NCBI RefSeq assembly: GCF_002943425.1
Contig: NZ_PTRA01000001.1
Location: 558,001-622,000, forward strand
Length of the DNA: 64,000 nt
Direction of reading: 5' to 3'
Source: Siphonobacter curvatus
GTDB lineage: Bacteria > Bacteroidota > Bacteroidia > Cytophagales > Spirosomataceae
Numbering within the stretch: the stretch's first letter is position 1; every line of letters starts with the position of its first letter. Below are positions 1 to 64,000 of this stretch, piece by piece. The position numbers and the translations under genes were made by a program. The notes beneath the pieces are model-generated. The model was given only the letters and a program-made list of their open reading frames with translations, was not told the DNA's origin and searched no databases.

Positions 1-50
1 GTTATAAAAGGAAAGCCCGTCAAGTGATTGACGGGCTTTCCTTTTATAAC
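1..50. terminator. Bidirectional intrinsic terminator, perfect 23-bp stem
   Basis: Bases 1-23 and 28-50 are exact reverse complements around the loop gtga. The stem has a GC-rich core (gcccgtc) flanked by A/T runs, so it can end transcription from either side. It lies just downstream of the minus-strand glycosyltransferase gene that stops at 78. Confidence 0.85.
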
Positions 51-77
51 AGTAAATCTGGTCAGTAACCGGATGAA

Positions 78-818
78 TTAATCAAGAATTTTCCACTTCC
101 CCAGACCCCATTTCGACAGGCGATACAAAAGGGATGTTCGTAGTACGCCCAGTCCGTACTTGGAACTGCGAAGGAAGTTGATGGAAGAAGCTTCGTCAAA
201 ATACTTGGTCGGGCAGGTTACTTCCGCAATTTCAAAGCCCTTCCAGAAAATCTGGGCAATCATTTCGTTATCGAACACAAAGTCGTCATCGCACTTGTCG
301 AAAGGGACTTTTTCCAGTACTTCCCGCGAGAAGGCCCGGTAGCCCGTATGGTATTCGGATAATTTCTCGTTCAGTAACACATTTTGTACAAAGGTCAGAA
401 AGCGATTGGCAATGTATTTGTACATGGGCATTCCACCTTTCAACGCTCCTTTCCCCAGGATACGCGAGCCAAATACAACCGGATACAAATCATTTCCGAT
501 GATGGAGATCATGGCCGTTAGCAGCAAAGGCGTGTACTGGTAATCCGGGTGCAGCATGATCACAATATCACCACCCAGTTCCAGAGCCTTTTTGTAACAC
601 GTTTTCTGGTTTCCTCCGTATCCTTTATTAATGTCGTGGCGAATGACGTGCTGAATGCCCAGGGCTCGAGCGACTTCTACGGTGTTATCCGGACTATGAT
701 CGTCAACGAGTACCACTTCATCCACCAAATCAAAAGGGATTTCCCGGTACGTTCGTTCTACCGTAAGAGCGGCCCGGTACGCGGGCATAACCACAACGAC
801 TTTTTTATTATTGTACAT
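78..818 (-). CDS. Family 2 glycosyltransferase (polyprenyl-phosphate sugar synthase-like)
   Basis: A 246-residue GT-A fold glycosyltransferase. The N-terminal strand VVVVMPAY (residues 7-14) and the DDHSPD motif (39-44) form the nucleotide-sugar site. NKGYGGNQK (64-72) and HPDYQ (90-94) follow, at the place where GT2 enzymes have their metal-binding acidic motif. No membrane segment is obvious, so it should be a cytosolic or peripheral enzyme that moves a sugar from an NDP-sugar or GDP-sugar to a lipid carrier or glycan. The length fits DPM1/polyprenol-phosphate mannosyltransferase-like members without a C-terminal membrane domain. The donor and acceptor cannot be told from the sequence. It is a single gene, with a strong terminator downstream and a 289-bp gap to the divergent helicase gene. 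Confidence 0.88.
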   Translation of the reverse strand: MYNNKKVVVVMPAYRAALTVERTYREIPFDLVDEVVLVDDHSPDNTVEVARALGIQHVIRHDINKGYGGNQKTCYKKALELGGDIVIMLHPDYQYTPLLLTAMISIIGNDLYPVVFGSRILGKGALKGGMPMYKYIANRFLTFVQNVLLNEKLSEYHTGYRAFSREVLEKVPFDKCDDDFVFDNEMIAQIFWKGFEIAEVTCPTKYFDEASSINFLRSSKYGLGVLRTSLLYRLSKWGLGKWKILD

Positions 819-1107
819 AGATAGTAATGATCCACACCTCGCCCTGGTTAGTCAAACTTGGCACGGGTAAACAAGAGGAGTTTGCAGGGGAATTGAAATA
901 AACCTCAAATTTACGTCTACCCGTTGGTATTATTGGTATAAGCAACTAATTCCTCCGAAGAAACCCATCGTTACTTTCTACAAAAAGATCAGATGGGAGC
1001 CTGAGTGAAGTAAGGATTAGCCTAACGAAAGCCAGCAAAGCAAACAGGTTGACGCGTTTTAACGTAGATTGTCAGAGATTCGCTCGCCCGCAGGCGGCGT
1101 CCTTATT
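819..1107. other. Divergent intergenic region
   Basis: This 289-bp gap separates the minus-strand glycosyltransferase from the plus-strand helicase. It should carry both promoters. No gene, repeat or clear operator was seen. Confidence 0.6.
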
Positions 1108-4100
1108 ATGAAGAAGTTTAATAAATCAAGCATTCGGGTGTTTCAGCGAAGACTGGCCAATCTGAGTCCCCGAAACCGATCACTTTTGCTCCTAAACTTA
1201 CCGCAGGAACAGTTTCTGGATGTGCATGACCTGGACTTTCTATCCGGTACCTCTTCGTTTGACGTCATTACGGCCTGCATTGCGGGTAAAAGCAACGTAC
1301 TACTCTGCGATGTACTCGATGCCCGGTACGAAAAGGTCAATGAAGTTTCCAAACGCCTCCGACGTATGGCCCGCACCGCCGCCTTTATTGAGGCCGAACG
1401 GGGTACTGAAGACTTATACTTGGGCTGGCCGCTGGTGCAGGGAAAGTTCTCGGACGGTACGGTGGTGCGGGCTCCCTTGCTGTTCTGGCCTGTCAATCTA
1501 CGGGTAACCCCACAAAATCGCTGGGTACTTGATCGCCGGGATGAACCGCTTTCGCTGAATCGATCGCTGGTCATGGCCTACGCTCATTTCAATGGGCTGC
1601 GGCTGTCGGAAGAGTTGTATGAAAAAAATTTCGAAGACTTTCCAAAGGATGCTCTGGCCTTTCGGACGGCTCTGTACGAATGGCTGAAAGAAACGCCCCT
1701 GACGCTCAACTATAATTCTGACCTGTTCGAAAATCAGCTTCAATTTTTTCCAAAACTTTTAAAAAGCGACCTTGAACGTACCGAACGCAATGGCGAGCTT
1801 CAGCTATTGCCGCACGCCATACTGGGCATTTTTCCCCAGGCCGGTTCGTATCTGGTCCGGGATTACGAAGCCCTGTTGGCGGACGAAACAAAAGAGTATT
1901 CTTCTGTGGAATCAGTCCCTATCCAATACCAGAAATTACGGGAAGCGGATATGCTGACCCCATTTTTGCTGGATGCTTCGCAGGAAGCGGCTTTCCGGCG
2001 AATTAAAAAAGGCGAATCATTGGTGATTCAGGGGCCACCGGGAACGGGGAAATCCCAGTTAATCTGTAATCTCATTGCCGACTTCACGGCTCAGGGAAAA
2101 CGGGTGTTGGTTGTGAGTCAGAAACGGGCGGCGTTGGATACCGTTTACGAGCGGCTTTCGCTGGCGGGCTGGCAGCCTTTCGTAGCAAACCTGCACGATT
2201 TTCAGCACGATCGGAAAAACTTATACGATCAGATTGCCGGACAGATTGATCGAATCGATGAGTACCGACGCCTGAATACCAGTCTGGATGCGATCTTACT
2301 CGAACGGGAGTTTACACAAAATGCCCACCAGATTGACCGGATTCAGCAGGAGTTACAGGATTTCAAAACCGCACTGTTTGATACCCGTGTTTGTGGGCTT
2401 TCTGCGAAAGAACTGTATTTGACTTCCCATCTGCAGGAAGATCATTTTGATTTGGGTGAGTGGTACCAATCCTTTCACTTTGATACCTACGCCGAGACGC
2501 TACGGCGGTTTAAACGCTACGAGTTGTATGCGACCCGTTCAGGAACCGATCATCCCTGGGCGGACCGGGTGAATTTTAGTGGGTTAAGTTTTCAGGCAGT
2601 ACCGCAAATACGAGCCCTGATCCAAGAAGTACCGACGCAGATCCAAGAGTTTAATCACCAATGGGAACAACTGATTGGAAGAAAACTAGGCTGGACGGAG
2701 ATGCGTAGCCTTCCGGTTGAAGCTTTGCAGACCATTCAGCGTCAACTTACTCCGGAATTAGAATCCTGGCTACAGAAAGTACACCGTCAGCAAATTCCCG
2801 ATTGGGAAAGCTGGCCCGAACGACGGGCCCTCGAACGAATTGAACAAGCTAGCTTGCTTCACACGACGCGGAGAAGTTCAGAATTGCTCGAATTCCGTAC
2901 TCGCCTGGAAACGGCTCTGCACGCCCGGAACTCACTAGTGAAGTGGTTGTTTTTTAAAGATAAAGAGTTTATCCGGGCTGAGGCCGAACAGCAGGGACTG
3001 TCGTTGGAACTGTCGGATTTACAGCAATTAAAGGCCCGACTGGATCGCCGGATCGAAGCCGAGCAACACCTGAAAAGATGGGCAGAGCAAGCGGAGGTGA
3101 CGGTACTTGCGGAAGATTGGTCGGTTTCCCGGGAACGCTGGAACGAAGTGGGTAAGCAACTGAAACAAGCCAGTGAATTATATCAACAGATTCGACAAGA
3201 GCCTTCCTTACTAAAAGAACTGCATTTTGAAGGGTTACGGCCCTTTCGCAATCAACTGGAAACGGCTTTGCAACTAGCGGCTCAATTCCAGAAGGCGTAT
3301 CAGTCCTGGCGAGTGTACCTGACCGACAGTCAAATCGAACAGCTGACTCAACAACCCGAGACTGCCGTTCCCGTTTTAACGACGAGCCTTACGGACGATT
3401 TTGAATGGCTGCACGAGTGGGATACGCTTAGAAATCAGCTTAGTACCGCCGAACGGGAGATACTTCAGCGGTATGAGGGGCAAACGCTCGTAGCCGCTTT
3501 CGATAATTCATTACGACTAGCCTGGCTCGATCACCTCGAAGTACAGCATCCCATTTTGCGAAGCGTATCGGGGCTGGGCATGAGCCAACGGGAAGAGGAA
3601 TTACGGGCAGCCGTCATTCGGAAACAGGAGCTGGCCAGGGAGATTGGCCGAATGCGATTGCGGGAACAAACCTACGAGTCGCTCGAAACCAATCGACTGG
3701 GAAATACCATTACGTATCGTGACTTACATCACCAGGTAACCAAGAAGCGGCTGATTTGGCCCGTGCGACAGGTACTGGCTACGTTTGCGGAAGAGATTTT
3801 TTCGTTGGTACCTTGCTGGTTGGCCTCGCCCGAAACGGTATCGGCCGTCTTCCCTTTTCAACGCGGTACTAAACCTTTGTTCGATCTGGTCATTTTTGAT
3901 GAAGCCTCCCAATGTTTTGCTGAGCTGGGCTTGCCGGCCATGTTTCGGGGTGAACAGGTTGTCATTGCGGGTGATAGCCAGCAACTCCAACCTTCGGACT
4001 TGTACCGTGTTCGGTTTGAAGAAGAAACGGAAGATGTACCTGAACTGGAAGTCAGTAGCTTGTTGGAACTGATGGCCCGTGATTTGCCCCAAGTAGTCCT

Positions 4101-4980
4101 GCAGGGGCATTATCGTAGCCGATCGCTGGATTTGATTGATTTTTCTAACCAGCATTTTTACCAGAATCGCCTGAAGTTACTTCCGGATTTCCAAGAAATG
4201 AACCGCCGCGAAGGAGCTATCCGATATTGGAAAGTAGAAGGCGAATGGAAAAATCAGAGTAACCTCGTTGAGGCCGAAGCCATTCGCTCCCTAGTGGAAG
4301 ACTTAACACGACAAGAACCCGAACGGTCCATCGGCATTGTAACCTTCAATGCTCCTCAACAACGCCTGCTGGAAGATACGCTTGAGGGCCTTTCTCCCAA
4401 GCCCGATTCATTATTCATTAAAAACCTGGAAAATGTACAGGGAGATGAACGGGATATTATTATTTTTTCTATCGGCTATGCTCCTGATGAGCGGGGTAGA
4501 GTTGCTCTACAATTCGGTTCACTCAATCAGGCGGGGGGCGAGAATCGGCTGAATGTAGCCATCACGCGGGCTCGCGAACGCATTTATGTGGTGACGAGCC
4601 TCTGGCCGGAACAATTACACGTGGAAGAGACCGTAAATGCCGGACCTAAACTGCTGAAACAATACCTGAACTTTGCCCGCCAGGTGTCACAGGGTGCGTA
4701 TAAACCGAAACCGCTCAATACGGCAGAGCTACAGTCCAATCAATTACTGAAAGATCAACTGCAAAAACAGCAACCCCAGTGGAAGAACGAATTGCCCTTT
4801 GCCGATCTGGTCGAGAAAGAACAAGAATACTATAAACGGCTGATTTTGACCGACGATGATGTATATTATCAAAGTTTGAGTGCGAAGGAAGCTCACGCAT
4901 ATTTCCCCCTGAGTCTGGAACGGAAAGGGTGGCTGTATCAACGCATCTGGAGCCGGGAGTGGTGGAAAAGGCAGGGTTAA
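1108..4980 (+). CDS. Large Upf1-like superfamily 1 helicase with DUF4011-like N-terminus
   Basis: About 1290 residues from the ATG at 1108; an upstream in-frame TTG at 1069 would add 13 residues of poor character. The start resembles DUF4011 (LSPRNRSLLLLN). SF1B motifs follow: Walker A GPPGTGKSQ (residues 309-317), then a long insertion of about 550 residues rich in helix-forming and charged residues, then DEASQ (from 931), GDSQQLQPSD, HYRSRS, NVQGDERD and NVAITRARER (from 1149). Such proteins are nucleic-acid-dependent ATPases; some relatives carry a C-terminal restriction-like nuclease domain and occur in defence loci. Here the last 40 residues (ERKGWLYQRIWSREWW near the end) resemble the tail of that nuclease domain, but the usual ExD acidic motif reads TDDD. 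No methylase or other defence gene is adjacent. The substrate and biological role are unknown. Confidence 0.85.
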   Translation: MKKFNKSSIRVFQRRLANLSPRNRSLLLLNLPQEQFLDVHDLDFLSGTSSFDVITACIAGKSNVLLCDVLDARYEKVNEVSKRLRRMARTAAFIEAERGTEDLYLGWPLVQGKFSDGTVVRAPLLFWPVNLRVTPQNRWVLDRRDEPLSLNRSLVMAYAHFNGLRLSEELYEKNFEDFPKDALAFRTALYEWLKETPLTLNYNSDLFENQLQFFPKLLKSDLERTERNGELQLLPHAILGIFPQAGSYLVRDYEALLADETKEYSSVESVPIQYQKLREADMLTPFLLDASQEAAFRRIKKGESLVIQGPPGTGKSQLICNLIADFTAQGKRVLVVSQKRAALDTVYERLSLAGWQPFVANLHDFQHDRKNLYDQIAGQIDRIDEYRRLNTSLDAILLEREFTQNAHQIDRIQQELQDFKTALFDTRVCGLSAKELYLTSHLQEDHFDLGEWYQSFHFDTYAETLRRFKRYELYATRSGTDHPWADRVNFSGLSFQAVPQIRALIQEVPTQIQEFNHQWEQLIGRKLGWTEMRSLPVEALQTIQRQLTPELESWLQKVHRQQIPDWESWPERRALERIEQASLLHTTRRSSELLEFRTRLETALHARNSLVKWLFFKDKEFIRAEAEQQGLSLELSDLQQLKARLDRRIEAEQHLKRWAEQAEVTVLAEDWSVSRERWNEVGKQLKQASELYQQIRQEPSLLKELHFEGLRPFRNQLETALQLAAQFQKAYQSWRVYLTDSQIEQLTQQPETAVPVLTTSLTDDFEWLHEWDTLRNQLSTAEREILQRYEGQTLVAAFDNSLRLAWLDHLEVQHPILRSVSGLGMSQREEELRAAVIRKQELAREIGRMRLREQTYESLETNRLGNTITYRDLHHQVTKKRLIWPVRQVLATFAEEIFSLVPCWLASPETVSAVFPFQRGTKPLFDLVIFDEASQCFAELGLPAMFRGEQVVIAGDSQQLQPSDLYRVRFEEETEDVPELEVSSLLELMARDLPQVVLQGHYRSRSLDLIDFSNQHFYQNRLKLLPDFQEMNRREGAIRYWKVEGEWKNQSNLVEAEAIRSLVEDLTRQEPERSIGIVTFNAPQQRLLEDTLEGLSPKPDSLFIKNLENVQGDERDIIIFSIGYAPDERGRVALQFGSLNQAGGENRLNVAITRARERIYVVTSLWPEQLHVEETVNAGPKLLKQYLNFARQVSQGAYKPKPLNTAELQSNQLLKDQLQKQQPQWKNELPFADLVEKEQEYYKRLILTDDDVYYQSLSAKEAHAYFPLSLERKGWLYQRIWSREWWKRQG

Positions 4981-4984
4981 GCCA

Positions 4985-5019
4985 CAAAAAAACCGTCTTC
5001 AAAGAAGACGGTTTTTTTG
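4985..5019. terminator. Convergent bidirectional terminator
   Basis: The stem caaaaaaaccgtcttc / gaagacggtttttttg closes on loop aaa, with a T-run on each strand. It separates the plus-strand helicase (stop at 4980) from the minus-strand nuoC (stop at 5033) and can serve both. Confidence 0.9.
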
Positions 5020-5032
5020 TGGGCCCAGAAGA

Positions 5033-5575
5033 CTAGGATAAATCCGTATTCTGAGCCATGCCTTCGGCATTAACGCCGTACTTTACTTCAATGCCATGGT
5101 ACAGCTCCTGTTCTGAATAATCTTTCCGGAGCGGATGCCCTTCCCAATCTTCGGGGAGCAGAATCCGGCGTAAGTCCGCGTGGCCGTGAAAGTACACGCC
5201 CATCAAATCATAGGCTTCACGTTCGTGCCAATCCGCTGTTCGCCAGATTCGGCTCACGCTGGGTACTTCGGGCAGCGTTTCATCCTGCGTCTGTCGGGAT
5301 ACTTTTACTTTCAGACACAGCGAATGTTCGTAAGGAATCGAAAACAAATTGTAGGCTACTTCCAGCGTATCCGCTGAGGGGCCGTTGTCAAGAGCGGTCA
5401 GGCAGGAAAGTGAATCGAAATACGTTCGTTCATCATTCCGCAGGAAATCACAAATGGGTACAAGAAACTCTTTAGCGATCGTCAAATTCGGCATTAATCC
5501 CAACTCTTCTTCGGCTACCAAAGCTTCCATACCGAATTCCTGAGTCAACAGGGATTTAAGTTCGGAGAAAGTCAT
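5033..5575 (-). CDS. nuoC: NADH-quinone oxidoreductase subunit C, second copy
   Basis: A 180-residue member of the 30-kDa complex I subunit family, part of the peripheral arm that joins NuoD near the quinone site. The family signature is clear: [14 protein letters not shown] followed by [19 protein letters not shown]. It overlaps nuoB by 4 bp (5572-5575), so translation is probably coupled. It differs strongly from the other NuoC at 37894-38394 outside the signature. It is the last gene of a four-gene operon that ends at the terminator at 4985-5019. No nuoD follows, so partners must come from elsewhere. Confidence 0.93.
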
Positions 5576-6114
5576 GCGAATGTTGGTTGTTCAAATTTTT
5601 CAAGCAAACTCAAAGCAGCTGTAGGTTCCTGTACACTTTCATGACGGATTTTATCCTGCAGCTTCATGATGGCCCCAATTAATGCTTCGGGGCGGGGTGG
5701 GCAACCCGGTACGTACACATCCACCGGAATAATCCGATCTACCCCTTTCACAACGTGATAGCCATGCTCCCAGTACGGGCCGCCACAGTTTGAGCAGCTT
5801 CCCATGGAGATCACATAACGAGGTTCAGCCATTTGTTCGTATAAGCGGCGAATCCGGTCGGCCATTTTAAACGTAACGGTTCCGGCTACAATCATCACAT
5901 CCGACTGGCGGGGCGAGGGCCGGGGAAAGATGCCAAAACGCTCCAGATCATAGCTGGAAGCGAAGGTCTGCATCATCTCAATGGCACAGCAGGCCAGTCC
6001 AAAGCCCATGGGCCAGAGGGAGTTCAGACGAGCCCAATTGAGCAGATCCTCAGCGGTGGTCAGTACCACGCCGCCCTCTCCGGTTTTGAACCGACTATCG
6101 AGAAAACTCTTCAT
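5572..6114 (-). CDS. nuoB: NADH-quinone oxidoreductase subunit B, second copy
   Basis: A 180-residue 20-kDa (PSST) subunit that carries cluster N2 and passes electrons to quinone. The cluster ligands are visible: ACCAIE gives the paired cysteines, GSCSNCGGP a third, and PGCPPRPE the fourth. The segment [13 protein letters not shown] differs from [13 protein letters not shown] in the operon copy at 38427-38984, so the two NuoB proteins belong to different types rather than being a recent duplication. It overlaps nuoA by 4 bp (6111-6114) and nuoC by 4 bp. Confidence 0.94.
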
Positions 6115-6575
6115 TGATATTTCTTATTTACTTTTCCGTACAGGTCCGTCGGAACCTTGGAAGGTATGTGCGTAACCTTAGCCTGGGGGCGTACCCAGTC
6201 AAGATGTCCTTTTCGCCAGGCATAGGCTAAGCCTAAAGCCAGAATGCCGATGAAGAGGAACATCTCCAGTAAAGCAAACATTCCCCAGCGGCCATTCGTT
6301 TCCTGGATTAAAGATTCTTGTCCAAAAACCGTAGCCCAGGGAAATAGGAAGACGAGTTCTACGTCGAAAAGTAAAAAGATCAGGGCAATACTGTAGAAAC
6401 GAATGTTAAACTGCACGTTGGCATTACCTACGGGTTCTTCGCCGGATTCGTACGTGCTGAGCTTTTCTTCGTTGGGCCGGGCCGGACGAATCAAGCGGGC
6501 AATGGCCAGCATTACGGCCAGAAACAGAATGCCTGCAATCAAGAAAAGCAGTATGGAGCCGAAATCAGAAATCAT
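6111..6575 (-). CDS. nuoA: NADH-quinone oxidoreductase subunit A, second copy
   Basis: A 154-residue small membrane subunit of complex I with three predicted transmembrane helices. The conserved loop [20 protein letters not shown] and the following [12 protein letters not shown] are typical of NuoA/ND3. Compared with the operon NuoA (131 residues), it has a longer charged C-terminal tail after the last helix. The start codon sits inside the end of the upstream lipoprotein gene (4-bp overlap at 6572-6575). Confidence 0.92.
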
Positions 6576-7006
6576 TTGCGTTTGAGTATCTTTTTGATGC
6601 GGACGTTGCGAGCCGTATCCGCTTTTGAGCTATCGGGCTGGGCTGGAGCAGACTGAGCACGGGCCTCCTTTTTACTCCGTTCGTCAATGGCCGTCAGACT
6701 ATCCACGACGCCCTGATAAATTTCCTTAAATCGGTTGGGTTGAGCAATGTAGTAACGGTAACTGGCCCGGTACGAACCGGTATCGGCACCGTATTTTTTC
6801 AGAATGTCTTTTTCCAGTACTTGAAAAGCCACCAGCGAAGAATCCTGCGAGCCTAACCGAAGCCGGGTGATGCGTTGCTCGGCCAGATGAATGTCTTTGA
6901 GAATCTGCACCATTTGCTGTTCCGGTACGAGGTGTTCCGGAGGGGAAGGAGCATTGGAACAGGCCGTAAGCCAGGCCAATAATGGGAGCAAAAGACGCGT
7001 TTTCAT
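6572..7006 (-). CDS. DUF4296 family lipoprotein
   Basis: A 144-residue protein with a lipoprotein signal: [16 protein letters not shown], with Cys16 as the predicted lipidation site. The region [21 protein letters not shown] fits the DUF4296 family, found mostly in Bacteroidota, whose role is unknown. The C-terminus is basic and low in complexity (KKEARAQ, then KKILKRK). It is first in the operon and overlaps nuoA by 4 bp. Linkage to nuoABC may reflect shared expression rather than shared function. The short gap to the divergent DUF58 gene holds promoters for both. Confidence 0.75.
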
Positions 7007-7029
7007 GTTTTATTTTAGCAAAGTTAGGT

Positions 7030-7037
7030 AGTTTTGG
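7030..7037 (+). promoter_or_regulatory. Candidate -7 box TAGTTTTG
   Basis: The octamer matches the Bacteroidota -7 consensus TAnnTTTG and lies 68 bp upstream of the DUF58 start in a 98-bp divergent gap. No clear -33 element was found, so this is a weak call. Confidence 0.3.
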
Positions 7038-7104
7038 CAGAAGGCAGCTACAAAACCTGCGTAAACAACTGCCTTTAAGAAGGCTGCCTTAAACGGACCG
7101 TCGT

Positions 7105-7962
7105 ATGAATGATCTGCTTTCAAAACTTCGTAATTACGAAATTCGGATACGGAAAGCCGTTGATTCTCAGATGCACGGCAATTTTAAATCCGTATTTAAA
7201 GGTTCTGGACTGGAGTTCACAGACCTGCGGCAATACCAGTATGGTGACGACATTCGTCTCATTGACTGGAACGCATCTTCGAAGGGTCATGGTCTGTTTT
7301 TAAAGATATTTAAGGAAGAAAAAGAGCAGACGGTGTTTTTTATGGTGGACGTAAGTGCCTCCCAGGACATTGGTCGGGAGGATCGTTCGAAACTGGATGC
7401 CACCAAGGAAATCTGCGGTGTACTGGCCCTGTCGGCCATGCACGAAGCCAGTCACGTAGGATTGTACTGCTTTTCGGATCAGAAGGAAAAATACATTCGT
7501 CCGGCGAATAGTCTCAAGCACGGGTATCAGATGATTCTGGAGCTGTTTCGACTCAAACCCGAATCGCTCAAGACCAACTTATCCGAAGCCATTTTATTTG
7601 CCTTAAATATCCTGCGGCGGAAAAGCGTAATCATTCTCATCTCCGATTTCATTGATACAGGTTACGAACAAAACCTGAAAGCCTTGGCTAAAAAACACGA
7701 TCTGGTAGTTGTACACCTGTACGATGAACGGGAGGTAAATATGCCATCGCTAGGAATCATTCCGGTGTATGATAAAGAAAGCCGCCGTACCTTGTGGATC
7801 AATACGTCATCGTCGCAGTACCGGAAAACGACTCGTCGAGTATTTGAGGAGAATCAGCAACGATTGGAAAAGCTGTGTAAGCAGTATAAAGCCAATTATT
7901 TATCCGTCGATACGCAGGAGGATTATGTACCCAAGCTTATTAAACTGTTCCGGGTAAAATAA
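7105..7962 (+). CDS. DUF58 domain-containing protein (Bat cluster)
   Basis: A 285-residue cytoplasmic protein. DUF58 features are clear: GLEFTDLRQYQYGDDIRLIDW at about residues 35-55 (shown here as its family hallmark), followed by a von Willebrand A-like core with FMVDVSAS as the MIDAS-like strand. These proteins usually work with a MoxR AAA+ ATPase and membrane VWA proteins (Bat/aerotolerance clusters) in envelope maintenance or complex assembly. Here no moxR gene lies upstream; the neighbour is the divergent DUF4296 gene. Downstream genes on the same strand complete a Bat-like cluster. Confidence 0.88.
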   Translation: MNDLLSKLRNYEIRIRKAVDSQMHGNFKSVFKGSGLEFTDLRQYQYGDDIRLIDWNASSKGHGLFLKIFKEEKEQTVFFMVDVSASQDIGREDRSKLDATKEICGVLALSAMHEASHVGLYCFSDQKEKYIRPANSLKHGYQMILELFRLKPESLKTNLSEAILFALNILRRKSVIILISDFIDTGYEQNLKALAKKHDLVVVHLYDEREVNMPSLGIIPVYDKESRRTLWINTSSSQYRKTTRRVFEENQQRLEKLCKQYKANYLSVDTQEDYVPKLIKLFRVK

Positions 7963-8035
7963 GTCAACGAAAGAAGATTCAGTAGATCGGCGTTAAAATT
8001 TCAAGCCGTCGGTCAAACGCTTAACAAAGGAATAC

Positions 8036-8935
8036 GTGAGAAGCTGGGTTGGTACCATTGTTCTATTTCTTACCTTTTTTTCGCTTCACTCGGCATTGGC
8101 TCAGCCGAAAGGAAAGTTCTTGTCTACGGAATTTAAAGTGGGCAGTCCGGTCAAGTATGCGCTTAGCTATCGGCATAATCCAGGCGACGAAGTGTTCTTT
8201 CCAGATTCTACGCATGATTTTACGCCGTTCCGGTTCCTGAAGCGAGATTATTTTCCGACCCGTACCAATGCTGCTGGCAGTGTCGACAGTGTGGTCTATA
8301 CGCTAGTGTCTTTTGAAATCGATTCCGTGCAACCCCTGAAGCTACCGGTGTACTTGTTGCGTAAACAGGATTGTACGGCGGTCTATGCGCCGATGCAAAT
8401 GATCCGACTCCGTCGGTTGGTGGACCCGCGGGTAAAGTCCGTTATACTCAAATCCAGTACAAATCTGGTGGTACTGGATACTCAGGTAAATTACCCGCTA
8501 TTCTTTATTATCCTGCTCATGGCAGCGGTGCTGGGTGGACTCATTTACTGGTTATTTGGAGACGCGATTCAGCGTCGCTGGCGACAATTTCAGCTCTGGC
8601 GAAGACATCTGGAATTTCGGGGCTCTTTTCAGCGGTATCTGCGAGGAGCGGCCGATCCTAAACAAGGCGTAATGAATGTAGAACGGGCCGTATTTCTCTG
8701 GAAACGCTATCTGGAGCGGTTAGAAGGGAAACCCTTCACTACCTTTACTACGAAAGAGGCCGTTAGTCAATTTCCGCAGAATCCGCAACTCGAACAAGCC
8801 CTTCGTGAAACCGATGCTGTTGTGTATGGTGGGGTAGCTTCGCCCCAAACGCAGGAATCCTTGCGTATACTGCGGGATTTGGCTGGACGAACGTATCTTC
8901 GTCATCGGCAAATTATTCTAGCTAAAAACTCCTGA
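8036..8935 (+). CDS. Bat-cluster membrane protein with signal peptide (DUF4381-like position)
   Basis: A 299-residue protein starting at GTG 8036, which places a good signal peptide (ending near SALAQ, residue 23) at the N-terminus. A periplasmic domain of about 130 residues follows, then one strong transmembrane helix (FFIILLMAAVLGGLIYWLF, about residues 155-173), then a cytoplasmic helical region rich in Arg and Trp. The gene order DUF58 - this protein - BatA matches Bat clusters, in which the middle gene is often a DUF4381-like or BatD-like membrane protein. The family assignment is based on context and architecture, not a clear motif. Confidence 0.6.
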   Translation: MRSWVGTIVLFLTFFSLHSALAQPKGKFLSTEFKVGSPVKYALSYRHNPGDEVFFPDSTHDFTPFRFLKRDYFPTRTNAAGSVDSVVYTLVSFEIDSVQPLKLPVYLLRKQDCTAVYAPMQMIRLRRLVDPRVKSVILKSSTNLVVLDTQVNYPLFFIILLMAAVLGGLIYWLFGDAIQRRWRQFQLWRRHLEFRGSFQRYLRGAADPKQGVMNVERAVFLWKRYLERLEGKPFTTFTTKEAVSQFPQNPQLEQALRETDAVVYGGVASPQTQESLRILRDLAGRTYLRHRQIILAKNS

Positions 8936-8974
8936 TTTAAAAAGGGTAACTGAATTGCCTGTTTTGGCTTGATT

Positions 8975-9994
8975 ATGGGTGAGTGGTTTTCGTTGAAGTG
9001 GTTTTCAATAGGTACGCTGGAGGGCTTTCACTGGTCTCAACCGTATTACCTGTATGGAATAGCAGCGGTGCCTTTTCTGTTCTTTTTGCGGCGGCTTTTT
9101 TACGGAAAATCCCGCCAGCGACTGAACGTTGCTTTTCTGGCCAAAGAAGTCAAAACCAGTTGGATACAGTATCTACGCTATCTTCCAGCTATATTAAGTG
9201 CCGTCGGAATCATGTTAGTATTAGTTGCCTTAGCCCGGCCACAGCTAATCAAGGAAACAGAGGAACGTTTCTCCGAAGGAATTGAGATTGTACTAGCTCT
9301 TGACGTTTCGGATTCCATGCTAATGAAAGATTTAGCACCCAATCGGCTAGAATCCGCCAAAAATGTGGCTATAGAGTTCGTGGACGGTCGTTTTCAAGAT
9401 AAAATAGGCCTAGTCGTCTTCGCAGGGCAGGCTTTTTTTCTATGTCCACTTACTACCGATTATGAATTACTCAAGCAACAGATTGCTTCGATTAAACCCG
9501 ACATTATCGCGACGGCAGGTACAGCCATTGGTTCAGCTTTGGCAAATTGCATCAACCTGATGCGAGATAGTGAGGCTAAAAGCAAAGTAGCCATTTTATT
9601 AAGTGATGGCGATAATACCGCTGGTAATCTTGACCCAATCACGGCAGCTCAGCTAGCAAATGCGTACGGCATTCGCGTGTATACCATTGCAATCGGGAAA
9701 GAAAATGCTCCCGTAGCTCAGGATTCAACGGATATGGCCCTGGAATCGCTTGATACGGCGGTACTAAAAGATATTGCTCAGCGGAGTAAAGGACAGTTTT
9801 TTCAGGTACAAGACGCTCGTTCGCTTAAAAATGTATTCGAACGGATCAATAGTCTGGAAAAGATAAACATCAAAGTATCCTATTATCAAGATATTAAAGA
9901 CTTTTATCATATCTATCTGAAATGGGCAATTTGCTGCTTATTAGGAGCATTAGCCTTAAAATGTACGTTTATTGGTAACATTTTAGAAGATTGA
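8975..9994 (+). CDS. BatA-like VWA domain membrane protein
   Basis: About 339 residues from ATG 8975 (an in-frame TTG at 8969 adds only two residues). It has an N-terminal membrane region ([18 protein letters not shown] and [20 protein letters not shown]), then a VWA domain with an intact MIDAS motif DVSDS, and a C-terminal helix ([15 protein letters not shown]) ending in a typical BatA tail. It should be an inner-membrane protein with its VWA domain on one face and probably binds a divalent metal and partner proteins. The BatB partner that often follows is missing here: the next gene is rnhB. Confidence 0.88.
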
Positions 9995-10194
9995 GAAAGA
10001 CAGGTAGATTTACGGACTATTTTTTCGGAAATTTTTCTAAGCAGATAGCCGCTGACACTCAATTTATTATAAATAAATTAAATAGTTTTAGTAAAAATTT
10101 GCACTCTATTTGTAAAGTTTATGATAATATTGTTGGCTATTTTAGATGTTTCTACACCAATTTAGTCGGAGAGAAGCATTCAAATTATAGAATA
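9995..10194. other. AT-rich gap between batA and rnhB
   Basis: This 200-bp stretch is visibly more AT-rich than its coding neighbours. It stays open in the rnhB frame from a TTG overlapping the batA stop, but the translation (Asn, Phe and Lys rich) does not resemble RNase HII. It is more likely a promoter region or leader for rnhB. Confidence 0.5.
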
Positions 10195-10845
10195 ATGCTG
10201 AAACAATTCTATCATTGGCAAAGTATCGAAGCGGGATTAGATGAGGTGGGCAGAGGGTGTCTGGCGGGGCCAGTAGTGGCTGCTGCTGTGATCCTTCCGA
10301 AAGACTATACGAATCCTTTGCTCAATGATTCGAAACAGCTTAGTCGTCTGGAGCGACAGAAATTGCGAGTAGAGATCGAACGTGAAGCCGTAAGCTGGAA
10401 AATCGCCGAAGCGAGTACGGAAGAAATTGACCGAATTAATATTGCCAAAGCCAGTTTTTTAGCCATGCACCGAGCGGTGGAGCAACTAACCGTTCAGCCA
10501 GAGCATCTACTGGTCGATGGTAATCGATTCGTTCCTTATCCCATGATTCCGCATACGTGTATTATAAAGGGGGATAGCCTATATGCTTCCATTGCCGCCG
10601 CCTCGATTTTGGCAAAAACGTACCGGGATGAACTCATGGAACAGTTGGCTTGGGATTATCCCATGTATGGATGGGAACAGAACGTAGGGTACCCAACACC
10701 TAAACACTGCAGAGCTTTATTGGAGTATGGAACGACCCCATGGCACCGAAAGACCTTCGGACCCGTAAAAAATGTGTTAAAATCGGATGAATTAACGTCT
10801 CAGAAAAGTACTGATTTGGTCGATTTATCTTTGGGATATTCTTAA
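10195..10845 (+). CDS. rnhB: Ribonuclease HII
   Basis: A 216-residue enzyme from ATG 10195 that cuts the RNA strand of RNA-DNA hybrids and starts removal of single ribonucleotides from DNA. The active-site motif DEVGRG (Asp16, Glu17) is near the N-terminus, as expected. LNDSKQL, LLVDGN and [17 protein letters not shown] follow in the correct order, supplying the other acidic residues. The chosen start gives the normal family length; the longer in-frame reading would add 68 unrelated residues. The C-terminal tail after GPVKNV is slightly longer than usual. Confidence 0.95.
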
Positions 10846-11054
10846 ATTAATACAATTTTTTAGAATTCTTACAAAAATTTTCACAAAACCTTAACGTCGG
10901 GAATGGGAAAAAAAACAGTAGATTTGCTGAATCGTTTACTCGGTTTCGAGGGACAAAAACAAAATTTTCTTTCGTAGTTGCTTAGGACGTCAAATTTTAT
11001 TTTTCTTTACACCAACAAACCAAAGTTTCACTAAACCCTAAAATTACCAAACTA
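10846..11054 (+). promoter_or_regulatory. Promoter region of the TonB cluster, with a -7 box candidate at 10919-10926
   Basis: This AT-rich 209-bp gap precedes exbB. It contains tagatttg at 10919-10926, which fits the Bacteroidota -7 consensus TAnnTTTG, about 130 bp before the start codon and so implying a long leader. No clear terminator for rnhB was seen. Confidence 0.4.
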
Positions 11055-11894
11055 ATGAGTAACACTACCAAGACCCCTACTCCCGCTGCCAAGCCTGCTG
11101 CTGCTCCGAAGAAGAAGTCGGGGGGCATTTCGTCTGGTCTTATTATTTTGATTCTGTTCATTGTAGCTGAGCTTTTCTATCACCTCTACTTAGGTGACGG
11201 TAGCCACTTTGAAGGAGGAGATCACAACAACGAACCGCTTCCAGGCGATTTCTTTGGTATCGTTTACAAGGGAGGTTTTATCGTACCCATTCTGTTTACC
11301 TGTTTCTTAACTTCATTGACGTTCACTATTGAGCGTCTGTTCACACTGGGCAAAGCAAAAGGAACGAGCAGCATCGACGAATTCGTTCGTAAAGTACAAG
11401 TGCTGTTGAACCAAAACGACATCAACGGAGCCCTGAAAGAGTGTGACAAACAAAAAGGTTCAATCGGTAACGTAGTTAACGCTGCTCTGAAAAAATATCA
11501 GCAATTGACTACTGACACTGAATTAGACAAAGAACAAAAACTGGTTGCTCTGAGCAAAGAAATCGAAGAAGCTACGAGCTTAGAAATGCCTTCTCTCGAG
11601 AAAAACCTGACCATCATCGCTACGCTGGCTTCTGTAGCTACGCTGATCGGTCTGCTCGGAACGGTATTAGGTATGCTTCGTTCTTTTGCTGCCATGGGTC
11701 AATCAGGTTCTGCGGATTCAGCTGCTCTGGCTGCTGGTATCTCTGAGGCTCTTGTAAATACAGCTTTAGGTATCGGTACTTCAGCTATCTGCTTGATCGC
11801 TTATAACTACTTTACCAGCATCATCGACGGTATTACGTATAATATCGATGAAATTGGTTTGAGCATCACCAACAATTACGCTGCCCACTACTAG
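11055..11894 (+). CDS. exbB: ExbB/TolQ/MotA family proton channel protein
   Basis: A 279-residue inner-membrane protein. The N-terminus is Ala, Pro and Lys rich (residues 1-23), then a first helix (GLIILILFIVAELFYHLYL). A second helix follows at FIVPILFTCFLTSLTF, and then a cytoplasmic domain of about 100 residues. The last two helices include TIIATLASVATLIGLLGTVLG and an ISEALVNTALGIGTSAICL segment, both hallmarks of the family. With ExbD it forms the proton-driven motor that energises TonB and outer-membrane receptors. It is the first gene of exbB-exbD-exbD-tonB. Confidence 0.92.
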   Translation: MSNTTKTPTPAAKPAAAPKKKSGGISSGLIILILFIVAELFYHLYLGDGSHFEGGDHNNEPLPGDFFGIVYKGGFIVPILFTCFLTSLTFTIERLFTLGKAKGTSSIDEFVRKVQVLLNQNDINGALKECDKQKGSIGNVVNAALKKYQQLTTDTELDKEQKLVALSKEIEEATSLEMPSLEKNLTIIATLASVATLIGLLGTVLGMLRSFAAMGQSGSADSAALAAGISEALVNTALGIGTSAICLIAYNYFTSIIDGITYNIDEIGLSITNNYAAHY

Positions 11895-12018
11895 GCGTTC
11901 CTAAAGGGGCTCAGAATTGGGCTTCTTTAAAAGATTGTCGGAATTATTAAGTTTTTAGTTTGAAAACGAATAATTTTGATCAACGAAACGTTTAGTTATA
12001 AAATCAAAACAGGTAGCG

Positions 12019-12639
12019 ATGGCAAAGGTTAAAGTAAAACGTCATGGAGTGTCGATGGACATGACGGCCATGTGTGACGTAGCTTTCTTGCTGTTAACGT
12101 TCTTTATCTTAACGGCGAAAATGCGTCCTCAGGAGGCTGTGCAGGTCACTACTCCAAACTCTGTAGCCCAGGAACCCCTTGCAGCAATTGATGTCATTAC
12201 GGTATTAGTTTCTGCGGATGGTAAAATTTTCATGGGTGTGGATAACCACCAGGTACGTTTGGGTATGCTGGAGCAAATGTCTAAGCGTTACAATGTGGCC
12301 TTTACGGATCCCGAAAAAGAAGCTTTTCGTTTGTCTGAAAACTTCGGGGCTCCCATGGCCAACATGAAACAGATTCTGGACATGGATCCTGCTGAGCGTA
12401 ACAAGCCCGGTGTACAGCCTGGTATTCCTAGTGATTCAGTTCGTAACGAACTTTTCTACTGGGTAGCAACGGCTCGTCAGTACTTTGGTAGCCAAGGAGC
12501 TAAATACAAAGTATTAATTAAAGCGGATCAGAATGCACCTTATAAAACGGTAAAGCAAGTGATTGCTACCATGCAGGAGCAGGATGTGAACAACTTTAAT
12601 TTGATCACAGGTCAGGAAACAAAACCCACTTCCATGTAG
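12019..12639 (+). CDS. exbD: ExbD/TolR family biopolymer transport protein, first copy
   Basis: A 206-residue single-pass inner-membrane protein. The N-terminal anchor holds the key motor aspartate in SMDMTAMCDVAFLLLTFF (the Asp of MCDV). A long periplasmic domain of about 165 residues follows, larger than in proteobacterial ExbD, and ends with a KADQNAPYKTVKQVI segment typical of the family. It lies 124 bp after exbB and 42 bp before the second exbD. Paired exbD genes are normal for Bacteroidota. Confidence 0.92.
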   Translation: MAKVKVKRHGVSMDMTAMCDVAFLLLTFFILTAKMRPQEAVQVTTPNSVAQEPLAAIDVITVLVSADGKIFMGVDNHQVRLGMLEQMSKRYNVAFTDPEKEAFRLSENFGAPMANMKQILDMDPAERNKPGVQPGIPSDSVRNELFYWVATARQYFGSQGAKYKVLIKADQNAPYKTVKQVIATMQEQDVNNFNLITGQETKPTSM

Positions 12640-12681
12640 AACTTGAAAGTTCGCTTTCAAATTCTTTAAACTAACAACGCA

Positions 12682-13227
12682 ATGGCAGAGATAGCACAAG
12701 GTGGTGGGAATGACAAAGGTGGTAAAGTCCGTAGTAAAAAGGTATCTACCCGTGTAGATATGACCCCCATGGTAGACTTGGGCTTTTTATTGATTACTTT
12801 CTTCCTACTGACTACTACGCTTCAAAAACCGGTTACCATGTTCTTGGGTATGCCGGCTAAGGACAAAGAAAAAGAAAAGCAAGAAACATCTCCTATTAAA
12901 GAGTCTGAAGCAATCACCGTATTGCTGGGCAAGAAAGATGGAGAAGATGTGGTATACTGGTACCAAGGTACGGGCAAAGACGTAGCTACAACGCAGGTAG
13001 AGAAAACCTCATTTGCAGCCAGCGGCGGTCTTCGTGATGTACTGCGTCGGAAGAAGAAAGAAGTAGGCGAAAAATTCTTCGTAGTAATCAAATCTAAAGA
13101 TGATGCTTCGTACAAGTCTTTAGTGGATGTACTCGATGAAATGGCTATTTCTGGAATCGACAAGTACGGTATCACCGACATCAACCTGAACGATAACAAG
13201 ATTATCGATAAGGCAGAAGGTAAATAG
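12682..13227 (+). CDS. exbD: ExbD/TolR family biopolymer transport protein, second copy
   Basis: A 181-residue paralogue of the preceding gene. The transmembrane segment RVDMTPMVDLGFLLITFF holds the motor Asp (MVDL), and the C-terminus KSKDDASYKSLVDVLDEM matches the periplasmic domain. The N-terminus is Gly and Lys rich. The two ExbD proteins probably form a heteromeric motor with ExbB. Confidence 0.92.
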   Translation: MAEIAQGGGNDKGGKVRSKKVSTRVDMTPMVDLGFLLITFFLLTTTLQKPVTMFLGMPAKDKEKEKQETSPIKESEAITVLLGKKDGEDVVYWYQGTGKDVATTQVEKTSFAASGGLRDVLRRKKKEVGEKFFVVIKSKDDASYKSLVDVLDEMAISGIDKYGITDINLNDNKIIDKAEGK

Positions 13228-13320
13228 TCAAAATAAAACTAAGAATATAGTTGTAAAACTAAATTTTTAGTTTTAACTTTGAATCAATCTTTTAGAACGT
13301 TTAACTAGTTGCCTACTCTT

Positions 13321-14160
13321 ATGGCAGAAACAATCAAAATAACTAACGATACCACCTTAGAAGATCTGATTTTTGCAGATCGGAATAAGGAGTATGGTGC
13401 ATACGACCTCCGTCGCCGGACGTCTCGTAATGCCCTGATTGCTACTGGTATTGCTCTTTTGATTGTTGCGGCCTTCTTAGCTGCTCGCTTGCTTGCTGCA
13501 ACGATTGGTGAAGAAGAGAAAGAGGTAGAAGTTAAGCTGGCAAACATGTCAGAGCTTCCTCCTCCTCCGGAACAACCAAATCAGCCACCGCCACCACCGC
13601 CACCACCACCACCACCACCAGAGGTACCGGTGATGAGTACGACGGCGTTCCTTCCTCCTGAAATTAAGGAAGATACTGAAGTTCCACCCGATGTTGAGCC
13701 TCCCAAGCAAACTGAACTGGTAGATGCTCAAGCTGGTAAAGAAACCGTAGTAGGGGATCCTAACGCGGTAGAAATCGTAGCTATCGAAGAAGGAACGGGT
13801 AAAAAACGCGAAGAGGTTATCGAGGTGAAACCGGCTGCTAAGGAAGAAGTCTTTACGGTCGTTGAGCAAGCTGCTCAGTTCCCCGGTGGTGACGCAGAAA
13901 TGTACAAGTACCTGAACAAAAATATTAAGTACCCCGCTGCAGCTCAACGAGCTAACGTACAGGGAAAAGTATTTTTGAGCTTCGTAGTATCCCCGGACGG
14001 AAGCATTTCTGATATCCAAGTACAAAAAGGTCTTGGTTTTGGTTGCGATGAGGAAGCAATCCGCGTGGTAAAATCAATGCCCCGTTGGAAACCTGGTCGT
14101 CAGTCAGGTCGGGCCGTGAAATCTCGCTTTAACTTGCCGATTTCATTCGTACTCGAATAA
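13321..14160 (+). CDS. tonB: Energy transducer TonB
   Basis: A 279-residue TonB protein from ATG 13321; an in-frame TTG at 13309 is less likely. It begins with the Bacteroidota signature DLIFADRNKEYGAYDLRRR, then one transmembrane helix (LIATGIALLIVAAFLAARLL). A proline run of about 12 residues from residue 89 is part of the flexible periplasmic linker. The C-terminal TonB domain holds QFPGGDAEMYKYLNKNIKYP and VFLSFVVSPDGSISDIQV. It carries energy from the ExbBD motor to TonB-dependent outer-membrane transporters. Its terminator follows at 14181-14219. Confidence 0.94.
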   Translation: MAETIKITNDTTLEDLIFADRNKEYGAYDLRRRTSRNALIATGIALLIVAAFLAARLLAATIGEEEKEVEVKLANMSELPPPPEQPNQPPPPPPPPPPPPEVPVMSTTAFLPPEIKEDTEVPPDVEPPKQTELVDAQAGKETVVGDPNAVEIVAIEEGTGKKREEVIEVKPAAKEEVFTVVEQAAQFPGGDAEMYKYLNKNIKYPAAAQRANVQGKVFLSFVVSPDGSISDIQVQKGLGFGCDEEAIRVVKSMPRWKPGRQSGRAVKSRFNLPISFVLE

Positions 14161-14180
14161 TCTGAATTAACACCTAATAT

Positions 14181-14219
14181 AAATGGGTCAGCATCTTTTA
14201 CGGATCTGACCCATTTTTT
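14181..14219 (+). terminator. Intrinsic terminator after tonB
   Basis: The stem aaatgggtcag / ctgacccattt closes on a 14-base loop and is followed by a T-run. It lies 20 bp after the tonB stop, so the next genes may have their own promoter or rely on read-through. Confidence 0.8.
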
Positions 14220-14228
14220 CTAAAAGCT

Positions 14229-14456
14229 ATGCCAAAACCCATTAACGAACAAGTAAACGCTTTAGTTGGTCTGATTATCCCGTTAGGATATGCAGCTATG
14301 GGCTATTACCTGATTGATTCTGCGTCGACAATAGCCGCTAGTGGAGTCTTATCGGAAGATATTGCGAAAGTATTGGGCGGGCTTTTTATTGGGTATAGTC
14401 TTTTAAAGTTATACTGGGCTTATCGTAAGTGGCTCCGTAATCAAGAAGAAGAGTAA
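14229..14456 (+). CDS. Small two-helix membrane protein
   Basis: A 75-residue protein with two predicted transmembrane segments (ALVGLIIPLGYAAMGYYLI and a second around VLGGLFIGYSLLKLYWA) and a charged C-terminus (RKWLRNQEEE). It lies 10 bp before the PstS-like gene and probably shares its transcript. No family was recognised. A similar small membrane protein between tonB and the pstS-like gene would be worth looking for in relatives. Confidence 0.7.
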   Translation: MPKPINEQVNALVGLIIPLGYAAMGYYLIDSASTIAASGVLSEDIAKVLGGLFIGYSLLKLYWAYRKWLRNQEEE

Positions 14457-14466
14457 ATCTACGTCC

Positions 14467-15414
14467 ATGAAAACTGTACTAAATTATTTCGGAATGAGTA
14501 TGCTGGCTCTGTTAGCCTTAGTGGGTTGCCAGCAGAAATCAGGGGATAATCCTGAAGAGACGGTATCAAGAGGCGAAATGTTAGTAGCGGTTGATGAATC
14601 ACTACAACCTGTATTGACGGCCGAGCAGGAAGCTTTTGCGGATAAGAACAAATATGCGAAGGTACATATGGCTTACGTTCCCGAGCTGATGGCTATCCAA
14701 CTAATGTTGCAGGATTCTGCCCGGATAGCCGTAGTAACCCGGCACTTGAAAGCCGATGAGAAGAAGATATTTGAAGAGAAAAAGTTGAAGTACCGAGCCA
14801 TTCATATGGCTACGGACGCTTTGGCATTCATTACCAATAGTAAAACCAGTGATACCTTAATTTCCGTAGATGAAATTGACGGGATCATGAAGGGAAAGAT
14901 TACCCAGTGGAATCAACTGAAACACGGGAAGTCTTCGCAAAAAATTTCCTTCGTCTTTGACAGTGACAATTCGAGCAACTTGCAATATTTATTAGATACA
15001 CTAAGAATAGCCGACAAGAAACAGACACCTATTTACGCAGTCAAGTCTAATAAAGAAGTCATTGAGTACATTCAAAAAACGCCCGGAGCGATTGGGGTAA
15101 TTGGTGTAAACTGGATCAGTGATATTGATGATCCCGAGCATCCCCGCTTCATGAACGGTATTAAGGTAATGGGAGTGGCTAAAAAGGCGACAACAGACTT
15201 AGAACAATATTTTCAGCCTTTTCAGTACGCCATCGCTTTAAAGAAATACCCTTTGAATCGTAATGTGTATATGATTACTAAAGAAGCTAAACGAGGCTTA
15301 GGTACGGGATTCATTAACTATGTGATGACTGACGCTGGGCAACGAATTGTGTTAAAAAGTGGTCTCTTACCAGCCAATCAAATTATTCGTTTGGTTCAGG
15401 TGCGGCAGATGTGA
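14467..15414 (+). CDS. PstS-like substrate-binding lipoprotein
   Basis: A 315-residue protein with a lipobox (LLALVGCQQ; Cys near residue 21). The body is a periplasmic binding protein of the PstS type: VDEIDGIMKGKITQWNQL is the usual hinge region, and SGLLPANQIIRLV is the usual C-terminus. No phosphate ABC permease or ATPase follows. In Bacteroidota this gene commonly sits between tonB and the TPR gene, where its role is not known; phosphate binding is only inferred from the fold. Confidence 0.85.
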   Translation: MKTVLNYFGMSMLALLALVGCQQKSGDNPEETVSRGEMLVAVDESLQPVLTAEQEAFADKNKYAKVHMAYVPELMAIQLMLQDSARIAVVTRHLKADEKKIFEEKKLKYRAIHMATDALAFITNSKTSDTLISVDEIDGIMKGKITQWNQLKHGKSSQKISFVFDSDNSSNLQYLLDTLRIADKKQTPIYAVKSNKEVIEYIQKTPGAIGVIGVNWISDIDDPEHPRFMNGIKVMGVAKKATTDLEQYFQPFQYAIALKKYPLNRNVYMITKEAKRGLGTGFINYVMTDAGQRIVLKSGLLPANQIIRLVQVRQM

Positions 15415-15647
15415 TTGTGAGGCAACTAGCGTAAAAATCATTTTTTTTCATAAAATTGTGCAACTATTTATTTAGTTAGTCTGTTATATAAGAGTGATGG
15501 CTAGTTGACGAAAAAATAGCTGAATTGAAATTCTAACAATTCTCTAATTTTTTTTATAATCGCTGGAAATTACAGTAATTTCGAATTCTATATCCATTAT
15601 TGTTGAACGTAAGGTATCACCTTCCCAAAACCCAATTTTCTTCTACG
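15415..15647 (+). promoter_or_regulatory. AT-rich leader of the TPR gene
   Basis: This 233-bp AT-rich gap lies between the PstS-like gene and the TPR gene. It contains T-runs at about 15440-15447 and 15549-15555. No stable terminator or clear consensus promoter was found, but the size suggests a separate promoter for the TPR protein. Confidence 0.35.
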
Positions 15648-17453
15648 ATGAGAGTGAAATTCAAATCGCTAATTCTGGTAGCCGGGATGCTGGCCTTGGG
15701 TGCAACGAGCTCGTTTGCACAATCGCCAGAAGTTGCAGGAGCACTAAAGGCTCTTGAAGCAGATCGTCTTGGTTCAGCCCGTGAGGCTTTGGAAAAGGCG
15801 GCGACTTCCTCCCCATCGGCTGAAAATCAGTTTTATTTAGGATATTACTATTTAAGACTGGCTAGTGCCGAAGATGAAGGCAGTGTGAAAATCGCTGAAT
15901 ATCTAGACAAAGCAAAAGCTGCTTTTGATAAAGGCGTAGCGGACGATGCAAAATCGAAATTTCCGCTCAATAAAGTAGGGCAAGCTGGCGTATTGCTGGG
16001 TCAGGGTAAATTGGCTGAAGCAACGACTTTAATCGATCAGGTATTAGCTGATACAAAGAGCAAAGACGAAGATGTACTATGGCGAGCTGCTGAAATGTAC
16101 ACGTTGTTCACCAAAAAAGGACAAGCCAATGATCCGGGTAAAGCTATCACGCTGATTGACCAGATTGCTGGTTTGAAAAAGAAAAAAGATCGTCCTGAGT
16201 ATCAACTTGTTAAAGGAGATGCTTACCTGATCAAAAACGAAGGTGGTCCGGCTATTTCAGCTTACGAGGAAGCACTTCGTTTACAGCAAGATACGCAAAT
16301 GGCTGCTTTGGCCTATACGCGGATGGGTCGAGTTTGGAAACGTGGTAAGAACTACTCTAGTACCCAAACGTCGTACAATGATGCGATCAAAGCAGACGAA
16401 AAATTTGCTCCAGTATACTGGGAGTTTGCTGAATTATGGTTGTTTGCCGGTAACTACAAAAATGCCGCTGAGAACCTCGATAAATACATTCAGTATAGTG
16501 AAGAATCTCCAGACGTAATCTTGCGCTACGTTAAGTTTGCCTTCCTTGCTCAACAGTATCAGAAAGTAGTAGATGCATTGGCTAAAATTGAAGGTAAAGT
16601 AAATGATCCCGATCTTCCTCGGATTAAGGGCTGGTCTTTAACGGAATTAGGACAGTATGAGCAAGGAGCTCAGAATCTGGAAACGTTATTAAAGTCTAAT
16701 CCGAAGAAAGTTTATCCGGATGATTATCGTTACCTAGGTATTGATTACCGTGAATTGAAGCAGGATTCTCTGGCTGTAATGAACTTCGAGAAAGCTGCTG
16801 CGGCAGGTGATACGGTGTTCAATAACTACGAAGAGATCGCTAAGATCCGTCAGGCTCAGAAACGTTACCTGGATGCAGCGAAAGCTTATGACCAATCGAT
16901 TGCTTGGAAAGATAAGCGTCCTGACAAACGCCCAACTTACGCCGATTTCTACCGCAAAGGTATTGCTTACTATCAGCATATTAGCTCTGCTAAAGATACC
17001 ACAGTAGTACCCCAAGCCGTTGAATCATTTGCTCGGATGGGAACGATGGCGGATAGTACGGTAAAAGCAAATACTCAGTTGACAGAGGAACAGAAAGAGT
17101 CGCTCCAAGGATTCGTAACAATGACTCCCCTGTGGCAAGCTCGTTCGAACCGTTTGTTCGCGGATCGTTCTAAAGCGTTACCTTACTACGAACAGTATAT
17201 TGCTGTAGCGGATACGGCTAAAAATCAGAAAGAACTGATTGAAGCTTACCAATACCAGGCTTACTATGAGTTTTTAGTAACGAAGGATAATGATAAAGGT
17301 AAAGAGTACATGAAGAAAATCTTGGCTCTGGATCCTGAAAACGCAGAAGCGAATCGTATCCTGAACCCACCTGCTCCAGCTGTCGCTCCTAAGAAAGGTG
17401 CAGCTAAGCCTAAGGCAGGTGCTAAGGCTAGCTCAGCCCCGGCTAAAAACTAA
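15648..17453 (+). CDS. Large tetratricopeptide repeat protein
   Basis: About 601 residues from ATG 15648, which gives a clean signal peptide (SLILVAGMLALGATSSFAQ); the in-frame TTG at 15600 would bury it. The body is made of helical repeats of TPR type (examples: AALAYTRMGRVWKRGKNY and APVYWEFAELWLFAGNY). It ends in an Ala, Lys and Pro rich tail after NAEANRILNPP. It should be a periplasmic scaffold. In Bacteroidota a TPR protein in this place follows the ExbBD-TonB genes, which suggests a part in the TonB system or cell envelope, but this is inference. Confidence 0.87.
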   Translation: MRVKFKSLILVAGMLALGATSSFAQSPEVAGALKALEADRLGSAREALEKAATSSPSAENQFYLGYYYLRLASAEDEGSVKIAEYLDKAKAAFDKGVADDAKSKFPLNKVGQAGVLLGQGKLAEATTLIDQVLADTKSKDEDVLWRAAEMYTLFTKKGQANDPGKAITLIDQIAGLKKKKDRPEYQLVKGDAYLIKNEGGPAISAYEEALRLQQDTQMAALAYTRMGRVWKRGKNYSSTQTSYNDAIKADEKFAPVYWEFAELWLFAGNYKNAAENLDKYIQYSEESPDVILRYVKFAFLAQQYQKVVDALAKIEGKVNDPDLPRIKGWSLTELGQYEQGAQNLETLLKSNPKKVYPDDYRYLGIDYRELKQDSLAVMNFEKAAAAGDTVFNNYEEIAKIRQAQKRYLDAAKAYDQSIAWKDKRPDKRPTYADFYRKGIAYYQHISSAKDTTVVPQAVESFARMGTMADSTVKANTQLTEEQKESLQGFVTMTPLWQARSNRLFADRSKALPYYEQYIAVADTAKNQKELIEAYQYQAYYEFLVTKDNDKGKEYMKKILALDPENAEANRILNPPAPAVAPKKGAAKPKAGAKASSAPAKN

Positions 17454-17463
17454 TCGTAGCCTT

Positions 17464-17507
17464 AATAAATAAAAAGAGCCTCGTTTCCGAGGCTCTTTTT
17501 ATTTATT
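17464..17507. terminator. Perfect 20-bp hairpin after the TPR gene
   Basis: Bases 17464-17483 and 17488-17507 are exact reverse complements around tttc, with a GC-rich core (gagcctcg) and flanking A/T runs. It ends the TonB cluster transcript and is symmetrical. Confidence 0.92.
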
Positions 17508-17689
17508 GCTAACTAACCTCATAAGCCCCTAATAAAGAGAGTCGAAGCAGATAGAGTATCATTCATCAACTTGAACCATAATAATGATTGCTTGTCATTC
17601 AAGGCTGATATTTCAGAACGGCTGAATTTGCCCTCCTTGAAAGGCCTGTTGATAACGATAGACTAGATAACACCAAAGATGGTCATGGG
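17508..17689. other. Gap between two terminators
   Basis: About 180 bp between the two strong hairpins. No gene, repeat or RNA fold was recognised in it. Confidence 0.5.
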
Positions 17690-17746
17690 AATGAACCTAT
17701 AAAAAAGCCTGCATCCATTAGATGCAGGCTTTTTTATAGGTTCATT
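17690..17746. terminator. Perfect 26-bp hairpin terminator
   Basis: Bases 17690-17715 and 17721-17746 are exact reverse complements around catta. The core agcctgcatc has A-runs on one side and T-runs on the other. It lies 5 bp from the stop of the minus-strand esterase gene (17752) and serves that gene; with the hairpin at 17464 it insulates the two convergent genes. Confidence 0.92.
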
Positions 17747-17751
17747 TTATA

Positions 17752-20610
17752 CTAGGGTAAAATCGTTAGACGCTTGGTACGTTCAAAACCATCTACTCTA
17801 ATACGAATGATGAAAATACCGGGGAGACGGCCTAAACTGATGAATTTTCGTTCGTTGAATTCATTGATAATGCCACTGTATAGAACCACTCCTGAAGTAG
17901 TAACTACACTCACTTCTGCTCCTTTCCAGTTCTCTTTCGTTTCCAGGGTAAAGTTTCCGTCTGGGCTCGGATTCGGATAGACACTAAAGCCGTCTTGAGC
18001 CGGGTCATAACTATAACTAAAAGGCTGCGACAAGGCCGAAGTACACTCAAATCTTCCCACCGGAGCAACATTATATTCGATCACACTTTTAACCGTATAT
18101 ACTCCTTCTTTAAGAGGCTTGAAATAAACGGAATTAAACGTACTCGTATCCATGCCCATGATCCATGAATTACGCGTACCTGGAATATTGGCTTGAGCCT
18201 GTAAAGTATAAGGACCTACCTGAGCAATTTTGGGCGTTTCAGGATTCGGACGAGCCGATACCGTCACTTTATCCGATTGATTTCTACAGCCGTTCGCATC
18301 CGTTGCCTGAGCGTAGTAATCACCACTGATGCGGGCGGTTAGCAAGTCCGTATTCGAAACTTGCTGATTGGCCAGTAACCAGGAGGGACGTTCGGATGTG
18401 ATGGCTCTTAAAGTGACCGTTTCTCCTTCACAAAACGCTAATTTTCCTTGTAACAAAGCCACAGTAGGCTTAGCGGGTAAAGGATTTACTTTTAAGCTTA
18501 CGGGATCAGATACGGGCGAAGGACAGTTTGCTCTACTGATGGTTTGAACCGTATACGAACGGGCTTCATTAGTTGAAATGCTCAGCGTAGCCGCATTATT
18601 GTAATTCCACAAATAGGTACCGTCCGATGGACTCGAAGTAAATTCAACGGTTTCATTCGCACAAATGGTCACATTTCGGTTGGGGTCAATCCCGCGGTTA
18701 GCCTGAATGGTTGGTTTGGCCGGAATAGGATTTACGGTAATCTGAATGGCGTCAGAAGCCACCGACCGGCATTGGTCGGCATTGAGTACCTGCACTGAAT
18801 AATTACTGGTCGTAGTAGGCTGAATGTTTTTACTGGTAGCTCCATTACTCCAGATATAACCTACAGCAGTCTCATTCGTAGCGAGGACCCGGGGAGTTCC
18901 CGCACAGAAGCTAGTGGGTCCATCAGCCGTGATACTAGGTTTAGCTGGCCGCGAGCGTCTTCCCAAAACGATGGATTCTGCACTATAATTACATCCTAAG
19001 AGATCCTTATACGTTAAGGAATACGAACCACCTTCTGCTCCTGGAATAGTAGGCGTAGTCGCTCCGGTATTCCAAACGTTATTCGCCGCATAGTTAGACT
19101 GAAGGGTAGGCGTAACGCCTTCGCAGAAATACGTACTTCCACCATTATCTTTCAAAATGTCACCACCAATTACCGGGCGATCGGGTACTTTATACGGCAG
19201 TGAAAAAACGGTGGTATTACCGCTTTTCATCTTGGCCATGTACGGGTCGCCCTGACCCACGGTGATAGTAGCCCCGTTTTGTCCATTACTCCAGCCATAA
19301 GGATTTTGATTGGGTACACTTAACGTAAGCGTATTGGTATTGCCACAGACTGCTGAAATCGTAGTGAGCGTATTGGCCTGTTTAGGTGTGGAGCGGTTGA
19401 ACACACCATTTGACATTAGAGCATCGTACCAGCCTTGAGCTACCTGATTATAGGCATTGACGTAGAAGTGAACACCTCCTGAACGAGGAATGCCGTAATC
19501 GTCTGTATTAGGTCCCAAAAATACGTTAGGTACAGAAGAAGCTACTTGTGTTTGGGCAGCAATGATATTGGGCGATACGCCATTGTTATAACTGGTTCGG
19601 GCTACTACCCAGCTGAGCTGATCGTAACCGAGATCCTGACGACTTTTTTGGATGACTGCCGTTAAATCATTGACGTAAGAGGCTAATGGCGTATTGATCG
19701 TTGCTGAATCATCCGCTTCACCCTGCATCCACAGCACAGTACGGGCTCCCGTGATCGATAGGTAATAGGTCAGAATATTTTTCAGGTTATTATACGGATA
19801 ACCCTGAGCAAAATATTTATACTCATCGGCACAGGAAGTACAATAGCGGCTGATGGTACGCTGGCCTTGCGATGATTCACGCCAGTTCTGAATCGTAGTA
19901 CCGCCAAAAGCACCGTTGTAGAATAACACGGGTACATTTAGATTCTGCGTGAGTAATTCACCCAAACGGCCCCAGTAATAAGATCCTACACCCACCGGAG
20001 CTACATCTTGCGAACCGCTCATTTTTCGGAAGGTAGGAAGCATCGGATAGAGGGGACTGGCTGGTTGTCCGGATACTACATCATACCGGTAAAACTGAGG
20101 ATCCTGTCCATTCCCAGGCGTACCCCCTCTTAAATTCGAAGGGTTAGCAATCGTTATTCGGTCATCACTGGGGTCACTTGGGCTAGGTTGATTTTCAGAC
20201 GGCTGATAGGTCACACCCTGGGCATTGGATTGACCAGCAATCACGAATACTTCACCCACTCCAAAGGGCTGCAGATCGTCGGAAGCGACTACCTGGCCGG
20301 CCAACGAGCCGCGTACTTCAAGCTTATACCAGCCGCCTGTAGCGGAAATTGTACCCGAAAAGAAACCATTGGACATGGAGGGAAGAGCCGTCCAGTCGAT
20401 TGCATTACCCCCGTTGAGCGGCGTTAGTTTTGCTTCAATCTTATCAACGGGTTGATAGTAGTTGCCCGCAATTTGTACGGTAGCTCTATTATTGTTATCC
20501 CGTTGAAACACGATCCGTTCCACTGGAAAGGTAATGGTCATCTGAGCTTGTGCTGAGATACTGAACACCAATCCCAAAAGGCATACTAGCTTACTTAAAT
20601 AAGACCTCAT
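17752..20610 (-). CDS. Secreted SASA-type (SGNH) esterase with Ig-like repeats and T9SS sorting domain
   Basis: About 952 residues from the ATG at 20610, which gives signal peptide MRSYLSKLVCLLGLVFSIS; ATG 20628 would add six residues. The N-terminal third has the sialate O-acetylesterase-like SGNH motifs GEVFVIAGQSNAQG (nucleophile Ser), WMQGEADD, and GGVHFYVNAYNQVAQ (His). About five Ig-like repeats follow, each with motifs such as CxG..ltl or FCEGVTPTL and W.nGattp, of the SprB/gliding-associated type. The C-terminus (FSVYPNPSPDGNFTLE to the end) is a type A T9SS sorting domain, so the protein is exported to the cell surface or medium. The natural substrate may be acetylated polysaccharide. 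Confidence 0.88.
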   Translation of the reverse strand: MRSYLSKLVCLLGLVFSISAQAQMTITFPVERIVFQRDNNNRATVQIAGNYYQPVDKIEAKLTPLNGGNAIDWTALPSMSNGFFSGTISATGGWYKLEVRGSLAGQVVASDDLQPFGVGEVFVIAGQSNAQGVTYQPSENQPSPSDPSDDRITIANPSNLRGGTPGNGQDPQFYRYDVVSGQPASPLYPMLPTFRKMSGSQDVAPVGVGSYYWGRLGELLTQNLNVPVLFYNGAFGGTTIQNWRESSQGQRTISRYCTSCADEYKYFAQGYPYNNLKNILTYYLSITGARTVLWMQGEADDSATINTPLASYVNDLTAVIQKSRQDLGYDQLSWVVARTSYNNGVSPNIIAAQTQVASSVPNVFLGPNTDDYGIPRSGGVHFYVNAYNQVAQGWYDALMSNGVFNRSTPKQANTLTTISAVCGNTNTLTLSVPNQNPYGWSNGQNGATITVGQGDPYMAKMKSGNTTVFSLPYKVPDRPVIGGDILKDNGGSTYFCEGVTPTLQSNYAANNVWNTGATTPTIPGAEGGSYSLTYKDLLGCNYSAESIVLGRRSRPAKPSITADGPTSFCAGTPRVLATNETAVGYIWSNGATSKNIQPTTTSNYSVQVLNADQCRSVASDAIQITVNPIPAKPTIQANRGIDPNRNVTICANETVEFTSSPSDGTYLWNYNNAATLSISTNEARSYTVQTISRANCPSPVSDPVSLKVNPLPAKPTVALLQGKLAFCEGETVTLRAITSERPSWLLANQQVSNTDLLTARISGDYYAQATDANGCRNQSDKVTVSARPNPETPKIAQVGPYTLQAQANIPGTRNSWIMGMDTSTFNSVYFKPLKEGVYTVKSVIEYNVAPVGRFECTSALSQPFSYSYDPAQDGFSVYPNPSPDGNFTLETKENWKGAEVSVVTTSGVVLYSGIINEFNERKFISLGRLPGIFIIRIRVDGFERTKRLTILP

Positions 20611-20768
20611 GCAGCAAAGGTTTTTCATAACAGATAGGAAGCACAGGCGAATACTTCCAATTAACAAAAATATGAATAAAATGTTAAATAAAAAATCCTA
20701 ATCTTTGACTGTCAATGAGTTACAGTCAAGTGAAATAGGCTTCATCTAATACTTTACCAATTATAGTT

Positions 20769-22487
20769 TCAAGATTGGCTAATTCGTACGGCAAAATTAG
20801 GTAATGCATTTAATCGATAAGTTGTCGGATGCAGTACTTTCACTCCTCCATGAATAACTACCACCCACACCTGATATTGCGTATTCGGTTGCAAGTACTC
20901 GACTGGAAAACTGCCATGAAAACCATTGGCGTAATAGTGCTTACCAAGGGAAGAAACGAAAGATTTGAGCGAATACCGTTTTTGTCTGGTTGGAATATAA
21001 TGCGACTGAGAGGCATTCTTCAGTAAGATATACGCTCCGTCGTTTTTATGAACTGAACGAATAAACTGCTCATTAGTAAAGACCAATGCATGACCCATTT
21101 GTTTGGTTTCTAACGTAAATAAGTCGGCACTGACCTGATAAGGCATTTCAAAAAAGTAGTCATTGGGAAGGTCGTATACCCCTGCCCGAATGGATTGTGT
21201 GGTAATGGTATCTACGGCTGACTGTAAGCTTAAGTAGATGGGTGAACTGGGTAGGGCCCGGTTATTCTCCCAGCCATACATATCCGTATTGCGTTCTTTA
21301 TAATAGTAATCCAAAGGAGCTAAGTATTCGAAATAGCTAAAGAAACAAACGAACACACTCAAAATTGTCCAGATACGAGCCCAGCGTAGCGTAGGACGAA
21401 GCTGGCTGAATACTAAAATTGAAATCAAAATCAGCCAGATAAAACCCATGTGTTTGTACCGGCTAATTAACACGGCCTGTGTACCTTCCATCGCTCGACC
21501 TACGGCAAAAGCAAGTATAGTGATACTGAAGTGAATAAGTCCACCCCATAGCGTAATCTTCCAGCGAGGGTAAGCAACTTTTGCGTGTTGAAAGGAAGGC
21601 TTAATGAAGAAGAAAGCCGAGTAAATAACAATACACCAAAAACTTAAACCCGTAGCCATAATCAGACCCGAGCGTAGTTTGAATGGAAGGACAGTATTTA
21701 AATCCGCAGACAAGCCGCTGAAAGACAGTAAGTTGTAAAGGATGAGCCAGGGGTGTTGTAAATTATCCGAGAGCTTAGGCCGATACGCGGGTACCACCAA
21801 CTGATAGTAATACAACGCAATCATTCCACCAATGACGAGTACCCAAATACCCGCGTGCTTCCAACGGTGCTGGAGTAGTAGTAAAACTAAACCCGTAGGT
21901 AAGACGAATGTGCCACTAACGTCACTGAGAATGGCAAGAATAGCCGCACCTAAAGCAAGTGTTAAGTGACTTGCTTTGGGTTTATATAAGTAGTAAGCCG
22001 ATAGTAAGGCAAAGAAGTGAACGACAATATGTTGCAAGGGAATCATTCCCCAGTAAATCGCTTCGTAGTACTGGATATGGAACAATAAAAAGGAAGCGGC
22101 TACTACCAGCAATACGGGTAATTGAGCTTCTTTAATAATGGTATAGAAAAGAAATAAGAATCCCAGTAGCGAAAGAAGCCCAATGAACATTTGAATCCGT
22201 AAATCCAGATGTCCGTTGATCAAATAAATGAGCGTAGCCGCAACCCGATCTACCACAATCCGCCGTTCGTCATCCTGTACCCAAATAATATGAATGAATT
22301 CTTTCCAGGAAAAAGGGGAGAGCTGCGTAAACTTGGTAACCGGTTCTAATAAAGCGTCGTAGTCATCCTGAAAAGGAATGTTAGTTACGTACGCAAAGAA
22401 GGTATAAAAGAAAAGACTAATCGGAATCAGGCTAACAAAGACAATCCATGTGGAGGAGATACTATTCTTGGAAATAGTAGAAGGCAT
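20769..22487 (-). CDS. Polytopic membrane protein, possible GT-C-type glycosyltransferase
   Basis: A 572-residue protein with about ten hydrophobic segments in the first 400 residues and a soluble C-terminal domain of about 150 residues. The first helix is followed by NIPFQDDYDALLEPV; an acidic pair just after the first helix is common in GT-C lipid-linked sugar transferases, which supports but does not prove that role. No other family motif was recognised. The gene lies between the esterase and obgE, all on the minus strand, with gaps of 158 and 73 bp. Confidence 0.6.
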   Translation of the reverse strand: MPSTISKNSISSTWIVFVSLIPISLFFYTFFAYVTNIPFQDDYDALLEPVTKFTQLSPFSWKEFIHIIWVQDDERRIVVDRVAATLIYLINGHLDLRIQMFIGLLSLLGFLFLFYTIIKEAQLPVLLVVAASFLLFHIQYYEAIYWGMIPLQHIVVHFFALLSAYYLYKPKASHLTLALGAAILAILSDVSGTFVLPTGLVLLLLQHRWKHAGIWVLVIGGMIALYYYQLVVPAYRPKLSDNLQHPWLILYNLLSFSGLSADLNTVLPFKLRSGLIMATGLSFWCIVIYSAFFFIKPSFQHAKVAYPRWKITLWGGLIHFSITILAFAVGRAMEGTQAVLISRYKHMGFIWLILISILVFSQLRPTLRWARIWTILSVFVCFFSYFEYLAPLDYYYKERNTDMYGWENNRALPSSPIYLSLQSAVDTITTQSIRAGVYDLPNDYFFEMPYQVSADLFTLETKQMGHALVFTNEQFIRSVHKNDGAYILLKNASQSHYIPTRQKRYSLKSFVSSLGKHYYANGFHGSFPVEYLQPNTQYQVWVVVIHGGVKVLHPTTYRLNALPNFAVRISQS

Positions 22488-22523
22488 TTTTTGAAAATAA
22501 TTGGTTGAACGCAGTCATTTGAA

Positions 22524-22555
22524 ACAATACAGCCCCCGTTAAGAGGCTGTATTGT
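22524..22555 (-). terminator. Hairpin after obgE
   Basis: The stem acaatacagcc / ggctgtattgt has 11 perfect pairs around a ten-base loop, 6 bp after the obgE stop. The T-tail on the minus strand is short (ttgtttc), so it may be a weak terminator. Confidence 0.6.
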
Positions 22556-22560
22556 AAAAA

Positions 22561-23562
22561 TCAGGCTTGAGTCGGCGGATTTAACGCTTGCCAAATCAAA
22601 TCGAGCAATGGATCCAGACCTTCTCGCGTAAAGGACGAAAAAAACAAATGAGGAATGTCAGCGGGTAATTGCTGAATGAAGGTTTGCTTATCTTCTTCCG
22701 TTAATAAATCGGCTTTAGAAATAGCTAATAAGCGGGATTTATCCATTAATTCAGGATTATATTCCTGCAATTCATTCAATAGAACTTCGTATTCTTCACC
22801 CGGATTTTCGGAAGAAGCCGGTATAAGGAAAAGTAAGATAGAGTTCCGTTCGATATGTCGTAAGAAGCGTAATCCCAGGCCTTTCCCCTGCGAAGCTCCC
22901 TCAATAATTCCCGGAATATCAGCCATGACAAACGAACGGAAGTCACGGTAGGGGACTACGCCCAAGTTCGGAACAATCGTCGTAAAGGGATAATCTGCAA
23001 TTTCGGGTTTGGCAGCCGATACTACCGAAAGCAACGTGGATTTTCCGGCGTTGGGAAAACCTACCAGACCAACATCGGCTAGTACTTTCAACTCCAGAAT
23101 AAACCAGACCTCTTGACCATCTTCACCAGGTTGAGAGGTGTGCGGAGCCTGGTTCGTGGAAGTTTTAAAGTGGGAGTTACCCAAACCGCCACGGCCCCCT
23201 TCCAGCAGAATCATCTCCTGGTCGTTCTCCGTAATTTCGAACAGTACTTCGCCCGTTTCAGCGTCTTTGGCAATGGTACCCAGCGGTACGTCCAGGTACA
23301 CATCTTCGCCCCGGGCTCCGGTGCGGCGGCCACCCTCGCCGGGTTGGCCTTTGCTGGCAATGACGTGTTTCCGGTATTTAAGGTGGAGCAGTGTCCAAAC
23401 ATTGGTACTACCCCGTAGAATGATATGGCCTCCCCGGCCTCCGTCGCCACCATCCGGTCCGCCCAGCGGAACGTGTTTCTCCCGGCGGAAGTGCGATGAT
23501 CCGGCACCTCCGGGTCCTGAACGGCAGCAAATTTTTACGTAATCAATGAAGTTTGTTGTCAC
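22561..23562 (-). CDS. obgE: GTPase ObgE/CgtA
   Basis: About 333 residues from GTG 23562, where the protein begins [15 protein letters not shown] as Bacteroidota Obg proteins do; the upstream GTG at 23595 adds 11 residues unlike the family. The Gly-rich Obg domain (residues 1-160, e.g. [14 protein letters not shown]) is followed by the G domain with G1 [11 protein letters not shown]3 DIPG and G4 SKAD. It is an essential ribosome-associated GTPase linked to 50S assembly and stress response. It has no C-terminal extension, as in other short Obg proteins. adk lies upstream. Confidence 0.96.
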
Positions 23563-23745
23563 AGCCCTAGTAGGTAATCTGATCCGTGTTAGCACACGGC
23601 TTGAGTGAGTATGGTCGTCCTTCTCCTAAATTTATGCAAAGTAAAGCAATGTTTTGCCTAGCCGGTAGCGATTCGCTCAAGTACGGCTGGATTCGGACGA
23701 AGCAAGGCCCGATAACTGGGCAATGCAAGGCTTAAGCCTGAATGA

Positions 23746-23782
23746 AAATAGGCCATTTCGGACGTTCCGAAATAGCCTATTT
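23746..23782 (-). terminator. Hairpin after adk
   Basis: A 17-bp stem (aaataggccatttcgga paired with tccgaaatagcctattt) with one mismatch and loop cgt. It lies 21 bp after the adk stop and is followed on the minus strand by a T-rich stretch (attttc). Confidence 0.7.
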
Positions 23783-23802
23783 CAGTAATGTGAACGTATG
23801 TA

Positions 23803-24381
23803 CTAAACGGCCGATTTTTCGATAGCCGTACAGATCTTCTCAAAAATTTCCTCGATGGCTCCAATTCCGTAAACTGAGGTGAACTTACCCTGTCCTTGGT
23901 AATAGTTGGCTACGGGCAACGTTTTTTCGTTGTACTCTTGCACCCGTTTGCGAATCAATTCTTCGTTCTGATCGTCGGGACGACCGGAAGTTTTTCCGCG
24001 TTCGAGCAAACGACGCGTTAACTCTTCCGCTTCTACTTCCAGAGCTACCATCGCTGAGATCGCCGTACCGTTTTCTTCGAGTAAGGTATCCAGAGCTTCG
24101 GCCTGGTTGACTGTCCGGGGAAAACCATCGAAAATAAAGCCAGCGGCCTGTTTATTTTCTTTCAGTTTATTATCAATCATGCCAATTACTACTTCATCAG
24201 GCACCAGCAATCCCTGATCCATCAGAGCTTTGGCTCTCAGTCCCAGTTCCGTACCTGCTTTAATTTCAGAGCGAAGCAGATCGCCGGTAGATAAATGGAC
24301 GAGCTTGTATTTGTCAATCAACTTTTCGCTCTGGGTTCCTTTCCCGGCTCCCGGAGGGCCAAAGAGTACCAAATTAAGCAT
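23803..24381 (-). CDS. adk: Adenylate kinase
   Basis: A 192-residue short-type adenylate kinase that interconverts ATP plus AMP with two ADP. Walker A GPPGAGKGTQ is at residues 8-17; HLSTGDLLR binds AMP; GFPRTVNQAEAL and LLERGKTSGRPDDQNEE mark the core and a short LID. The length and motifs are normal. The upstream gene kdsB is on the same strand, with a 109-bp gap. Confidence 0.96.
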   Translation of the reverse strand: MLNLVLFGPPGAGKGTQSEKLIDKYKLVHLSTGDLLRSEIKAGTELGLRAKALMDQGLLVPDEVVIGMIDNKLKENKQAAGFIFDGFPRTVNQAEALDTLLEENGTAISAMVALEVEAEELTRRLLERGKTSGRPDDQNEELIRKRVQEYNEKTLPVANYYQGQGKFTSVYGIGAIEEIFEKICTAIEKSAV

Positions 24382-24490
24382 GAGACTATTGATATTCAGT
24401 ATGAAACGATGTTAATAGGGCTGCAAAGGTACAATACTGCGTGGAAATAGAAAGCATCCGACTGGCTTTTACCCGTAATGTACTGTCGGG

Positions 24491-25243
24491 TTAGGCATTT
24501 AAATACTTCAAAACCTTTTCCAGGTCTTCAGGTGTATCTACGCAGGGGCTATCGTAAGTCGTTTCTACCATCCGAATTTTATAGCCGGCTTCGAGCCATC
24601 GGAGTTGCTCCAGCGACTCGGCTTTTTCTAGGGATGAAAGCGTAAGTTGCGTAATGGCCTGCAGAATATCCGTACGATACGCGTACATGCCCACATGCCG
24701 ATAGTAGGTATGGTACAAGTGCCATTCTTGAGGCGGATAGTTACGCAGGTAAGGAATCGCCTGACGACTGAAGAGCATCACTTCACCCTTATTGTTAAGG
24801 ACTATCTTCGCTTCGCCTGGATCGTGCAGGGTTTCCGCTGACGTGACTTTAATCATCTGCGTAGCTAATTCTACTTCTCCATCTAAAGCATCCACTAATT
24901 CATTGATCTGAATGGGATCTAGAAAGGGTTCATCTCCCTGAATGTTCAGTACATACTGCACGGATTCGGGAGCCTGATGCGTTTCTGCCCAACTCGTAAA
25001 AGCTTCCCAACAGCGATCTGTACCACTGGGATGATCTTCACGCGTAAGTACGGCTTTACCGCCAAAGTTCTGGACGTGTTCAGCAATACGTACATCATCG
25101 GTGGCAACAATAACCTCCATCAGTTTTGAAGCCTGGGCGGCTTCGTATACGCGTTGAATCATGCTTTTGCCCTGAATGTCGGCCAGGGGTTTACCCGGAA
25201 AACGGGTCGAAGCATAACGGGCGGGAATGATTCCTAATACCAT
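24491..25243 (-). CDS. kdsB: 3-deoxy-manno-octulosonate cytidylyltransferase
   Basis: A 250-residue CMP-Kdo synthetase that activates Kdo with CTP for lipid A core assembly. The N-terminus GIIPARYASTRFPGKPL is the CTP site; VLTREDHPSGTDRCWEA, NIQGDEPFLDP and SLEKAESLEQLRWLEAGYKI are typical of the family. The next gene upstream on the same strand (25413-26426) carries a KdsD-like CBS pair, which may place both in Kdo metabolism, though a terminator-like hairpin separates them. Confidence 0.96.
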   Translation of the reverse strand: MVLGIIPARYASTRFPGKPLADIQGKSMIQRVYEAAQASKLMEVIVATDDVRIAEHVQNFGGKAVLTREDHPSGTDRCWEAFTSWAETHQAPESVQYVLNIQGDEPFLDPIQINELVDALDGEVELATQMIKVTSAETLHDPGEAKIVLNNKGEVMLFSRQAIPYLRNYPPQEWHLYHTYYRHVGMYAYRTDILQAITQLTLSSLEKAESLEQLRWLEAGYKIRMVETTYDSPCVDTPEDLEKVLKYLNA

Positions 25244-25327
25244 AGTTTTGGTTATGGGCTATACAGTATGAAGCCGTGGATGAATTTACTAATCAACCTT
25301 CGTTTTGTTTATAGGCCAATAGTAAAA

Positions 25328-25359
25328 TTGCCTCCCGAACACATTCGCTCAGGAGGCAA
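25328..25359 (-). terminator. Terminator between the transaldolase-CBS gene and kdsB
   Basis: On the minus strand, ttgcctcc pairs with ggaggcaa and an inner cgaa/ttcg stem folds inside; TTTT follows. It lies 54 bp after the transaldolase-CBS stop, so kdsB is probably transcribed from its own promoter at 25244-25320. Confidence 0.75.
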
Positions 25360-25412
25360 CTAGGATATGCGTAGTTCAGTTACTTCCTGCTGGAGCAAGA
25401 AACTGAATCTAA

Positions 25413-26426
25413 TTAATCGTTCTTCAAATCCTGAATATCCAGCATCCCTACGGGCTTGCCGTTTTCGGTGACCAGAATCGTATCTACGCTGGTTTTCTTG
25501 AAAAGAGCAGCAGCGGCGTCCAGCAATTCGGTACTTTCGATAGAAATAGGCGTTCCGTATTCGAAATCTCCCATTTTCTTCGACAGCACATCGCGACCAC
25601 CGTCAGCCAGTTTCCGGCGAAGATCACCGTCAGTAAATACACCTTTCAGGTTACCGGCTTCGTCAACAACCGTAACACAGCCAAAGCCGTATTCAGTCAT
25701 TTTTACGATGGCTTCCGTCAAGGAGATATCCGTCGTAACCGTTGGGTTGATGGTATTGATCGCCTGACCTACCGTGACCGTGATCAAACGCGTATGCTCG
25801 ATGAACTGGTTCGTACCGATAGCCGTGAAGTTGTTTTCTGTCAGGGCTTTCATCAGTTTCCAGGGCACAGTAATGGTGTGGCAACCCAGGTCGATGGCGT
25901 TCCGTACGTGCTCGGTATTCCGTACTGACGAGAACATTACTTTTGAATCGAAACCGTAGGCTTCAACCAGTTCTACTACGTCACCGATCAGCGTCAGGGC
26001 GTCGTATCCCTGATCCTGCATCCGTCCGGCCAGTACGCAAATGTAAGTAGCACCAGCTACGGCTGCCATGTACGCCTGTTGGATGGTGTATACCAGGTGA
26101 ACGTTTACTTTCAGTCCTTTGTCAACCAGCGTGCGGCAAGCTTTAACGCCTTCCAGCGACACGGGGATTTTAAATACCGTACGCTTAGGGTCCAGACCCA
26201 GAGCCAGTTGGCGTTCCGCGTCGGCTACAATATCGGCGGCGGTTTCACCCAGTGCTTCAATCTGAAGAACGGGTACAATTTTAGAAAGCTCCACGATCGT
26301 TGCATCCAGGTCACGAATTCCTTCGCGGTGCATGAACGTGGGGGTTGTGGTAAGACCGGTTAGAAAACCGAGTTGAAATGCCTCTTTGATTTCTTTTAAA
26401 TCGGCAGAATCAAGATACAACTCCAT
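25413..26426 (-). CDS. Transaldolase/fructose-6-phosphate aldolase-like enzyme fused to a CBS pair
   Basis: A 337-residue two-part protein. Residues 1-215 are a TalC/FSA-type transaldolase: it starts MELYLDSADLKEI, has the Schiff-base lysine in FKIPVS (Lys86, matching FSA Lys85), and AGRMQDQG (Arg135). The usual TTNPS motif reads TTTPT, so the conserved Asn28 of FSA is Thr28 here. Residues from about 222 form two CBS domains, with GFGCVTVVDEAGNLKGVFTD and GDLRRKLADGG, strikingly like the CBS pair of KdsD (arabinose-5-phosphate isomerase). It likely makes or breaks C-C bonds of sugar phosphates, with the CBS pair as a ligand sensor. FSA enzymes can make arabinose 5-phosphate in vitro from glycolaldehyde and glyceraldehyde 3-phosphate, so a Kdo-supply role is possible but unproven. 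Confidence 0.85.
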   Translation of the reverse strand: MELYLDSADLKEIKEAFQLGFLTGLTTTPTFMHREGIRDLDATIVELSKIVPVLQIEALGETAADIVADAERQLALGLDPKRTVFKIPVSLEGVKACRTLVDKGLKVNVHLVYTIQQAYMAAVAGATYICVLAGRMQDQGYDALTLIGDVVELVEAYGFDSKVMFSSVRNTEHVRNAIDLGCHTITVPWKLMKALTENNFTAIGTNQFIEHTRLITVTVGQAINTINPTVTTDISLTEAIVKMTEYGFGCVTVVDEAGNLKGVFTDGDLRRKLADGGRDVLSKKMGDFEYGTPISIESTELLDAAAALFKKTSVDTILVTENGKPVGMLDIQDLKND

Positions 26427-26755
26427 GTGTGTAGTAGCAATGGCCGTTTTAGGTTAGGTTTCCGCGGTAGTGGTACCTGCGGGGGATAACTTATCCACCA
26501 AAAACGTTACGCCTCTTTTAAAATGTTACTTAAAAAGTAAAGAAGGAAAGTAGTAGGCTGTGAAAATCAGGTTTGTTGCCGGTGAAGGACGGTTATCGAT
26601 CAAGGCATTGGAAACGAAAAAACGGACTATTACTTTCTTATTGTTTTCAGGCAAAAATGAATCGCCGGATAGTTGGCTGCAAAGTTGGCGATTTTCGGGG
26701 AGAATTTCAGAACAAATCCAAAGTCCTTTACTTCTGATTTTCAATCCGCCTATGA
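26427..26755. other. 329-bp intergenic region
   Basis: This gap lies between two minus-strand genes. It should hold the promoter of the transaldolase-CBS gene. Open frames exist on both strands (26526-26762 minus, 26560-26775 plus), but neither translation has a convincing domain or composition. A single TTATCCACC resembles a DnaA box, but alone it means little. Confidence 0.45.
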
Positions 26756-27277
26756 TTACCAATCCTGCTCCTTGAACCAGCCCGCGTACATGACGTAGTT
26801 GTTTGCCGTACGGTCGAATACTTCACCCGCCGCTTCCGACACGGGTTTGAGGAATCTAGCCGGGTTACCCGCATAAATGCTGCCAGGGGGAACGACGGTA
26901 TTTTGCGTGACAATGGCTCCGGCCGCAATGATGCTCCCCGTACCAATCACGGCTCCGTCCATGATAATGGCTCCCATGCCCACCAGTACGCGATCTTCGA
27001 TGGTACAGCCGTGCACCACGGCGTTGTGGGCGATGCTTACGGAATCACCGATAATGGTTTGCGTTTTCTGATAGGTACAGTGAATAACGGCTCCATCCTG
27101 AATATTAGTACGATTGCCAATTCGGATGGCGTTCACGTCGCCGCGAATAACGGCATTGAACCAGACGGTGCAGTCATCGCCCATACTAACGTCACCAACG
27201 ATGGTGGCGTTAGGAGCCAGCCAGCAGTTTTGCCCCAATTGGGGCGTATGATCCTGAACGGGTAAGATTAAAGCCAT
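26756..27277 (-). CDS. Gamma-carbonic anhydrase-like left-handed beta-helix protein
   Basis: A 173-residue LbH protein with hexapeptide repeats (examples VIGTGSIIAAGAIV and VIRGDVNAIRIGNRTNIQDG). Three histidines at the expected metal positions are visible: AVIHCTYQ and SIAHNAVVHGC. The C-terminus (YAGNPARFLKPV) is typical. It may be a trimeric metal-dependent gamma-class carbonic anhydrase or a related acyltransferase-like protein; activity cannot be decided from sequence. Confidence 0.9.
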   Translation of the reverse strand: MALILPVQDHTPQLGQNCWLAPNATIVGDVSMGDDCTVWFNAVIRGDVNAIRIGNRTNIQDGAVIHCTYQKTQTIIGDSVSIAHNAVVHGCTIEDRVLVGMGAIIMDGAVIGTGSIIAAGAIVTQNTVVPPGSIYAGNPARFLKPVSEAAGEVFDRTANNYVMYAGWFKEQDW

Positions 27278-27291
27278 AAGTTTAGTTACTG

Positions 27292-28170
27292 TTAAAACCG
27301 CAACGTAGCTCCCTGACCATTAAAATCCAGAGCTACTTTTGAACGCTTTTTCAGCGGATGTTCGGGATGGCGACGGACAATGGTTTTGGAAATAAAATGG
27401 CCCATGGCCGCCCCAACGAGTAAATCCGAAAACCAGTGAGCATTCGCATTCAGACGGGATAAGCAGGTGAGCGTTGCCAGCGAATAGGAAATGATCGGTA
27501 CGGCTTTAATGTCCTTAAATTCTTCCGCAATGACCGTCGCCAAGGCAAAAGACGTCTGAGCGTGACCACTCGGGAAGGAATGAAAGGGCGGATACTGCGG
27601 ACCCGCCCATTCGTGCGGACGGGCACCATCCCAGGGCCGTTTTCGTCCAGCTGCGAGTTTTACCACTTGTCCGAGTACACCATTGATCAGCTGACTTTCT
27701 AGAATCAACAAACCGACACGCGTCGTTTTGTCATTATGGAAAATCTGACCGTGTAGGAAGACCAACCCCGAAGTAATCCACAAGTATCGTCCATTCCCCA
27801 AAGGATCTACGATTTCAGAAGCCGTATTGGTAAAATGTGATTTGTGTTCCTGAGAAAACTTCTGAATTCTGCCGTCCGCAAAGGCGTACGACAAAGCCGC
27901 GACACCGATAATGGTCCCGGCTTTGGCCCAGTCCTGACCCTTCCAGCGAAAGGGACTCGTCACCACCGCTTTGGTGTCGTACCAGTAGCTTTTGACGTAA
28001 GTCCAGTTTGGTTTTACTGGCTCGTACCGGCGGGCGGAGTCTTCCGAGAGAGGAAGCACTACGGCTTGGGTCAGCGAATCCGTTTGCAAACTGTCGCCGC
28101 TGATCTGGGCGTAGGCACCTGCCGAAGTAAACAACCAGAAAAGAAGGATCAGATAGGGTGGAAGTTTCAT
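27292..28170 (-). CDS. PAP2 family phosphatase
   Basis: About 292 residues from ATG 28170, which gives signal peptide MKLPPYLILLFWLFTSAGA; a longer frame upstream runs into argH. The PAP2 catalytic motifs are complete: GRKRPW, FPSGHAQTSFA and SRLNANAHWFSDLLVGAAMG. It should remove a phosphate from lipid phosphates such as undecaprenyl pyrophosphate or phosphatidic acid at the periplasmic side. It follows argH with only 16 bp between, so it is probably in the same transcript. Confidence 0.88.
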   Translation of the reverse strand: MKLPPYLILLFWLFTSAGAYAQISGDSLQTDSLTQAVVLPLSEDSARRYEPVKPNWTYVKSYWYDTKAVVTSPFRWKGQDWAKAGTIIGVAALSYAFADGRIQKFSQEHKSHFTNTASEIVDPLGNGRYLWITSGLVFLHGQIFHNDKTTRVGLLILESQLINGVLGQVVKLAAGRKRPWDGARPHEWAGPQYPPFHSFPSGHAQTSFALATVIAEEFKDIKAVPIISYSLATLTCLSRLNANAHWFSDLLVGAAMGHFISKTIVRRHPEHPLKKRSKVALDFNGQGATLRF

Positions 28171-28186
28171 AAGTAAAAGCGTAAAA

Positions 28187-29521
28187 TTACTGAATGAGGG
28201 CTTCCAAGGCGGTTCGTACCCGTTCAAAGCCAAAGCCCTGCAACTGAGCATCCATCAAAGCCGTAATCTGCTCGTTGGCCGGATTGCCGATGCTGCCCAG
28301 GTGCGTATGCTTCAGATCCCGGGAAGCCGCGTACGAACCCTCGCCAATTTCCTTACCCACCTGACGATAGGCATCCCGGAAGGGCACGCCTTCGATCACC
28401 AGTTCGTTTACCCGCTCTACGCTGAAAAGCAAGTCGTATTTTTTGTCTTCCAGCAAATCCGTTTTCACCTGAATGTTTTCCAGCATGTAAGCCGTAATAT
28501 CTAGGCAATCCAGAATTTCCTCGATGGCAGGCATCAGGATTTCCTTGAGCAACTGCATATCCCGGTGATACCCCGAAGGCAGATTACTCAGGACCAGCGT
28601 TACTTCCATCGGCAGTGCTTTCAACCGGTTTGTTTTTCCGCGTAACAGCTCAGCCACATCCGGATTTTTCTTGTGCGGCATGATACTACTGCCCGTCGTC
28701 AGAGCATCGGGAAGCGTTAGAAAAGCGAAATTCTGCGAGTTATACAGACACACATCCATTGCCAGACGGGAAAGCGTCTGAGCCAGATTGGCGATGGCCG
28801 TTAAGGCCATCCACTCCGTTTTACCACGACTCATCTGAGCGTATACCACATTGTAGTGTAAGCCTTCAAATCCCAGTAAGTCAGTCGTCAGTTGGCGATC
28901 CAGCGGAAAGGAAGAGCCATAACCCGCTCCGCTACCCAGCGGATTGCGGTTGGCAAAATGGTAGGCAGTCTGGAGTAAAGCTACATCATCCGTCAGTGAT
29001 TCGGCGTAAGCCCCAAACCACAGCCCAAAGGACGAAGGCATGGCAATCTGAAGGTGCGTATAGCCCGGTAACAGATCGTTTTTATGCTGTTCGGATCGCT
29101 GAACGAGTACGTCGAAAACGCGTTTGGTTTCCTTGGTAATCAATTCTAGCCGGTCCCGGGTGAAGAGTTTCAAATCCACCAATACCTGATCGTTCCGACT
29201 GCGACCGGAGTGAATTTTCTTTCCTACGTCACCAAGCGTTCGGGTCAACATCAGCTCTACCTGTGAATGGACGTCTTCAATACCGTCTTCAATCTCAAAA
29301 TTTCCGGCCTGAACCTGAGCGTAAATGACTTTCAACTCTCGCTCCAGATCTACTAGCTCGGCTTGTTCCAGCAGGTTCACGGAAGCCAGCATACGGGCGT
29401 GAGCCAGGTTGCCCAGTACATCGAAGGGAGCGAGGTACAAGTCCATTTCCCGATCCCGGCCTACAGTAAATTTTTCTATTTTTTCAGAAGTCGAAACGCC
29501 TTCTTTTTGCCACAATTTCAT
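28187..29521 (-). CDS. argH: Argininosuccinate lyase
   Basis: A 444-residue enzyme that splits argininosuccinate into arginine and fumarate. The superfamily signature GSSIMPHKKNPDVAELLRG is present, along with SGRSRNDQ and GYTHLQIAMPSSFG. The length is near the family norm. Only the PAP2 gene lies downstream; other arginine genes are not in the window. Confidence 0.97.
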   Translation of the reverse strand: MKLWQKEGVSTSEKIEKFTVGRDREMDLYLAPFDVLGNLAHARMLASVNLLEQAELVDLERELKVIYAQVQAGNFEIEDGIEDVHSQVELMLTRTLGDVGKKIHSGRSRNDQVLVDLKLFTRDRLELITKETKRVFDVLVQRSEQHKNDLLPGYTHLQIAMPSSFGLWFGAYAESLTDDVALLQTAYHFANRNPLGSGAGYGSSFPLDRQLTTDLLGFEGLHYNVVYAQMSRGKTEWMALTAIANLAQTLSRLAMDVCLYNSQNFAFLTLPDALTTGSSIMPHKKNPDVAELLRGKTNRLKALPMEVTLVLSNLPSGYHRDMQLLKEILMPAIEEILDCLDITAYMLENIQVKTDLLEDKKYDLLFSVERVNELVIEGVPFRDAYRQVGKEIGEGSYAASRDLKHTHLGSIGNPANEQITALMDAQLQGFGFERVRTALEALIQ

Positions 29522-29630
29522 GCGTAATGCTGGAAAGTTTAGCGGTTACAGAAAAAGCTGTAACGCGTAATTCAGTAATTGAATCGCAAAAGACCGAAAA
29601 AGAGAGCATCCATCAAAAAAAACACTTGTT

Positions 29631-30872
29631 TTAGAAGGAGAACCCTACCAATACATAGGCTCGTTTTACCGCCGATTTTAGGGTAGAATAATCCGACATG
29701 CCATTACTAGTTTCGTACCGAATCTCTGCAGAAAGCTTTCGCAGTTGTGCTCCAATACCTACGATAAGACCCTGTTCATGTTTTCGGGTACCATCTAAGA
29801 CCTGTTCCAGCGTAACGCGATCTTTATCCGAATATAAGGTAGCTACTTTTCTTCGGGTATTGGTCTCTGAAACAACCCAGCCATTAGAAATCCCCACATG
29901 GGCAAAAAATTGTAGACGCTGCACCGGAAGCTGGTAACGAATAAGGTTATTGAGCTTAATATAATCATAAGCCAGGGTGAAATCCGTGAGAGAATAGCGG
30001 TCTGGATTGATATACTCCTCCGTATGGGCTGTACTACGATATGAAGTGTAGAGAAGCTCATTATGAATGGCTAGTCGCTGACGGGTACGGGGTAATCCCA
30101 GCTTGAGCGAAAGACCACCGGCTGGCCCGTAAGAAGAAGAAAAATTGGGTAGCGAACTTGGTCCCGAAAACTTCAATGTTGTGTAAGTGAGTCCGGCTAC
30201 TAAACCCACTTGAACCTTTATTCGCTCGCGAGTCGTCGTTCGGATTTCGGTCGTATGTCCACAGTTACGGAAATAGTTTTCAAACAATTTTTGTAAAGAG
30301 ATCTGATTGTAAGCCGCGAAGGAGACTTTCTTCTGAGTTTCTGCACAATCGCTGAAATAGGACTTCAGCTGCTCTTTATACGTGTCCAGAACTGCAATTT
30401 GGGCCGATTGCTCCGTAGAAACCTTGTAGCGGTAATACGTTAAGAGTTCATACGTACGATCTCTTCTGATGTAAAAATGAGTCCGATCTTTGGTATCTTT
30501 TAAATAATAAAGGCTTTTAACGCCTTCTACCAATGTTCGTAAGAAAACCGTACGCTCCTCTAGTTGAGGGGTAGGAGAGGTGGAAAGCTGCTGGAGTTGA
30601 TCCGTGCTGGCATTCAGCCAGACGGTCGCTTTGGTATAGGTTTCATGATGAACGTTAAAACCTTGTAGATCCTGTAGGGTAAACGTTTTCTCAGGAGCTT
30701 CAGGGGAGGATTTAAAACGAACGCTTTCTGGATTTAGATACCAATTTCGATAATCAATGTAACCATGAAGCGTATCTCCCGAAGGCGTAATCAGCGACCC
30801 GGATTCAAAAGTTTCCTGGGCAAAAACGGAATGAAAGGAGAGGAGGATACCAACGAGTAAAAAGGCTTTCAT
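29631..30872 (-). CDS. Secreted outer-membrane beta-barrel-like protein
   Basis: About 413 residues from ATG 30872 (signal peptide MKAFLLVGILLSFHSVFAQ). The first half has a GSLITPSGDTLHGYIDYRNW region seen in many uncharacterised Bacteroidota outer-membrane proteins. The second half (from about residue 215) has alternating short strands and the terminal YVLVGFSF, fitting a small beta-barrel. It probably sits in the outer membrane; the function is unknown. It is monocistronic, downstream of the nuo operon terminator. Confidence 0.72.
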   Translation of the reverse strand: MKAFLLVGILLSFHSVFAQETFESGSLITPSGDTLHGYIDYRNWYLNPESVRFKSSPEAPEKTFTLQDLQGFNVHHETYTKATVWLNASTDQLQQLSTSPTPQLEERTVFLRTLVEGVKSLYYLKDTKDRTHFYIRRDRTYELLTYYRYKVSTEQSAQIAVLDTYKEQLKSYFSDCAETQKKVSFAAYNQISLQKLFENYFRNCGHTTEIRTTTRERIKVQVGLVAGLTYTTLKFSGPSSLPNFSSSYGPAGGLSLKLGLPRTRQRLAIHNELLYTSYRSTAHTEEYINPDRYSLTDFTLAYDYIKLNNLIRYQLPVQRLQFFAHVGISNGWVVSETNTRRKVATLYSDKDRVTLEQVLDGTRKHEQGLIVGIGAQLRKLSAEIRYETSNGMSDYSTLKSAVKRAYVLVGFSF

Positions 30873-30948
30873 TAGATGGACAAGCGTTTTAAGGATTTTG
30901 GTTAGGGAAAGAAATGCCAGCGTGCTGGAACCGTCAAAAAAACAAAAA

Positions 30949-30974
30949 CCCACTGACTAATCAAGGTCAGTGGG
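30949..30974 (-). terminator. Terminator of the main nuo operon
   Basis: The stem cccactgac / gtcagtggg around an eight-base loop lies 25 bp after the nuoJ stop and is followed on the minus strand by a T-rich run. It ends the operon at nuoJ, so nuoK-N are not transcribed from here. Confidence 0.85.
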
Positions 30975-30998
30975 CTAAATAAAAAGCTCTGGATCGTT

Positions 30999-31514
30999 TT
31001 AGAAATGCCGTTCGCCTTTTTCGCGTTTACCCAGCATGACCGCTCCAACCATTGCTACAAAGAACAGGATGGTAACTAGCTCAAACGGAAGCAGATAATC
31101 CATGAATAACGTTTCTCCGAGTACTTCCACGTAACCCGTACGAACATTAAACTGCTCGGGAGACGGCATCGGATATTGCAGACGCCGCACCGCCATGACA
31201 ATGGCTCCCAAAATGGCGATGCCGACTACAAAGGCCGCCACCTTCTGGAGATTACTCTTGGTTTCTTCCCTATACTCCCGCAGATTCAGGAACATGACTA
31301 CGAAGAGAAAGAGTACCATAATGGCTCCGGCGTAGACAATTAGATTGACTACGGCCAGAAACTGGGCATTGAGTAAGATATAGTGACAGGAAAGGCACAG
31401 AAAAGTTAAGACCAGACAAAGTACACTGTACATGGGGTTTCGGACCAGAATGACCGCCAACGCAAAGATGATGGTCAGGGCCGTCAGAAGGTACCAGATT
31501 TTATCAGCTGACAT
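30999..31514 (-). CDS. nuoJ: NADH-quinone oxidoreductase subunit J
   Basis: A 171-residue membrane subunit of the complex I membrane arm (ND6 homologue) with five predicted helices. NAQFLAVVNLIVYAGAIMVLFLFVVMFL is the diagnostic stretch (two adjacent segments). It is the last gene of the operon; the usual nuoK does not follow. It lies 37 bp after nuoI. Confidence 0.94.
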   Translation of the reverse strand: MSADKIWYLLTALTIIFALAVILVRNPMYSVLCLVLTFLCLSCHYILLNAQFLAVVNLIVYAGAIMVLFLFVVMFLNLREYREETKSNLQKVAAFVVGIAILGAIVMAVRRLQYPMPSPEQFNVRTGYVEVLGETLFMDYLLPFELVTILFFVAMVGAVMLGKREKGERHF

Positions 31515-31551
31515 AGCGTAATGAAGGATCGATTTTTAACGAATAAACAAA

Positions 31552-32070
31552 TTACTTCCAGCCCTCCCGCAAATACCGGCTACTCATATCTTCCACCAGG
31601 CGGTCCTTTCCGTAAATCACCTCATCCCGGCTCATAAATACGGGCACAAACTGATCGTGACGCAGGTAAATCGCTTGTTTCGGACAGGCTTCTTCGCAGA
31701 AACCACAGAAAATGCAGCGGAGCATATTGATTTCATAAACCGCCGCGTATTTTTCTTCCCGATACAGATTCTCTTCTCCTGCTTTCCGCTCGGCCGCTAC
31801 CATCGAAATGGCTTCCGCCGGACAGGCTACCGCACAAAGACCACAGGCGGTACAACGCTCGCGACCAGCTTCATCCTTTTTCAGAATATGGTGCCCCCGA
31901 AATACGGGCCCCAAATACCGTTTCTGTTCCGGATAATTAATGGTCGGTTTTTTCTTGAAAAAGTGTTTGAGCGTAATAGCCATGCCGCCAGCAATGGCCG
32001 GAAGGTACATCCGTTCGGCTAGCGTCATTTCGCTCTTATCTATCTTCTTTGCTCGATTAGTGAGTTGCAT
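31552..32070 (-). CDS. nuoI: NADH-quinone oxidoreductase subunit I
   Basis: A 172-residue ferredoxin-like subunit that carries clusters N6a and N6b in the electron path to N2. Two CxxCxxCxxxCP motifs are intact: CTACGLCAVACPAEAI and CIFCGFCEEACPKQAIYL. The length is typical. A 92-bp gap with an inverted word-repeat element separates it from nuoH. Confidence 0.95.
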   Translation of the reverse strand: MQLTNRAKKIDKSEMTLAERMYLPAIAGGMAITLKHFFKKKPTINYPEQKRYLGPVFRGHHILKKDEAGRERCTACGLCAVACPAEAISMVAAERKAGEENLYREEKYAAVYEINMLRCIFCGFCEEACPKQAIYLRHDQFVPVFMSRDEVIYGKDRLVEDMSSRYLREGWK

Positions 32071-32162
32071 GAGAGGGATGAGTTTAGGGTTTAGGGTTTT
32101 GAGTTTTTAAGAGTTGCCTGAGCGTTAACATTTAACACTAAACTCAAAACCCTAAACTCGAT
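32071..32162. repeat. nuoH-nuoI spacer: word repeat with its inverted complement
   Basis: The left part repeats TTTAGGG/TTGAG words (gagtttagggtttaggg, then ttttgagttttt). The right part (aaactcaaaaccctaaactc) is their inverted complement. The arms match over 20 bases apart from one extra ttaggg unit. In the mRNA this would form a long hairpin inside the operon. Confidence 0.8.
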
Positions 32163-33311
32163 CTATCGTACAGGTGCGGCTTCCAGAATACCTCTGGCGG
32201 CTTTGGGCTTTGTGGCGGCCTGTATTGCTACGACGGCTACGATAATGCCGACGGCGACCCAGCTGAACCAGCGAAGGTTGAACATCAAACCGATACCCGT
32301 AACAATGATGTTAAGAATAGAAAGCGGAATCAAACTCTTCCAGCCCAGATTCATGAGTTGATCATAGCGGAAACGAGGCAAGGTCCAGCGTACCCACATG
32401 AAGAAAAACACAAAAAATAAAGCCTTGGCAAAGAAGGCAAAGAACCCAATGGCCGTGGCAATGTTGTGACCCGTGGCGTCGTTGCCCAGAGCTTCCGCGA
32501 CTTTATCCATAAACGGATAGTTGAAACCACCGAAGTACAGAGCCGATACCACGCAGGACGATACGAACATGTTCACGTATTCGGCAAACAGGTAGAAACC
32601 CAGTTTCATCGACGAATATTCCGTATGGTAACCGCCGATCAGCTCGGCCTCGCATTCGGGTAAATCAAAGGGCGTACGGTTACATTCGGCAAAGGCACAG
32701 GTCAGGAAAATAACGAAACCCAGCGGCTGAAAGAGAATATTCCAGCCTCCGCCGTGTTGACTGTTGACAATATCCCGAACCGATAAACTGCCCGTCATCA
32801 TGATTACCGCAATGAGGGATAAGCCCAGGGCCAGCTCGTAACTGATGTTTTGTGAAGCAGCCCGAATGGCTCCCAGCAGCGAAAATTTGTTGTTGGAAGC
32901 CCAACCTCCCACCATCACGCCGTAGACGCCCAGCGAAACGATACCGAATACCCAGAGAATACCAATGTTCACCTCGATACCCTGCACCTGAATTTCCTGA
33001 CCGTCGATGCGGAGAGTATCCCCGAAGGGAATAACTGCCGAAGACAACAGAGCCGTCAGCATCGCCAGACAGGGACCAGCGATGAAGAGCCATTTGTTGG
33101 CTTGTGCGGGAATGAAATCTTCCTTGAAAAACATCTTTCCGGCGTCGGCGAGGGGTTGCAACAAACCACCCCAACCCGCCCGGTTCGGTCCCGGACGATC
33201 CTGCATGTAACCGGCTACTTTACGCTCGGCCCAGGTCGAATACATAGCCACAAAGAGCGAAAGCCCAAAAATGACCAGAATGATGATTGCTTTGATCCAG
33301 AATATATCCAT
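32163..33311 (-). CDS. nuoH: NADH-quinone oxidoreductase subunit H
   Basis: A 382-residue membrane subunit (ND1 homologue) at the junction of the two arms, forming part of the quinone channel. The family motifs ERKVAGYMQDRPGPNRAG, LQPLADAGKMFFKED and FAECNRTPFDLPECEAEL are present, with about nine helices. The C-terminus is longer than in E. coli and ends in a short Ala-rich tail. Confidence 0.96.
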   Translation of the reverse strand: MDIFWIKAIIILVIFGLSLFVAMYSTWAERKVAGYMQDRPGPNRAGWGGLLQPLADAGKMFFKEDFIPAQANKWLFIAGPCLAMLTALLSSAVIPFGDTLRIDGQEIQVQGIEVNIGILWVFGIVSLGVYGVMVGGWASNNKFSLLGAIRAASQNISYELALGLSLIAVIMMTGSLSVRDIVNSQHGGGWNILFQPLGFVIFLTCAFAECNRTPFDLPECEAELIGGYHTEYSSMKLGFYLFAEYVNMFVSSCVVSALYFGGFNYPFMDKVAEALGNDATGHNIATAIGFFAFFAKALFFVFFFMWVRWTLPRFRYDQLMNLGWKSLIPLSILNIIVTGIGLMFNLRWFSWVAVGIIVAVVAIQAATKPKAARGILEAAPVR

Positions 33312-33437
33312 CTTTTTTCTAGTTGATGGTTATTGGTTGACTGTTATTGGTTGAGTGATCCATTAAGGATTCTTGAGTTAATGACGCTTTTGTCATGCAT
33401 ACAACTTCCAACAACTAAGAACAATCAACGAACAACA
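33312..33437. repeat. nuoG-nuoH spacer: GTTATTGGTTG-type word repeat with inverted part
   Basis: Left side: gttgatggttattggttg followed by actgttattggttg. Right side: caacttccaacaactaag followed by aacaatcaacgaacaac, a degenerate inverted complement. The words differ completely from those in the other gaps of the operon. The pairing is imperfect. Confidence 0.65.
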
Positions 33438-34538
33438 TTACTTATCCTCCGCCCAGTTTTGAATTGACCGTATACCTGCGACGGCAGATTCGCCCGCGGG
33501 TGGAATTAATGCTTTAAAACGTTCTTCCGGCAACTGCTTGATATCCAGTTGGCTGGTGTCACGTTCTTCGTGAACGTCTTTGTACTGCGAAGCCGCCAGA
33601 CGACGGGCAAACTCCGGAACGATCTTGTTGGCTCCGTACTTGTTCGCGGAAATCACCGAATGACGAGCCACCTTCGTGGGCCCTTCAATGGTCCAGTCTG
33701 CCGTGTTTTTGCGTTCGAAGCGGCAGGTGTTGCAAATGAAATCCAGTACTTCACCCCACTGGTTTTTACGAGCTGTCACCCGGATCACCTCATCACCCCG
33801 ATACCAGAGCGTTACTTTACCCGAACACTTTTCACAATCGCAGTGAGCATCGACGGGTTTGGTAAACCAGACCCGGTTTTTGAAGCGATACGTCTTGTCC
33901 GTCAACGCACCTACGGGACACACGTCGATTACATTTCCGGAAAAATCATTGTCAATCGCTTTTTCGATGTACGTCGAAATCTCCGCGTGATCGCCACGAT
34001 TCAGTACCCCGTGTACGCGTTTGCCAGTAATCTGATCGGCCGTGAATACGCAACGGTAACACAGAATGCAACGGGTCATGTGCAACTGAATATTCGGCCC
34101 AAGATCCTGTTTTTCAAAGGTCCGGCGTTCTTCTTCGTAGCGTGTTTGCTGAACTCCGTGCTGGAAAGAAAAATCCTGTAAGTGGCATTCCCCGGCCTGA
34201 TCGCAAATGGGGCAGTCGAGCGGATGATTCAGTAACAAGAATTCAACGATGCCTTTCCGCGTTTCGAGAACCTGTTCGTTGATGGTGTTTTCCACAATCA
34301 TACCATCCTGAACCTGCGTGATACAGGAAGGCACCAGCTTGGGCATAGGGCGGGGGTCTTTTTCCGAACCCGCCGTAACTTTCACCAAGCAGGCCCGACA
34401 CTTACCACCCGAAGCCTTTAACGGCTCGTAGTAACACATGGCCGGCGGAGCTACTTCTGGACCAATCTTCCGGGCCGCCTGAAGAATGGTCGTACCCGGC
34501 TCGACTTCAATGGTAATATTATCAATCGTAACTTTCAT
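33438..34538 (-). CDS. nuoG: NADH-quinone oxidoreductase subunit G, short form
   Basis: A 366-residue subunit carrying 2Fe-2S cluster N1b (CYYEPLKASGGKCRACLVKV, residues around 34-53) and 4Fe-4S clusters N4/N5 (CPICDQAGECHLQDFS, then CILCYRCVFTADQITG and VCPVGALTDKTYRFK). After these comes HCDCEKCSG and CNTCRFERK, a Cys set like that of the next 4Fe-4S domain. The large C-terminal molybdopterin-like domain of E. coli NuoG is absent, as in other Bacteroidota. The start and end look natural, so this is a short form, not a truncation. Confidence 0.92.
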   Translation of the reverse strand: MKVTIDNITIEVEPGTTILQAARKIGPEVAPPAMCYYEPLKASGGKCRACLVKVTAGSEKDPRPMPKLVPSCITQVQDGMIVENTINEQVLETRKGIVEFLLLNHPLDCPICDQAGECHLQDFSFQHGVQQTRYEEERRTFEKQDLGPNIQLHMTRCILCYRCVFTADQITGKRVHGVLNRGDHAEISTYIEKAIDNDFSGNVIDVCPVGALTDKTYRFKNRVWFTKPVDAHCDCEKCSGKVTLWYRGDEVIRVTARKNQWGEVLDFICNTCRFERKNTADWTIEGPTKVARHSVISANKYGANKIVPEFARRLAASQYKDVHEERDTSQLDIKQLPEERFKALIPPAGESAVAGIRSIQNWAEDK

Positions 34539-34602
34539 GTCATTACAATTTTGAATGAACGAATGATAGAATGAGCGAATAATACACTCATTCTATCACT
34601 TA
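34539..34602. repeat. nuoF-nuoG spacer: GAATGA-type word repeat with inverted part
   Basis: Left words gaatgaacgaatgatagaat run into an exact 12-base inverted pair, tgatagaatgag and ctcattctatca, with a loop of about ten bases between. The gap is only 64 bp, so the hairpin fills most of it. Confidence 0.8.
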
Positions 34603-35946
34603 TTAAACCAGTTCCATGTGGCCTTTGAATACCGCACCGGGACGCGTAGCCTCCTGTGGATTGGTAATGTGCCATTCAAATTCGTCACGGAAATGCCGGA
34701 TGGCCGAGGCGATGGGCCAGGCTGCTGCATCCCCCAGTGGACAAATGGTATTGCCTTCAATCTTCTTGGCTACATCCACCAGCAAGTCAATGTCGTGCAT
34801 GGAGCCGTGGCCGTGCTCAATTCGGTGGAGGACCTTTTCCATCCAGCCCGTACCTTCCCGGCAGGGCGAACATTGACCGCAGGATTCGTGGTGATAGAAT
34901 CGGCTGAAATTCCAGGTATTCCGCACGATACAGGTCGTTTCGTCCATGGCAATAAATCCACCCGAACCCATCATGGTCCCCGTAGCAAAGCCACCGTCGG
35001 CCAGCGATTCGTAGGACATCAGGCGATCTTCACCGTTCGCTGTTTTGAGTAACATCGCGGCAGGTAGAATGGGTACGGACGACCCTCCCGCTACCACCGC
35101 TTTCAAATGGTGACCGTCGCGAATACCACCGCACCATTCGTCAGAGTAGATGAATTCCTGTACGGGCAGACCCAGCGGAATTTCGTAGACGCCCGGTTTT
35201 TTGAGGTGACCGGAAGCCGAAATCAGTTTCGTGCCCGTCGAACGGCCAATTCCGATAGCAGCGTAGGCATCGCCTCCGTTATTGACAATCCAGGAAGTCG
35301 TAGAAATAGATTCGACGTTATTAACTACCGTTGGGCATTGGTACAGACCCTTGACCGCCGGAAAAGGCGGTTTATTTCGGGGGTTTCCCCGTTTGCCTTC
35401 CAGCGATTCGAGCAGAGCCGTTTCTTCACCGCAGATATACGCTCCGCCACCAGGTTGTACGTAGAGTTCGAGATCGTAGCCCGAACCCAGAATGTTTTTT
35501 CCAAGAAAACCGGCTGCCTTTGCTTCCGCAATGGCTTTTTCCAAAATGCGAACCACGTACATCAGCTCGCCCCGCACGTAGATGTAGCTGGCATTGGCCC
35601 CCAGAGCGTAGCTGGATACGATCATGCCCTCAATCAGCAAATGCGGGATGGTTTTCATCAGCCAGTGGTCCTTAAAGGTACCGGGTTCTGATTCGTCGGC
35701 GTTGCAAACCAAATAGCGGGGAACGCCTTCGGGTTTCGCCAGGAACGACCACTTCATACCCATCGGGAAACCCGCCCCGCCGCGTCCGCGTACGCCCGAT
35801 TTCTTTACTTCTTCCACCACTTCGTCGGGCGTCATGGTCTGAATGGCCTTTTCCACAGCGGTGTAGCCGCCGTTTTTACGGTATACATCAAAGGTCTCAA
35901 TCCCCGGAAGGTGGGTATGAGCCGTAAGGATCTTAGGAAGCGACAT
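34603..35946 (-). CDS. nuoF: NADH-quinone oxidoreductase subunit F
   Basis: A 447-residue NADH-binding subunit with FMN and cluster N3. Motifs: GRGGAGFPMGMKWSF (FMN/NADH site), YVQPGGGAYICGEETALLES, and ESCGQCSPCREGTGWMEK with CPLGDAAAWP, which supply the four Cys of N3. It accepts electrons from NADH and passes them to NuoE/NuoG clusters. Normal length. Confidence 0.97.
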   Translation of the reverse strand: MSLPKILTAHTHLPGIETFDVYRKNGGYTAVEKAIQTMTPDEVVEEVKKSGVRGRGGAGFPMGMKWSFLAKPEGVPRYLVCNADESEPGTFKDHWLMKTIPHLLIEGMIVSSYALGANASYIYVRGELMYVVRILEKAIAEAKAAGFLGKNILGSGYDLELYVQPGGGAYICGEETALLESLEGKRGNPRNKPPFPAVKGLYQCPTVVNNVESISTTSWIVNNGGDAYAAIGIGRSTGTKLISASGHLKKPGVYEIPLGLPVQEFIYSDEWCGGIRDGHHLKAVVAGGSSVPILPAAMLLKTANGEDRLMSYESLADGGFATGTMMGSGGFIAMDETTCIVRNTWNFSRFYHHESCGQCSPCREGTGWMEKVLHRIEHGHGSMHDIDLLVDVAKKIEGNTICPLGDAAAWPIASAIRHFRDEFEWHITNPQEATRPGAVFKGHMELV

Positions 35947-36033
35947 AATGCATAGTTTTCAGTTTTCGGTTTTCAGTTTTTAGTTTTCGGCAAAGCGTGC
36001 TTCGCACTGAAAACGGCCACTGAAGACTGAAAA
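35947..36033. repeat. nuoE-nuoF spacer: TTTTCAG-type word repeat with inverted part
   Basis: Left side is five tandem degenerate heptamers of the type TTTTCAG/TTTTCGG (35955-35990). Right side repeats the complement CTGAAAA/CTGAAGA (36006-36030). The apex is gtgc-ttc-gcac. The result is a near-palindrome filling the whole gap. Confidence 0.82.
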
Positions 36034-36531
36034 CTATTTCTTGAGTTCATCAATAATTTCGTCTACTTTCTCAATCGTTAGGTGCGTGTAGTACTTTTCA
36101 CGGATCTGAAAGCAGGGACCCCAGCCGCAGGCGGCCAGACATTCCACGGGCTTGATCGTGAACAGCTTATCGGCCGAAGTTTCGCCGTCCTGAGCACCGA
36201 TTTTCTGCTTCAAATGGGCGTATACTTCTTCGCCCCCCATCAGCATACACGGACCGGTTCGGCAGTATTCGATGACGTGTTTGCCAACGGGTTCGAGGTG
36301 GTACATGGTGTAAAACGTCGCCACTTCGTATACTTCAATGGGCTGTATACCCAGCAATTCTGCGATGTAATCCATCCCTTCGGCAGGCGTCCAGCCTTCC
36401 TGTTCCTGTAACAGGTGCAGGAGCGGGAGCAGGGCCGATTTTTGCCGGCCTTCGGGATAATGGGTTATTATTTCTTTGGCTCGTTCCAGCCGTTCCGGCG
36501 TGAATTCGATGCGAGGTTTTGTTTCAAGCAT
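36034..36531 (-). CDS. nuoE: NADH-quinone oxidoreductase subunit E
   Basis: A 165-residue thioredoxin-like 24-kDa subunit with 2Fe-2S cluster N1a. The four ligands are in CRTGPC (C-x4-C) and CLAACGWGPC (C-x3-C). It pairs with NuoF. It follows nuoD with a 6-bp gap, so translation may be coupled. Confidence 0.96.
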   Translation of the reverse strand: MLETKPRIEFTPERLERAKEIITHYPEGRQKSALLPLLHLLQEQEGWTPAEGMDYIAELLGIQPIEVYEVATFYTMYHLEPVGKHVIEYCRTGPCMLMGGEEVYAHLKQKIGAQDGETSADKLFTIKPVECLAACGWGPCFQIREKYYTHLTIEKVDEIIDELKK

Positions 36532-36537
36532 GGGAGG

Positions 36538-37818
36538 TTAAGCGTCTAATTCACCGGCAATTACGTTCATGCTACTCATGATAATGATGGCATCGGACAA
36601 CGTAACGCCCTTGCATAATTCAGGGTAAGACTGATAAAAAATGAAGCAGGGTCGCCGCATTTTCAGTCGGTAGGGACTTCGGCCGCCGTCCGAAATCAGG
36701 TGGAAGCCCAGCTCTCCATTTCCGCCTTCAACGGCATGGTATACCTCACCCACGGGAATCGGGATTTCACCCATCACGATCTTGAAGTGATAGATGAGAG
36801 CTTCCATGTTGCGATACACTTCCTGCTTGGGCGGGAGGTAGTACTCTGGAGCATCGGCGTGGAAGGGGCCTTCGGGCAGGTTTTCTACGGCCTGCTGGAT
36901 GATTTTAAAGCTCTCCCAGATTTCTCCGTTGCGTACCATGAAGCGATCGTAGGTATCGCCCGAGTAACCAACGGGAATATCAAAGTCAAAATCCTGGTAA
37001 GAAGAGTACGGACTCATCACCCGTACGTCGTAATCGATGCCCGCGGCTCGCAGGTTTGGACCGCTGAAGCCATACTGAAGGGCCATTTCCTGCGATACCG
37101 GACCCACGCCCACCGTACGATCAATGAAAATACGGTTGCGATTCAGCATCTTCTCGAACTCCTGCATCACGGGTGGGAAGCTGCGAATGAATTCACGGAT
37201 TTTACGAATGGCTTCGTTAGACAAATCCCGCTCCATTCCCCCGAAACGACCCATATTGGTCGTCAGACGGGCTCCGCACATTTCTTCGTAGATCTCGTAA
37301 ATTTCCTCGCGTTTCTGCATGACGTACAGAAAGCCCGTAAAGGCTCCGGAATCTACGCCCAGAATGGAGTTACAAATAAGGTGATCGGCAATACGAGCCA
37401 GTTCCATCATGATCACCCGGATGTACTGAGCCCGTTTGGGAACTTCAATACCGAGTAATTTCTCGACCGTCATGTGCCAGCCCATGTTGTTGATCGGACT
37501 GGAACAGTAGTTCATCCGGTCGGTCAGCGTGGTAATCTGGTACAGGGGGCGGCGTTCGGCTATTTTTTCGAAAGCCCGGTGGATATAACCAATCGTCGGT
37601 ACTCCCGAAACGATCTTCTCACCGTCCATCGTTAGAATATTCTGGAAAATCCCGTGCGTGGAAGGGTGCGTTGGCCCGAGGTTGAGGGTGGTAAGTTCGC
37701 GACCGTCTTCCGCAATTAGGGGTACACCATCCTTGAGGGCCAGGTTTCCCACCTGCGGACCCATAACGGTCGGCTGATCCCGCTGGGTTAATGTATTATT
37801 TGTGTTGGTTTCGCTCAT
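36538..37818 (-). CDS. nuoD: NADH-quinone oxidoreductase subunit D
   Basis: A 426-residue 49-kDa subunit forming the quinone pocket with NuoB. Motifs LGPTHPSTHGIFQNILTMDG (quinone-binding His region) and ELGFHLISDGGRSPYRLKMR with the terminal AGELDA are typical. The N-terminus has an extra 25-residue polar segment. It is a separate gene, not fused to nuoC. Confidence 0.97.
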   Translation of the reverse strand: MSETNTNNTLTQRDQPTVMGPQVGNLALKDGVPLIAEDGRELTTLNLGPTHPSTHGIFQNILTMDGEKIVSGVPTIGYIHRAFEKIAERRPLYQITTLTDRMNYCSSPINNMGWHMTVEKLLGIEVPKRAQYIRVIMMELARIADHLICNSILGVDSGAFTGFLYVMQKREEIYEIYEEMCGARLTTNMGRFGGMERDLSNEAIRKIREFIRSFPPVMQEFEKMLNRNRIFIDRTVGVGPVSQEMALQYGFSGPNLRAAGIDYDVRVMSPYSSYQDFDFDIPVGYSGDTYDRFMVRNGEIWESFKIIQQAVENLPEGPFHADAPEYYLPPKQEVYRNMEALIYHFKIVMGEIPIPVGEVYHAVEGGNGELGFHLISDGGRSPYRLKMRRPCFIFYQSYPELCKGVTLSDAIIIMSSMNVIAGELDA

Positions 37819-37893
37819 CGGATTAGGCTTTTTAGCAGTTCGCTGCAGTGAGGTCAGTGGAGTTCTAGGGGAGCATCGCTCGCAGAAATCCGC

Positions 37894-38394
37894 CTAACGG
37901 CCAAAAAGGGCGTCGATTTTGTCCTGACGGGTCGCGTCTTCCAAGGGATATTCTTTTCGCATGGGGAAATAATCCATTTCCTCGATGTTCAGAATCCGAA
38001 TCAGGTTCGGGTGACCCACGAAATTGATACCGAAGAAATCATACGCTTCCCGCTCCATCCAGTTGGCACTCTTATGCAGGTCAACAATCGTAGGAACGTC
38101 CGGAGCTTCGATGGGAACGAAAATCCGGATCATAATGCGATGATTGTGCGTCCAGCTGTGGAGGTGATAGACCACGCTCAGCTCACCGCCCGTATTATCC
38201 GGGTAGTGAATGCCGGCCAAATCGGTAAGATATTGGAATTTAAACGTTGGGTGGTTATACAAATACGCAATCATGGGCTTGGCCGTCTCAACGGTCGTAA
38301 AGACACTCATGATCTCGTGATGCTCTTCAAACCCCGCAATCTTATCACCGTACTGAGCCAACAGATCGTCGGCAATTTCTTGATTACTAAGCAT
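37894..38394 (-). CDS. nuoC: NADH-quinone oxidoreductase subunit C (operon copy)
   Basis: A 166-residue 30-kDa subunit. The signature WMEREAYDFFGINFVGHPNLIR (split here as WMEREAYDFFGINF and GHPNLIRILN) and FPMRKEYPLED are present. It is clearly a different type from the second copy at 5033-5575, sharing mainly the family signature. It stands in the normal place between nuoB and nuoD. Confidence 0.94.
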   Translation of the reverse strand: MLSNQEIADDLLAQYGDKIAGFEEHHEIMSVFTTVETAKPMIAYLYNHPTFKFQYLTDLAGIHYPDNTGGELSVVYHLHSWTHNHRIMIRIFVPIEAPDVPTIVDLHKSANWMEREAYDFFGINFVGHPNLIRILNIEEMDYFPMRKEYPLEDATRQDKIDALFGR

Positions 38395-38426
38395 AAGTAG
38401 TTTTCAACGAGGGAATGAAGCCGTAG

Positions 38427-38984
38427 CTATTTGATAATTCCGTACGATTCGAGCAGTGCCTTATACTCGTCAGAATCCCGACGACGCAGCGGCTCGTTTT
38501 TAACAATCTCCTGCAATTGCATGACTCCATCCAGAATCTGCTCGGGGCGGGGCGGGCAACCAGGGACATAGACATCCACGGGAACGACCCGATCAATGCC
38601 CTGTAGTACCGAATAGGTATCAAAAATTCCACCCGAAGAGGCACAGGCTCCCACGGCAATGACCCAGCGAGGTTCGGCCATCTGAATGTACGTTTGCCGT
38701 ACAATCGGAGCCATTTTCTTGGCAATGGTACCCATCACCAGCAGCATATCCGATTGCCGGGGTGAGAAGCTCGGACGTTCCGAACCAAAGCGGGCCAGAT
38801 CATACGTAGCACCCATCGTAGCCATGAACTCGATTCCGCAGCAGGAGGTAGCAAAAGGGAGCGGCCAGAGCGAGTTGCTGCGGGCCAGAGCAATTACTTT
38901 TTCAAACGAAGTAGCAAAGAAACCCGAACCGCCGTAGCCGTCCGGAGCATCTACAATTTTGATATTATTGGGTCTATCGCTCAT
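38427..38984 (-). CDS. nuoB: NADH-quinone oxidoreductase subunit B (operon copy)
   Basis: About 185 residues from ATG 38984; an upstream ATG at 39014 would add ten. Cluster N2 ligands: [20 protein letters not shown] and [10 protein letters not shown]. The loop before the third ligand differs from that in the copy at 5572-6114 ([10 protein letters not shown]). It fits the nuoA-J operon order. Confidence 0.95.
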
Positions 38985-39026
38985 AGTTGGAATACTGTTC
39001 AGGGGACGTAGCACAGGGACAAGACC

Positions 39027-39422
39027 TTAGTCCTGATCCCACTTCAATACGCCCTTTTTAATTACGTAATAGAAACCTGCCAGTAGCAGGAGCATGAAAA
39101 CGATCATTTCCCCAAATACCAGCGTGCCCAAACCAGCGTTTCGAAACTTGAGGAAGTTGACGGCCCAGGGGTACATGAAGATGATTTCTACATCGAAAAG
39201 CACGAAAAGAATAGCCGTTAAAAAGTATTTAACGGAAATAGGGGCACGGGCATCACCGTAAACGGGGATACCGCACTCCCAAGGGTCTTCTTTTCTAAGG
39301 GTACTACTGGTTTTACGACGACCCGTAAGCAAGTGAGTCGCCACCATGGTCATTCCGATGAATCCGGAAGCCGCAATAAATTGTACAAGGACAGGTGCAA
39401 AATCCGCGGGAAGTGAAGCCAT
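39027..39422 (-). CDS. nuoA: NADH-quinone oxidoreductase subunit A (operon copy)
   Basis: About 131 residues from ATG 39422; the longer frame to 39530 runs through the promoter region. Three helices with the family loop ECGIPVYGDARAPISVKYF and FDVEIIFMYPWAV. It is the first gene of the main operon; an operator-like palindrome lies 34-48 bp upstream of the start. Confidence 0.93.
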   Translation of the reverse strand: MASLPADFAPVLVQFIAASGFIGMTMVATHLLTGRRKTSSTLRKEDPWECGIPVYGDARAPISVKYFLTAILFVLFDVEIIFMYPWAVNFLKFRNAGLGTLVFGEMIVFMLLLLAGFYYVIKKGVLKWDQD

Positions 39423-39455
39423 AGGAAACGAGGTACGGGTGATTAGTATAAGTAA

Positions 39456-39470
39456 AGTCTGAATCAGACT
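39456..39470. promoter_or_regulatory. Palindrome upstream of nuoA
   Basis: The 15-mer agtctgaatcagact is a perfect inverted repeat (7-bp arms about a central a), 34-48 bp before the nuoA start. A further inverted repeat tctaaa-taat-tttaga lies at about 39554-39569. Either could be an operator or a leader hairpin; no factor is known. Confidence 0.45.
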
Positions 39471-39604
39471 CGATATTAAAATTGTACTTTCTTTACTTAC
39501 AAAAATCGTATTTCCCGGCGTCTTTCCCAATCTTCTGATGATTTTAGAATCTTTCTAAATAATTTTAGATTATTCTAACCTCATTCCTGGAAATTGCTAC
39601 TTTT

Positions 39605-40972
39605 TCACAGTTTATTTAAAAGTTTACGGCCTGTTTCGACGAAATAACTACCGGTATTAGGGCCAAACCAGTTCATAGCTACGCTCTCGTAGGTGTCGCG
39701 GGTCCAGTACTTGTCGGGCGTAACGTAGCCGATATAGTATCCATTAAAACTGGTTACCATGAGATGCTGGTTTCGTTGTCGTACAACCTCCGTGAAGTCT
39801 GTCACTAGTTCGCCGGAAAAATCGCAGGGCATACCCAGCAATACTGTCTGACCAATGCGTAAGGCTTTCAGATCGGCTTCGGCCTTTCCAAAGAGCCAGT
39901 TGAAAACCCAGGGGCGAAGTTTCCAGCCTTTGGCAATTTGGAGCTGAGGTTGGCGTAATCCGAGGGGAAGACGGACAAATTCCAATTCGCGGGCTTTTTG
40001 AGTAGGCAAGGTTCCGTACGCTTTTTCAATGTCGCCGAGTAAAGCCCGGGCCTGGTTGTTCATTTCCTCATCGTCGGTCTGGCCCTCGGTCTTGGGCCGC
40101 ATGGAGCCCACGGCTCCGGCCATGTAAGCCGCAAAATTCACGGTTTCTTTTTCCAGGGAATCCACCAGAATGCCGGGGTAATCCCGCGATACCACTAGGT
40201 TTTCGTCTTTGAGCAGCGTTGCGTGAGCAGCATACGTCACCAGTAGGGCCGTTTCACCAGTAGATTTCTTGAACTTAAGCATCCGGATGAGGCTATCAAC
40301 CGTACCTTCATTTCCCACTAAACGGTTTTCAATGCGATTAGGCTCACTGATTTCTCCGTATCCTATTTCTGTAGGAGCTAGGCGTTGCGTAGCCTCCGTA
40401 ATGGCCGTAATAATTTGTTTAGCCAGAAACGTTTCTACTTCGGGATTGTAGCTTCCCGCAATCAGTTCGCTACCCACACCTGCCTGCCAGCCCCCTGCAC
40501 TGTTATGGCTATGAATGGCTCCGTAGTAAATGCGATCCGCCGGGAAACCCAGATTCTTCGGCCATTGTGCCTGCACGGCGGCTACAACCGTAGGAGGGAC
40601 GATGAGCAAATCGGAGGCAATCAAAGCCGTACGGGTTTTGCCGTTATCAAAGACGAAAGCCCGTACCCACAGCGAATCCCGTACACCGGTAGACACTTTG
40701 CCCCGGCGGGTACCGTAACCCGCCAACGGGGTTGCGTAGCTGGGGGTAATGTTCGCTTTCGCCCAACCGACATTCAGGGTAGGGCCGGTCGTATCCACCC
40801 GCTGTGAGGCCAGTTGTTGGTCCACGCGTTGAAGATTCTGCTGGGTTTGCTGATACGCTTCGGTGGCCGTATAGGGCGTTTCGTCAACGGTCGTCATGGT
40901 AACCGCTAAAATCAGGAGAATAAAAACAATAAGAGCCAGGGAAATCTTGGTAATGAGGCGTAGGAACTTCAT
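39605..40972 (-). CDS. Neutral/alkaline ceramidase N-terminal domain-like membrane-anchored enzyme
   Basis: About 455 residues from ATG 40972, which starts with a signal anchor (ISLALIVFILLILAVTM). The body resembles the N-terminal domain of neutral ceramidases: VGWAKANITPSYATPLAGYG, RTALIASDLLIVP, and YYGAIHSHNSAGGW, whose His residues match the zinc site. The C-terminal domain of true ceramidases is missing. Many Bacteroidota proteins of this half-size type are uncharacterised; amide hydrolysis of a lipid or other substrate is an inference. Confidence 0.8.
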   Translation of the reverse strand: MKFLRLITKISLALIVFILLILAVTMTTVDETPYTATEAYQQTQQNLQRVDQQLASQRVDTTGPTLNVGWAKANITPSYATPLAGYGTRRGKVSTGVRDSLWVRAFVFDNGKTRTALIASDLLIVPPTVVAAVQAQWPKNLGFPADRIYYGAIHSHNSAGGWQAGVGSELIAGSYNPEVETFLAKQIITAITEATQRLAPTEIGYGEISEPNRIENRLVGNEGTVDSLIRMLKFKKSTGETALLVTYAAHATLLKDENLVVSRDYPGILVDSLEKETVNFAAYMAGAVGSMRPKTEGQTDDEEMNNQARALLGDIEKAYGTLPTQKARELEFVRLPLGLRQPQLQIAKGWKLRPWVFNWLFGKAEADLKALRIGQTVLLGMPCDFSGELVTDFTEVVRQRNQHLMVTSFNGYYIGYVTPDKYWTRDTYESVAMNWFGPNTGSYFVETGRKLLNKL

Positions 40973-40999
40973 GAACAATCCGTTAGAGCAAAGAAAAAA

Positions 41000-41019
41000 C
41001 CCCACCGCTAGGGGTGGGG
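41000..41019 (-). terminator. Terminator after the DUF3299 gene
   Basis: The stem ccccacc / ggtgggg with a six-base loop is followed on the minus strand by TTTTTT (40994-40999). It lies 28 bp after the DUF3299 stop. Confidence 0.88.
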
Positions 41020-41046
41020 CAAAGATACAAAGGAACGTAGATGGAC

Positions 41047-41511
41047 TTATTCGCCGTTGTAAATCTCGGCATTGTCCAGAATGTAATTAAGTTCGTAGAT
41101 GTCGCTGGCGTTGAGTTTGAGCGTACCCTTGAAGGTTTGTACTTCGTCCACTTTAAACCGGCGGGTCTTCTTCATTTTAAGAGCCATGATCGTTTCCGGA
41201 CCCGTACCCGTACAGAAGAAACACATGGAGTTCGGGTAGGCTGAAAGTACGAAGGTGTTGGTCGTAATGTCTACCGGTACCAGATAACCCTTGATGATGA
41301 CTTCTTTATTACTGAGCTTCTGTACGCCAGGACCGAAGTTCGGGTACAGGATATACATTTTTTCTTCGGGATACCACTTCTTCTGAAATTTCACATCCTT
41401 CAGATTATCCCAGGTAATCTTAGCAGGATCTGCCACTTTCGGGGCGTCCGTAGTAGCGTTTACGAACAGTCCAACGGCCAAAAACAGCGATAATATTTTG
41501 AATAGCTTCAT
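41047..41511 (-). CDS. DUF3299-like periplasmic protein
   Basis: A 154-residue protein with signal peptide (MKLFKILSLFLAVGLFVNA). The central NSMCFFCTGTGPETIMAL, with a CxxC pair in the context typical of DUF3299, suggests a metal or redox site. It follows the FtsX-type permease by 100 bp on the same strand. DUF3299 genes often go with such permease/ATPase pairs and, in some Proteobacteria, with zinc-related clusters, so a part in metal handling is possible. Confidence 0.75.
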   Translation of the reverse strand: MKLFKILSLFLAVGLFVNATTDAPKVADPAKITWDNLKDVKFQKKWYPEEKMYILYPNFGPGVQKLSNKEVIIKGYLVPVDITTNTFVLSAYPNSMCFFCTGTGPETIMALKMKKTRRFKVDEVQTFKGTLKLNASDIYELNYILDNAEIYNGE

Positions 41512-41611
41512 AACACGGAAATGGTTTCAGCAATGAGTAACGCTAAAAATCTGTACAAAGTTACCGCAATCCCTTACTTTTTTCAACAAGGTTGCAATCA
41601 GCTTTCTGGAA

Positions 41612-42850
41612 TTATTCCTCGGCCAGGGTCCGCGACAAATTGAGGCGGTATACATTCAGCGAAGGCAGGGCTGCCGCCAGTAATCCCAGCAGGAGTACGC
41701 CCACCAGTAATAAGCCTTCCAACGGCGAAAGAGCCAGTACCTGAAAACTGTAATGAAAGCTTTGATCAGCTCCGGCGGAAAGGACTCCTAAACCCACCCG
41801 ACTCAGCACAATACCAATGATATAGCCCAAGATACTGATTAGTAAACCTTCCAGCAAAAGCATGGCAAAGAGTTTACTCCGGGTCGCACCCATGGCGAGC
41901 ATCAGGGCCATTTCATAGCGACGTTCTTTCAGCGAATTGTACAGCGAAACAAATACACTGATACCCGCAATGACAATGATGACCAGGGCCATCCAGCGAA
42001 TGGTATCGACGCCCACGCCGAGCAGATCGAGCATCCGGTTGATTTCTAGGGCAGGCGAAGCGGCCTGTAGCTTACTATTTTCGTTGATGATCCGGGGCAG
42101 AATGACGTTACCCATCGGATTGCGGAACTTGATGAGCAACGAAGTAATCTCATGGCTGGGATCGTCGGCCGTGGAATCTTCCGGCGTTCCATTGATCATT
42201 TCACCAATAATAGCATTGCCCTGACTGCCTTCCTGACCTTCGTGTACTTTCCAGAGGCTTTCCACGGGCGTCAGGATTACATTGTCTACCACTGAATTAT
42301 TATAAGCTGCAATGCCTACGACTTTATATTTGGCGTCGCCGTGTACGTGGCCTTCCTCGTCAAAACCGTGGGCTCCGGCGAATGTATCGCCAATCTTCAG
42401 GCCGGTCTGCCGGGCTACTTTTTCACCAATGACGGCTTCCAGCGGCTGGCTAAACATACGACCCTCCGTTAGTTTTGCTTCAAAATGAGTCAGGTACGAA
42501 GAATCGGTACCAACAATGCGAAAGAGTTTGTAGTTATCTCCCATAGCCAGCGGAATCGCTTTTTGTACCATGGGGTTACGCGAGAGCATCTGGGCGTCCG
42601 ACAAGGGAATGTTGCCCGTAGGAGAGTCTATCTGATAAATAGAAGAAAGAATGATTTGCAGGGGACTGCCTTTGGCTCCAACCACTAGATCAATGCCTTT
42701 CAGATTCCGGGTAAACTTGTCTTCCAACTGCTGACTAATCAGTAACAACAGCGAAATCAAGCCTACACCTAAGGCCATTAGAAGGGTGCTCAGGAAAGTA
42801 CTCAGCGGTTTATCCCGCAAATTAGCCAGGGAGATCTTGATTACATTCAT
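41612..42850 (-). CDS. FtsX/MacB-type ABC transporter permease
   Basis: About 412 residues from ATG 42850 (a longer frame to 42874 adds eight). It has the usual topology: one N-terminal helix (FLSTLLMALGVGLISLLLLI), a periplasmic domain of about 230 residues, and three C-terminal helices (ALVIIVIAGISVFVSLYNSL, LLLEGLLISILGYIIGIVL, GLLLVGVLLLGLLAAAL). The periplasmic part holds HGFDEEGHVHGD, a His-rich stretch that could bind metal. Its ATPase is not adjacent; the likely partner is on the other strand at 44676-45302. Confidence 0.88.
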   Translation of the reverse strand: MNVIKISLANLRDKPLSTFLSTLLMALGVGLISLLLLISQQLEDKFTRNLKGIDLVVGAKGSPLQIILSSIYQIDSPTGNIPLSDAQMLSRNPMVQKAIPLAMGDNYKLFRIVGTDSSYLTHFEAKLTEGRMFSQPLEAVIGEKVARQTGLKIGDTFAGAHGFDEEGHVHGDAKYKVVGIAAYNNSVVDNVILTPVESLWKVHEGQEGSQGNAIIGEMINGTPEDSTADDPSHEITSLLIKFRNPMGNVILPRIINENSKLQAASPALEINRMLDLLGVGVDTIRWMALVIIVIAGISVFVSLYNSLKERRYEMALMLAMGATRSKLFAMLLLEGLLISILGYIIGIVLSRVGLGVLSAGADQSFHYSFQVLALSPLEGLLLVGVLLLGLLAAALPSLNVYRLNLSRTLAEE

Positions 42851-43097
42851 GCCACAAAGTTGCAAAAAAACCAATGCCTTTTACGGGTAAAAAAAGGAAA
42901 TTCAGCACACTTTTTCCAGGAAGAGAACGCAACAGACCAGGGCTGAATACATCACTCCAAAGGCTAACAAAAGTCAGTCGACGAAGAAATACATAAAAAT
43001 TGCAGTAGAATTGTACTCAACAATCAACTCAGCCTACCCGAAAATGACAGGCCGCAGGTAGTAAAAGCGACCAGTATATTTTCAAATTTTAAACAAC
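42851..43097. promoter_or_regulatory. Divergent promoter region, permease and histidine kinase
   Basis: This 247-bp gap between the minus-strand permease and plus-strand kinase should hold promoters of both units. No clear operator was recognised, although the two-component system alongside is an obvious candidate regulator. Confidence 0.45.
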
Positions 43098-43763
43098 ATG
43101 TCAGATCTACCTGAATCGACCGATCCCATTCGTACGGCTGCCCTCTTGGAAGGGCAGGAAGAAGAACGCCAACGCCTGGCCCGCGAGTTACACGACGGCA
43201 TCGGGCAGCTACTGATGGGCATCCGTTGGCACATCGACCAGTTAGCGGATGCTTCCTTTACCGAACGCCAACGCAATAGTTATCAGGAGTTGCAACAACT
43301 GATTCTGGAAACAATTGCTACGACCCGTCAGGTAGCTTTTGATCTGATGCCTAGTGTGTTAAGTGATTTTGGACTGGAGGCCGCTCTCCGTCTGCTTTGC
43401 GAACGCGTCACCCGACCCGGGAGCTTAACGGTTGATTTTCAGTCCAATGGAAAAAACCAGCGATTGCCTGAAACGGCTGAAATTCAACTATACCGAATTA
43501 CGCAGGAAGCTCTCACCAATGCTTTAAAATACGCTCAGGCTTCGCGGATTGAGGTACACTTGAGCGAAACTGATTTATATCAATTAGTTTTACGTATAGT
43601 AGATGACGGTATAGGTTTTTCTGTGGAAGAACTTACGCGACGTGCTCAGGTACAATCCGGGTTACGGAATATGAAATTACGGGCTGAATTGCTGGGAGGA
43701 CGCTTCCATATGGAGTCTGTTCCGGGGCAGGGAACGAGTATTGAAGTATCTTTGTCTCGGTAA
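43098..43763 (+). CDS. Small cytoplasmic histidine kinase (HisKA_3 type)
   Basis: A 221-residue kinase with no transmembrane segment or sensor domain. The dimerisation motif RLARELHDGIGQLLMGI contains the phospho-accepting His. N-box EALTNALKYAQAS, G-box DDGIGFS and GLRNMKLRAELLGG follow. It pairs with the NarL-type regulator that starts 136 bp downstream. The lack of a sensor means its signal comes from a partner or from the cytoplasm. Confidence 0.92.
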   Translation: MSDLPESTDPIRTAALLEGQEEERQRLARELHDGIGQLLMGIRWHIDQLADASFTERQRNSYQELQQLILETIATTRQVAFDLMPSVLSDFGLEAALRLLCERVTRPGSLTVDFQSNGKNQRLPETAEIQLYRITQEALTNALKYAQASRIEVHLSETDLYQLVLRIVDDGIGFSVEELTRRAQVQSGLRNMKLRAELLGGRFHMESVPGQGTSIEVSLSR

Positions 43764-43899
43764 TTGTAATTATTTTTAAAAATAAAAAAGTGGGGAATAG
43801 TATTCAATCTAATATGTTTCGTTACTTTGGAGTACAATCCTGTGGTTAATGCTTCCGCCGAGCAATATCACAGCACTTCTTTCTTTTATATAACCGTCA

Positions 43900-44571
43900 A
43901 TGAAACGAATGGCAAAAATTCGAGTACTCGTCGCAGATGATCACACCATAGTACGGAAAGGGCTTAGAATGCTGCTCGCCGATGAAGATTCAGTAGAAAT
44001 TGTAGGAGAAGCCGCAGATGGTCAGGAAGCGTTGGATAAAATTCCTGAAACGAAACCTGATGTGGTAATTCTGGATATTAGTATGCCTCGCTTATCCGGA
44101 ATTGAAGCTGCTAAAGCCATTGCCCAGCAGTATTCAACCGTTAAAGCCTTGATTTTTAGCATGCATAATAATCAGGACTATATTCTAAAATCAGTAGAAA
44201 GCGGAGCTGCGGGCTATTTGCTGAAGGATACGGATAAAGAAGAAATTCTACTAGCCTTGCAGAAAGTATCGCAAGGGGATAAGTATTTCCCTCCGACCAT
44301 CTCGTCCGTATTCGTAGACGCGTTGTTGGGCCGCAGCCGCGGACGCACAGCTACGCGTGGAAACGACGATAGTCCGCTGAGTAAACTTTCCCGCAAGGAA
44401 CGTCAAATTCTGACCATGATTGCGGAAGGCCTCAACAGTCGGGAGATTGCTGAAAAGCTAAACCTGAGTATTCGTACCGTAACGAACCACCGGGCGAACA
44501 TGCTGCGTAAAACCAAAGTAAAAAATACAGTTGAGCTGGTTCGTATTGCCGTGGAAGAGAAAAAGTCCTAA
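43900..44571 (+). CDS. NarL/LuxR-family response regulator
   Basis: A 223-residue regulator; the second Met at 43909 is an equally good start. The receiver domain has VLVADDHTIVRKGL and phospho-acceptor Asp in VVILDISMPRLSG. The C-terminal LuxR HTH is LSRKERQILTMIAEGLNSRE and EKLNLSIRTVTNHRANML. Likely targets include the neighbouring permease and ATPase genes. Confidence 0.94.
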   Translation: MKRMAKIRVLVADDHTIVRKGLRMLLADEDSVEIVGEAADGQEALDKIPETKPDVVILDISMPRLSGIEAAKAIAQQYSTVKALIFSMHNNQDYILKSVESGAAGYLLKDTDKEEILLALQKVSQGDKYFPPTISSVFVDALLGRSRGRTATRGNDDSPLSKLSRKERQILTMIAEGLNSREIAEKLNLSIRTVTNHRANMLRKTKVKNTVELVRIAVEEKKS

Positions 44572-44675
44572 GGTTTTACGTACTTCGCGTACCGTTTTCC
44601 GGGAAGATTCATCTATAGGGATTGAATGTACTCGTTTGGAAAGCACAGTTGCGAAACCGTAAACAAACTTCCTGC

Positions 44676-45302
44676 ATGATTCAGACGCACAATTTGACGT
44701 TTGCTTATAGCCCAACGAAGCAATTTAGCTTTCCCGATATTGAATGTCCCGATCAGGATACTCTTCTGATTTTGGGACGTTCGGGCCGGGGCAAAACGAC
44801 CTTTCTACATTTACTGGCTTTGTTACTTCAGCCGCAGGGCGGACAAATACGCATTGGCCAGGAGGACATATCGCAGTTTTCACCCAGCGAAGCGGCGGCG
44901 TTCCGGGCCAAACACGTAGGTCTGATTTACCAGCGGCCGCATTTCGTACGCTCGCTATCGGTACTGGATAATCTGGTTTTGGCTAACTACTTAGCCGGGA
45001 AAAAAGCCGATACCGAAAAGGCCCGTCAACTGGCTCAACGTTTGGGCTTTGCGGAACACCTCGGTAAAAAAACGCATCAACTCAGTTTGGGTGAGCAGCA
45101 ACGGGTAGGTATTGCCCGGGCTCTGATGAACGAACCGCAGGTAATTCTGGCCGATGAACCTACCTCTAGCCTTGACGATGAAAACTGCTATCTGGTCGTG
45201 GAGCTACTCAAGAAACAATCGGCTCATCTGGGGGCCAGTCTGGTCGTGGTTACACACGACGGCCGACTGAAAGACGTATTCCCGAAGCGAGTCGAATTGT
45301 AA
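44676..45302 (+). CDS. ABC transporter ATP-binding protein
   Basis: About 208 residues from ATG 44676 (the frame continues upstream to 44622 without homology). Walker [13 protein letters not shown]-loop IYQRPHF, signature [15 protein letters not shown], Walker [14 protein letters not shown] and H-loop VVVTHDG are all intact. It belongs to the MacB/LolD type, which works with FtsX-like permeases. The permease at 41612-42850 is the only such protein nearby, so they probably form one transporter split across two transcripts. Confidence 0.9.
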
Positions 45303-45347
45303 AGCTATTCAGACAGATCTCAGAAAAATCCTGCAGAAATTATTACT

Positions 45348-45378
45348 ATACCCTGCTACGTATCAGTAGTCAGGGTAT
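45348..45378 (+). terminator. Terminator after the ABC ATPase
   Basis: Outer stem ataccctg / cagggtat with inner ctac / gtag and a short T-run (tttttat) afterwards. It lies 45 bp after the ATPase stop and just before the beta-lactamase. Confidence 0.78.
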
Positions 45379-45412
45379 TTTTATGTTTCCATCGGTTCAA
45401 CACTTCCCTACC

Positions 45413-46297
45413 ATGTATCGTCTTTCTGCTCTTCTCCTGGGCTTACTAATTTCGCTGGCAAGTTTCGGGCAATCGTCCTTACGCAAGGCTATTCAACAAA
45501 TCGCCCAAAGCTCCGGGGGAACCGTCGGCGTCTCCATTATTCATCTGGAAAGGGGCGATACGCTTTCCTTGAATGGTACCGGACATTTTCCGATGCTAAG
45601 TGTCTATAAATTTCCGATTGCTATAGCTCTGTTGAACCAGATCGAGGCGGGTAAATTCGACCTGGATACAAAATGGCACGTTACGAAAAAAGAATTGTTA
45701 TCCAATACACACAGCCCCATTCGCGACAAGTACCCGCAAGGAAACGTGGATATAACGATTCGGGAATTGATTGAGAACATGGTAGCTCTAAGCGATAACA
45801 ATGCCTGCGACATTATCCTGCGAAAACTTGGAGGTACAAAAGTCGTGGAAAATTACTTTCACCACTTGGGTTACAAAAACATCGCCATTCGGGCAACCGA
45901 AGAAGAAATGGCGACGGAATGGTCCGTACAGTATCAAAACTGGTGCGAGCCGGTACTGATGGGACGTTTGTTGAACGATTTTTATGAGGGAAAACTCCTC
46001 AATTCCGCCTATACCAAGGTTCTTAAGGATATTATGCTCAGTACTTCTACGGCTCCTAACCGCTTGCCGGGATTGCTGCCCAAGGGTACGCCCATCGCTC
46101 GGAAAACGGGCACGTCAGGTACGAGCCCGGCGGGTGTGACCGCGGCTACTAACGACGTAGGGGTGATTACTTTGCCTTCCGGCCAACACCTGGTAGTGGC
46201 TGTATTCGTGATGGACTCTAAAGCGGAAACGGCAGTACGAGAGCAAACCATCGCCCGAATTGCTAAAGCCGCCTACGATCACTACAACCAGAATTAA
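45413..46297 (+). CDS. bla: Class A beta-lactamase, subclass A2-like
   Basis: About 294 residues from ATG 45413, which gives signal peptide ending near SFGQ; a longer in-frame start at 45383 is less likely. Catalytic motifs are intact: SVYK (Ser63, Lys66), SDN (127-129) and KTGTSG (231-236). The omega-loop region ATEEEMATEWSVQYQNWCEP resembles the subclass A2 (PER/VEB/CfxA) pattern and includes the general-base Glu. It should hydrolyse penicillins and cephalosporins; the spectrum cannot be judged. It sits among housekeeping genes without mobile elements, so it seems native. Confidence 0.92.
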   Translation: MYRLSALLLGLLISLASFGQSSLRKAIQQIAQSSGGTVGVSIIHLERGDTLSLNGTGHFPMLSVYKFPIAIALLNQIEAGKFDLDTKWHVTKKELLSNTHSPIRDKYPQGNVDITIRELIENMVALSDNNACDIILRKLGGTKVVENYFHHLGYKNIAIRATEEEMATEWSVQYQNWCEPVLMGRLLNDFYEGKLLNSAYTKVLKDIMLSTSTAPNRLPGLLPKGTPIARKTGTSGTSPAGVTAATNDVGVITLPSGQHLVVAVFVMDSKAETAVREQTIARIAKAAYDHYNQN

Positions 46298-46307
46298 AAG
46301 GCAGTAC

Positions 46308-46877
46308 TCACGCATGAAGAATCGCTGCAACTTTTTCTCGTAACAGGGGTACCATCTCTTCTTCAAACCAAGGATTCCGGCGAAGCCAGAACTGATTACG
46401 TGGTGAAGGATGGGGCAGGGGCCAGTACGCCGGTAAAAAGCGTTCGGCCTCCCGCACGGCTTCGGTTAGTGGTTGCTGGACGGGTAAATACTGCCGCTGA
46501 GCGTACTGACCAATTAGTAACGTCAGTTCGATATGGGGTAAGTGACGAAGGATCGCTTCGTGCCAGTACGGAGCACACTCGGGCCGGGGCGGCAAATCGC
46601 CACCCGACCCCTTGCCGGGATAACAAAAGCCCATGGGAACAATGGCTACCTGCGTGGGATCGTAGAACGTATCCCGATCCATGTTCATCCACAGCCGCAG
46701 GCGATTACCACTGGCATCGTTCCAGGGAATGCCCGAATCATGAGCTTTCTGGCCGGGAGCCTGCCCGATGATGAGTATTCGGGCCTGACTACTGGCCTGC
46801 AAAATGGGTTTGGGTGGTAAGGGCAAAAACGAAGTACAAAGGGTGCAATTACGTACCTGAGCTAGCAATTCTTCCAT
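46308..46877 (-). CDS. Uracil-DNA glycosylase superfamily protein
   Basis: About 189 residues from ATG 46877. The active-site region ILIIGQAPGQKAHDSGIPWN and the C-terminal LPHPSPRNQFWL match the UDG fold of the short family with a Cys pair near the start (CTLCTSF). It probably removes damaged or deaminated bases, but the substrate is uncertain. Its stop faces the beta-lactamase stop with a 10-bp gap and no terminator. Confidence 0.82.
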   Translation of the reverse strand: MEELLAQVRNCTLCTSFLPLPPKPILQASSQARILIIGQAPGQKAHDSGIPWNDASGNRLRLWMNMDRDTFYDPTQVAIVPMGFCYPGKGSGGDLPPRPECAPYWHEAILRHLPHIELTLLIGQYAQRQYLPVQQPLTEAVREAERFLPAYWPLPHPSPRNQFWLRRNPWFEEEMVPLLREKVAAILHA

Positions 46878-46909
46878 TACGGTTCTAACGGAAAAACGAG
46901 CCAAAAAAT

Positions 46910-47500
46910 TCAGGAATCTTTGGACGGTGCTTCTTTAACCAATCCTTCCGTCAGGTCGTTGAGTTGTTTGACTTTCGCCTGAAAATCGCCCTTGATCCGT
47001 TCCCGTATAACGACCAGATTATCCAAAATCTCCTGAATATTATCGGGAATGATTTCGCTGAAAAACTCCCGCAACCGCTTGGCCAGGGTAGGGGATTTCC
47101 CATTCGTGGAAATCGCAATTTTCAGATCCCCCTTCTGGACAATGCTCCCCAGGTACAAATCGCAGAGATGCGGCGTATCGGCTACGTTGGTCAGGATGCG
47201 TCGTTGCCGGGTTTCGGTTTTGATGGTGGCGTGTAAGGCGGGATTATCCGTTGCCAGAATGACCAAGTCGGTATGGTCCAGGTCACGGAATTCAAAGGCC
47301 CGTTCGACGAGTCGGACGCGGGGGTGTTGCCCGGCCAGTTGCCGTACTTCGTCACGAATAAGCGGGGCTACTACCGTCACCGCAGTATCTGGACTATTCT
47401 GGAGTAAGGCGGTCAGTTTTTCCAGGCCAACGTTGCCACCACCCACCAGCAGGACATCCAGCGTTTCGAGTTTTAGAAAGACGGGGAACAGACGATTCAT
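46910..47500 (-). CDS. Precorrin-2 dehydrogenase/sirohydrochlorin ferrochelatase-like protein
   Basis: About 196 residues from ATG 47500; the frame extends upstream to 47569 and overlaps the next gene, which is unlikely. The start is MNRLFPVFLKLETLDVLLVG, with GGGNVGLEKL as the NAD-binding Rossmann motif, and later ISTNGKSPTLAKRLREFF. This is the CysG N-terminal/Met8 type, used for siroheme. No cysG methylase domain or nitrite/sulfite reductase is in the window. Confidence 0.9.
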   Translation of the reverse strand: MNRLFPVFLKLETLDVLLVGGGNVGLEKLTALLQNSPDTAVTVVAPLIRDEVRQLAGQHPRVRLVERAFEFRDLDHTDLVILATDNPALHATIKTETRQRRILTNVADTPHLCDLYLGSIVQKGDLKIAISTNGKSPTLAKRLREFFSEIIPDNIQEILDNLVVIRERIKGDFQAKVKQLNDLTEGLVKEAPSKDS

Positions 47501-47565
47501 CAGTACATACGGATTTTGATCAAAAGTACGGATTAAAAAACACCCGAACGAAACAGTCGTTTCAA

Positions 47566-48960
47566 TCATCGCTTCGGCAGAGAGTAGGCCTTGCTGTCGT
47601 CGTCGAGAATCAATACCCAGTCCTGTCCGTATCCCTGCGTAGGTGGAGTGAATTTCTGAGGCTTCTGACCCGACACTTTCCCGACCGTTTTGCTGTCTCC
47701 CGTACGCGGGTCGTACCAGGTCGCCTGCCAGGAGGTTCCCGAAATTTTTCCGGGGCGGACCGTAAAGGGCCGCCCGGCAGCGGAGTACACAAAGGCGTAA
47801 TCCTTCCCCCGCGTCGCCTGAATCCGGTCGGCGGGTCCGTACTGGTTTTCTTCGATCAGCGACTGATCCGGCACGCGGTCGAGCAACGGTCGCGATTCCA
47901 TCAAAGCCCGTACGTACTGCATCTGATTAGCCGCGGGCAAATTCAACGCTTCTTCCCAGGAAAGATGCGGCCCGTTGACGGGCTCGTGCCGGGGCGTATA
48001 CATCTGCCAGACATCGTGACAGCCGTACGTATGGCCGTGGGCACCCGCAAAGAGGTCGAAGTACGCGTACTTCCGCACATCGTATGCATTGGAATAGCCG
48101 AGGTCTTTGGCGTTGAAACACACCGGATGGTCTTCGTAAATGGGTTCGCCATCAAGGACGGGTTTGGCGGGCGTTCGCTTGTAGACGAAGGCAATTTTGT
48201 TGTACGTAGGCGTATCGCGGCAGTGACCGTTCTGCATCATATTGAAATCCAGCCAGCTATCCTGATGAAACCAGTGTGAAGAGCCGCCCATCGTCAGCTC
48301 GTTGGGTTGAGGATGAAAGGTCATCAGGGCCTGATCCACTCCCCCCACGCCTTCGGTGACCCCCTGAGCCAAGGCCCGCCAGACGGCCACGTCATCCGAC
48401 TTCTCGCGGGGGGTACGGTCGCCACCGATCACCCATACCACATTCGGCTGATTTTTGTACCGGTTTCCCAGCCATTGGCCAAAGGTACGGGCGTTTTCAG
48501 TCGTGAAAATTTCAGGGCCTTTCCCCCAAGCTTTGTTCAGTTTATCTCCCCAAGTTGGTAACAGAGCAATGACGATTCCGTACGAAGCCGCCTTTTGAAT
48601 CACGTAATCCACGTGCTGAAAATAGGCTTCATTGGGTTGGGCCGGATCGTTGTGTCGAAGGGGTTTTTCACCTAGAGCATTCGGCGTATGTAAGCCATCC
48701 AGCTCAGCCAGGGCTACGGCTTGTACTACGGTAAACCCCTGCTCGGCCCGGCGTTTGAGATAGCGATCGGCTTCTTCCCGATTCAGCCGGTGAAACAATT
48801 CCCAGGCTGTATCGCCCAGCCAGAAAAAGGGAGTGCCGTCGGCGTGAACTAGGTATCGTTGATTAGAGGCTACTTTTAATTTCCCGTGAGAAAAGGCTTG
48901 TTGAGCCCACACGCCCAAGCTCAGCAGAGCAAATCCCAGCGTCATGCCTACGGTTTTCAT
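47566..48960 (-). CDS. Glycoside hydrolase, GH140/DUF4038-like
   Basis: A 464-residue secreted protein (signal peptide MKTVGMTLGFALLSLGVWAQQ). The catalytic TIM barrel begins with ADGTPFFWLGDTAWELFHRL and includes NVVWVIGGDRTP and KPVLDGEPIYEDHP, which hold acidic residues in the usual positions. A small beta domain follows (about residues 370-460). It resembles apiosidase-like GH140 enzymes acting on plant-type side chains. It stands as a single gene with no other obvious PUL genes nearby. Confidence 0.88.
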   Translation of the reverse strand: MKTVGMTLGFALLSLGVWAQQAFSHGKLKVASNQRYLVHADGTPFFWLGDTAWELFHRLNREEADRYLKRRAEQGFTVVQAVALAELDGLHTPNALGEKPLRHNDPAQPNEAYFQHVDYVIQKAASYGIVIALLPTWGDKLNKAWGKGPEIFTTENARTFGQWLGNRYKNQPNVVWVIGGDRTPREKSDDVAVWRALAQGVTEGVGGVDQALMTFHPQPNELTMGGSSHWFHQDSWLDFNMMQNGHCRDTPTYNKIAFVYKRTPAKPVLDGEPIYEDHPVCFNAKDLGYSNAYDVRKYAYFDLFAGAHGHTYGCHDVWQMYTPRHEPVNGPHLSWEEALNLPAANQMQYVRALMESRPLLDRVPDQSLIEENQYGPADRIQATRGKDYAFVYSAAGRPFTVRPGKISGTSWQATWYDPRTGDSKTVGKVSGQKPQKFTPPTQGYGQDWVLILDDDSKAYSLPKR

Positions 48961-49032
48961 TGGTCAAGAGGTTTAGAGAAGAAAGATACATCCCGCAAGG
49001 GATTACACGTAGAATTTCCAGAAAACGGAATA

Positions 49033-49068
49033 AAAAAAGCCACCCCGAATGACCGGGGCGGCTTTTTT
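49033..49068 (-). terminator. Terminator after the giant surface protein
   Basis: Stem of 15 pairs, aaaaaagccaccccg with cggggcggctttttt (one G-U), and a six-base loop. It is 16 bp after the stop at 49085. Confidence 0.9.
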
Positions 49069-49084
49069 ATAAGCGTAGGACCTA

Positions 49085-52000
49085 CTAAGGCAGAGCTACT
49101 TTGGCCGACGCCTTTTGCGAGGCATTATCCATGCGAATCAGGTAAATACCTGAACCCAGCGTACCGGATGAGAATTCTACCGTATTGCGACCGGGTTGCA
49201 GTTCCAATTGCTGCGAACTCAGGATACGGCCTGAAAGATCCATCAAATACAGGGTGGTTTCTTTAGACAGTTGCTCGTCACCGTAGTCGACAAATACCCG
49301 AACATTCCGCGAAGGATCAGTACTGGCTTTCATCGCGATGCCTACATAACCATCCAGTTTCACCGAGCGTACCGTGGAAAGGGTGAACTTCCCATCAAAG
49401 TCTACCTGCTTCAGGCGGTAGTAGTGGATGAAGGCCTGATTTACCGACGCGTGTACGAAGGAGTAATTCTGACGCGTCGTTACCGTACCTTTTCCATCAA
49501 CTGTACTTACCGTTTCGAAATCACGTCCATTCGTTGAGTACTGCACTTCGAAGTGGGCGTTATTCTTTTCCTGAGCCGTTGACCATTCCAGTTGAACATT
49601 GTTTCCGGAAGCTTTGGCCGTAAAGGCGATCAGCGTAACGGGCGTAGCCTGTTCAGTGATGGTAATGCTCGTGGTCTGAGTAATGGTTTGAGCCGGAGAG
49701 CCTGCATCCGTAACTGTTACGGTGATGTTATCGAAAGTACCAGCTTGCGTAGGCGTACCGGTAATCTGACGCGTAGTCGGATTGAACGTTAAGCCCGGAG
49801 GTAGGTTGTTTACCACATACGTGTACGGAGCCGTACCACCCGTCGCCTGAGGAATAATAGCCGAGTAAGCCGTTCCAGCTATACCATTGGCCAGGGTAAC
49901 CGGAGGCTGAGTCAGGGCCGATGGGCTTACCGTCAAAGTGTAGCTACGCGTAGCCGTTTGCGGAGGATTACCCGCGTCCGTGGCCGTCAATACGATCGTG
50001 AAATTACCAAATTCCGTGGGCGTACCCGTAATCTGGCGAGTCGTTGGGTTGAACGTCAGACCAGCGGGTAAACCAGATACGGTGTAGGTAATCGGCGTCG
50101 TACCACCCGAAGCTGCCGGAAGCGTAGCCGTGTACGTAGCACCCACCTGAGCTGCCGCTAGTGTAGCGTCGGGTAGGATCAGCGTCGCCGGATTGACCGT
50201 AATGGTGTAGTTACGCGTGGCCGTCTGCTGCGGATTGCCCGCATCCGTGGCGGTTACCGTTACCGTAAACGTGCCCGATTGCGTGGGCGTACCCGTAATC
50301 TGACGCGTATCCGGATCAAAGGTCAGACCCGCTGGAAGGTTAGACGCTGCGTAGGTAATGGGCGTCGTACCACCCGTAGCCGTCGGAATGGTGGTGGCAT
50401 ACGATGAACCTACCTGGCCCACCGCGAGGGTTGCATCGGGCAATACTAGCGTCGCCGGAATAACCGTGATGGTGTAATCCTGCGAAACCGTTTGTTGCGG
50501 CGAACCCGCATCCGCTGCCGTTACCGTCACGGTAAACGTACCCGCCGTGGTTGGCGTACCGGTAATCTGGCGAGTGGCAGGATTGAACGACAGACCCGCT
50601 GGAAGTCCCGTAGCCGAGTACGTCACTGGGGTGGTACCACCCGTAGCCGCAGGCGTCGTCACTGCATAACTGCTACCTACCTGAGCCGTAGCCAGCGTTG
50701 CAGCGGGCAATACGAGTGTAGCCGGATTCACCGTTAACGTGTAGGTCCGCGTGGCCGTTTGCTGGGGATCGCCAGCATCCGACGCCGTCACTTCGATCGT
50801 AAAGTTACCCGATTGGGTAGGTGTACCCGTAATCTGACGCGTCGTTGGGTTGAAAGAAAGCCCTTCGGGTAAGCCCGTAGCCGCGTACGTCACTGGCGTG
50901 GTGCCACCCGTAGCCGCTGGAATGGTAGCGGTATAGTCATTACCCACCTGAGCGGCAGCTAGCGTAGCGGCCGGTAGAATCAGTGTGGCCGGATTCACCG
51001 TAATGGTGTAGGTCCGCGTGGCCGTCTGTTGCGGATTGCCCGCGTCCGTAGCCGTTACCGTTACCGTAAACGTGCCCGATTGCGTGGGCGTACCGGTAAT
51101 TTGCCGGGTCGCCGGATCAAAAGTCAAACCAGCCGGAATGCCCGTAGCCGTATACGTAATGGGCGTGGTGCCACCCGTAGCGGCTGGAATGGTGGTTGCG
51201 TAAGGATTTCCAACCTGACCCGTCGCCAAGGTAGCCGCGGGTAGTACCAGCGTAGCCGGAACAACCGTGATGGTGTAATCCCGGGAAACCGTTTGCTGTG
51301 GATTACCCGCATCAGTAGCCGTCAAGGTTACTGTAAAGGTTCCGGCTGTTGTCGGTGTACCCGTGATTTGCCGCGTTGCCGGATCAAAACTCAAGCCCGC
51401 TGGAATACCCGTAGCCGCGTAAGTAATGGGCGTGGTACCGCCGGAAGCGGCCGGAAGGGTCGTCGTATAGCTCGTTCCCACCTGAGCCGTGGCGGGTGTG
51501 GCCGCTGGCAGCACCAGGGTAGCCGGAACGACGGTCAGTGTATAATTGCGGGAAGCCGTTTGCTGTGGATCACCCGCGTCGGTAGCGGTTACGGTGATGG
51601 TAAACGTACCCGACTGCGTCGGCGTACCCGTGATTTGCCGCGTAGCTGGATCGAAATTCAGACCCGCCGGAACACCCGTAGCGGCGTAAGTAATGGGCGT
51701 GGTACCACCCGTAGCGGCTGGAATGGTAGCGGTATATTCAGTACCTACTTGAGCCGTAGCCAGCGTAATGGCAGGCAGGACGAGGGTAGCCGGAACAACA
51801 GTCAGCGTATAGTTACGCGTAGCGGTCTGCTGGGGATTACCCGCATCCGTAGCCGTTACGGCGACAGTAAAGGTACCCGATTGCGTAGGCGTACCGGTAA
51901 TTTGACGAGTTTCGGGATTAAACGTGAGTCCAGCTGGAACGCCCGTAGCCGCGTAAGTAATGGGCGTAGTACCCCCCGTAGCGGCTGGAATCGTCGTGGA

Positions 52001-54715
52001 ATAACTCGTTCCTACCTGAGCTGTTGCTAAGGACGTATCAGGCAATACTAAGGTTGCCGGAATGACCGTGATGGTATAGTCTCGGGAAACCGTTTGTTGC
52101 GGATTACCCGCATCGGTAGCCGTTAAGGTTACCGTAAAGGTTCCAGCGGTGGTCGGCGTACCCGAAATCACGCGAGTCGTAGGATTGAAGCTCAAGCCAG
52201 CTGGAATACCCGTAGCCGCGTACGTGATCGGTGTCGTACCACCGGAAGCAGCCGGAAGCGTCGTTGTATAACCCGTTCCTACTTGAGCCGTTGCTGGACT
52301 AGCGGCGGGCAGTGTTAGAGTAGCGGGATTAACCGTTAGCGTATACGTACGCGTAGAGGTCTGGGCCGGCGAAGCTCCATCGGTGGCCGTCACGGTTACC
52401 GTAAAGGTACCCGATTGGGTAGGCGTACCGGTAATTTGCCGCGTTGCCGGATCAAAACTCAAACCAGCTGGAACACCCGTAGCCGTATACGTAATAGGTG
52501 TGGTACCACCCGTAGCGGCTGGAATAGTAGCAGTATAGGTAGTCCCTACCTGGGCGGTCGCTAAGGTAGCCGCAGGTAATACCAGCGGAGCCGGATTCAC
52601 CGTTAGTGAGTAATTACGGGTGGCCGTTTGCTGCGGATTACCCGCGTCCGTGGCCGTTACCGTGACCGTAAACGTGCCGTATTGGGACGGAGTGCCCGTA
52701 ATTTGCCGCGTAGTCGGGTTAAAGGTCAATCCAGCCGGAACATTAGAAGCCGTGTAAGTGATAGGCGTCGTACCGCCGCGAGCGGCTGGAATCGTCGTCA
52801 CGTAGGGATTGCCCACCTGACCCGTTGCCAGAGTAGTATCGGGTAACACCAGCGTAGCCGGAGCAATGATTACCGTTACATCCCGGAAGGTCGTTTGGGC
52901 CGGATTAGAAGAATCGGTTACCTGTACCCGTACCGTATATGAACCAGCGGTGGTCGGCGTACCCGAAATCACCCGCGTTATTGGATCAAATGTCAGTCCA
53001 GGAGGCAAATTGGTGACCGTGAACGTGTACTTCGGATTTCCGCCCGTAGGCTCTGGTAAGGCCGCCGAAGCGTAGGGCGTTCCTACGGTACCATTACCCA
53101 ACGCAAATGCGGGCAAGGTCAGGTCAGCCGGAGCGATCACCAGGGTATAGACGTGGCTACCCGCGGTTAGATTCCCGCCGTCAGTTACGTCGCGGATGTT
53201 CACATTGATCTGATAGGTACCAGGGGTTGCACTGGCCGCTACGGTACCGGTAATCGTTCCGTTGGCATTCAGCGTTAATCCGGCGGGTAAGCTGGAACCG
53301 GTGGCCAAAGCATAATTAAGCGTCCGGCCCGTGCCACTTGAGGTAGCGGATAAGCCGCCCGTATAGGCCTGACCTACTTTTCCACTGGGCGGATTGGTAA
53401 AGCCTGTCAGGGTGAGTACCGTAACCACGGCCGGAGTCCGTAAGGAGGTTTCCGTGCAACCATTACGCTGGGTTGCGGCGTAGTAACGGGTCGTTTGCGT
53501 CAGGGTAGGCGTGGTGAACGTTTTAGCGTTACTCACCTGATTCGTTCCCGTGGCTGAACCATACCAGATGACGTTGTCACTAGTAACGGTAGTAGAAGCC
53601 GTTAACGTAGCCGTATTGCCCGAGTAAATCGTTACATTCCGGCTAGCTGGAGCTACGGTCGGAGCTCCCGGCGTTCGCTGAATCTCATAGATGGTGAGGT
53701 TACCCAGCAAGTTCGCCACCCCCGCCGTCCGAACTTCGATGCGGTCAAAGGCTCCGCTGGCCCGGAAGCCTACGTAATAGCGATCGCTCGTACCACTCAG
53801 CAAATTCAGGGAAAGCAGGTTCCCCGTAACGCCCGAATTCACGAGTGTATTTCCCAGATAAGTATTGATGGAGAATGAGCCGAGAAGCTGTAAATCCAGT
53901 AGATTACCCGTGCGTTGAATCAGTACTTTTACACTGTCACCCGCCGCTCCTTCGGAAGTAAATACGGCCGTAGAATGAATGTAACCCGTAGCACCAACGG
54001 CCGTTTGTAATACTGCCGCCGTATTGAGGTTACCATCCACGGCATTGAGGGGATTCAACACCCCACCAGCAACGCCAGTAGCCAAACCAACCGCACCATT
54101 GAGCTGATCCTCCGGCGAATCGCAAGCTACGCCAGTGGCACTGGTTTTATAGTAGGCACCGTATACATCAATCCCGCCATTCAGCAGGGCCGCTACCGGA
54201 GCAAACGTTACCCGTACCCCTTGGGATGCCACGGTAGGCGTGAAGATGACTTCGTACTGGTTCACGCCATCGGCCAGGGACAACAATGTTGACACCTGGG
54301 CGGGCGAACCAAGTAATCCTCCGCTACTGGAAATGGCCTGCACGCGTAATCCTTCACCGACGCCTAATAAGCTTGCCGTACTGCCCAGCTTAATGTGGAT
54401 GGGTGTATTGGCCGCAACGGGGTCCGCGAACGTAAGGTTCAGATAAGCACTGGCCAGCAAACCACTAGAATTTAGATTGGCCGCCTGATTTCGTTCCGCT
54501 AGCGTCGTATTCGTTATCGCGTTGTTGGGGTTGCTTACCGAACCGGCTCCAACTAATGGAATACTGGTCGTTCCGGGCGTTGCGTTGTTGGCATAGATGC
54601 GTCGCAGAGCCCGTTGAGCGTACGTGTGCGAAAGCAACGTTAGAAAGAAAATACAGAAGGTTATCCCAAACCTAAGCACGGCTCGGGCATAGATTGTCCG
54701 GGTAAAGTTTTTCAT
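49085..54715 (-). CDS. Giant secreted adhesin with 14 Ig-like (He_PIG) repeats and T9SS sorting domain
   Basis: A 1876-residue surface protein. Signal peptide: residues 1-33. Two related N-terminal modules follow (about 35-190 and 195-350), then an Ig-like segment. Residues about 439-1687 form 14 tandem putative-Ig units of roughly 89 residues; units 3-13 are close copies with core GGTTPITY and PTTRQITGTP. From about 1688 comes TPVTLIAFTAKASGNN and YSTNGRDFE, a stalk-like domain, then the C-terminal T9SS sorting domain ending KASAKVALP. It is exported by T9SS and probably acts as an extracellular filament or adhesin; the ligand is unknown. The C-terminal 185 residues are about two-thirds identical to those of the neighbour at 55479-56546. 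Confidence 0.9.
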   Translation of the reverse strand: MKNFTRTIYARAVLRFGITFCIFFLTLLSHTYAQRALRRIYANNATPGTTSIPLVGAGSVSNPNNAITNTTLAERNQAANLNSSGLLASAYLNLTFADPVAANTPIHIKLGSTASLLGVGEGLRVQAISSSGGLLGSPAQVSTLLSLADGVNQYEVIFTPTVASQGVRVTFAPVAALLNGGIDVYGAYYKTSATGVACDSPEDQLNGAVGLATGVAGGVLNPLNAVDGNLNTAAVLQTAVGATGYIHSTAVFTSEGAAGDSVKVLIQRTGNLLDLQLLGSFSINTYLGNTLVNSGVTGNLLSLNLLSGTSDRYYVGFRASGAFDRIEVRTAGVANLLGNLTIYEIQRTPGAPTVAPASRNVTIYSGNTATLTASTTVTSDNVIWYGSATGTNQVSNAKTFTTPTLTQTTRYYAATQRNGCTETSLRTPAVVTVLTLTGFTNPPSGKVGQAYTGGLSATSSGTGRTLNYALATGSSLPAGLTLNANGTITGTVAASATPGTYQINVNIRDVTDGGNLTAGSHVYTLVIAPADLTLPAFALGNGTVGTPYASAALPEPTGGNPKYTFTVTNLPPGLTFDPITRVISGTPTTAGSYTVRVQVTDSSNPAQTTFRDVTVIIAPATLVLPDTTLATGQVGNPYVTTIPAARGGTTPITYTASNVPAGLTFNPTTRQITGTPSQYGTFTVTVTATDAGNPQQTATRNYSLTVNPAPLVLPAATLATAQVGTTYTATIPAATGGTTPITYTATGVPAGLSFDPATRQITGTPTQSGTFTVTVTATDGASPAQTSTRTYTLTVNPATLTLPAASPATAQVGTGYTTTLPAASGGTTPITYAATGIPAGLSFNPTTRVISGTPTTAGTFTVTLTATDAGNPQQTVSRDYTITVIPATLVLPDTSLATAQVGTSYSTTIPAATGGTTPITYAATGVPAGLTFNPETRQITGTPTQSGTFTVAVTATDAGNPQQTATRNYTLTVVPATLVLPAITLATAQVGTEYTATIPAATGGTTPITYAATGVPAGLNFDPATRQITGTPTQSGTFTITVTATDAGDPQQTASRNYTLTVVPATLVLPAATPATAQVGTSYTTTLPAASGGTTPITYAATGIPAGLSFDPATRQITGTPTTAGTFTVTLTATDAGNPQQTVSRDYTITVVPATLVLPAATLATGQVGNPYATTIPAATGGTTPITYTATGIPAGLTFDPATRQITGTPTQSGTFTVTVTATDAGNPQQTATRTYTITVNPATLILPAATLAAAQVGNDYTATIPAATGGTTPVTYAATGLPEGLSFNPTTRQITGTPTQSGNFTIEVTASDAGDPQQTATRTYTLTVNPATLVLPAATLATAQVGSSYAVTTPAATGGTTPVTYSATGLPAGLSFNPATRQITGTPTTAGTFTVTVTAADAGSPQQTVSQDYTITVIPATLVLPDATLAVGQVGSSYATTIPTATGGTTPITYAASNLPAGLTFDPDTRQITGTPTQSGTFTVTVTATDAGNPQQTATRNYTITVNPATLILPDATLAAAQVGATYTATLPAASGGTTPITYTVSGLPAGLTFNPTTRQITGTPTEFGNFTIVLTATDAGNPPQTATRSYTLTVSPSALTQPPVTLANGIAGTAYSAIIPQATGGTAPYTYVVNNLPPGLTFNPTTRQITGTPTQAGTFDNITVTVTDAGSPAQTITQTTSITITEQATPVTLIAFTAKASGNNVQLEWSTAQEKNNAHFEVQYSTNGRDFETVSTVDGKGTVTTRQNYSFVHASVNQAFIHYYRLKQVDFDGKFTLSTVRSVKLDGYVGIAMKASTDPSRNVRVFVDYGDEQLSKETTLYLMDLSGRILSSQQLELQPGRNTVEFSSGTLGSGIYLIRMDNASQKASAKVALP
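49655..53400 (-). repeat. Tandem He_PIG coding repeat array, unit ~267 bp, 14 units
   Basis: Units start about every 267 bp. Units 3-13 fall into three classes that rotate in order: class A (5, 8, 11) with YTTTLP or YAVTTP and TTAGTFTVT, class B (3, 6, 9, 12) with TTIP and PAGLTF, and class C (4, 7, 10, 13) with YTATIP or YTATLP and YTLTV. So a higher-order period of three units (about 801 bp) overlies the basic repeat. Confidence 0.88.
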
Positions 54716-55428
54716 AAGTTGAATTAATTTGGATTGAAATCAAAAGGGTACTCACTTAACCTTGAAACAAAGGTTAAAATCAGGCATAGAAACCTCTGAC
54801 TCCCTTGGTTAAAGGGAGACCGTAAAGCACACACGTGAAGACTAACCTAACTGTATAGCTAAGTCAGCACATAACGCATAGGTATGCTAGGAGCAGGACA
54901 AAAGAAAAGACGATTCGTGGGTTGTAAAATTAGTCATAGGCGGTAGCTAATTTTCACAAGGATTAATTTGGATTGGTCGATGGATACTCCTAATGGATAA
55001 GCAATAAATAATGTCGTGGATTGAGCTAATCTGCTTATTTATAGGAAACTTGAACGGCTTATTATCACTTGTCAAGCGGATGTAAAAGTAATTAAATAAC
55101 TTATACTGTCAATAGTTTTTTGATTTTTTTGTGATTTATTTAAAATAAAATGCTCTTCCTAATATTAATATACGTATGAACTATAACCTCAAGTAATTGG
55201 TTGAATCCTGTAAAGGGATAGTTGGGTTAAAAGGTGCCTAATGTATGCGGTAATTGATTGTTAAATTTTATCCTAATTGAAAATATTATTGCTGTAATTG
55301 AAAATTAAATTCTTAAGAAAAGAATTTAGATTTATAGGTTTAAACACCTTTATCGATAGTAATTACGTGAACTAACGTACTTGGTAAGAAGACTTATTGG
55401 TGCAGTTTCTTAAGTGGTTTACCAATAA
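54716..55428. promoter_or_regulatory. 713-bp upstream region of the giant adhesin
   Basis: No gene was recognised. It is strongly AT-rich beyond about 55000. The part nearest the gene holds two exact copies of attaatttggattg (54723-54736 and 54962-54975) and the conserved element at 54902-54950 shared with the region upstream of the TSP3 gene. Long-distance regulation or a long leader is likely. Confidence 0.6.
54902..54950 (-). promoter_or_regulatory. Conserved upstream element, copy 1
   Basis: The core gttgtaaaat-tagtcatagg-cggtagctaa matches gttgtaaaattggtcatagc-ggtcactaa at 60130-60157, and both are preceded by aagaaaag and a cgatt.gtgg segment. Copy 1 is about 206-236 bp before the giant adhesin start. 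Likely a shared promoter or regulator site. Confidence 0.65.
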
Positions 55429-55429
55429 T

Positions 55430-55457
55430 AAAGGCCAGCAGAGAACTGCTGGCCTTT
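55430..55457. terminator. Terminator after the 355-residue sorting-domain protein
   Basis: Perfect 12-bp stem aaaggccagcag / ctgctggccttt with loop agaa and T/A flanks, 21 bp from the stop at 55479. Confidence 0.9.
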
Positions 55458-55478
55458 TAGTTAGGGGAATGCTTAACG

Positions 55479-56546
55479 TTAAGGCAGTGCTACTTTTACT
55501 GCAGCGGGTTGTGAAGCATTTTCTAAACGAATCAAGTACAAACCGGAGCTTAACGAAGAAGCGGAGAAGTTTACGCGATTAAATCCCTTCTCCAATTCGA
55601 TTTGTTTCGAGCTTAAGGTACGGCCTGACAAATCCATCAGGTGAATTGTAGCCAGGTTGGAAAGTTGTTCATCGCCGTAATCAACTAATACGCGTACGTT
55701 ACGGGCGGGATCCGTACTAGCCTTGAGCTGGATTCCTACGTACTGATCCAGTTTGACCGAACGAACCTGACTCAAGGCGAAGCTACCGTCCGTATCGATC
55801 TGCTTGAGGCGATAGTAGTGAGTCAAGGCCGGGTTCAAACCCGGATGAACGAAGGAGTACGTCTGACGAACCGTAGTCGTACCTTTACCCATCACCGAAC
55901 CTACGGCTTCAAAGTCCTGACCATTCGTCGAGTACTGCACTTCAAAGAGAGCGTTGTTTTTCTCCTGAGCCGTTGCCCAGTCAAGCTGGGCATTATTGCC
56001 CACTCCTTTTGCCGTAAATGATACCAGCGACACCGGCGTAGGGGCTTCCGCCACGACAATCGATCCTGAAGAGTTATCATTGTTTGCCACATTCGTAGCC
56101 ACCGGTGGAATAGAAGCGGCATTGATGGTCATTGTGGCATTTAATCCACCCGTTGAAACCACACCTTCTACGTTGAGGACAATTTCATAGGCTCCATTTC
56201 CAGGAAAATCCCCACGGTTGCTTACGAGGGTAATGATTGTACCCTCTGCTGCATCATAATCGGTTACGGTTACCGTGATAAAGTTGGTAACGGTAGGATC
56301 TTCGAACGTGTAAGTCAACAAGCGGATATTACGGGGTAAATTGATCGTCCAGGTCGCATTGTTAATCTGCGGTATGGCCGTAGAACTCCCATTAAAGAAA
56401 GTAGATCTTACCAGAGTACTGGCTCCTACATTAATAGAAGCTACGTCAGGATTAATCCCCGCGGTAGCAGGATCTTGAGCCTGTGCCCAAAAACTTACCA
56501 AGAAAAAAGCTATTGCTAGTAAATGCTGCGTGATTCTAGTTTTCAT
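55479..56546 (-). CDS. Secreted protein with T9SS sorting domain
   Basis: A 355-residue protein with signal peptide (MKTRITQHLLAIAFFLVSFW, cut near AQAQ). Residues about 25-165 form a DUF11-like beta domain (example LPRNIRLLTYTFEDP). The rest is a stalk and T9SS C-terminal domain (TPVSLVSFTAKGVGNNAQLD to AAVKVALP) that is closely related to that of the giant adhesin. It begins 19 bp after the TSP3 gene and belongs to the same transcript. The N-terminal domain resembles the C-terminal domain of the TSP3 protein in style. Confidence 0.87.
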   Translation of the reverse strand: MKTRITQHLLAIAFFLVSFWAQAQDPATAGINPDVASINVGASTLVRSTFFNGSSTAIPQINNATWTINLPRNIRLLTYTFEDPTVTNFITVTVTDYDAAEGTIITLVSNRGDFPGNGAYEIVLNVEGVVSTGGLNATMTINAASIPPVATNVANNDNSSGSIVVAEAPTPVSLVSFTAKGVGNNAQLDWATAQEKNNALFEVQYSTNGQDFEAVGSVMGKGTTTVRQTYSFVHPGLNPALTHYYRLKQIDTDGSFALSQVRSVKLDQYVGIQLKASTDPARNVRVLVDYGDEQLSNLATIHLMDLSGRTLSSKQIELEKGFNRVNFSASSLSSGLYLIRLENASQPAAVKVALP

Positions 56547-56565
56547 ATGATAAAGGCTTTAGTGC

Positions 56566-59500
56566 TTACAGAGCACTGTTGATGATACGTGAATAGATGT
56601 TATTGGCTGAGTTGCTGTCGAAGGTCTTGGTAGGATCATCCGAAATATTTACGGTGATCGAACTACTACCATTCGTAGAGGTCGTACGGCTAATGGTGAA
56701 GCCCAGTACGGAACTCTGACCCGCCGCAATGAATTCACCCGCTTTCATGCGTAGGGTCAATCTTCTGCCCCCTAAGCTGGAATTGGTTACCGTCCAGCGA
56801 CCATTTTGAATCGTGGTGGAAGAACCGCCGGAAACGCCGATGGATGTGGCCGAAGGATTGAAGGTTAGCGAAAATCCATTAGGCACCGTTACCGTGAATT
56901 CGATGGTTCCGGCCGGCGTTGCGGAGACATTCTGCGTTTCGTAGATGCCCACCGTAAACGATTTAGTTGCGGTAGAACCCGTAGGGGGGAAATTGTTGGC
57001 GGGCAACTGAATAAGCGGAGTAAGGTCCGAGGTGAGCGGTACTCCCAGGCCACCAAATTCCGTAGGTTTGTTGTCTACCACGTCCGCAATACCATCATTA
57101 TCATTGGTATCTACCGGTCCATCTACCTTGCCATCGTTGTTGAGGTCAGTCGATCCTTTACCATTTTCAATAATATCGTTGATACCATCACCATCGCTGT
57201 CCAGGTCGTTATAGTCCGGGGTACTATCGCCGTCGGTATCACGGGGCGGGGTAATGCCAGGGGAACCAAATACGCCGTCATTGTTATCGGCACTATCCTG
57301 AATACCATCACCATCCGCATCCGGACCGTCTACGACTCCATCATTGTTGCCATCGACCAGACCCGGATTACCACTTTCAACCAAATCTGAAACGCTGTCC
57401 TGATCGCTGTCGAGGTCTACGTAATCGGGTTTCGTGTCGCCGTCCGTGTCCTTAGCTGGCGTAATACCGGGTGATCCAAAGACTACGTCGTCGGAATCGG
57501 CACTATCCCGAATTCCATCGCCATCGGCATCCGGGCCATCAACTACACCGTCGTTGTTGGCATCCGTTAATCCCGTCTTACCACTCTCGACCAGGTCGGT
57601 AATGCTGTCATTATCACTGTCCAGATCCCGCTGATCCGTAATGGTATCGCCATCGGTATCTTTAGGTAGTGGCATATTGGGTGAACCGAAGGTCGTATCA
57701 TCCGTATCCACACTATCCTGAATACCGTCCTGATCGGCGTCGGGGCCATCGACTACACCGTCGTTGTTGACATCCGTAAAGCCCGTAAGTCCACTTTCCC
57801 GCAGGTCCGTAATGCCATCATTGTCGCTATCCAGGTCGAGGAAATCAGGGATACCATCGCCATCCGTATCCCGGGGCGTATTGGTAGAAATGGGGTTAGG
57901 ACTGTCAAGTACGCCATTCCGGTTCGCATCATTGTTTCCAACCGCAACACCCGATTCGTACAAGTCCAGAATACCATCGTTATCACTGTCCAGATCTAGG
58001 TAGTTAGGAATGCCATCGCCGTCCGTATCGACATCAATGCCCTCTACGGTATCCGGAATGCCATCGTTATCACTGTCGACATCGCAAGCGTTGAAGATGC
58101 CATCGGAATCCGTATCAGCAAAGGGTGATTTATTGTTCACCTGATTACAGCCATCGACGCAGTCCGGTATACCGTCGCCGTCGGAATCCAGAGCGTCATT
58201 CCCTGCAGGACAGGCTTCAAAGCAATTCGGTACGCCATCATTATCATCATCCAGCGAAGCCAGAGCGTAGTAAATTCTGATGCTGCCGCCGAGATTAATT
58301 CCTGCCGGAGTATTGATGGTAATACGGATACGGTTATACGGAAGAGCCGTTTTAAAACCGACGGTAGCTAATCCATTGCGACCATTAATCAGGCTTAAGC
58401 CGAGTAAGCCTCCAGCCGTGCGGCTTTCCTGCTGAGTAGTACCATTAAAGGTAGTAATGACGATATTATTCAGTAAACCAAGATTTAGTAAGCCATCGAC
58501 TCGCTCGATGGTAAATCCTGCGAATGAATACCGGGGAATCGTATCCGTGTTAACCGTAGTGGCATTGTTGCGTACGGTCACCTGAGCCGAACCTCCCACA
58601 CTAACCAAGGGGAACGAATACGTTGCGTAATTAGTCGTATCTCCGTCAACTATCCTTGCTTGGTTAGTGATGTCATCGGAGGAAGCAATGGCTCCCTTGA
58701 ATCGGTTCTGCGTAGCCGTACTCACCAGCAGCGAGCGACATTCGGCACAAGCGGAGCCGCTTTCAAAGGCATAATAAATTAATAAAGGAGCACTCAGCAC
58801 ACTAGCTGAAATGCCACTCCGTTGTACCAGCCGTATTTCATTATAAGGCTTCGTCGTCGTAATGGCTACTTCCTGAGCCGGAGTCGTATTACTGCCAGAG
58901 ATCAGACTCAATCCTAAGATGCCCGTACCATTGCTCAAATCCACATCGTCCTGTAACTGACCGTGCAAGTACGTGCGGATACCCAGGCTGTTGAGTACAT
59001 CGGTACTCAACAGACCACCATTACTGACCTGAATGACGAATCCGGCTTTACTGCCCGCAGGGTACACCTGTTGCAGGCTGTTTACGCCCACAAAGGGTGA
59101 ATTCGACAGCACCCCGGTGCCCGCGGTCAGCGTCCAGGAAGCGGCCGTATTCTTATTTCCGTCGATGATATTCTGCGGATTAGCTAGCCCAGAAAGAGCA
59201 CTTGCCAGGCCGTTGGAGTAATTGACCACCGTCTGATTTCCCGCAATCTGATCAAAGCAAATGTTATTATTTTCCTTAAATCCACAGCTCGGATCAAAAG
59301 CAGTTGCGTAGTAAATCCGTAGTGAGGAAGCCAGAGAAACAGTTAGCGTTTGAGGCTTGTACAAACGAACTTCATTAAAAGGGCGGGTGGTTTTAAAATT
59401 CAAGTACACCCGTCCCGTGGAACTCCCCGAAACGACGGTTACTCCTACACCATTGTTAATGGTAAAGGTTTCCGGAGCCGTAGCGGAATTACCGTCGTCG

Positions 59501-59901
59501 GTTTGAATGACAAAGCCATTCAGTACATCCGCATTGAGTAGCCCAGAACCGCCTAATTCTACCACATATCCGGCGTGCCAGCCAGAAGGGTAGGTTGTCG
59601 AGCTGTTTTTTACGCTTACGCCGCCATTTCCCAGTAGGGTTACGATATTGGAAATCTCAGCGTAATCGTTGAGGTTGCCATTAGCAAGTTTATCTGGGGT
59701 ATTGCCCGTCGTGAACCCAAGGCTTGCTACCGAGCCACCGATGGGTGTAGCCGTAACGCCGGCTCCTACAATGGGTTTATAGCAAAGGGAACCTTCTTGG
59801 GCATACGTAACGGAAGGCCGTAGTAGTCCCAGTACAAGCGACAAAAAGAGAGCCAGTAAAGGCCTACTACAAGCCGCTGATTGCGAAGTAGAAATTTCCA
59901 T
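56566..59901 (-). CDS. Secreted thrombospondin type-3-repeat calcium-binding protein
   Basis: An 1111-residue protein with signal peptide (residues 1-35). Three N-terminal copies of a roughly 165-residue module (about 43-205, 212-385 and 395-550) share AGFVIQ...[30 protein letters not shown] and IYYA patterns. From about 549 to 947 are TSP3-like repeats such as [14 protein letters not shown] and [12 protein letters not shown], rich in Ca-binding Asp, including four repeats of about 70 residues. The last 160 residues form a DUF11-like domain. No T9SS C-terminal domain is present, unlike its neighbours, so its export route is unclear. It probably forms a calcium-stiffened surface stalk. Confidence 0.87.
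57050..58255 (-). repeat. TSP3 Asp-rich coding repeats
   Basis: The coding strand holds DxDxDG repeats. The last part has four ~210-bp copies, each starting DTDGD.xPD.. and containing [16 protein letters not shown] and FGSPG or a variant. The ORF is intact across them. Confidence 0.85.
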
Positions 59902-60361
59902 AATTTAAATTTGGATTGTTGAACCTTAGGTAATCAGAAATACGCCTATACGCTTCTCGATCGCTTGGACGTTCGGGAAAGTGTATATACCAATGACTCC
60001 TACGAAAGAAGGTAGGAGAAAGAAGCACATCGATTGCAAACCATCCTTAAGAGGAGGTCAGGCAATCACAAGACGTTGGGAAGCCATTAAAGGCTGTACC
60101 GTTAAGAAAAGTGGGCGATTGTGGGCGTTGTTGTAAAATTGGTCATAGCGGTCACTAAGTTTACAAACGATGGACGGGTACTTACTACAAATAGATTCGA
60201 GGCAACTGAAAAGGTAAAAAGCAGGTAGTTAATGGACAAATTAACGCCTGATAATTAGTAATAAAAGTAAACAAATAACTTACATTCGTTAGAAAATGTT
60301 TAAATTTTATTGACGTATATTAATCATGTAAATAACTATGCCAGTATAAAATGGTAATAAA
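59902..60361. promoter_or_regulatory. 460-bp upstream region of the TSP3 operon
   Basis: No gene was recognised in this AT-rich stretch. It holds aatttggattg at 59908-59918, next to the start codon, and the second copy of the conserved upstream element at 60105-60157. Confidence 0.6.
60105..60157 (-). promoter_or_regulatory. Conserved upstream element, copy 2
   Basis: aagaaaag, a gcgattgtgg segment and gttgtaaaattggtcatagc-ggtcactaa align with 54902-54950. It lies about 205-255 bp before the TSP3 gene start, nearly the same distance as copy 1 from its gene. Confidence 0.65.
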
Positions 60362-60388
60362 AAAAGCCGTCACCTGGTGACGGCTTTT
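60362..60388 (-). terminator. Terminator after the S9 peptidase gene
   Basis: The inverted repeat aaaagccgtcacc / ggtgacggctttt has a GC-rich stem and a T-run on the minus strand, 18 bp after the stop at 60407. Confidence 0.85.
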
Positions 60389-60406
60389 AAGGGTTATTGA
60401 GATAAA

Positions 60407-63388
60407 TTACTTATTAAAAAGGATTCGTTTCTCTAAATGCTCTTCGAGCTGCGAGCGTTCAATTCCCTTGCTCCACCAGTCGGGAGCGGGTTTATTCTTA
60501 AGATGGTAATCAAAAAATTCCATCATCCGAGCCGCATAATCTTTACGATTGGGCAATTTCGCCAAACCATGATTTTCTCCCTTGTATTGAAAGAGTACGA
60601 CGGGTTTTTTCAGTCGGCGTAAGGCCGTGTAATACTCAATGCCCTGGGTGAAATCAACGGCACCGTCTGCATCATTGTGTAATAGCAGTAATGGCGTCTG
60701 AATGTTCTTGACGTGGTGCAGGGGGGAGTTGCGGTAGTAGGCATCCCAGTTTTCCCAGGGAGCTACGAGTCGGCCTTGTGAACCCTCAAAAATCTGACCG
60801 TTGCTGGTCCCTGAGTTCTTGTAAATCAGGTTGTACATGGAAACCATGTCAGTCAACGGGGCACCCGCCGCCGCCGCCTTGAACAAGTTAGTTTGGGTAA
60901 TTAGGAAGCTGGTTTGGTACCCACCCCAGGAGTGCCCGTGAATCCCCATTTTCGTTTCATCAATGACACCCGTCTTTAGAGCCGCCTTTACCGCGGGTAG
61001 TACACACCACACGGCCGACATACCCGGATCATTCATTTTGTAAACAATATCCGGAATGAAAACAGCGTAGCCATTCGAAGTATACACGCTAGGGTTCCAG
61101 CCCGTGCCACTGTAACCCGGATTGGTATACGCGTGCAGCGTTTGCGACAGCTTTTCGTAGTAATAGACAATCGTCGGATATTTCTTACCCGTTTCGTAAC
61201 CTGCGGGCAGGAACAAGGCTCCCTGTAAGGTGTCACCTTTGTCGGAAACGTAGTCTACTAGACGTACGCCGGAGCTCCAGGCATACTTTTCAAATTCCGG
61301 CGTATTCTTGGTTATCTGCTTCCCACTGGTCAGTTCCGGTGAAGTAGATACGAAATAATCCGTGGGATCGGTGAAGGTTTCGCGGCTGAATACGTAAACG
61401 TTTGCCTTTTTCGCCTTACTCAGGTTACTTACGCTGGCGTCTTCCCACAGCAGGGGTTTCACACCCGTAACGAGGTTTCCTTTCTTATCTACGTCAATGC
61501 GGCCAATGCCCGATTTCTTCGTAAACTCACCGTACATCCGCACGTACAGGGGTTGTTTAAGGTTGATACCCTTTTCTTCGGGATCAAGCTTGTAACGGGT
61601 CGTGTAGTGAATCTTTTCTTTCCGTCCGTTTTTCGTCAGGTTTACCGCTTCCTTACCGTCCACAGAAACTTTCCAGATGTCCCAGACATCCCGTAGCAGC
61701 ACGTACTTCGAGTCAGAAGACCAGCCCAGCATGGGTACCATAGGCTTCTTCTGGTTATGATCGTCTTCGGTATCAACAAAGCTAGTGGGGAGCTTTTCGG
61801 TCAGGTTCAGACTGGTTTTCGACGGAATATCGTATATGTAGAAATGACCGTCTTTGCCATACGTGAATTTCGTTCCATCTTCGGAAGTCATCGGCGAACT
61901 GGCGTAGCTGGGCAGGTAGAGCTTTTCGATTACCTTGGTTTTAACTCCTGTTTTTAGATCCACCACGTAAATATCAGCGTAGTTCTGACCGTCCAGACTG
62001 GTCTCCAGTTCATAGGTTTGATCTTCCAGTCCGACGGCGTATAAATCCTTCGCGGCCGGGCGAACGGTCATGAGCGTACTGTCCGTGAGGCGAATGAATT
62101 TCTTCCCGTCGTACATCGCCAGAAAACTAAATTGCTTGTCCTGCATTTCCGTTACCTGTTGCCGCGACTGCAGACGTTTATCCTGCCAGTTCCAGATGGT
62201 TACTTCGGGCTTGTCGATATCGTCTTTACCCTGGCTGGGTACGGTACCACCTCGTTGGGCTACGCGGGCCGAATCGGTCTTGACTTTCGCCAGAGCTTTC
62301 TGCAAATCTTCGATTGATTTAATCGTCGTATCGGCTTTGATTTTCGCCAGTTTCTCGGCTTCGCTTACGGGTGAAGGTTTGGGCTTCTGTACGGTATCTT
62401 TCTTAGCTTCCGCTTCTTTCTTCGCCAGATCCTCTTTCTGAATACCAAAGAGGAGACGGCTCAGATCTTCCGTCCAGGTAGGGCGACGGTTCGGACTGAT
62501 TTTCATCTTCTTGGGAAAATTCAGACTGTCTTTCCCCGGATCATATACCGTCAGTTCGGGAGTCGTGCCGCGGAGTTTCACGCCCAGTACGCTGAGTACA
62601 TCCGTTTTGTATTTGTCATTCTGAGTACCTTTCAGAGCGGCCAGACCGTCGCCTTTTTCCGTCCAGGTCAGTGACTGATAGCGGGCTTTGTCATTGTCGA
62701 TGATGGACGTCAGACCTGTCGTCATGTTCCGCAAATGCAAGCCGTTACCCGCTTTTTCGGTTGCGTCAATGGTCAGAGCCAGCCATTCGCCTTTTTTGTT
62801 AAAGTTCATATCGGCCACGTTACCGATGTTCTGCGTTTTACCACTGCTCAATTCATACAGCAGTAGATCGCGTCCTTTGGGTGCCGTGGGGGTCATGGCG
62901 GGTGTCGCTGGGCTCAATAACAGGGCCAGGTGCGAGGCTTTTTCTCCATTGAACGCAAACGAGCTGACGCGTTCGAATTCCGTTTTCTTCCGGTTGGCTA
63001 ATTCAATCAGAAATACCTTTTCCGGCAGGGGTTTGCCGGGCGTTTTACTCGCTGCCTTTTTTTCCTTGGCGTTAGGAAACACTTTGAACGCGAAAAAGCG
63101 GGAATCATCCGAGTAATTCATCGGAACGAAGGTGGTGGCTCCAATGGGATAACGGTACTGAGTGCTGTCCTTCGTTTTTTGCAGAATCAACTCGGCGTCG
63201 CCTTCTGCTACGGACGACAATACGTAAGCCATCCACTCTCCATCTGGCGAAAGCTGCGTTCCCCCGAAGGTCGAAATAGCTTTCCAGTTTGTTACGTCTT
63301 TCCAGGTAATTGGGGGTTTGCCCTTGGATTGTGTCCAGCCTGGTAAGTACAGACTCAACAGTAATCCCAGCAGTAAGCATCTTTTCAT
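60407..63388 (-). CDS. Prolyl oligopeptidase family (S9) serine peptidase
   Basis: About 993 residues from ATG 63388, which gives signal peptide MKRCLLLGLLLSLYLPGWTQ. The N-terminal two-thirds is a beta-propeller-like region (examples STFGGTQLSPDGEWMAYVLS and GKDGHFYIYDIPSKTSLNL) with a coiled, charged insertion (KKEAEAKKDTVQKPK). The C-terminal alpha/beta-hydrolase domain has GIHGHSWGGYQTSFL (Ser about 820), DADGAVDFTQG (Asp) and KGENHGL (His). It probably degrades peptides in the periplasm or outside. No other peptidase genes are adjacent. Confidence 0.9.
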   Translation of the reverse strand: MKRCLLLGLLLSLYLPGWTQSKGKPPITWKDVTNWKAISTFGGTQLSPDGEWMAYVLSSVAEGDAELILQKTKDSTQYRYPIGATTFVPMNYSDDSRFFAFKVFPNAKEKKAASKTPGKPLPEKVFLIELANRKKTEFERVSSFAFNGEKASHLALLLSPATPAMTPTAPKGRDLLLYELSSGKTQNIGNVADMNFNKKGEWLALTIDATEKAGNGLHLRNMTTGLTSIIDNDKARYQSLTWTEKGDGLAALKGTQNDKYKTDVLSVLGVKLRGTTPELTVYDPGKDSLNFPKKMKISPNRRPTWTEDLSRLLFGIQKEDLAKKEAEAKKDTVQKPKPSPVSEAEKLAKIKADTTIKSIEDLQKALAKVKTDSARVAQRGGTVPSQGKDDIDKPEVTIWNWQDKRLQSRQQVTEMQDKQFSFLAMYDGKKFIRLTDSTLMTVRPAAKDLYAVGLEDQTYELETSLDGQNYADIYVVDLKTGVKTKVIEKLYLPSYASSPMTSEDGTKFTYGKDGHFYIYDIPSKTSLNLTEKLPTSFVDTEDDHNQKKPMVPMLGWSSDSKYVLLRDVWDIWKVSVDGKEAVNLTKNGRKEKIHYTTRYKLDPEEKGINLKQPLYVRMYGEFTKKSGIGRIDVDKKGNLVTGVKPLLWEDASVSNLSKAKKANVYVFSRETFTDPTDYFVSTSPELTSGKQITKNTPEFEKYAWSSGVRLVDYVSDKGDTLQGALFLPAGYETGKKYPTIVYYYEKLSQTLHAYTNPGYSGTGWNPSVYTSNGYAVFIPDIVYKMNDPGMSAVWCVLPAVKAALKTGVIDETKMGIHGHSWGGYQTSFLITQTNLFKAAAAGAPLTDMVSMYNLIYKNSGTSNGQIFEGSQGRLVAPWENWDAYYRNSPLHHVKNIQTPLLLLHNDADGAVDFTQGIEYYTALRRLKKPVVLFQYKGENHGLAKLPNRKDYAARMMEFFDYHLKNKPAPDWWSKGIERSQLEEHLEKRILFNK

Positions 63389-63548
63389 ACAATGAGAAAA
63401 ATGAAGTGAGAAAGTAAACATACAAAGATTTGGCAGGCTCTGCCAGTGGTTCGGTAGGAACGGCGTAACGTATAGTAATTTTTCTTCTGTAAATGAACAA
63501 GTTATGAAAAATTAGAGTAGCTTTAAACTGTTCTAACTTTCAACTACT

Positions 63549-64000
63549 ATGAAAAAAATATTACCCTGTACGGGGACTGGTGCCAGTCTCGTTTCTTACC
63601 TGTTTTTGTTTAGTAATACGTTAGCTGCCCAAGTGAATTTTACTTCCTCCAATCTGCCTATCGTGGTCATCGATACGAAGGATGGGCAGGGCATTCCGGA
63701 TGAGCCGAAGATACCGGCAACGATGAAAATCATTTATCGGGGACCGGGTCTGCGAAATGCACGGACCGACACGCAGTACGATTACAATGGAGCGATTGGT
63801 ATCGAGGTACGGGGAGCTAACTCCCAGGCTGCACCCAAGAAATCGTTTGGTTTTGAAACGCAGGAAGCCGACGGGTCCGAAAAGGATGTGTCGCTGATGG
63901 GGATGCCCGCCGAACACGACTGGATTCTGTACGCTTCGGCGTATGACAATTCTTTCATCACGAATGTACTGGGCTATAAACTTTCCAACCAGATTGGTCG
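63549..64000 (+). CDS. CotH-like protein, partial (runs off the window)
   Basis: 150 complete codons from ATG 63549 to the window edge, with no stop. Signal-like N-terminus (LVSYLFLFSNTLAAQV), then FTSSNLPIVVIDTKDGQGIP. The region GIEVRGANSQAAPKKSFGFE and MPAEHDWILYASAYDNSFIT match the start of the CotH kinase fold. Relatives with T9SS domains or adhesin parts occur in Bacteroidota; the rest of the protein cannot be seen. Confidence 0.8.
   Translation, partial: MKKILPCTGTGASLVSYLFLFSNTLAAQVNFTSSNLPIVVIDTKDGQGIPDEPKIPATMKIIYRGPGLRNARTDTQYDYNGAIGIEVRGANSQAAPKKSFGFETQEADGSEKDVSLMGMPAEHDWILYASAYDNSFITNVLGYKLSNQIG

Follow-up and report, generated by a model that had tools for sequence, protein, structure and literature searches.

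How does a bacterium make Kdo, a core sugar in the outer membranes of most Gram-negative bacteria, when the textbook source of its precursor, KdsD, is not to be found in its genome? Siphonobacter curvatus raises this question through a gene that joins a transaldolase-type barrel to a pair of CBS domains and stands beside kdsB. We examined this gene in the 64,000-nucleotide stretch of DNA that carries it (the window), in the remainder of the host genome, and in related genomes, and we suggest that the fusion is probably a non-orthologous replacement of KdsD that supplies D-arabinose 5-phosphate (A5P) to KdsA. The features at issue are the following.

25413..26426, minus strand: transaldolase-CBS fusion gene (337 aa, P0001, ATG start)
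25791..26426, minus strand: TAL/FSA-type TIM barrel, residues 1-212 (Pfam TAL_FSA; Foldseek 1vpx and 3r8r)
25422..25748, minus strand: CBS pair, residues 227-335 (two Pfam CBS matches; best solved match the KdsD CBS pair 4o9k)
24491..25243, minus strand: kdsB, CMP-Kdo synthetase gene, next gene downstream of the fusion (NF003952)

The initial annotation had described a transaldolase-CBS fusion beside kdsB with a CBS pair resembling that of KdsD, and each part of this description is borne out by profile and structure comparison. The open reading frame matches the coordinates given and runs on the minus strand, a detail that the annotation left out. Pfam TAL_FSA spans residues 3-201 of the fusion (E 1.3e-32; 113.7 bits against a cut-off of 27), two CBS stretches follow C-terminal to it (1.2e-16), and kdsB follows on the same strand after a gap of 169 bp, its identity given by NF003952 (303 bits against a cut-off of 193) and by scores above cut-off for four of the five NCBIfam kdsB models matched. 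Foldseek aligns the AlphaFold prediction of the fusion (mean pLDDT 87.7, pTM 0.58) with two transaldolases, 1vpx and 3r8r, along roughly 210 columns and with a TM-score of about 0.9 by target length, at 31-33% identity to these two among the matches listed. The TAL_FSA fold and Lys86, the latter found in 80/80 relatives, place the protein among the class I aldolase/transaldolase barrels, and every NCBIfam TAL/FSA model that matches it scores under its cut-off, the highest being TIGR00875 at 148.9 against 245.95 bits. A contig search returned relatives at 65-100% identity over at least 334 of the 337 residues, of which the best 80 of 148 were confirmed, and the closest named ones are from Siphonobacter (loci L006-L010). 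With full-length relatives and an invariant active-site set, the conservation of the fusion is far beyond chance.

In the assembly of the host genome (6.39 Mb, 99.93% completeness), KdsD was sought with TIGR00393 (E <= 1e-3) and with the SIS profile PF01380 (E <= 1e-5), and neither search found it. At these thresholds TIGR00393 matches only the CBS part of the fusion and the CBS stretch of a 513-aa ORF that is IMPDH-like by its size, and PF01380 matches only GmhA and a 616-aa ORF with two SIS domains, an architecture that points to a GlmS-like protein. A hidden or lone-SIS KdsD was ruled out as well, as the sole candidate SIS ORF (205 aa) is GmhA, scoring above cut-off. The fusion itself has no SIS catalytic domain, and TIGR00393 aligns to it only at profile positions 155-267. 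Other Kdo genes are present in the host: a KdsA that scores above cut-off for two of the three NCBIfam Kdo8P synthase models matched stands in a row with kdnB and a kdnA-like gene on one strand (C1:3.149-3.154 Mb; L122 9657-13501), and this kdnA is 74% identical to the copy at locus L063, whose best solved match is KdnA (5k8b). KdnA and KdnB are reportedly the subject of work by Gattis in 2013. From the run of kdnA-like gene, kdnB and kdsA, the host probably makes 8-amino-Kdo (Kdo8N), a sugar that PMC6357163 calls a Shewanella hallmark. The fusion adjoins kdsB but lies 2.6 Mb from kdsA, a distance that counts against our reading, and no kdsC-like gene was found in the window or in the other host stretches examined. 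An ordinary transaldolase with the TTNPS motif is also encoded by the host (L002).

Whether the absence of KdsD from the host is part of a pattern was addressed in an order sample of 242 genomes from the host's order, with KdsA called at E <= 1e-60. The fusion is in 63 of these genomes, KdsD in 149 (148 above cut-off and G542, a partial SIS match that was counted in) and KdsA in 210. The KdsA genomes divide into 146 with KdsD only, 61 with the fusion only, two with both (G402 and G413) and one with neither (G432, an assembly 94% complete and 6% contaminated), and the genomes lacking KdsA comprise one with KdsD only (G433), 31 with neither gene, and none with the fusion. The fusion is accordingly distributed as a KdsD equivalent would be, present with KdsA (63/63) where KdsD is absent (61/63). 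The mutual avoidance of fusion and KdsD has a Fisher p of 2e-49 among KdsA genomes and 9e-31 across all 242, both values uncorrected for relatedness, and the two states occur side by side within eight families (f1, f2, f53, f54, f58, f62, f65 and f66) and within genera g7 (G146, G462 and G481 versus G527) and g206 (G487 versus G443 and others). Beyond the order, an even phylum sample of 296 genomes holds the full-length fusion in five, all with KdsA and without KdsD, and 50 fusion genomes reached through hand-picked loci (50 of the 80) include 48 without KdsD above cut-off. The two remaining genomes of these 50, and the two of 63 in the order sample in which KdsD is also present, count against a replacement. 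The initial annotation had allowed that a normal kdsD in the host would speak against a role in supplying a Kdo precursor, and that a wide and unrelated distribution would weaken the link to kdsB; no such kdsD was found by either profile, and in the order sample the fusion occurs solely with KdsA. Together with the complementary distribution of the two genes, the absence of KdsD from the host lends support to the supply role that had been suggested.

Several further genomes merit comment. At least four in the phylum sample, all outside the host's class (G023, G200, G268 and G284), have KdsA and gave neither KdsD nor the fusion, which speaks against a perfect rule and would reflect either assembly gaps or a third source of A5P. 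In G542, a 227-aa ORF beside kdsA (C14:79417-80659) matches only the SIS half of KdsD and is perhaps a KdsD without a CBS pair in the host's order. KdnB was dropped as an obligate partner of the fusion, being found in only 49/63 fusion genomes at E <= 1e-60, so Kdo8N would be common but not required among them. In the g206 genomes with KdsD (G443, G554 and G560), the identity of KdnB to the L063 query is only 47-48%, a hint that a second Kdo8N lineage may exist.

Gene order ties the fusion to the same pathway. Clustering of the ORFs around 80 fusion loci places a KdsA-like gene directly upstream, a KdsC-like HAD gene directly downstream and then kdsB, with KdnB- and KdnA-like genes further upstream. 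When only loci with enough flanking sequence are counted (at least 1.2 kb for kdsA and the kdsC-like gene), kdsA lies within 1.2 kb upstream in 44/76 and the kdsC-like gene within 300 bp downstream in 43/74, the fusion sits between the two in 34/70, kdnB and kdnA are each found upstream in 28/63, and kdsB is within 1.2 kb in 25/74; all five genes accompany the fusion in 13 of the 80 loci. The kdsB adjacency first remarked on belongs to a broader association with kdsA, the kdsC-like gene, kdsB and kdnA/kdnB, and kdsB linkage as the main signal has been superseded by the link to kdsA. A point against our reading is that none of these genes was found in its expected place in 16 of the 70 loci with at least 1.2 kb on both sides, and only one of those 16, L035, has a Kdo gene elsewhere in its flank (kdsB, on the other strand). 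Of the 63 fusion genomes of the order sample, 35 have kdsA on the same strand no more than 1 kb upstream, and in the other 28, the host included, no kdsA was found within 3 kb on that strand.

The operon at L063 exemplifies the full arrangement, with KdnA matching 5k8b (E 3.9e-130), KdnB matching 5k8c (E 5e-124) and KdsA above cut-off; its KdsC-like protein is a weak match (4e-12) below cut-off. This HAD gene (L063 7071-7784) matches no Pfam family at 0.001 and scores well under the KdsC cut-offs, and the kdsC-like genes of fusion operons perhaps represent a distinct type of Kdo8P phosphatase. Six Runella loci (L012-L014 and L019-L021) have no kdsA, kdsB, kdsC-like gene, kdnA or kdnB within 6 kb of the fusion, and in L012 and L020 the gene next to the fusion resembles, by eye, a queE-type radical SAM protein. 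A metagenome-assembled genome named Azovibrio restrictus (L069) carries kdnA, kdnB, kdsA, fusion, kdsC-like gene and kdsB as in Bacteroidota, and its label is probably a binning or naming error.

A natural control is available in genus g3 of the host's family, where six genomes (G249, G393, G464, G516, G528 and G570) have KdsD and no match to the fusion. In all six, the kdsC-like gene directly follows kdsA across a gap of 61-181 bp with no fusion between them, which is the arrangement of the fusion operon minus the fusion, and in four of the six kdnB stands just before kdsA. The simplest reading of a kdsA-kdsC junction that holds the fusion, or that lacks it in genomes with KdsD, is that the fusion replaces KdsD. 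The KdsAs of these genomes are 91-92% identical to that of the host. In our tree of 48 rows they group in one clade (support 100/100) with every one of the 27 fusion-genome KdsAs included, a subset of the 63 fusion genomes drawn mostly from the best-scoring loci. At such identity the same substrate is expected, in g3 presumably the product of KdsD, and judged from these genomes the host-type KdsA should use A5P. Both systems occur as separate units in G402 (loci L124 and L126) and G413 (L125 and L127), each with two KdsAs: KdsD lies 0.4 and 5.5 kb, respectively, from one KdsA on the other strand, and the fusion follows the second KdsA by 136 and 165 bp. These two genomes could reveal whether the KdsD and fusion routes serve different sugars.

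The C-terminal half of the fusion also recalls KdsD. No solved structure matches it better than the CBS pair of KdsD, 4o9k (5.6e-13), and a characteristic motif lies in the fusion pair.

25614..25643, minus strand: GVFTDGDLRR, KdsD-type CBS motif, residues 262-271 of the fusion

The pattern G-I-x-TDGD-x-RR is present in 18/18 KdsDs examined (that of E. coli and 17 from the host's order) and G-(V/I)-FTDGD-x-RR in 73/80 fusions, the other seven departing from it, and the stand-alone CBS proteins that we examined carry FTERDYARK or FSERDYARK at this site (7/7). The structural match and the TDGD-x-RR motif together identify a C-terminal CBS pair of KdsD type. A KdsD origin argued from profile score alone was dropped: some stand-alone CBS proteins equal the fusion CBS pair by TIGR00393 score, so that a KdsD ancestry is likely and still short of proof. 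In KdsD itself, the CBS pair binds CMP-Kdo, and KdsD CBS structures contain it. Whether CMP-Kdo or CMP-Kdo8N would likewise be the ligand of the fusion CBS pair seems to us evenly balanced.

If the regulatory half resembles KdsD, what might the catalytic half do? We aligned the fusion with E. coli FsaA, E. coli TalB and the host's ordinary transaldolase, and the following codons stand out.

26169..26171, minus strand: Lys86 codon, Schiff-base lysine (aligned with FsaA Lys85 and TalB Lys132)
26343..26345, minus strand: Thr28 codon, donor-pocket change 1 (Asn in FsaA and TalB; pocket per PMC13259622)
26097..26099, minus strand: His110 codon, donor-pocket change 2 (Thr in FsaA and TalB; pocket per PMC13259622)
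26037..26039, minus strand: Cys130 codon, donor-pocket change 3 (Ala129 in FsaA, Ser176 in TalB; pocket per PMC13259622)
26256..26258, minus strand: Glu57 codon (aligned with FsaA Gln59 and Glu61 of the host's ordinary transaldolase)

The set D6-TTTPT-E57-K86-N108-H110-C130-L132-R135-S167-R169 is invariant in all 80 fusion relatives and in 26/26 further distinct sequences at identities down to 56%. As had been noted from the sequence, Lys86 is present and TTNPS has become TTTPT (residues 26-30), with T28 in place of FsaA Asn28 and TalB Asn35; the Asn of TTNP, which FsaA, TalB and the host's own transaldolase all have, is Thr in every one of the 80 and 26 sequences. TalB Glu96, which we take to be the counterpart of E57 as catalytic glutamate, sits two columns away from it in the alignment. 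Like the FSA/TalC-type transaldolases (TIGR00875; 3r8r, 1vpx, 1l6w), the fusion has a single-domain TIM barrel, the Schiff-base lysine, Asp6 and the phosphate-site residues; D6, K86, R135 and S167 are kept, as are Glu57 and Asn108 of the host transaldolase and Arg169 of TalB. It differs from them in the added CBS pair and in the substitutions Asn28 to Thr, Thr109/156 to His110, Ala129/Ser176 to Cys130 and Tyr131/Phe178 to Leu132, and the three of these that fall at FSA donor-pocket positions (T28, H110 and C130) are altered in 80/80 relatives. A 2026 engineering paper (PMC13259622) assigns Asn28, Thr109 and Ala129 to the FSA donor pocket and Ser30, Arg134, Ser166 and Lys168 to the surroundings of a putative phosphate site, and reports A129S/S30T/K168R as a beneficial engineered variant. 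With T30/R135/S167/R169 against S30/R134/S166/K168 in FSA, the fusion has kept the phosphate end, Thr30 and Arg169 included, and rebuilt the donor end. The changes to Leu132 and His110 would also rebuild the site of the catalytic water, so that ordinary aldolase chemistry cannot be assumed.

A5P is fructose 6-phosphate minus C1 in its carbons and its stereochemistry, and thus a transaldolase-type site working with a two-carbon donor would give A5P. In the mechanism that we propose, the two-carbon aldehyde glycolaldehyde would form a Schiff base on Lys86 of the barrel and add to glyceraldehyde 3-phosphate, and A5P would be released in the configuration that transaldolases already set at carbons 3-5 of fructose 6-phosphate. 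KdsA would carry A5P on to Kdo and, with KdnA/KdnB, to Kdo8N, with no arabinose-5-phosphate isomerase needed, and the CBS pair may exert feedback control through CMP-Kdo or CMP-Kdo8N. That the fusion supplies A5P in some manner we consider very likely, and, given such supply, Schiff-base C2 chemistry of some kind would be just as strongly expected; that free glycolaldehyde is then the physiological donor could go either way. We know of no rich physiological source of glycolaldehyde, which counts against the aldolase reading, and this source is its weak point. Light and Anderson are said to have found in 2014 that A5P inhibits transaldolase. The proposed reaction has an engineered precedent in PMC9947464, which treats FsaA/TalB as A5P aldolases. 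In the synthetic pathway described there, run both in vitro and in E. coli cells, E. coli FsaA joins glycolaldehyde to glyceraldehyde 3-phosphate to form A5P; what was synthetic there would here be a natural biosynthetic step.

A different chemistry could yield the same product. The fusion may be a ribose-5-phosphate 2-epimerase that forms A5P from R5P, its C2 epimer, on a Lys86 Schiff base, a reading that we regard as unlikely. Two routes would be open to it: removal and return of the C2 proton with His110/Cys130 as acid/base, or retro-aldol cleavage and re-addition. L-ribulose-5-phosphate 4-epimerase, an enzyme of another fold, uses the latter. Such an epimerase would require no free glycolaldehyde, R5P is always available, and two non-ionizable donor-pocket residues have become ionizable in all 80 relatives and all 26 further sequences (Thr to His110, Ser/Ala to Cys130); against it, no R5P 2-epimerase activity is known to us for any enzyme of the transaldolase family. 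Given glycolaldehyde and glyceraldehyde 3-phosphate, TalB F178Y yields A5P as well as R5P (Yang 2019, as cited in PMC9947464), so a transaldolase fold can reach both epimers, but the position altered in that variant is Leu132 in the fusion, not Tyr. Both chemistries give A5P, and the aldolase reaction of glycolaldehyde with glyceraldehyde 3-phosphate appears the most likely. A fuller claim would have KdsD supplanted, across many genera of a single Bacteroidota order and some outside it, by a transaldolase-fold R5P 2-epimerase under allosteric control of CMP-Kdo or CMP-Kdo8N through its KdsD-type CBS pair. This is improbable in our judgment; if true, it would add an enzyme activity not known before and give A5P a second origin in nature.

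Readings that do not have the fusion making A5P fare worse. A purely regulatory or sensory fusion, with A5P made by an unrecognized enzyme, is very unlikely: CBS pairs are sensors and the catalytic-water site is altered, but Lys86, Asp6, Glu57 and the phosphate-site residues are invariant in the 80 and 26 sequences, and the fusion is the gene missing between kdsA and the kdsC-like gene in the six g3 genomes with KdsD that were examined. The long branch of the KdsA clade of fusion genomes (1.18 changes per column, 100/100) might instead suggest that the fusion makes another aldose phosphate from which the linked KdsA builds a different ulosonic acid. The same clade includes the g3 KdsAs, close relatives of the host's in genomes with KdsD and no fusion match, which weakens this proposal, as do the cut-off scores of the host KdsA for Kdo8P synthase. 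KdnA and KdnB act downstream of Kdo, which also tells against it; we hold a different ulosonic acid to be highly improbable. Fold and family would also fit an ordinary transaldolase regulated through a CBS pair and linked to Kdo genes by chance. This idea is scarcely credible, as the fusion falls under the cut-off of each NCBIfam TAL/FSA model that it matches and its association with KdsA and against KdsD is too strong, and an ordinary housekeeping role was ruled out because the host already has another transaldolase with TTNPS.

The replacement of KdsD by the fusion, with A5P as its product, thus remains our preferred reading. Relative to KdsD/KpsF/GutQ, the arabinose-5-phosphate isomerases described by TIGR00393, the fusion would hold the same place in the pathway and has, as they do, a C-terminal CBS pair with TDGD-x-RR, its genome distribution is complementary to theirs, and it differs in having a transaldolase barrel where KdsD has its SIS catalytic domain. 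Relatives of both Shewanella Kdo8N genes, KdnA and KdnB (5k8b and 5k8c), occur in fusion operons, where in Bacteroidota they are joined with kdsA, the fusion, and the kdsC-like gene or kdsB. Among the literature matches listed, no title points to A5P formation by a transaldolase-CBS protein, in a search whose scope took in few subscription papers. The domain families and the Kdo pathway are each known, and their combination and the replacement of KdsD appear to be new.

If this reading is true, a second and unrelated source of A5P, spread across several Bacteroidota families, would explain Kdo-pathway genomes that lack KdsD. The fusion would be a natural A5P-forming class I aldolase, or else a new epimerase, and its CBS pair a feedback module carried by a different catalytic domain. 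For some Bacteroidota, it would be a novel way of solving a long-standing metabolic problem, the start of Kdo synthesis.
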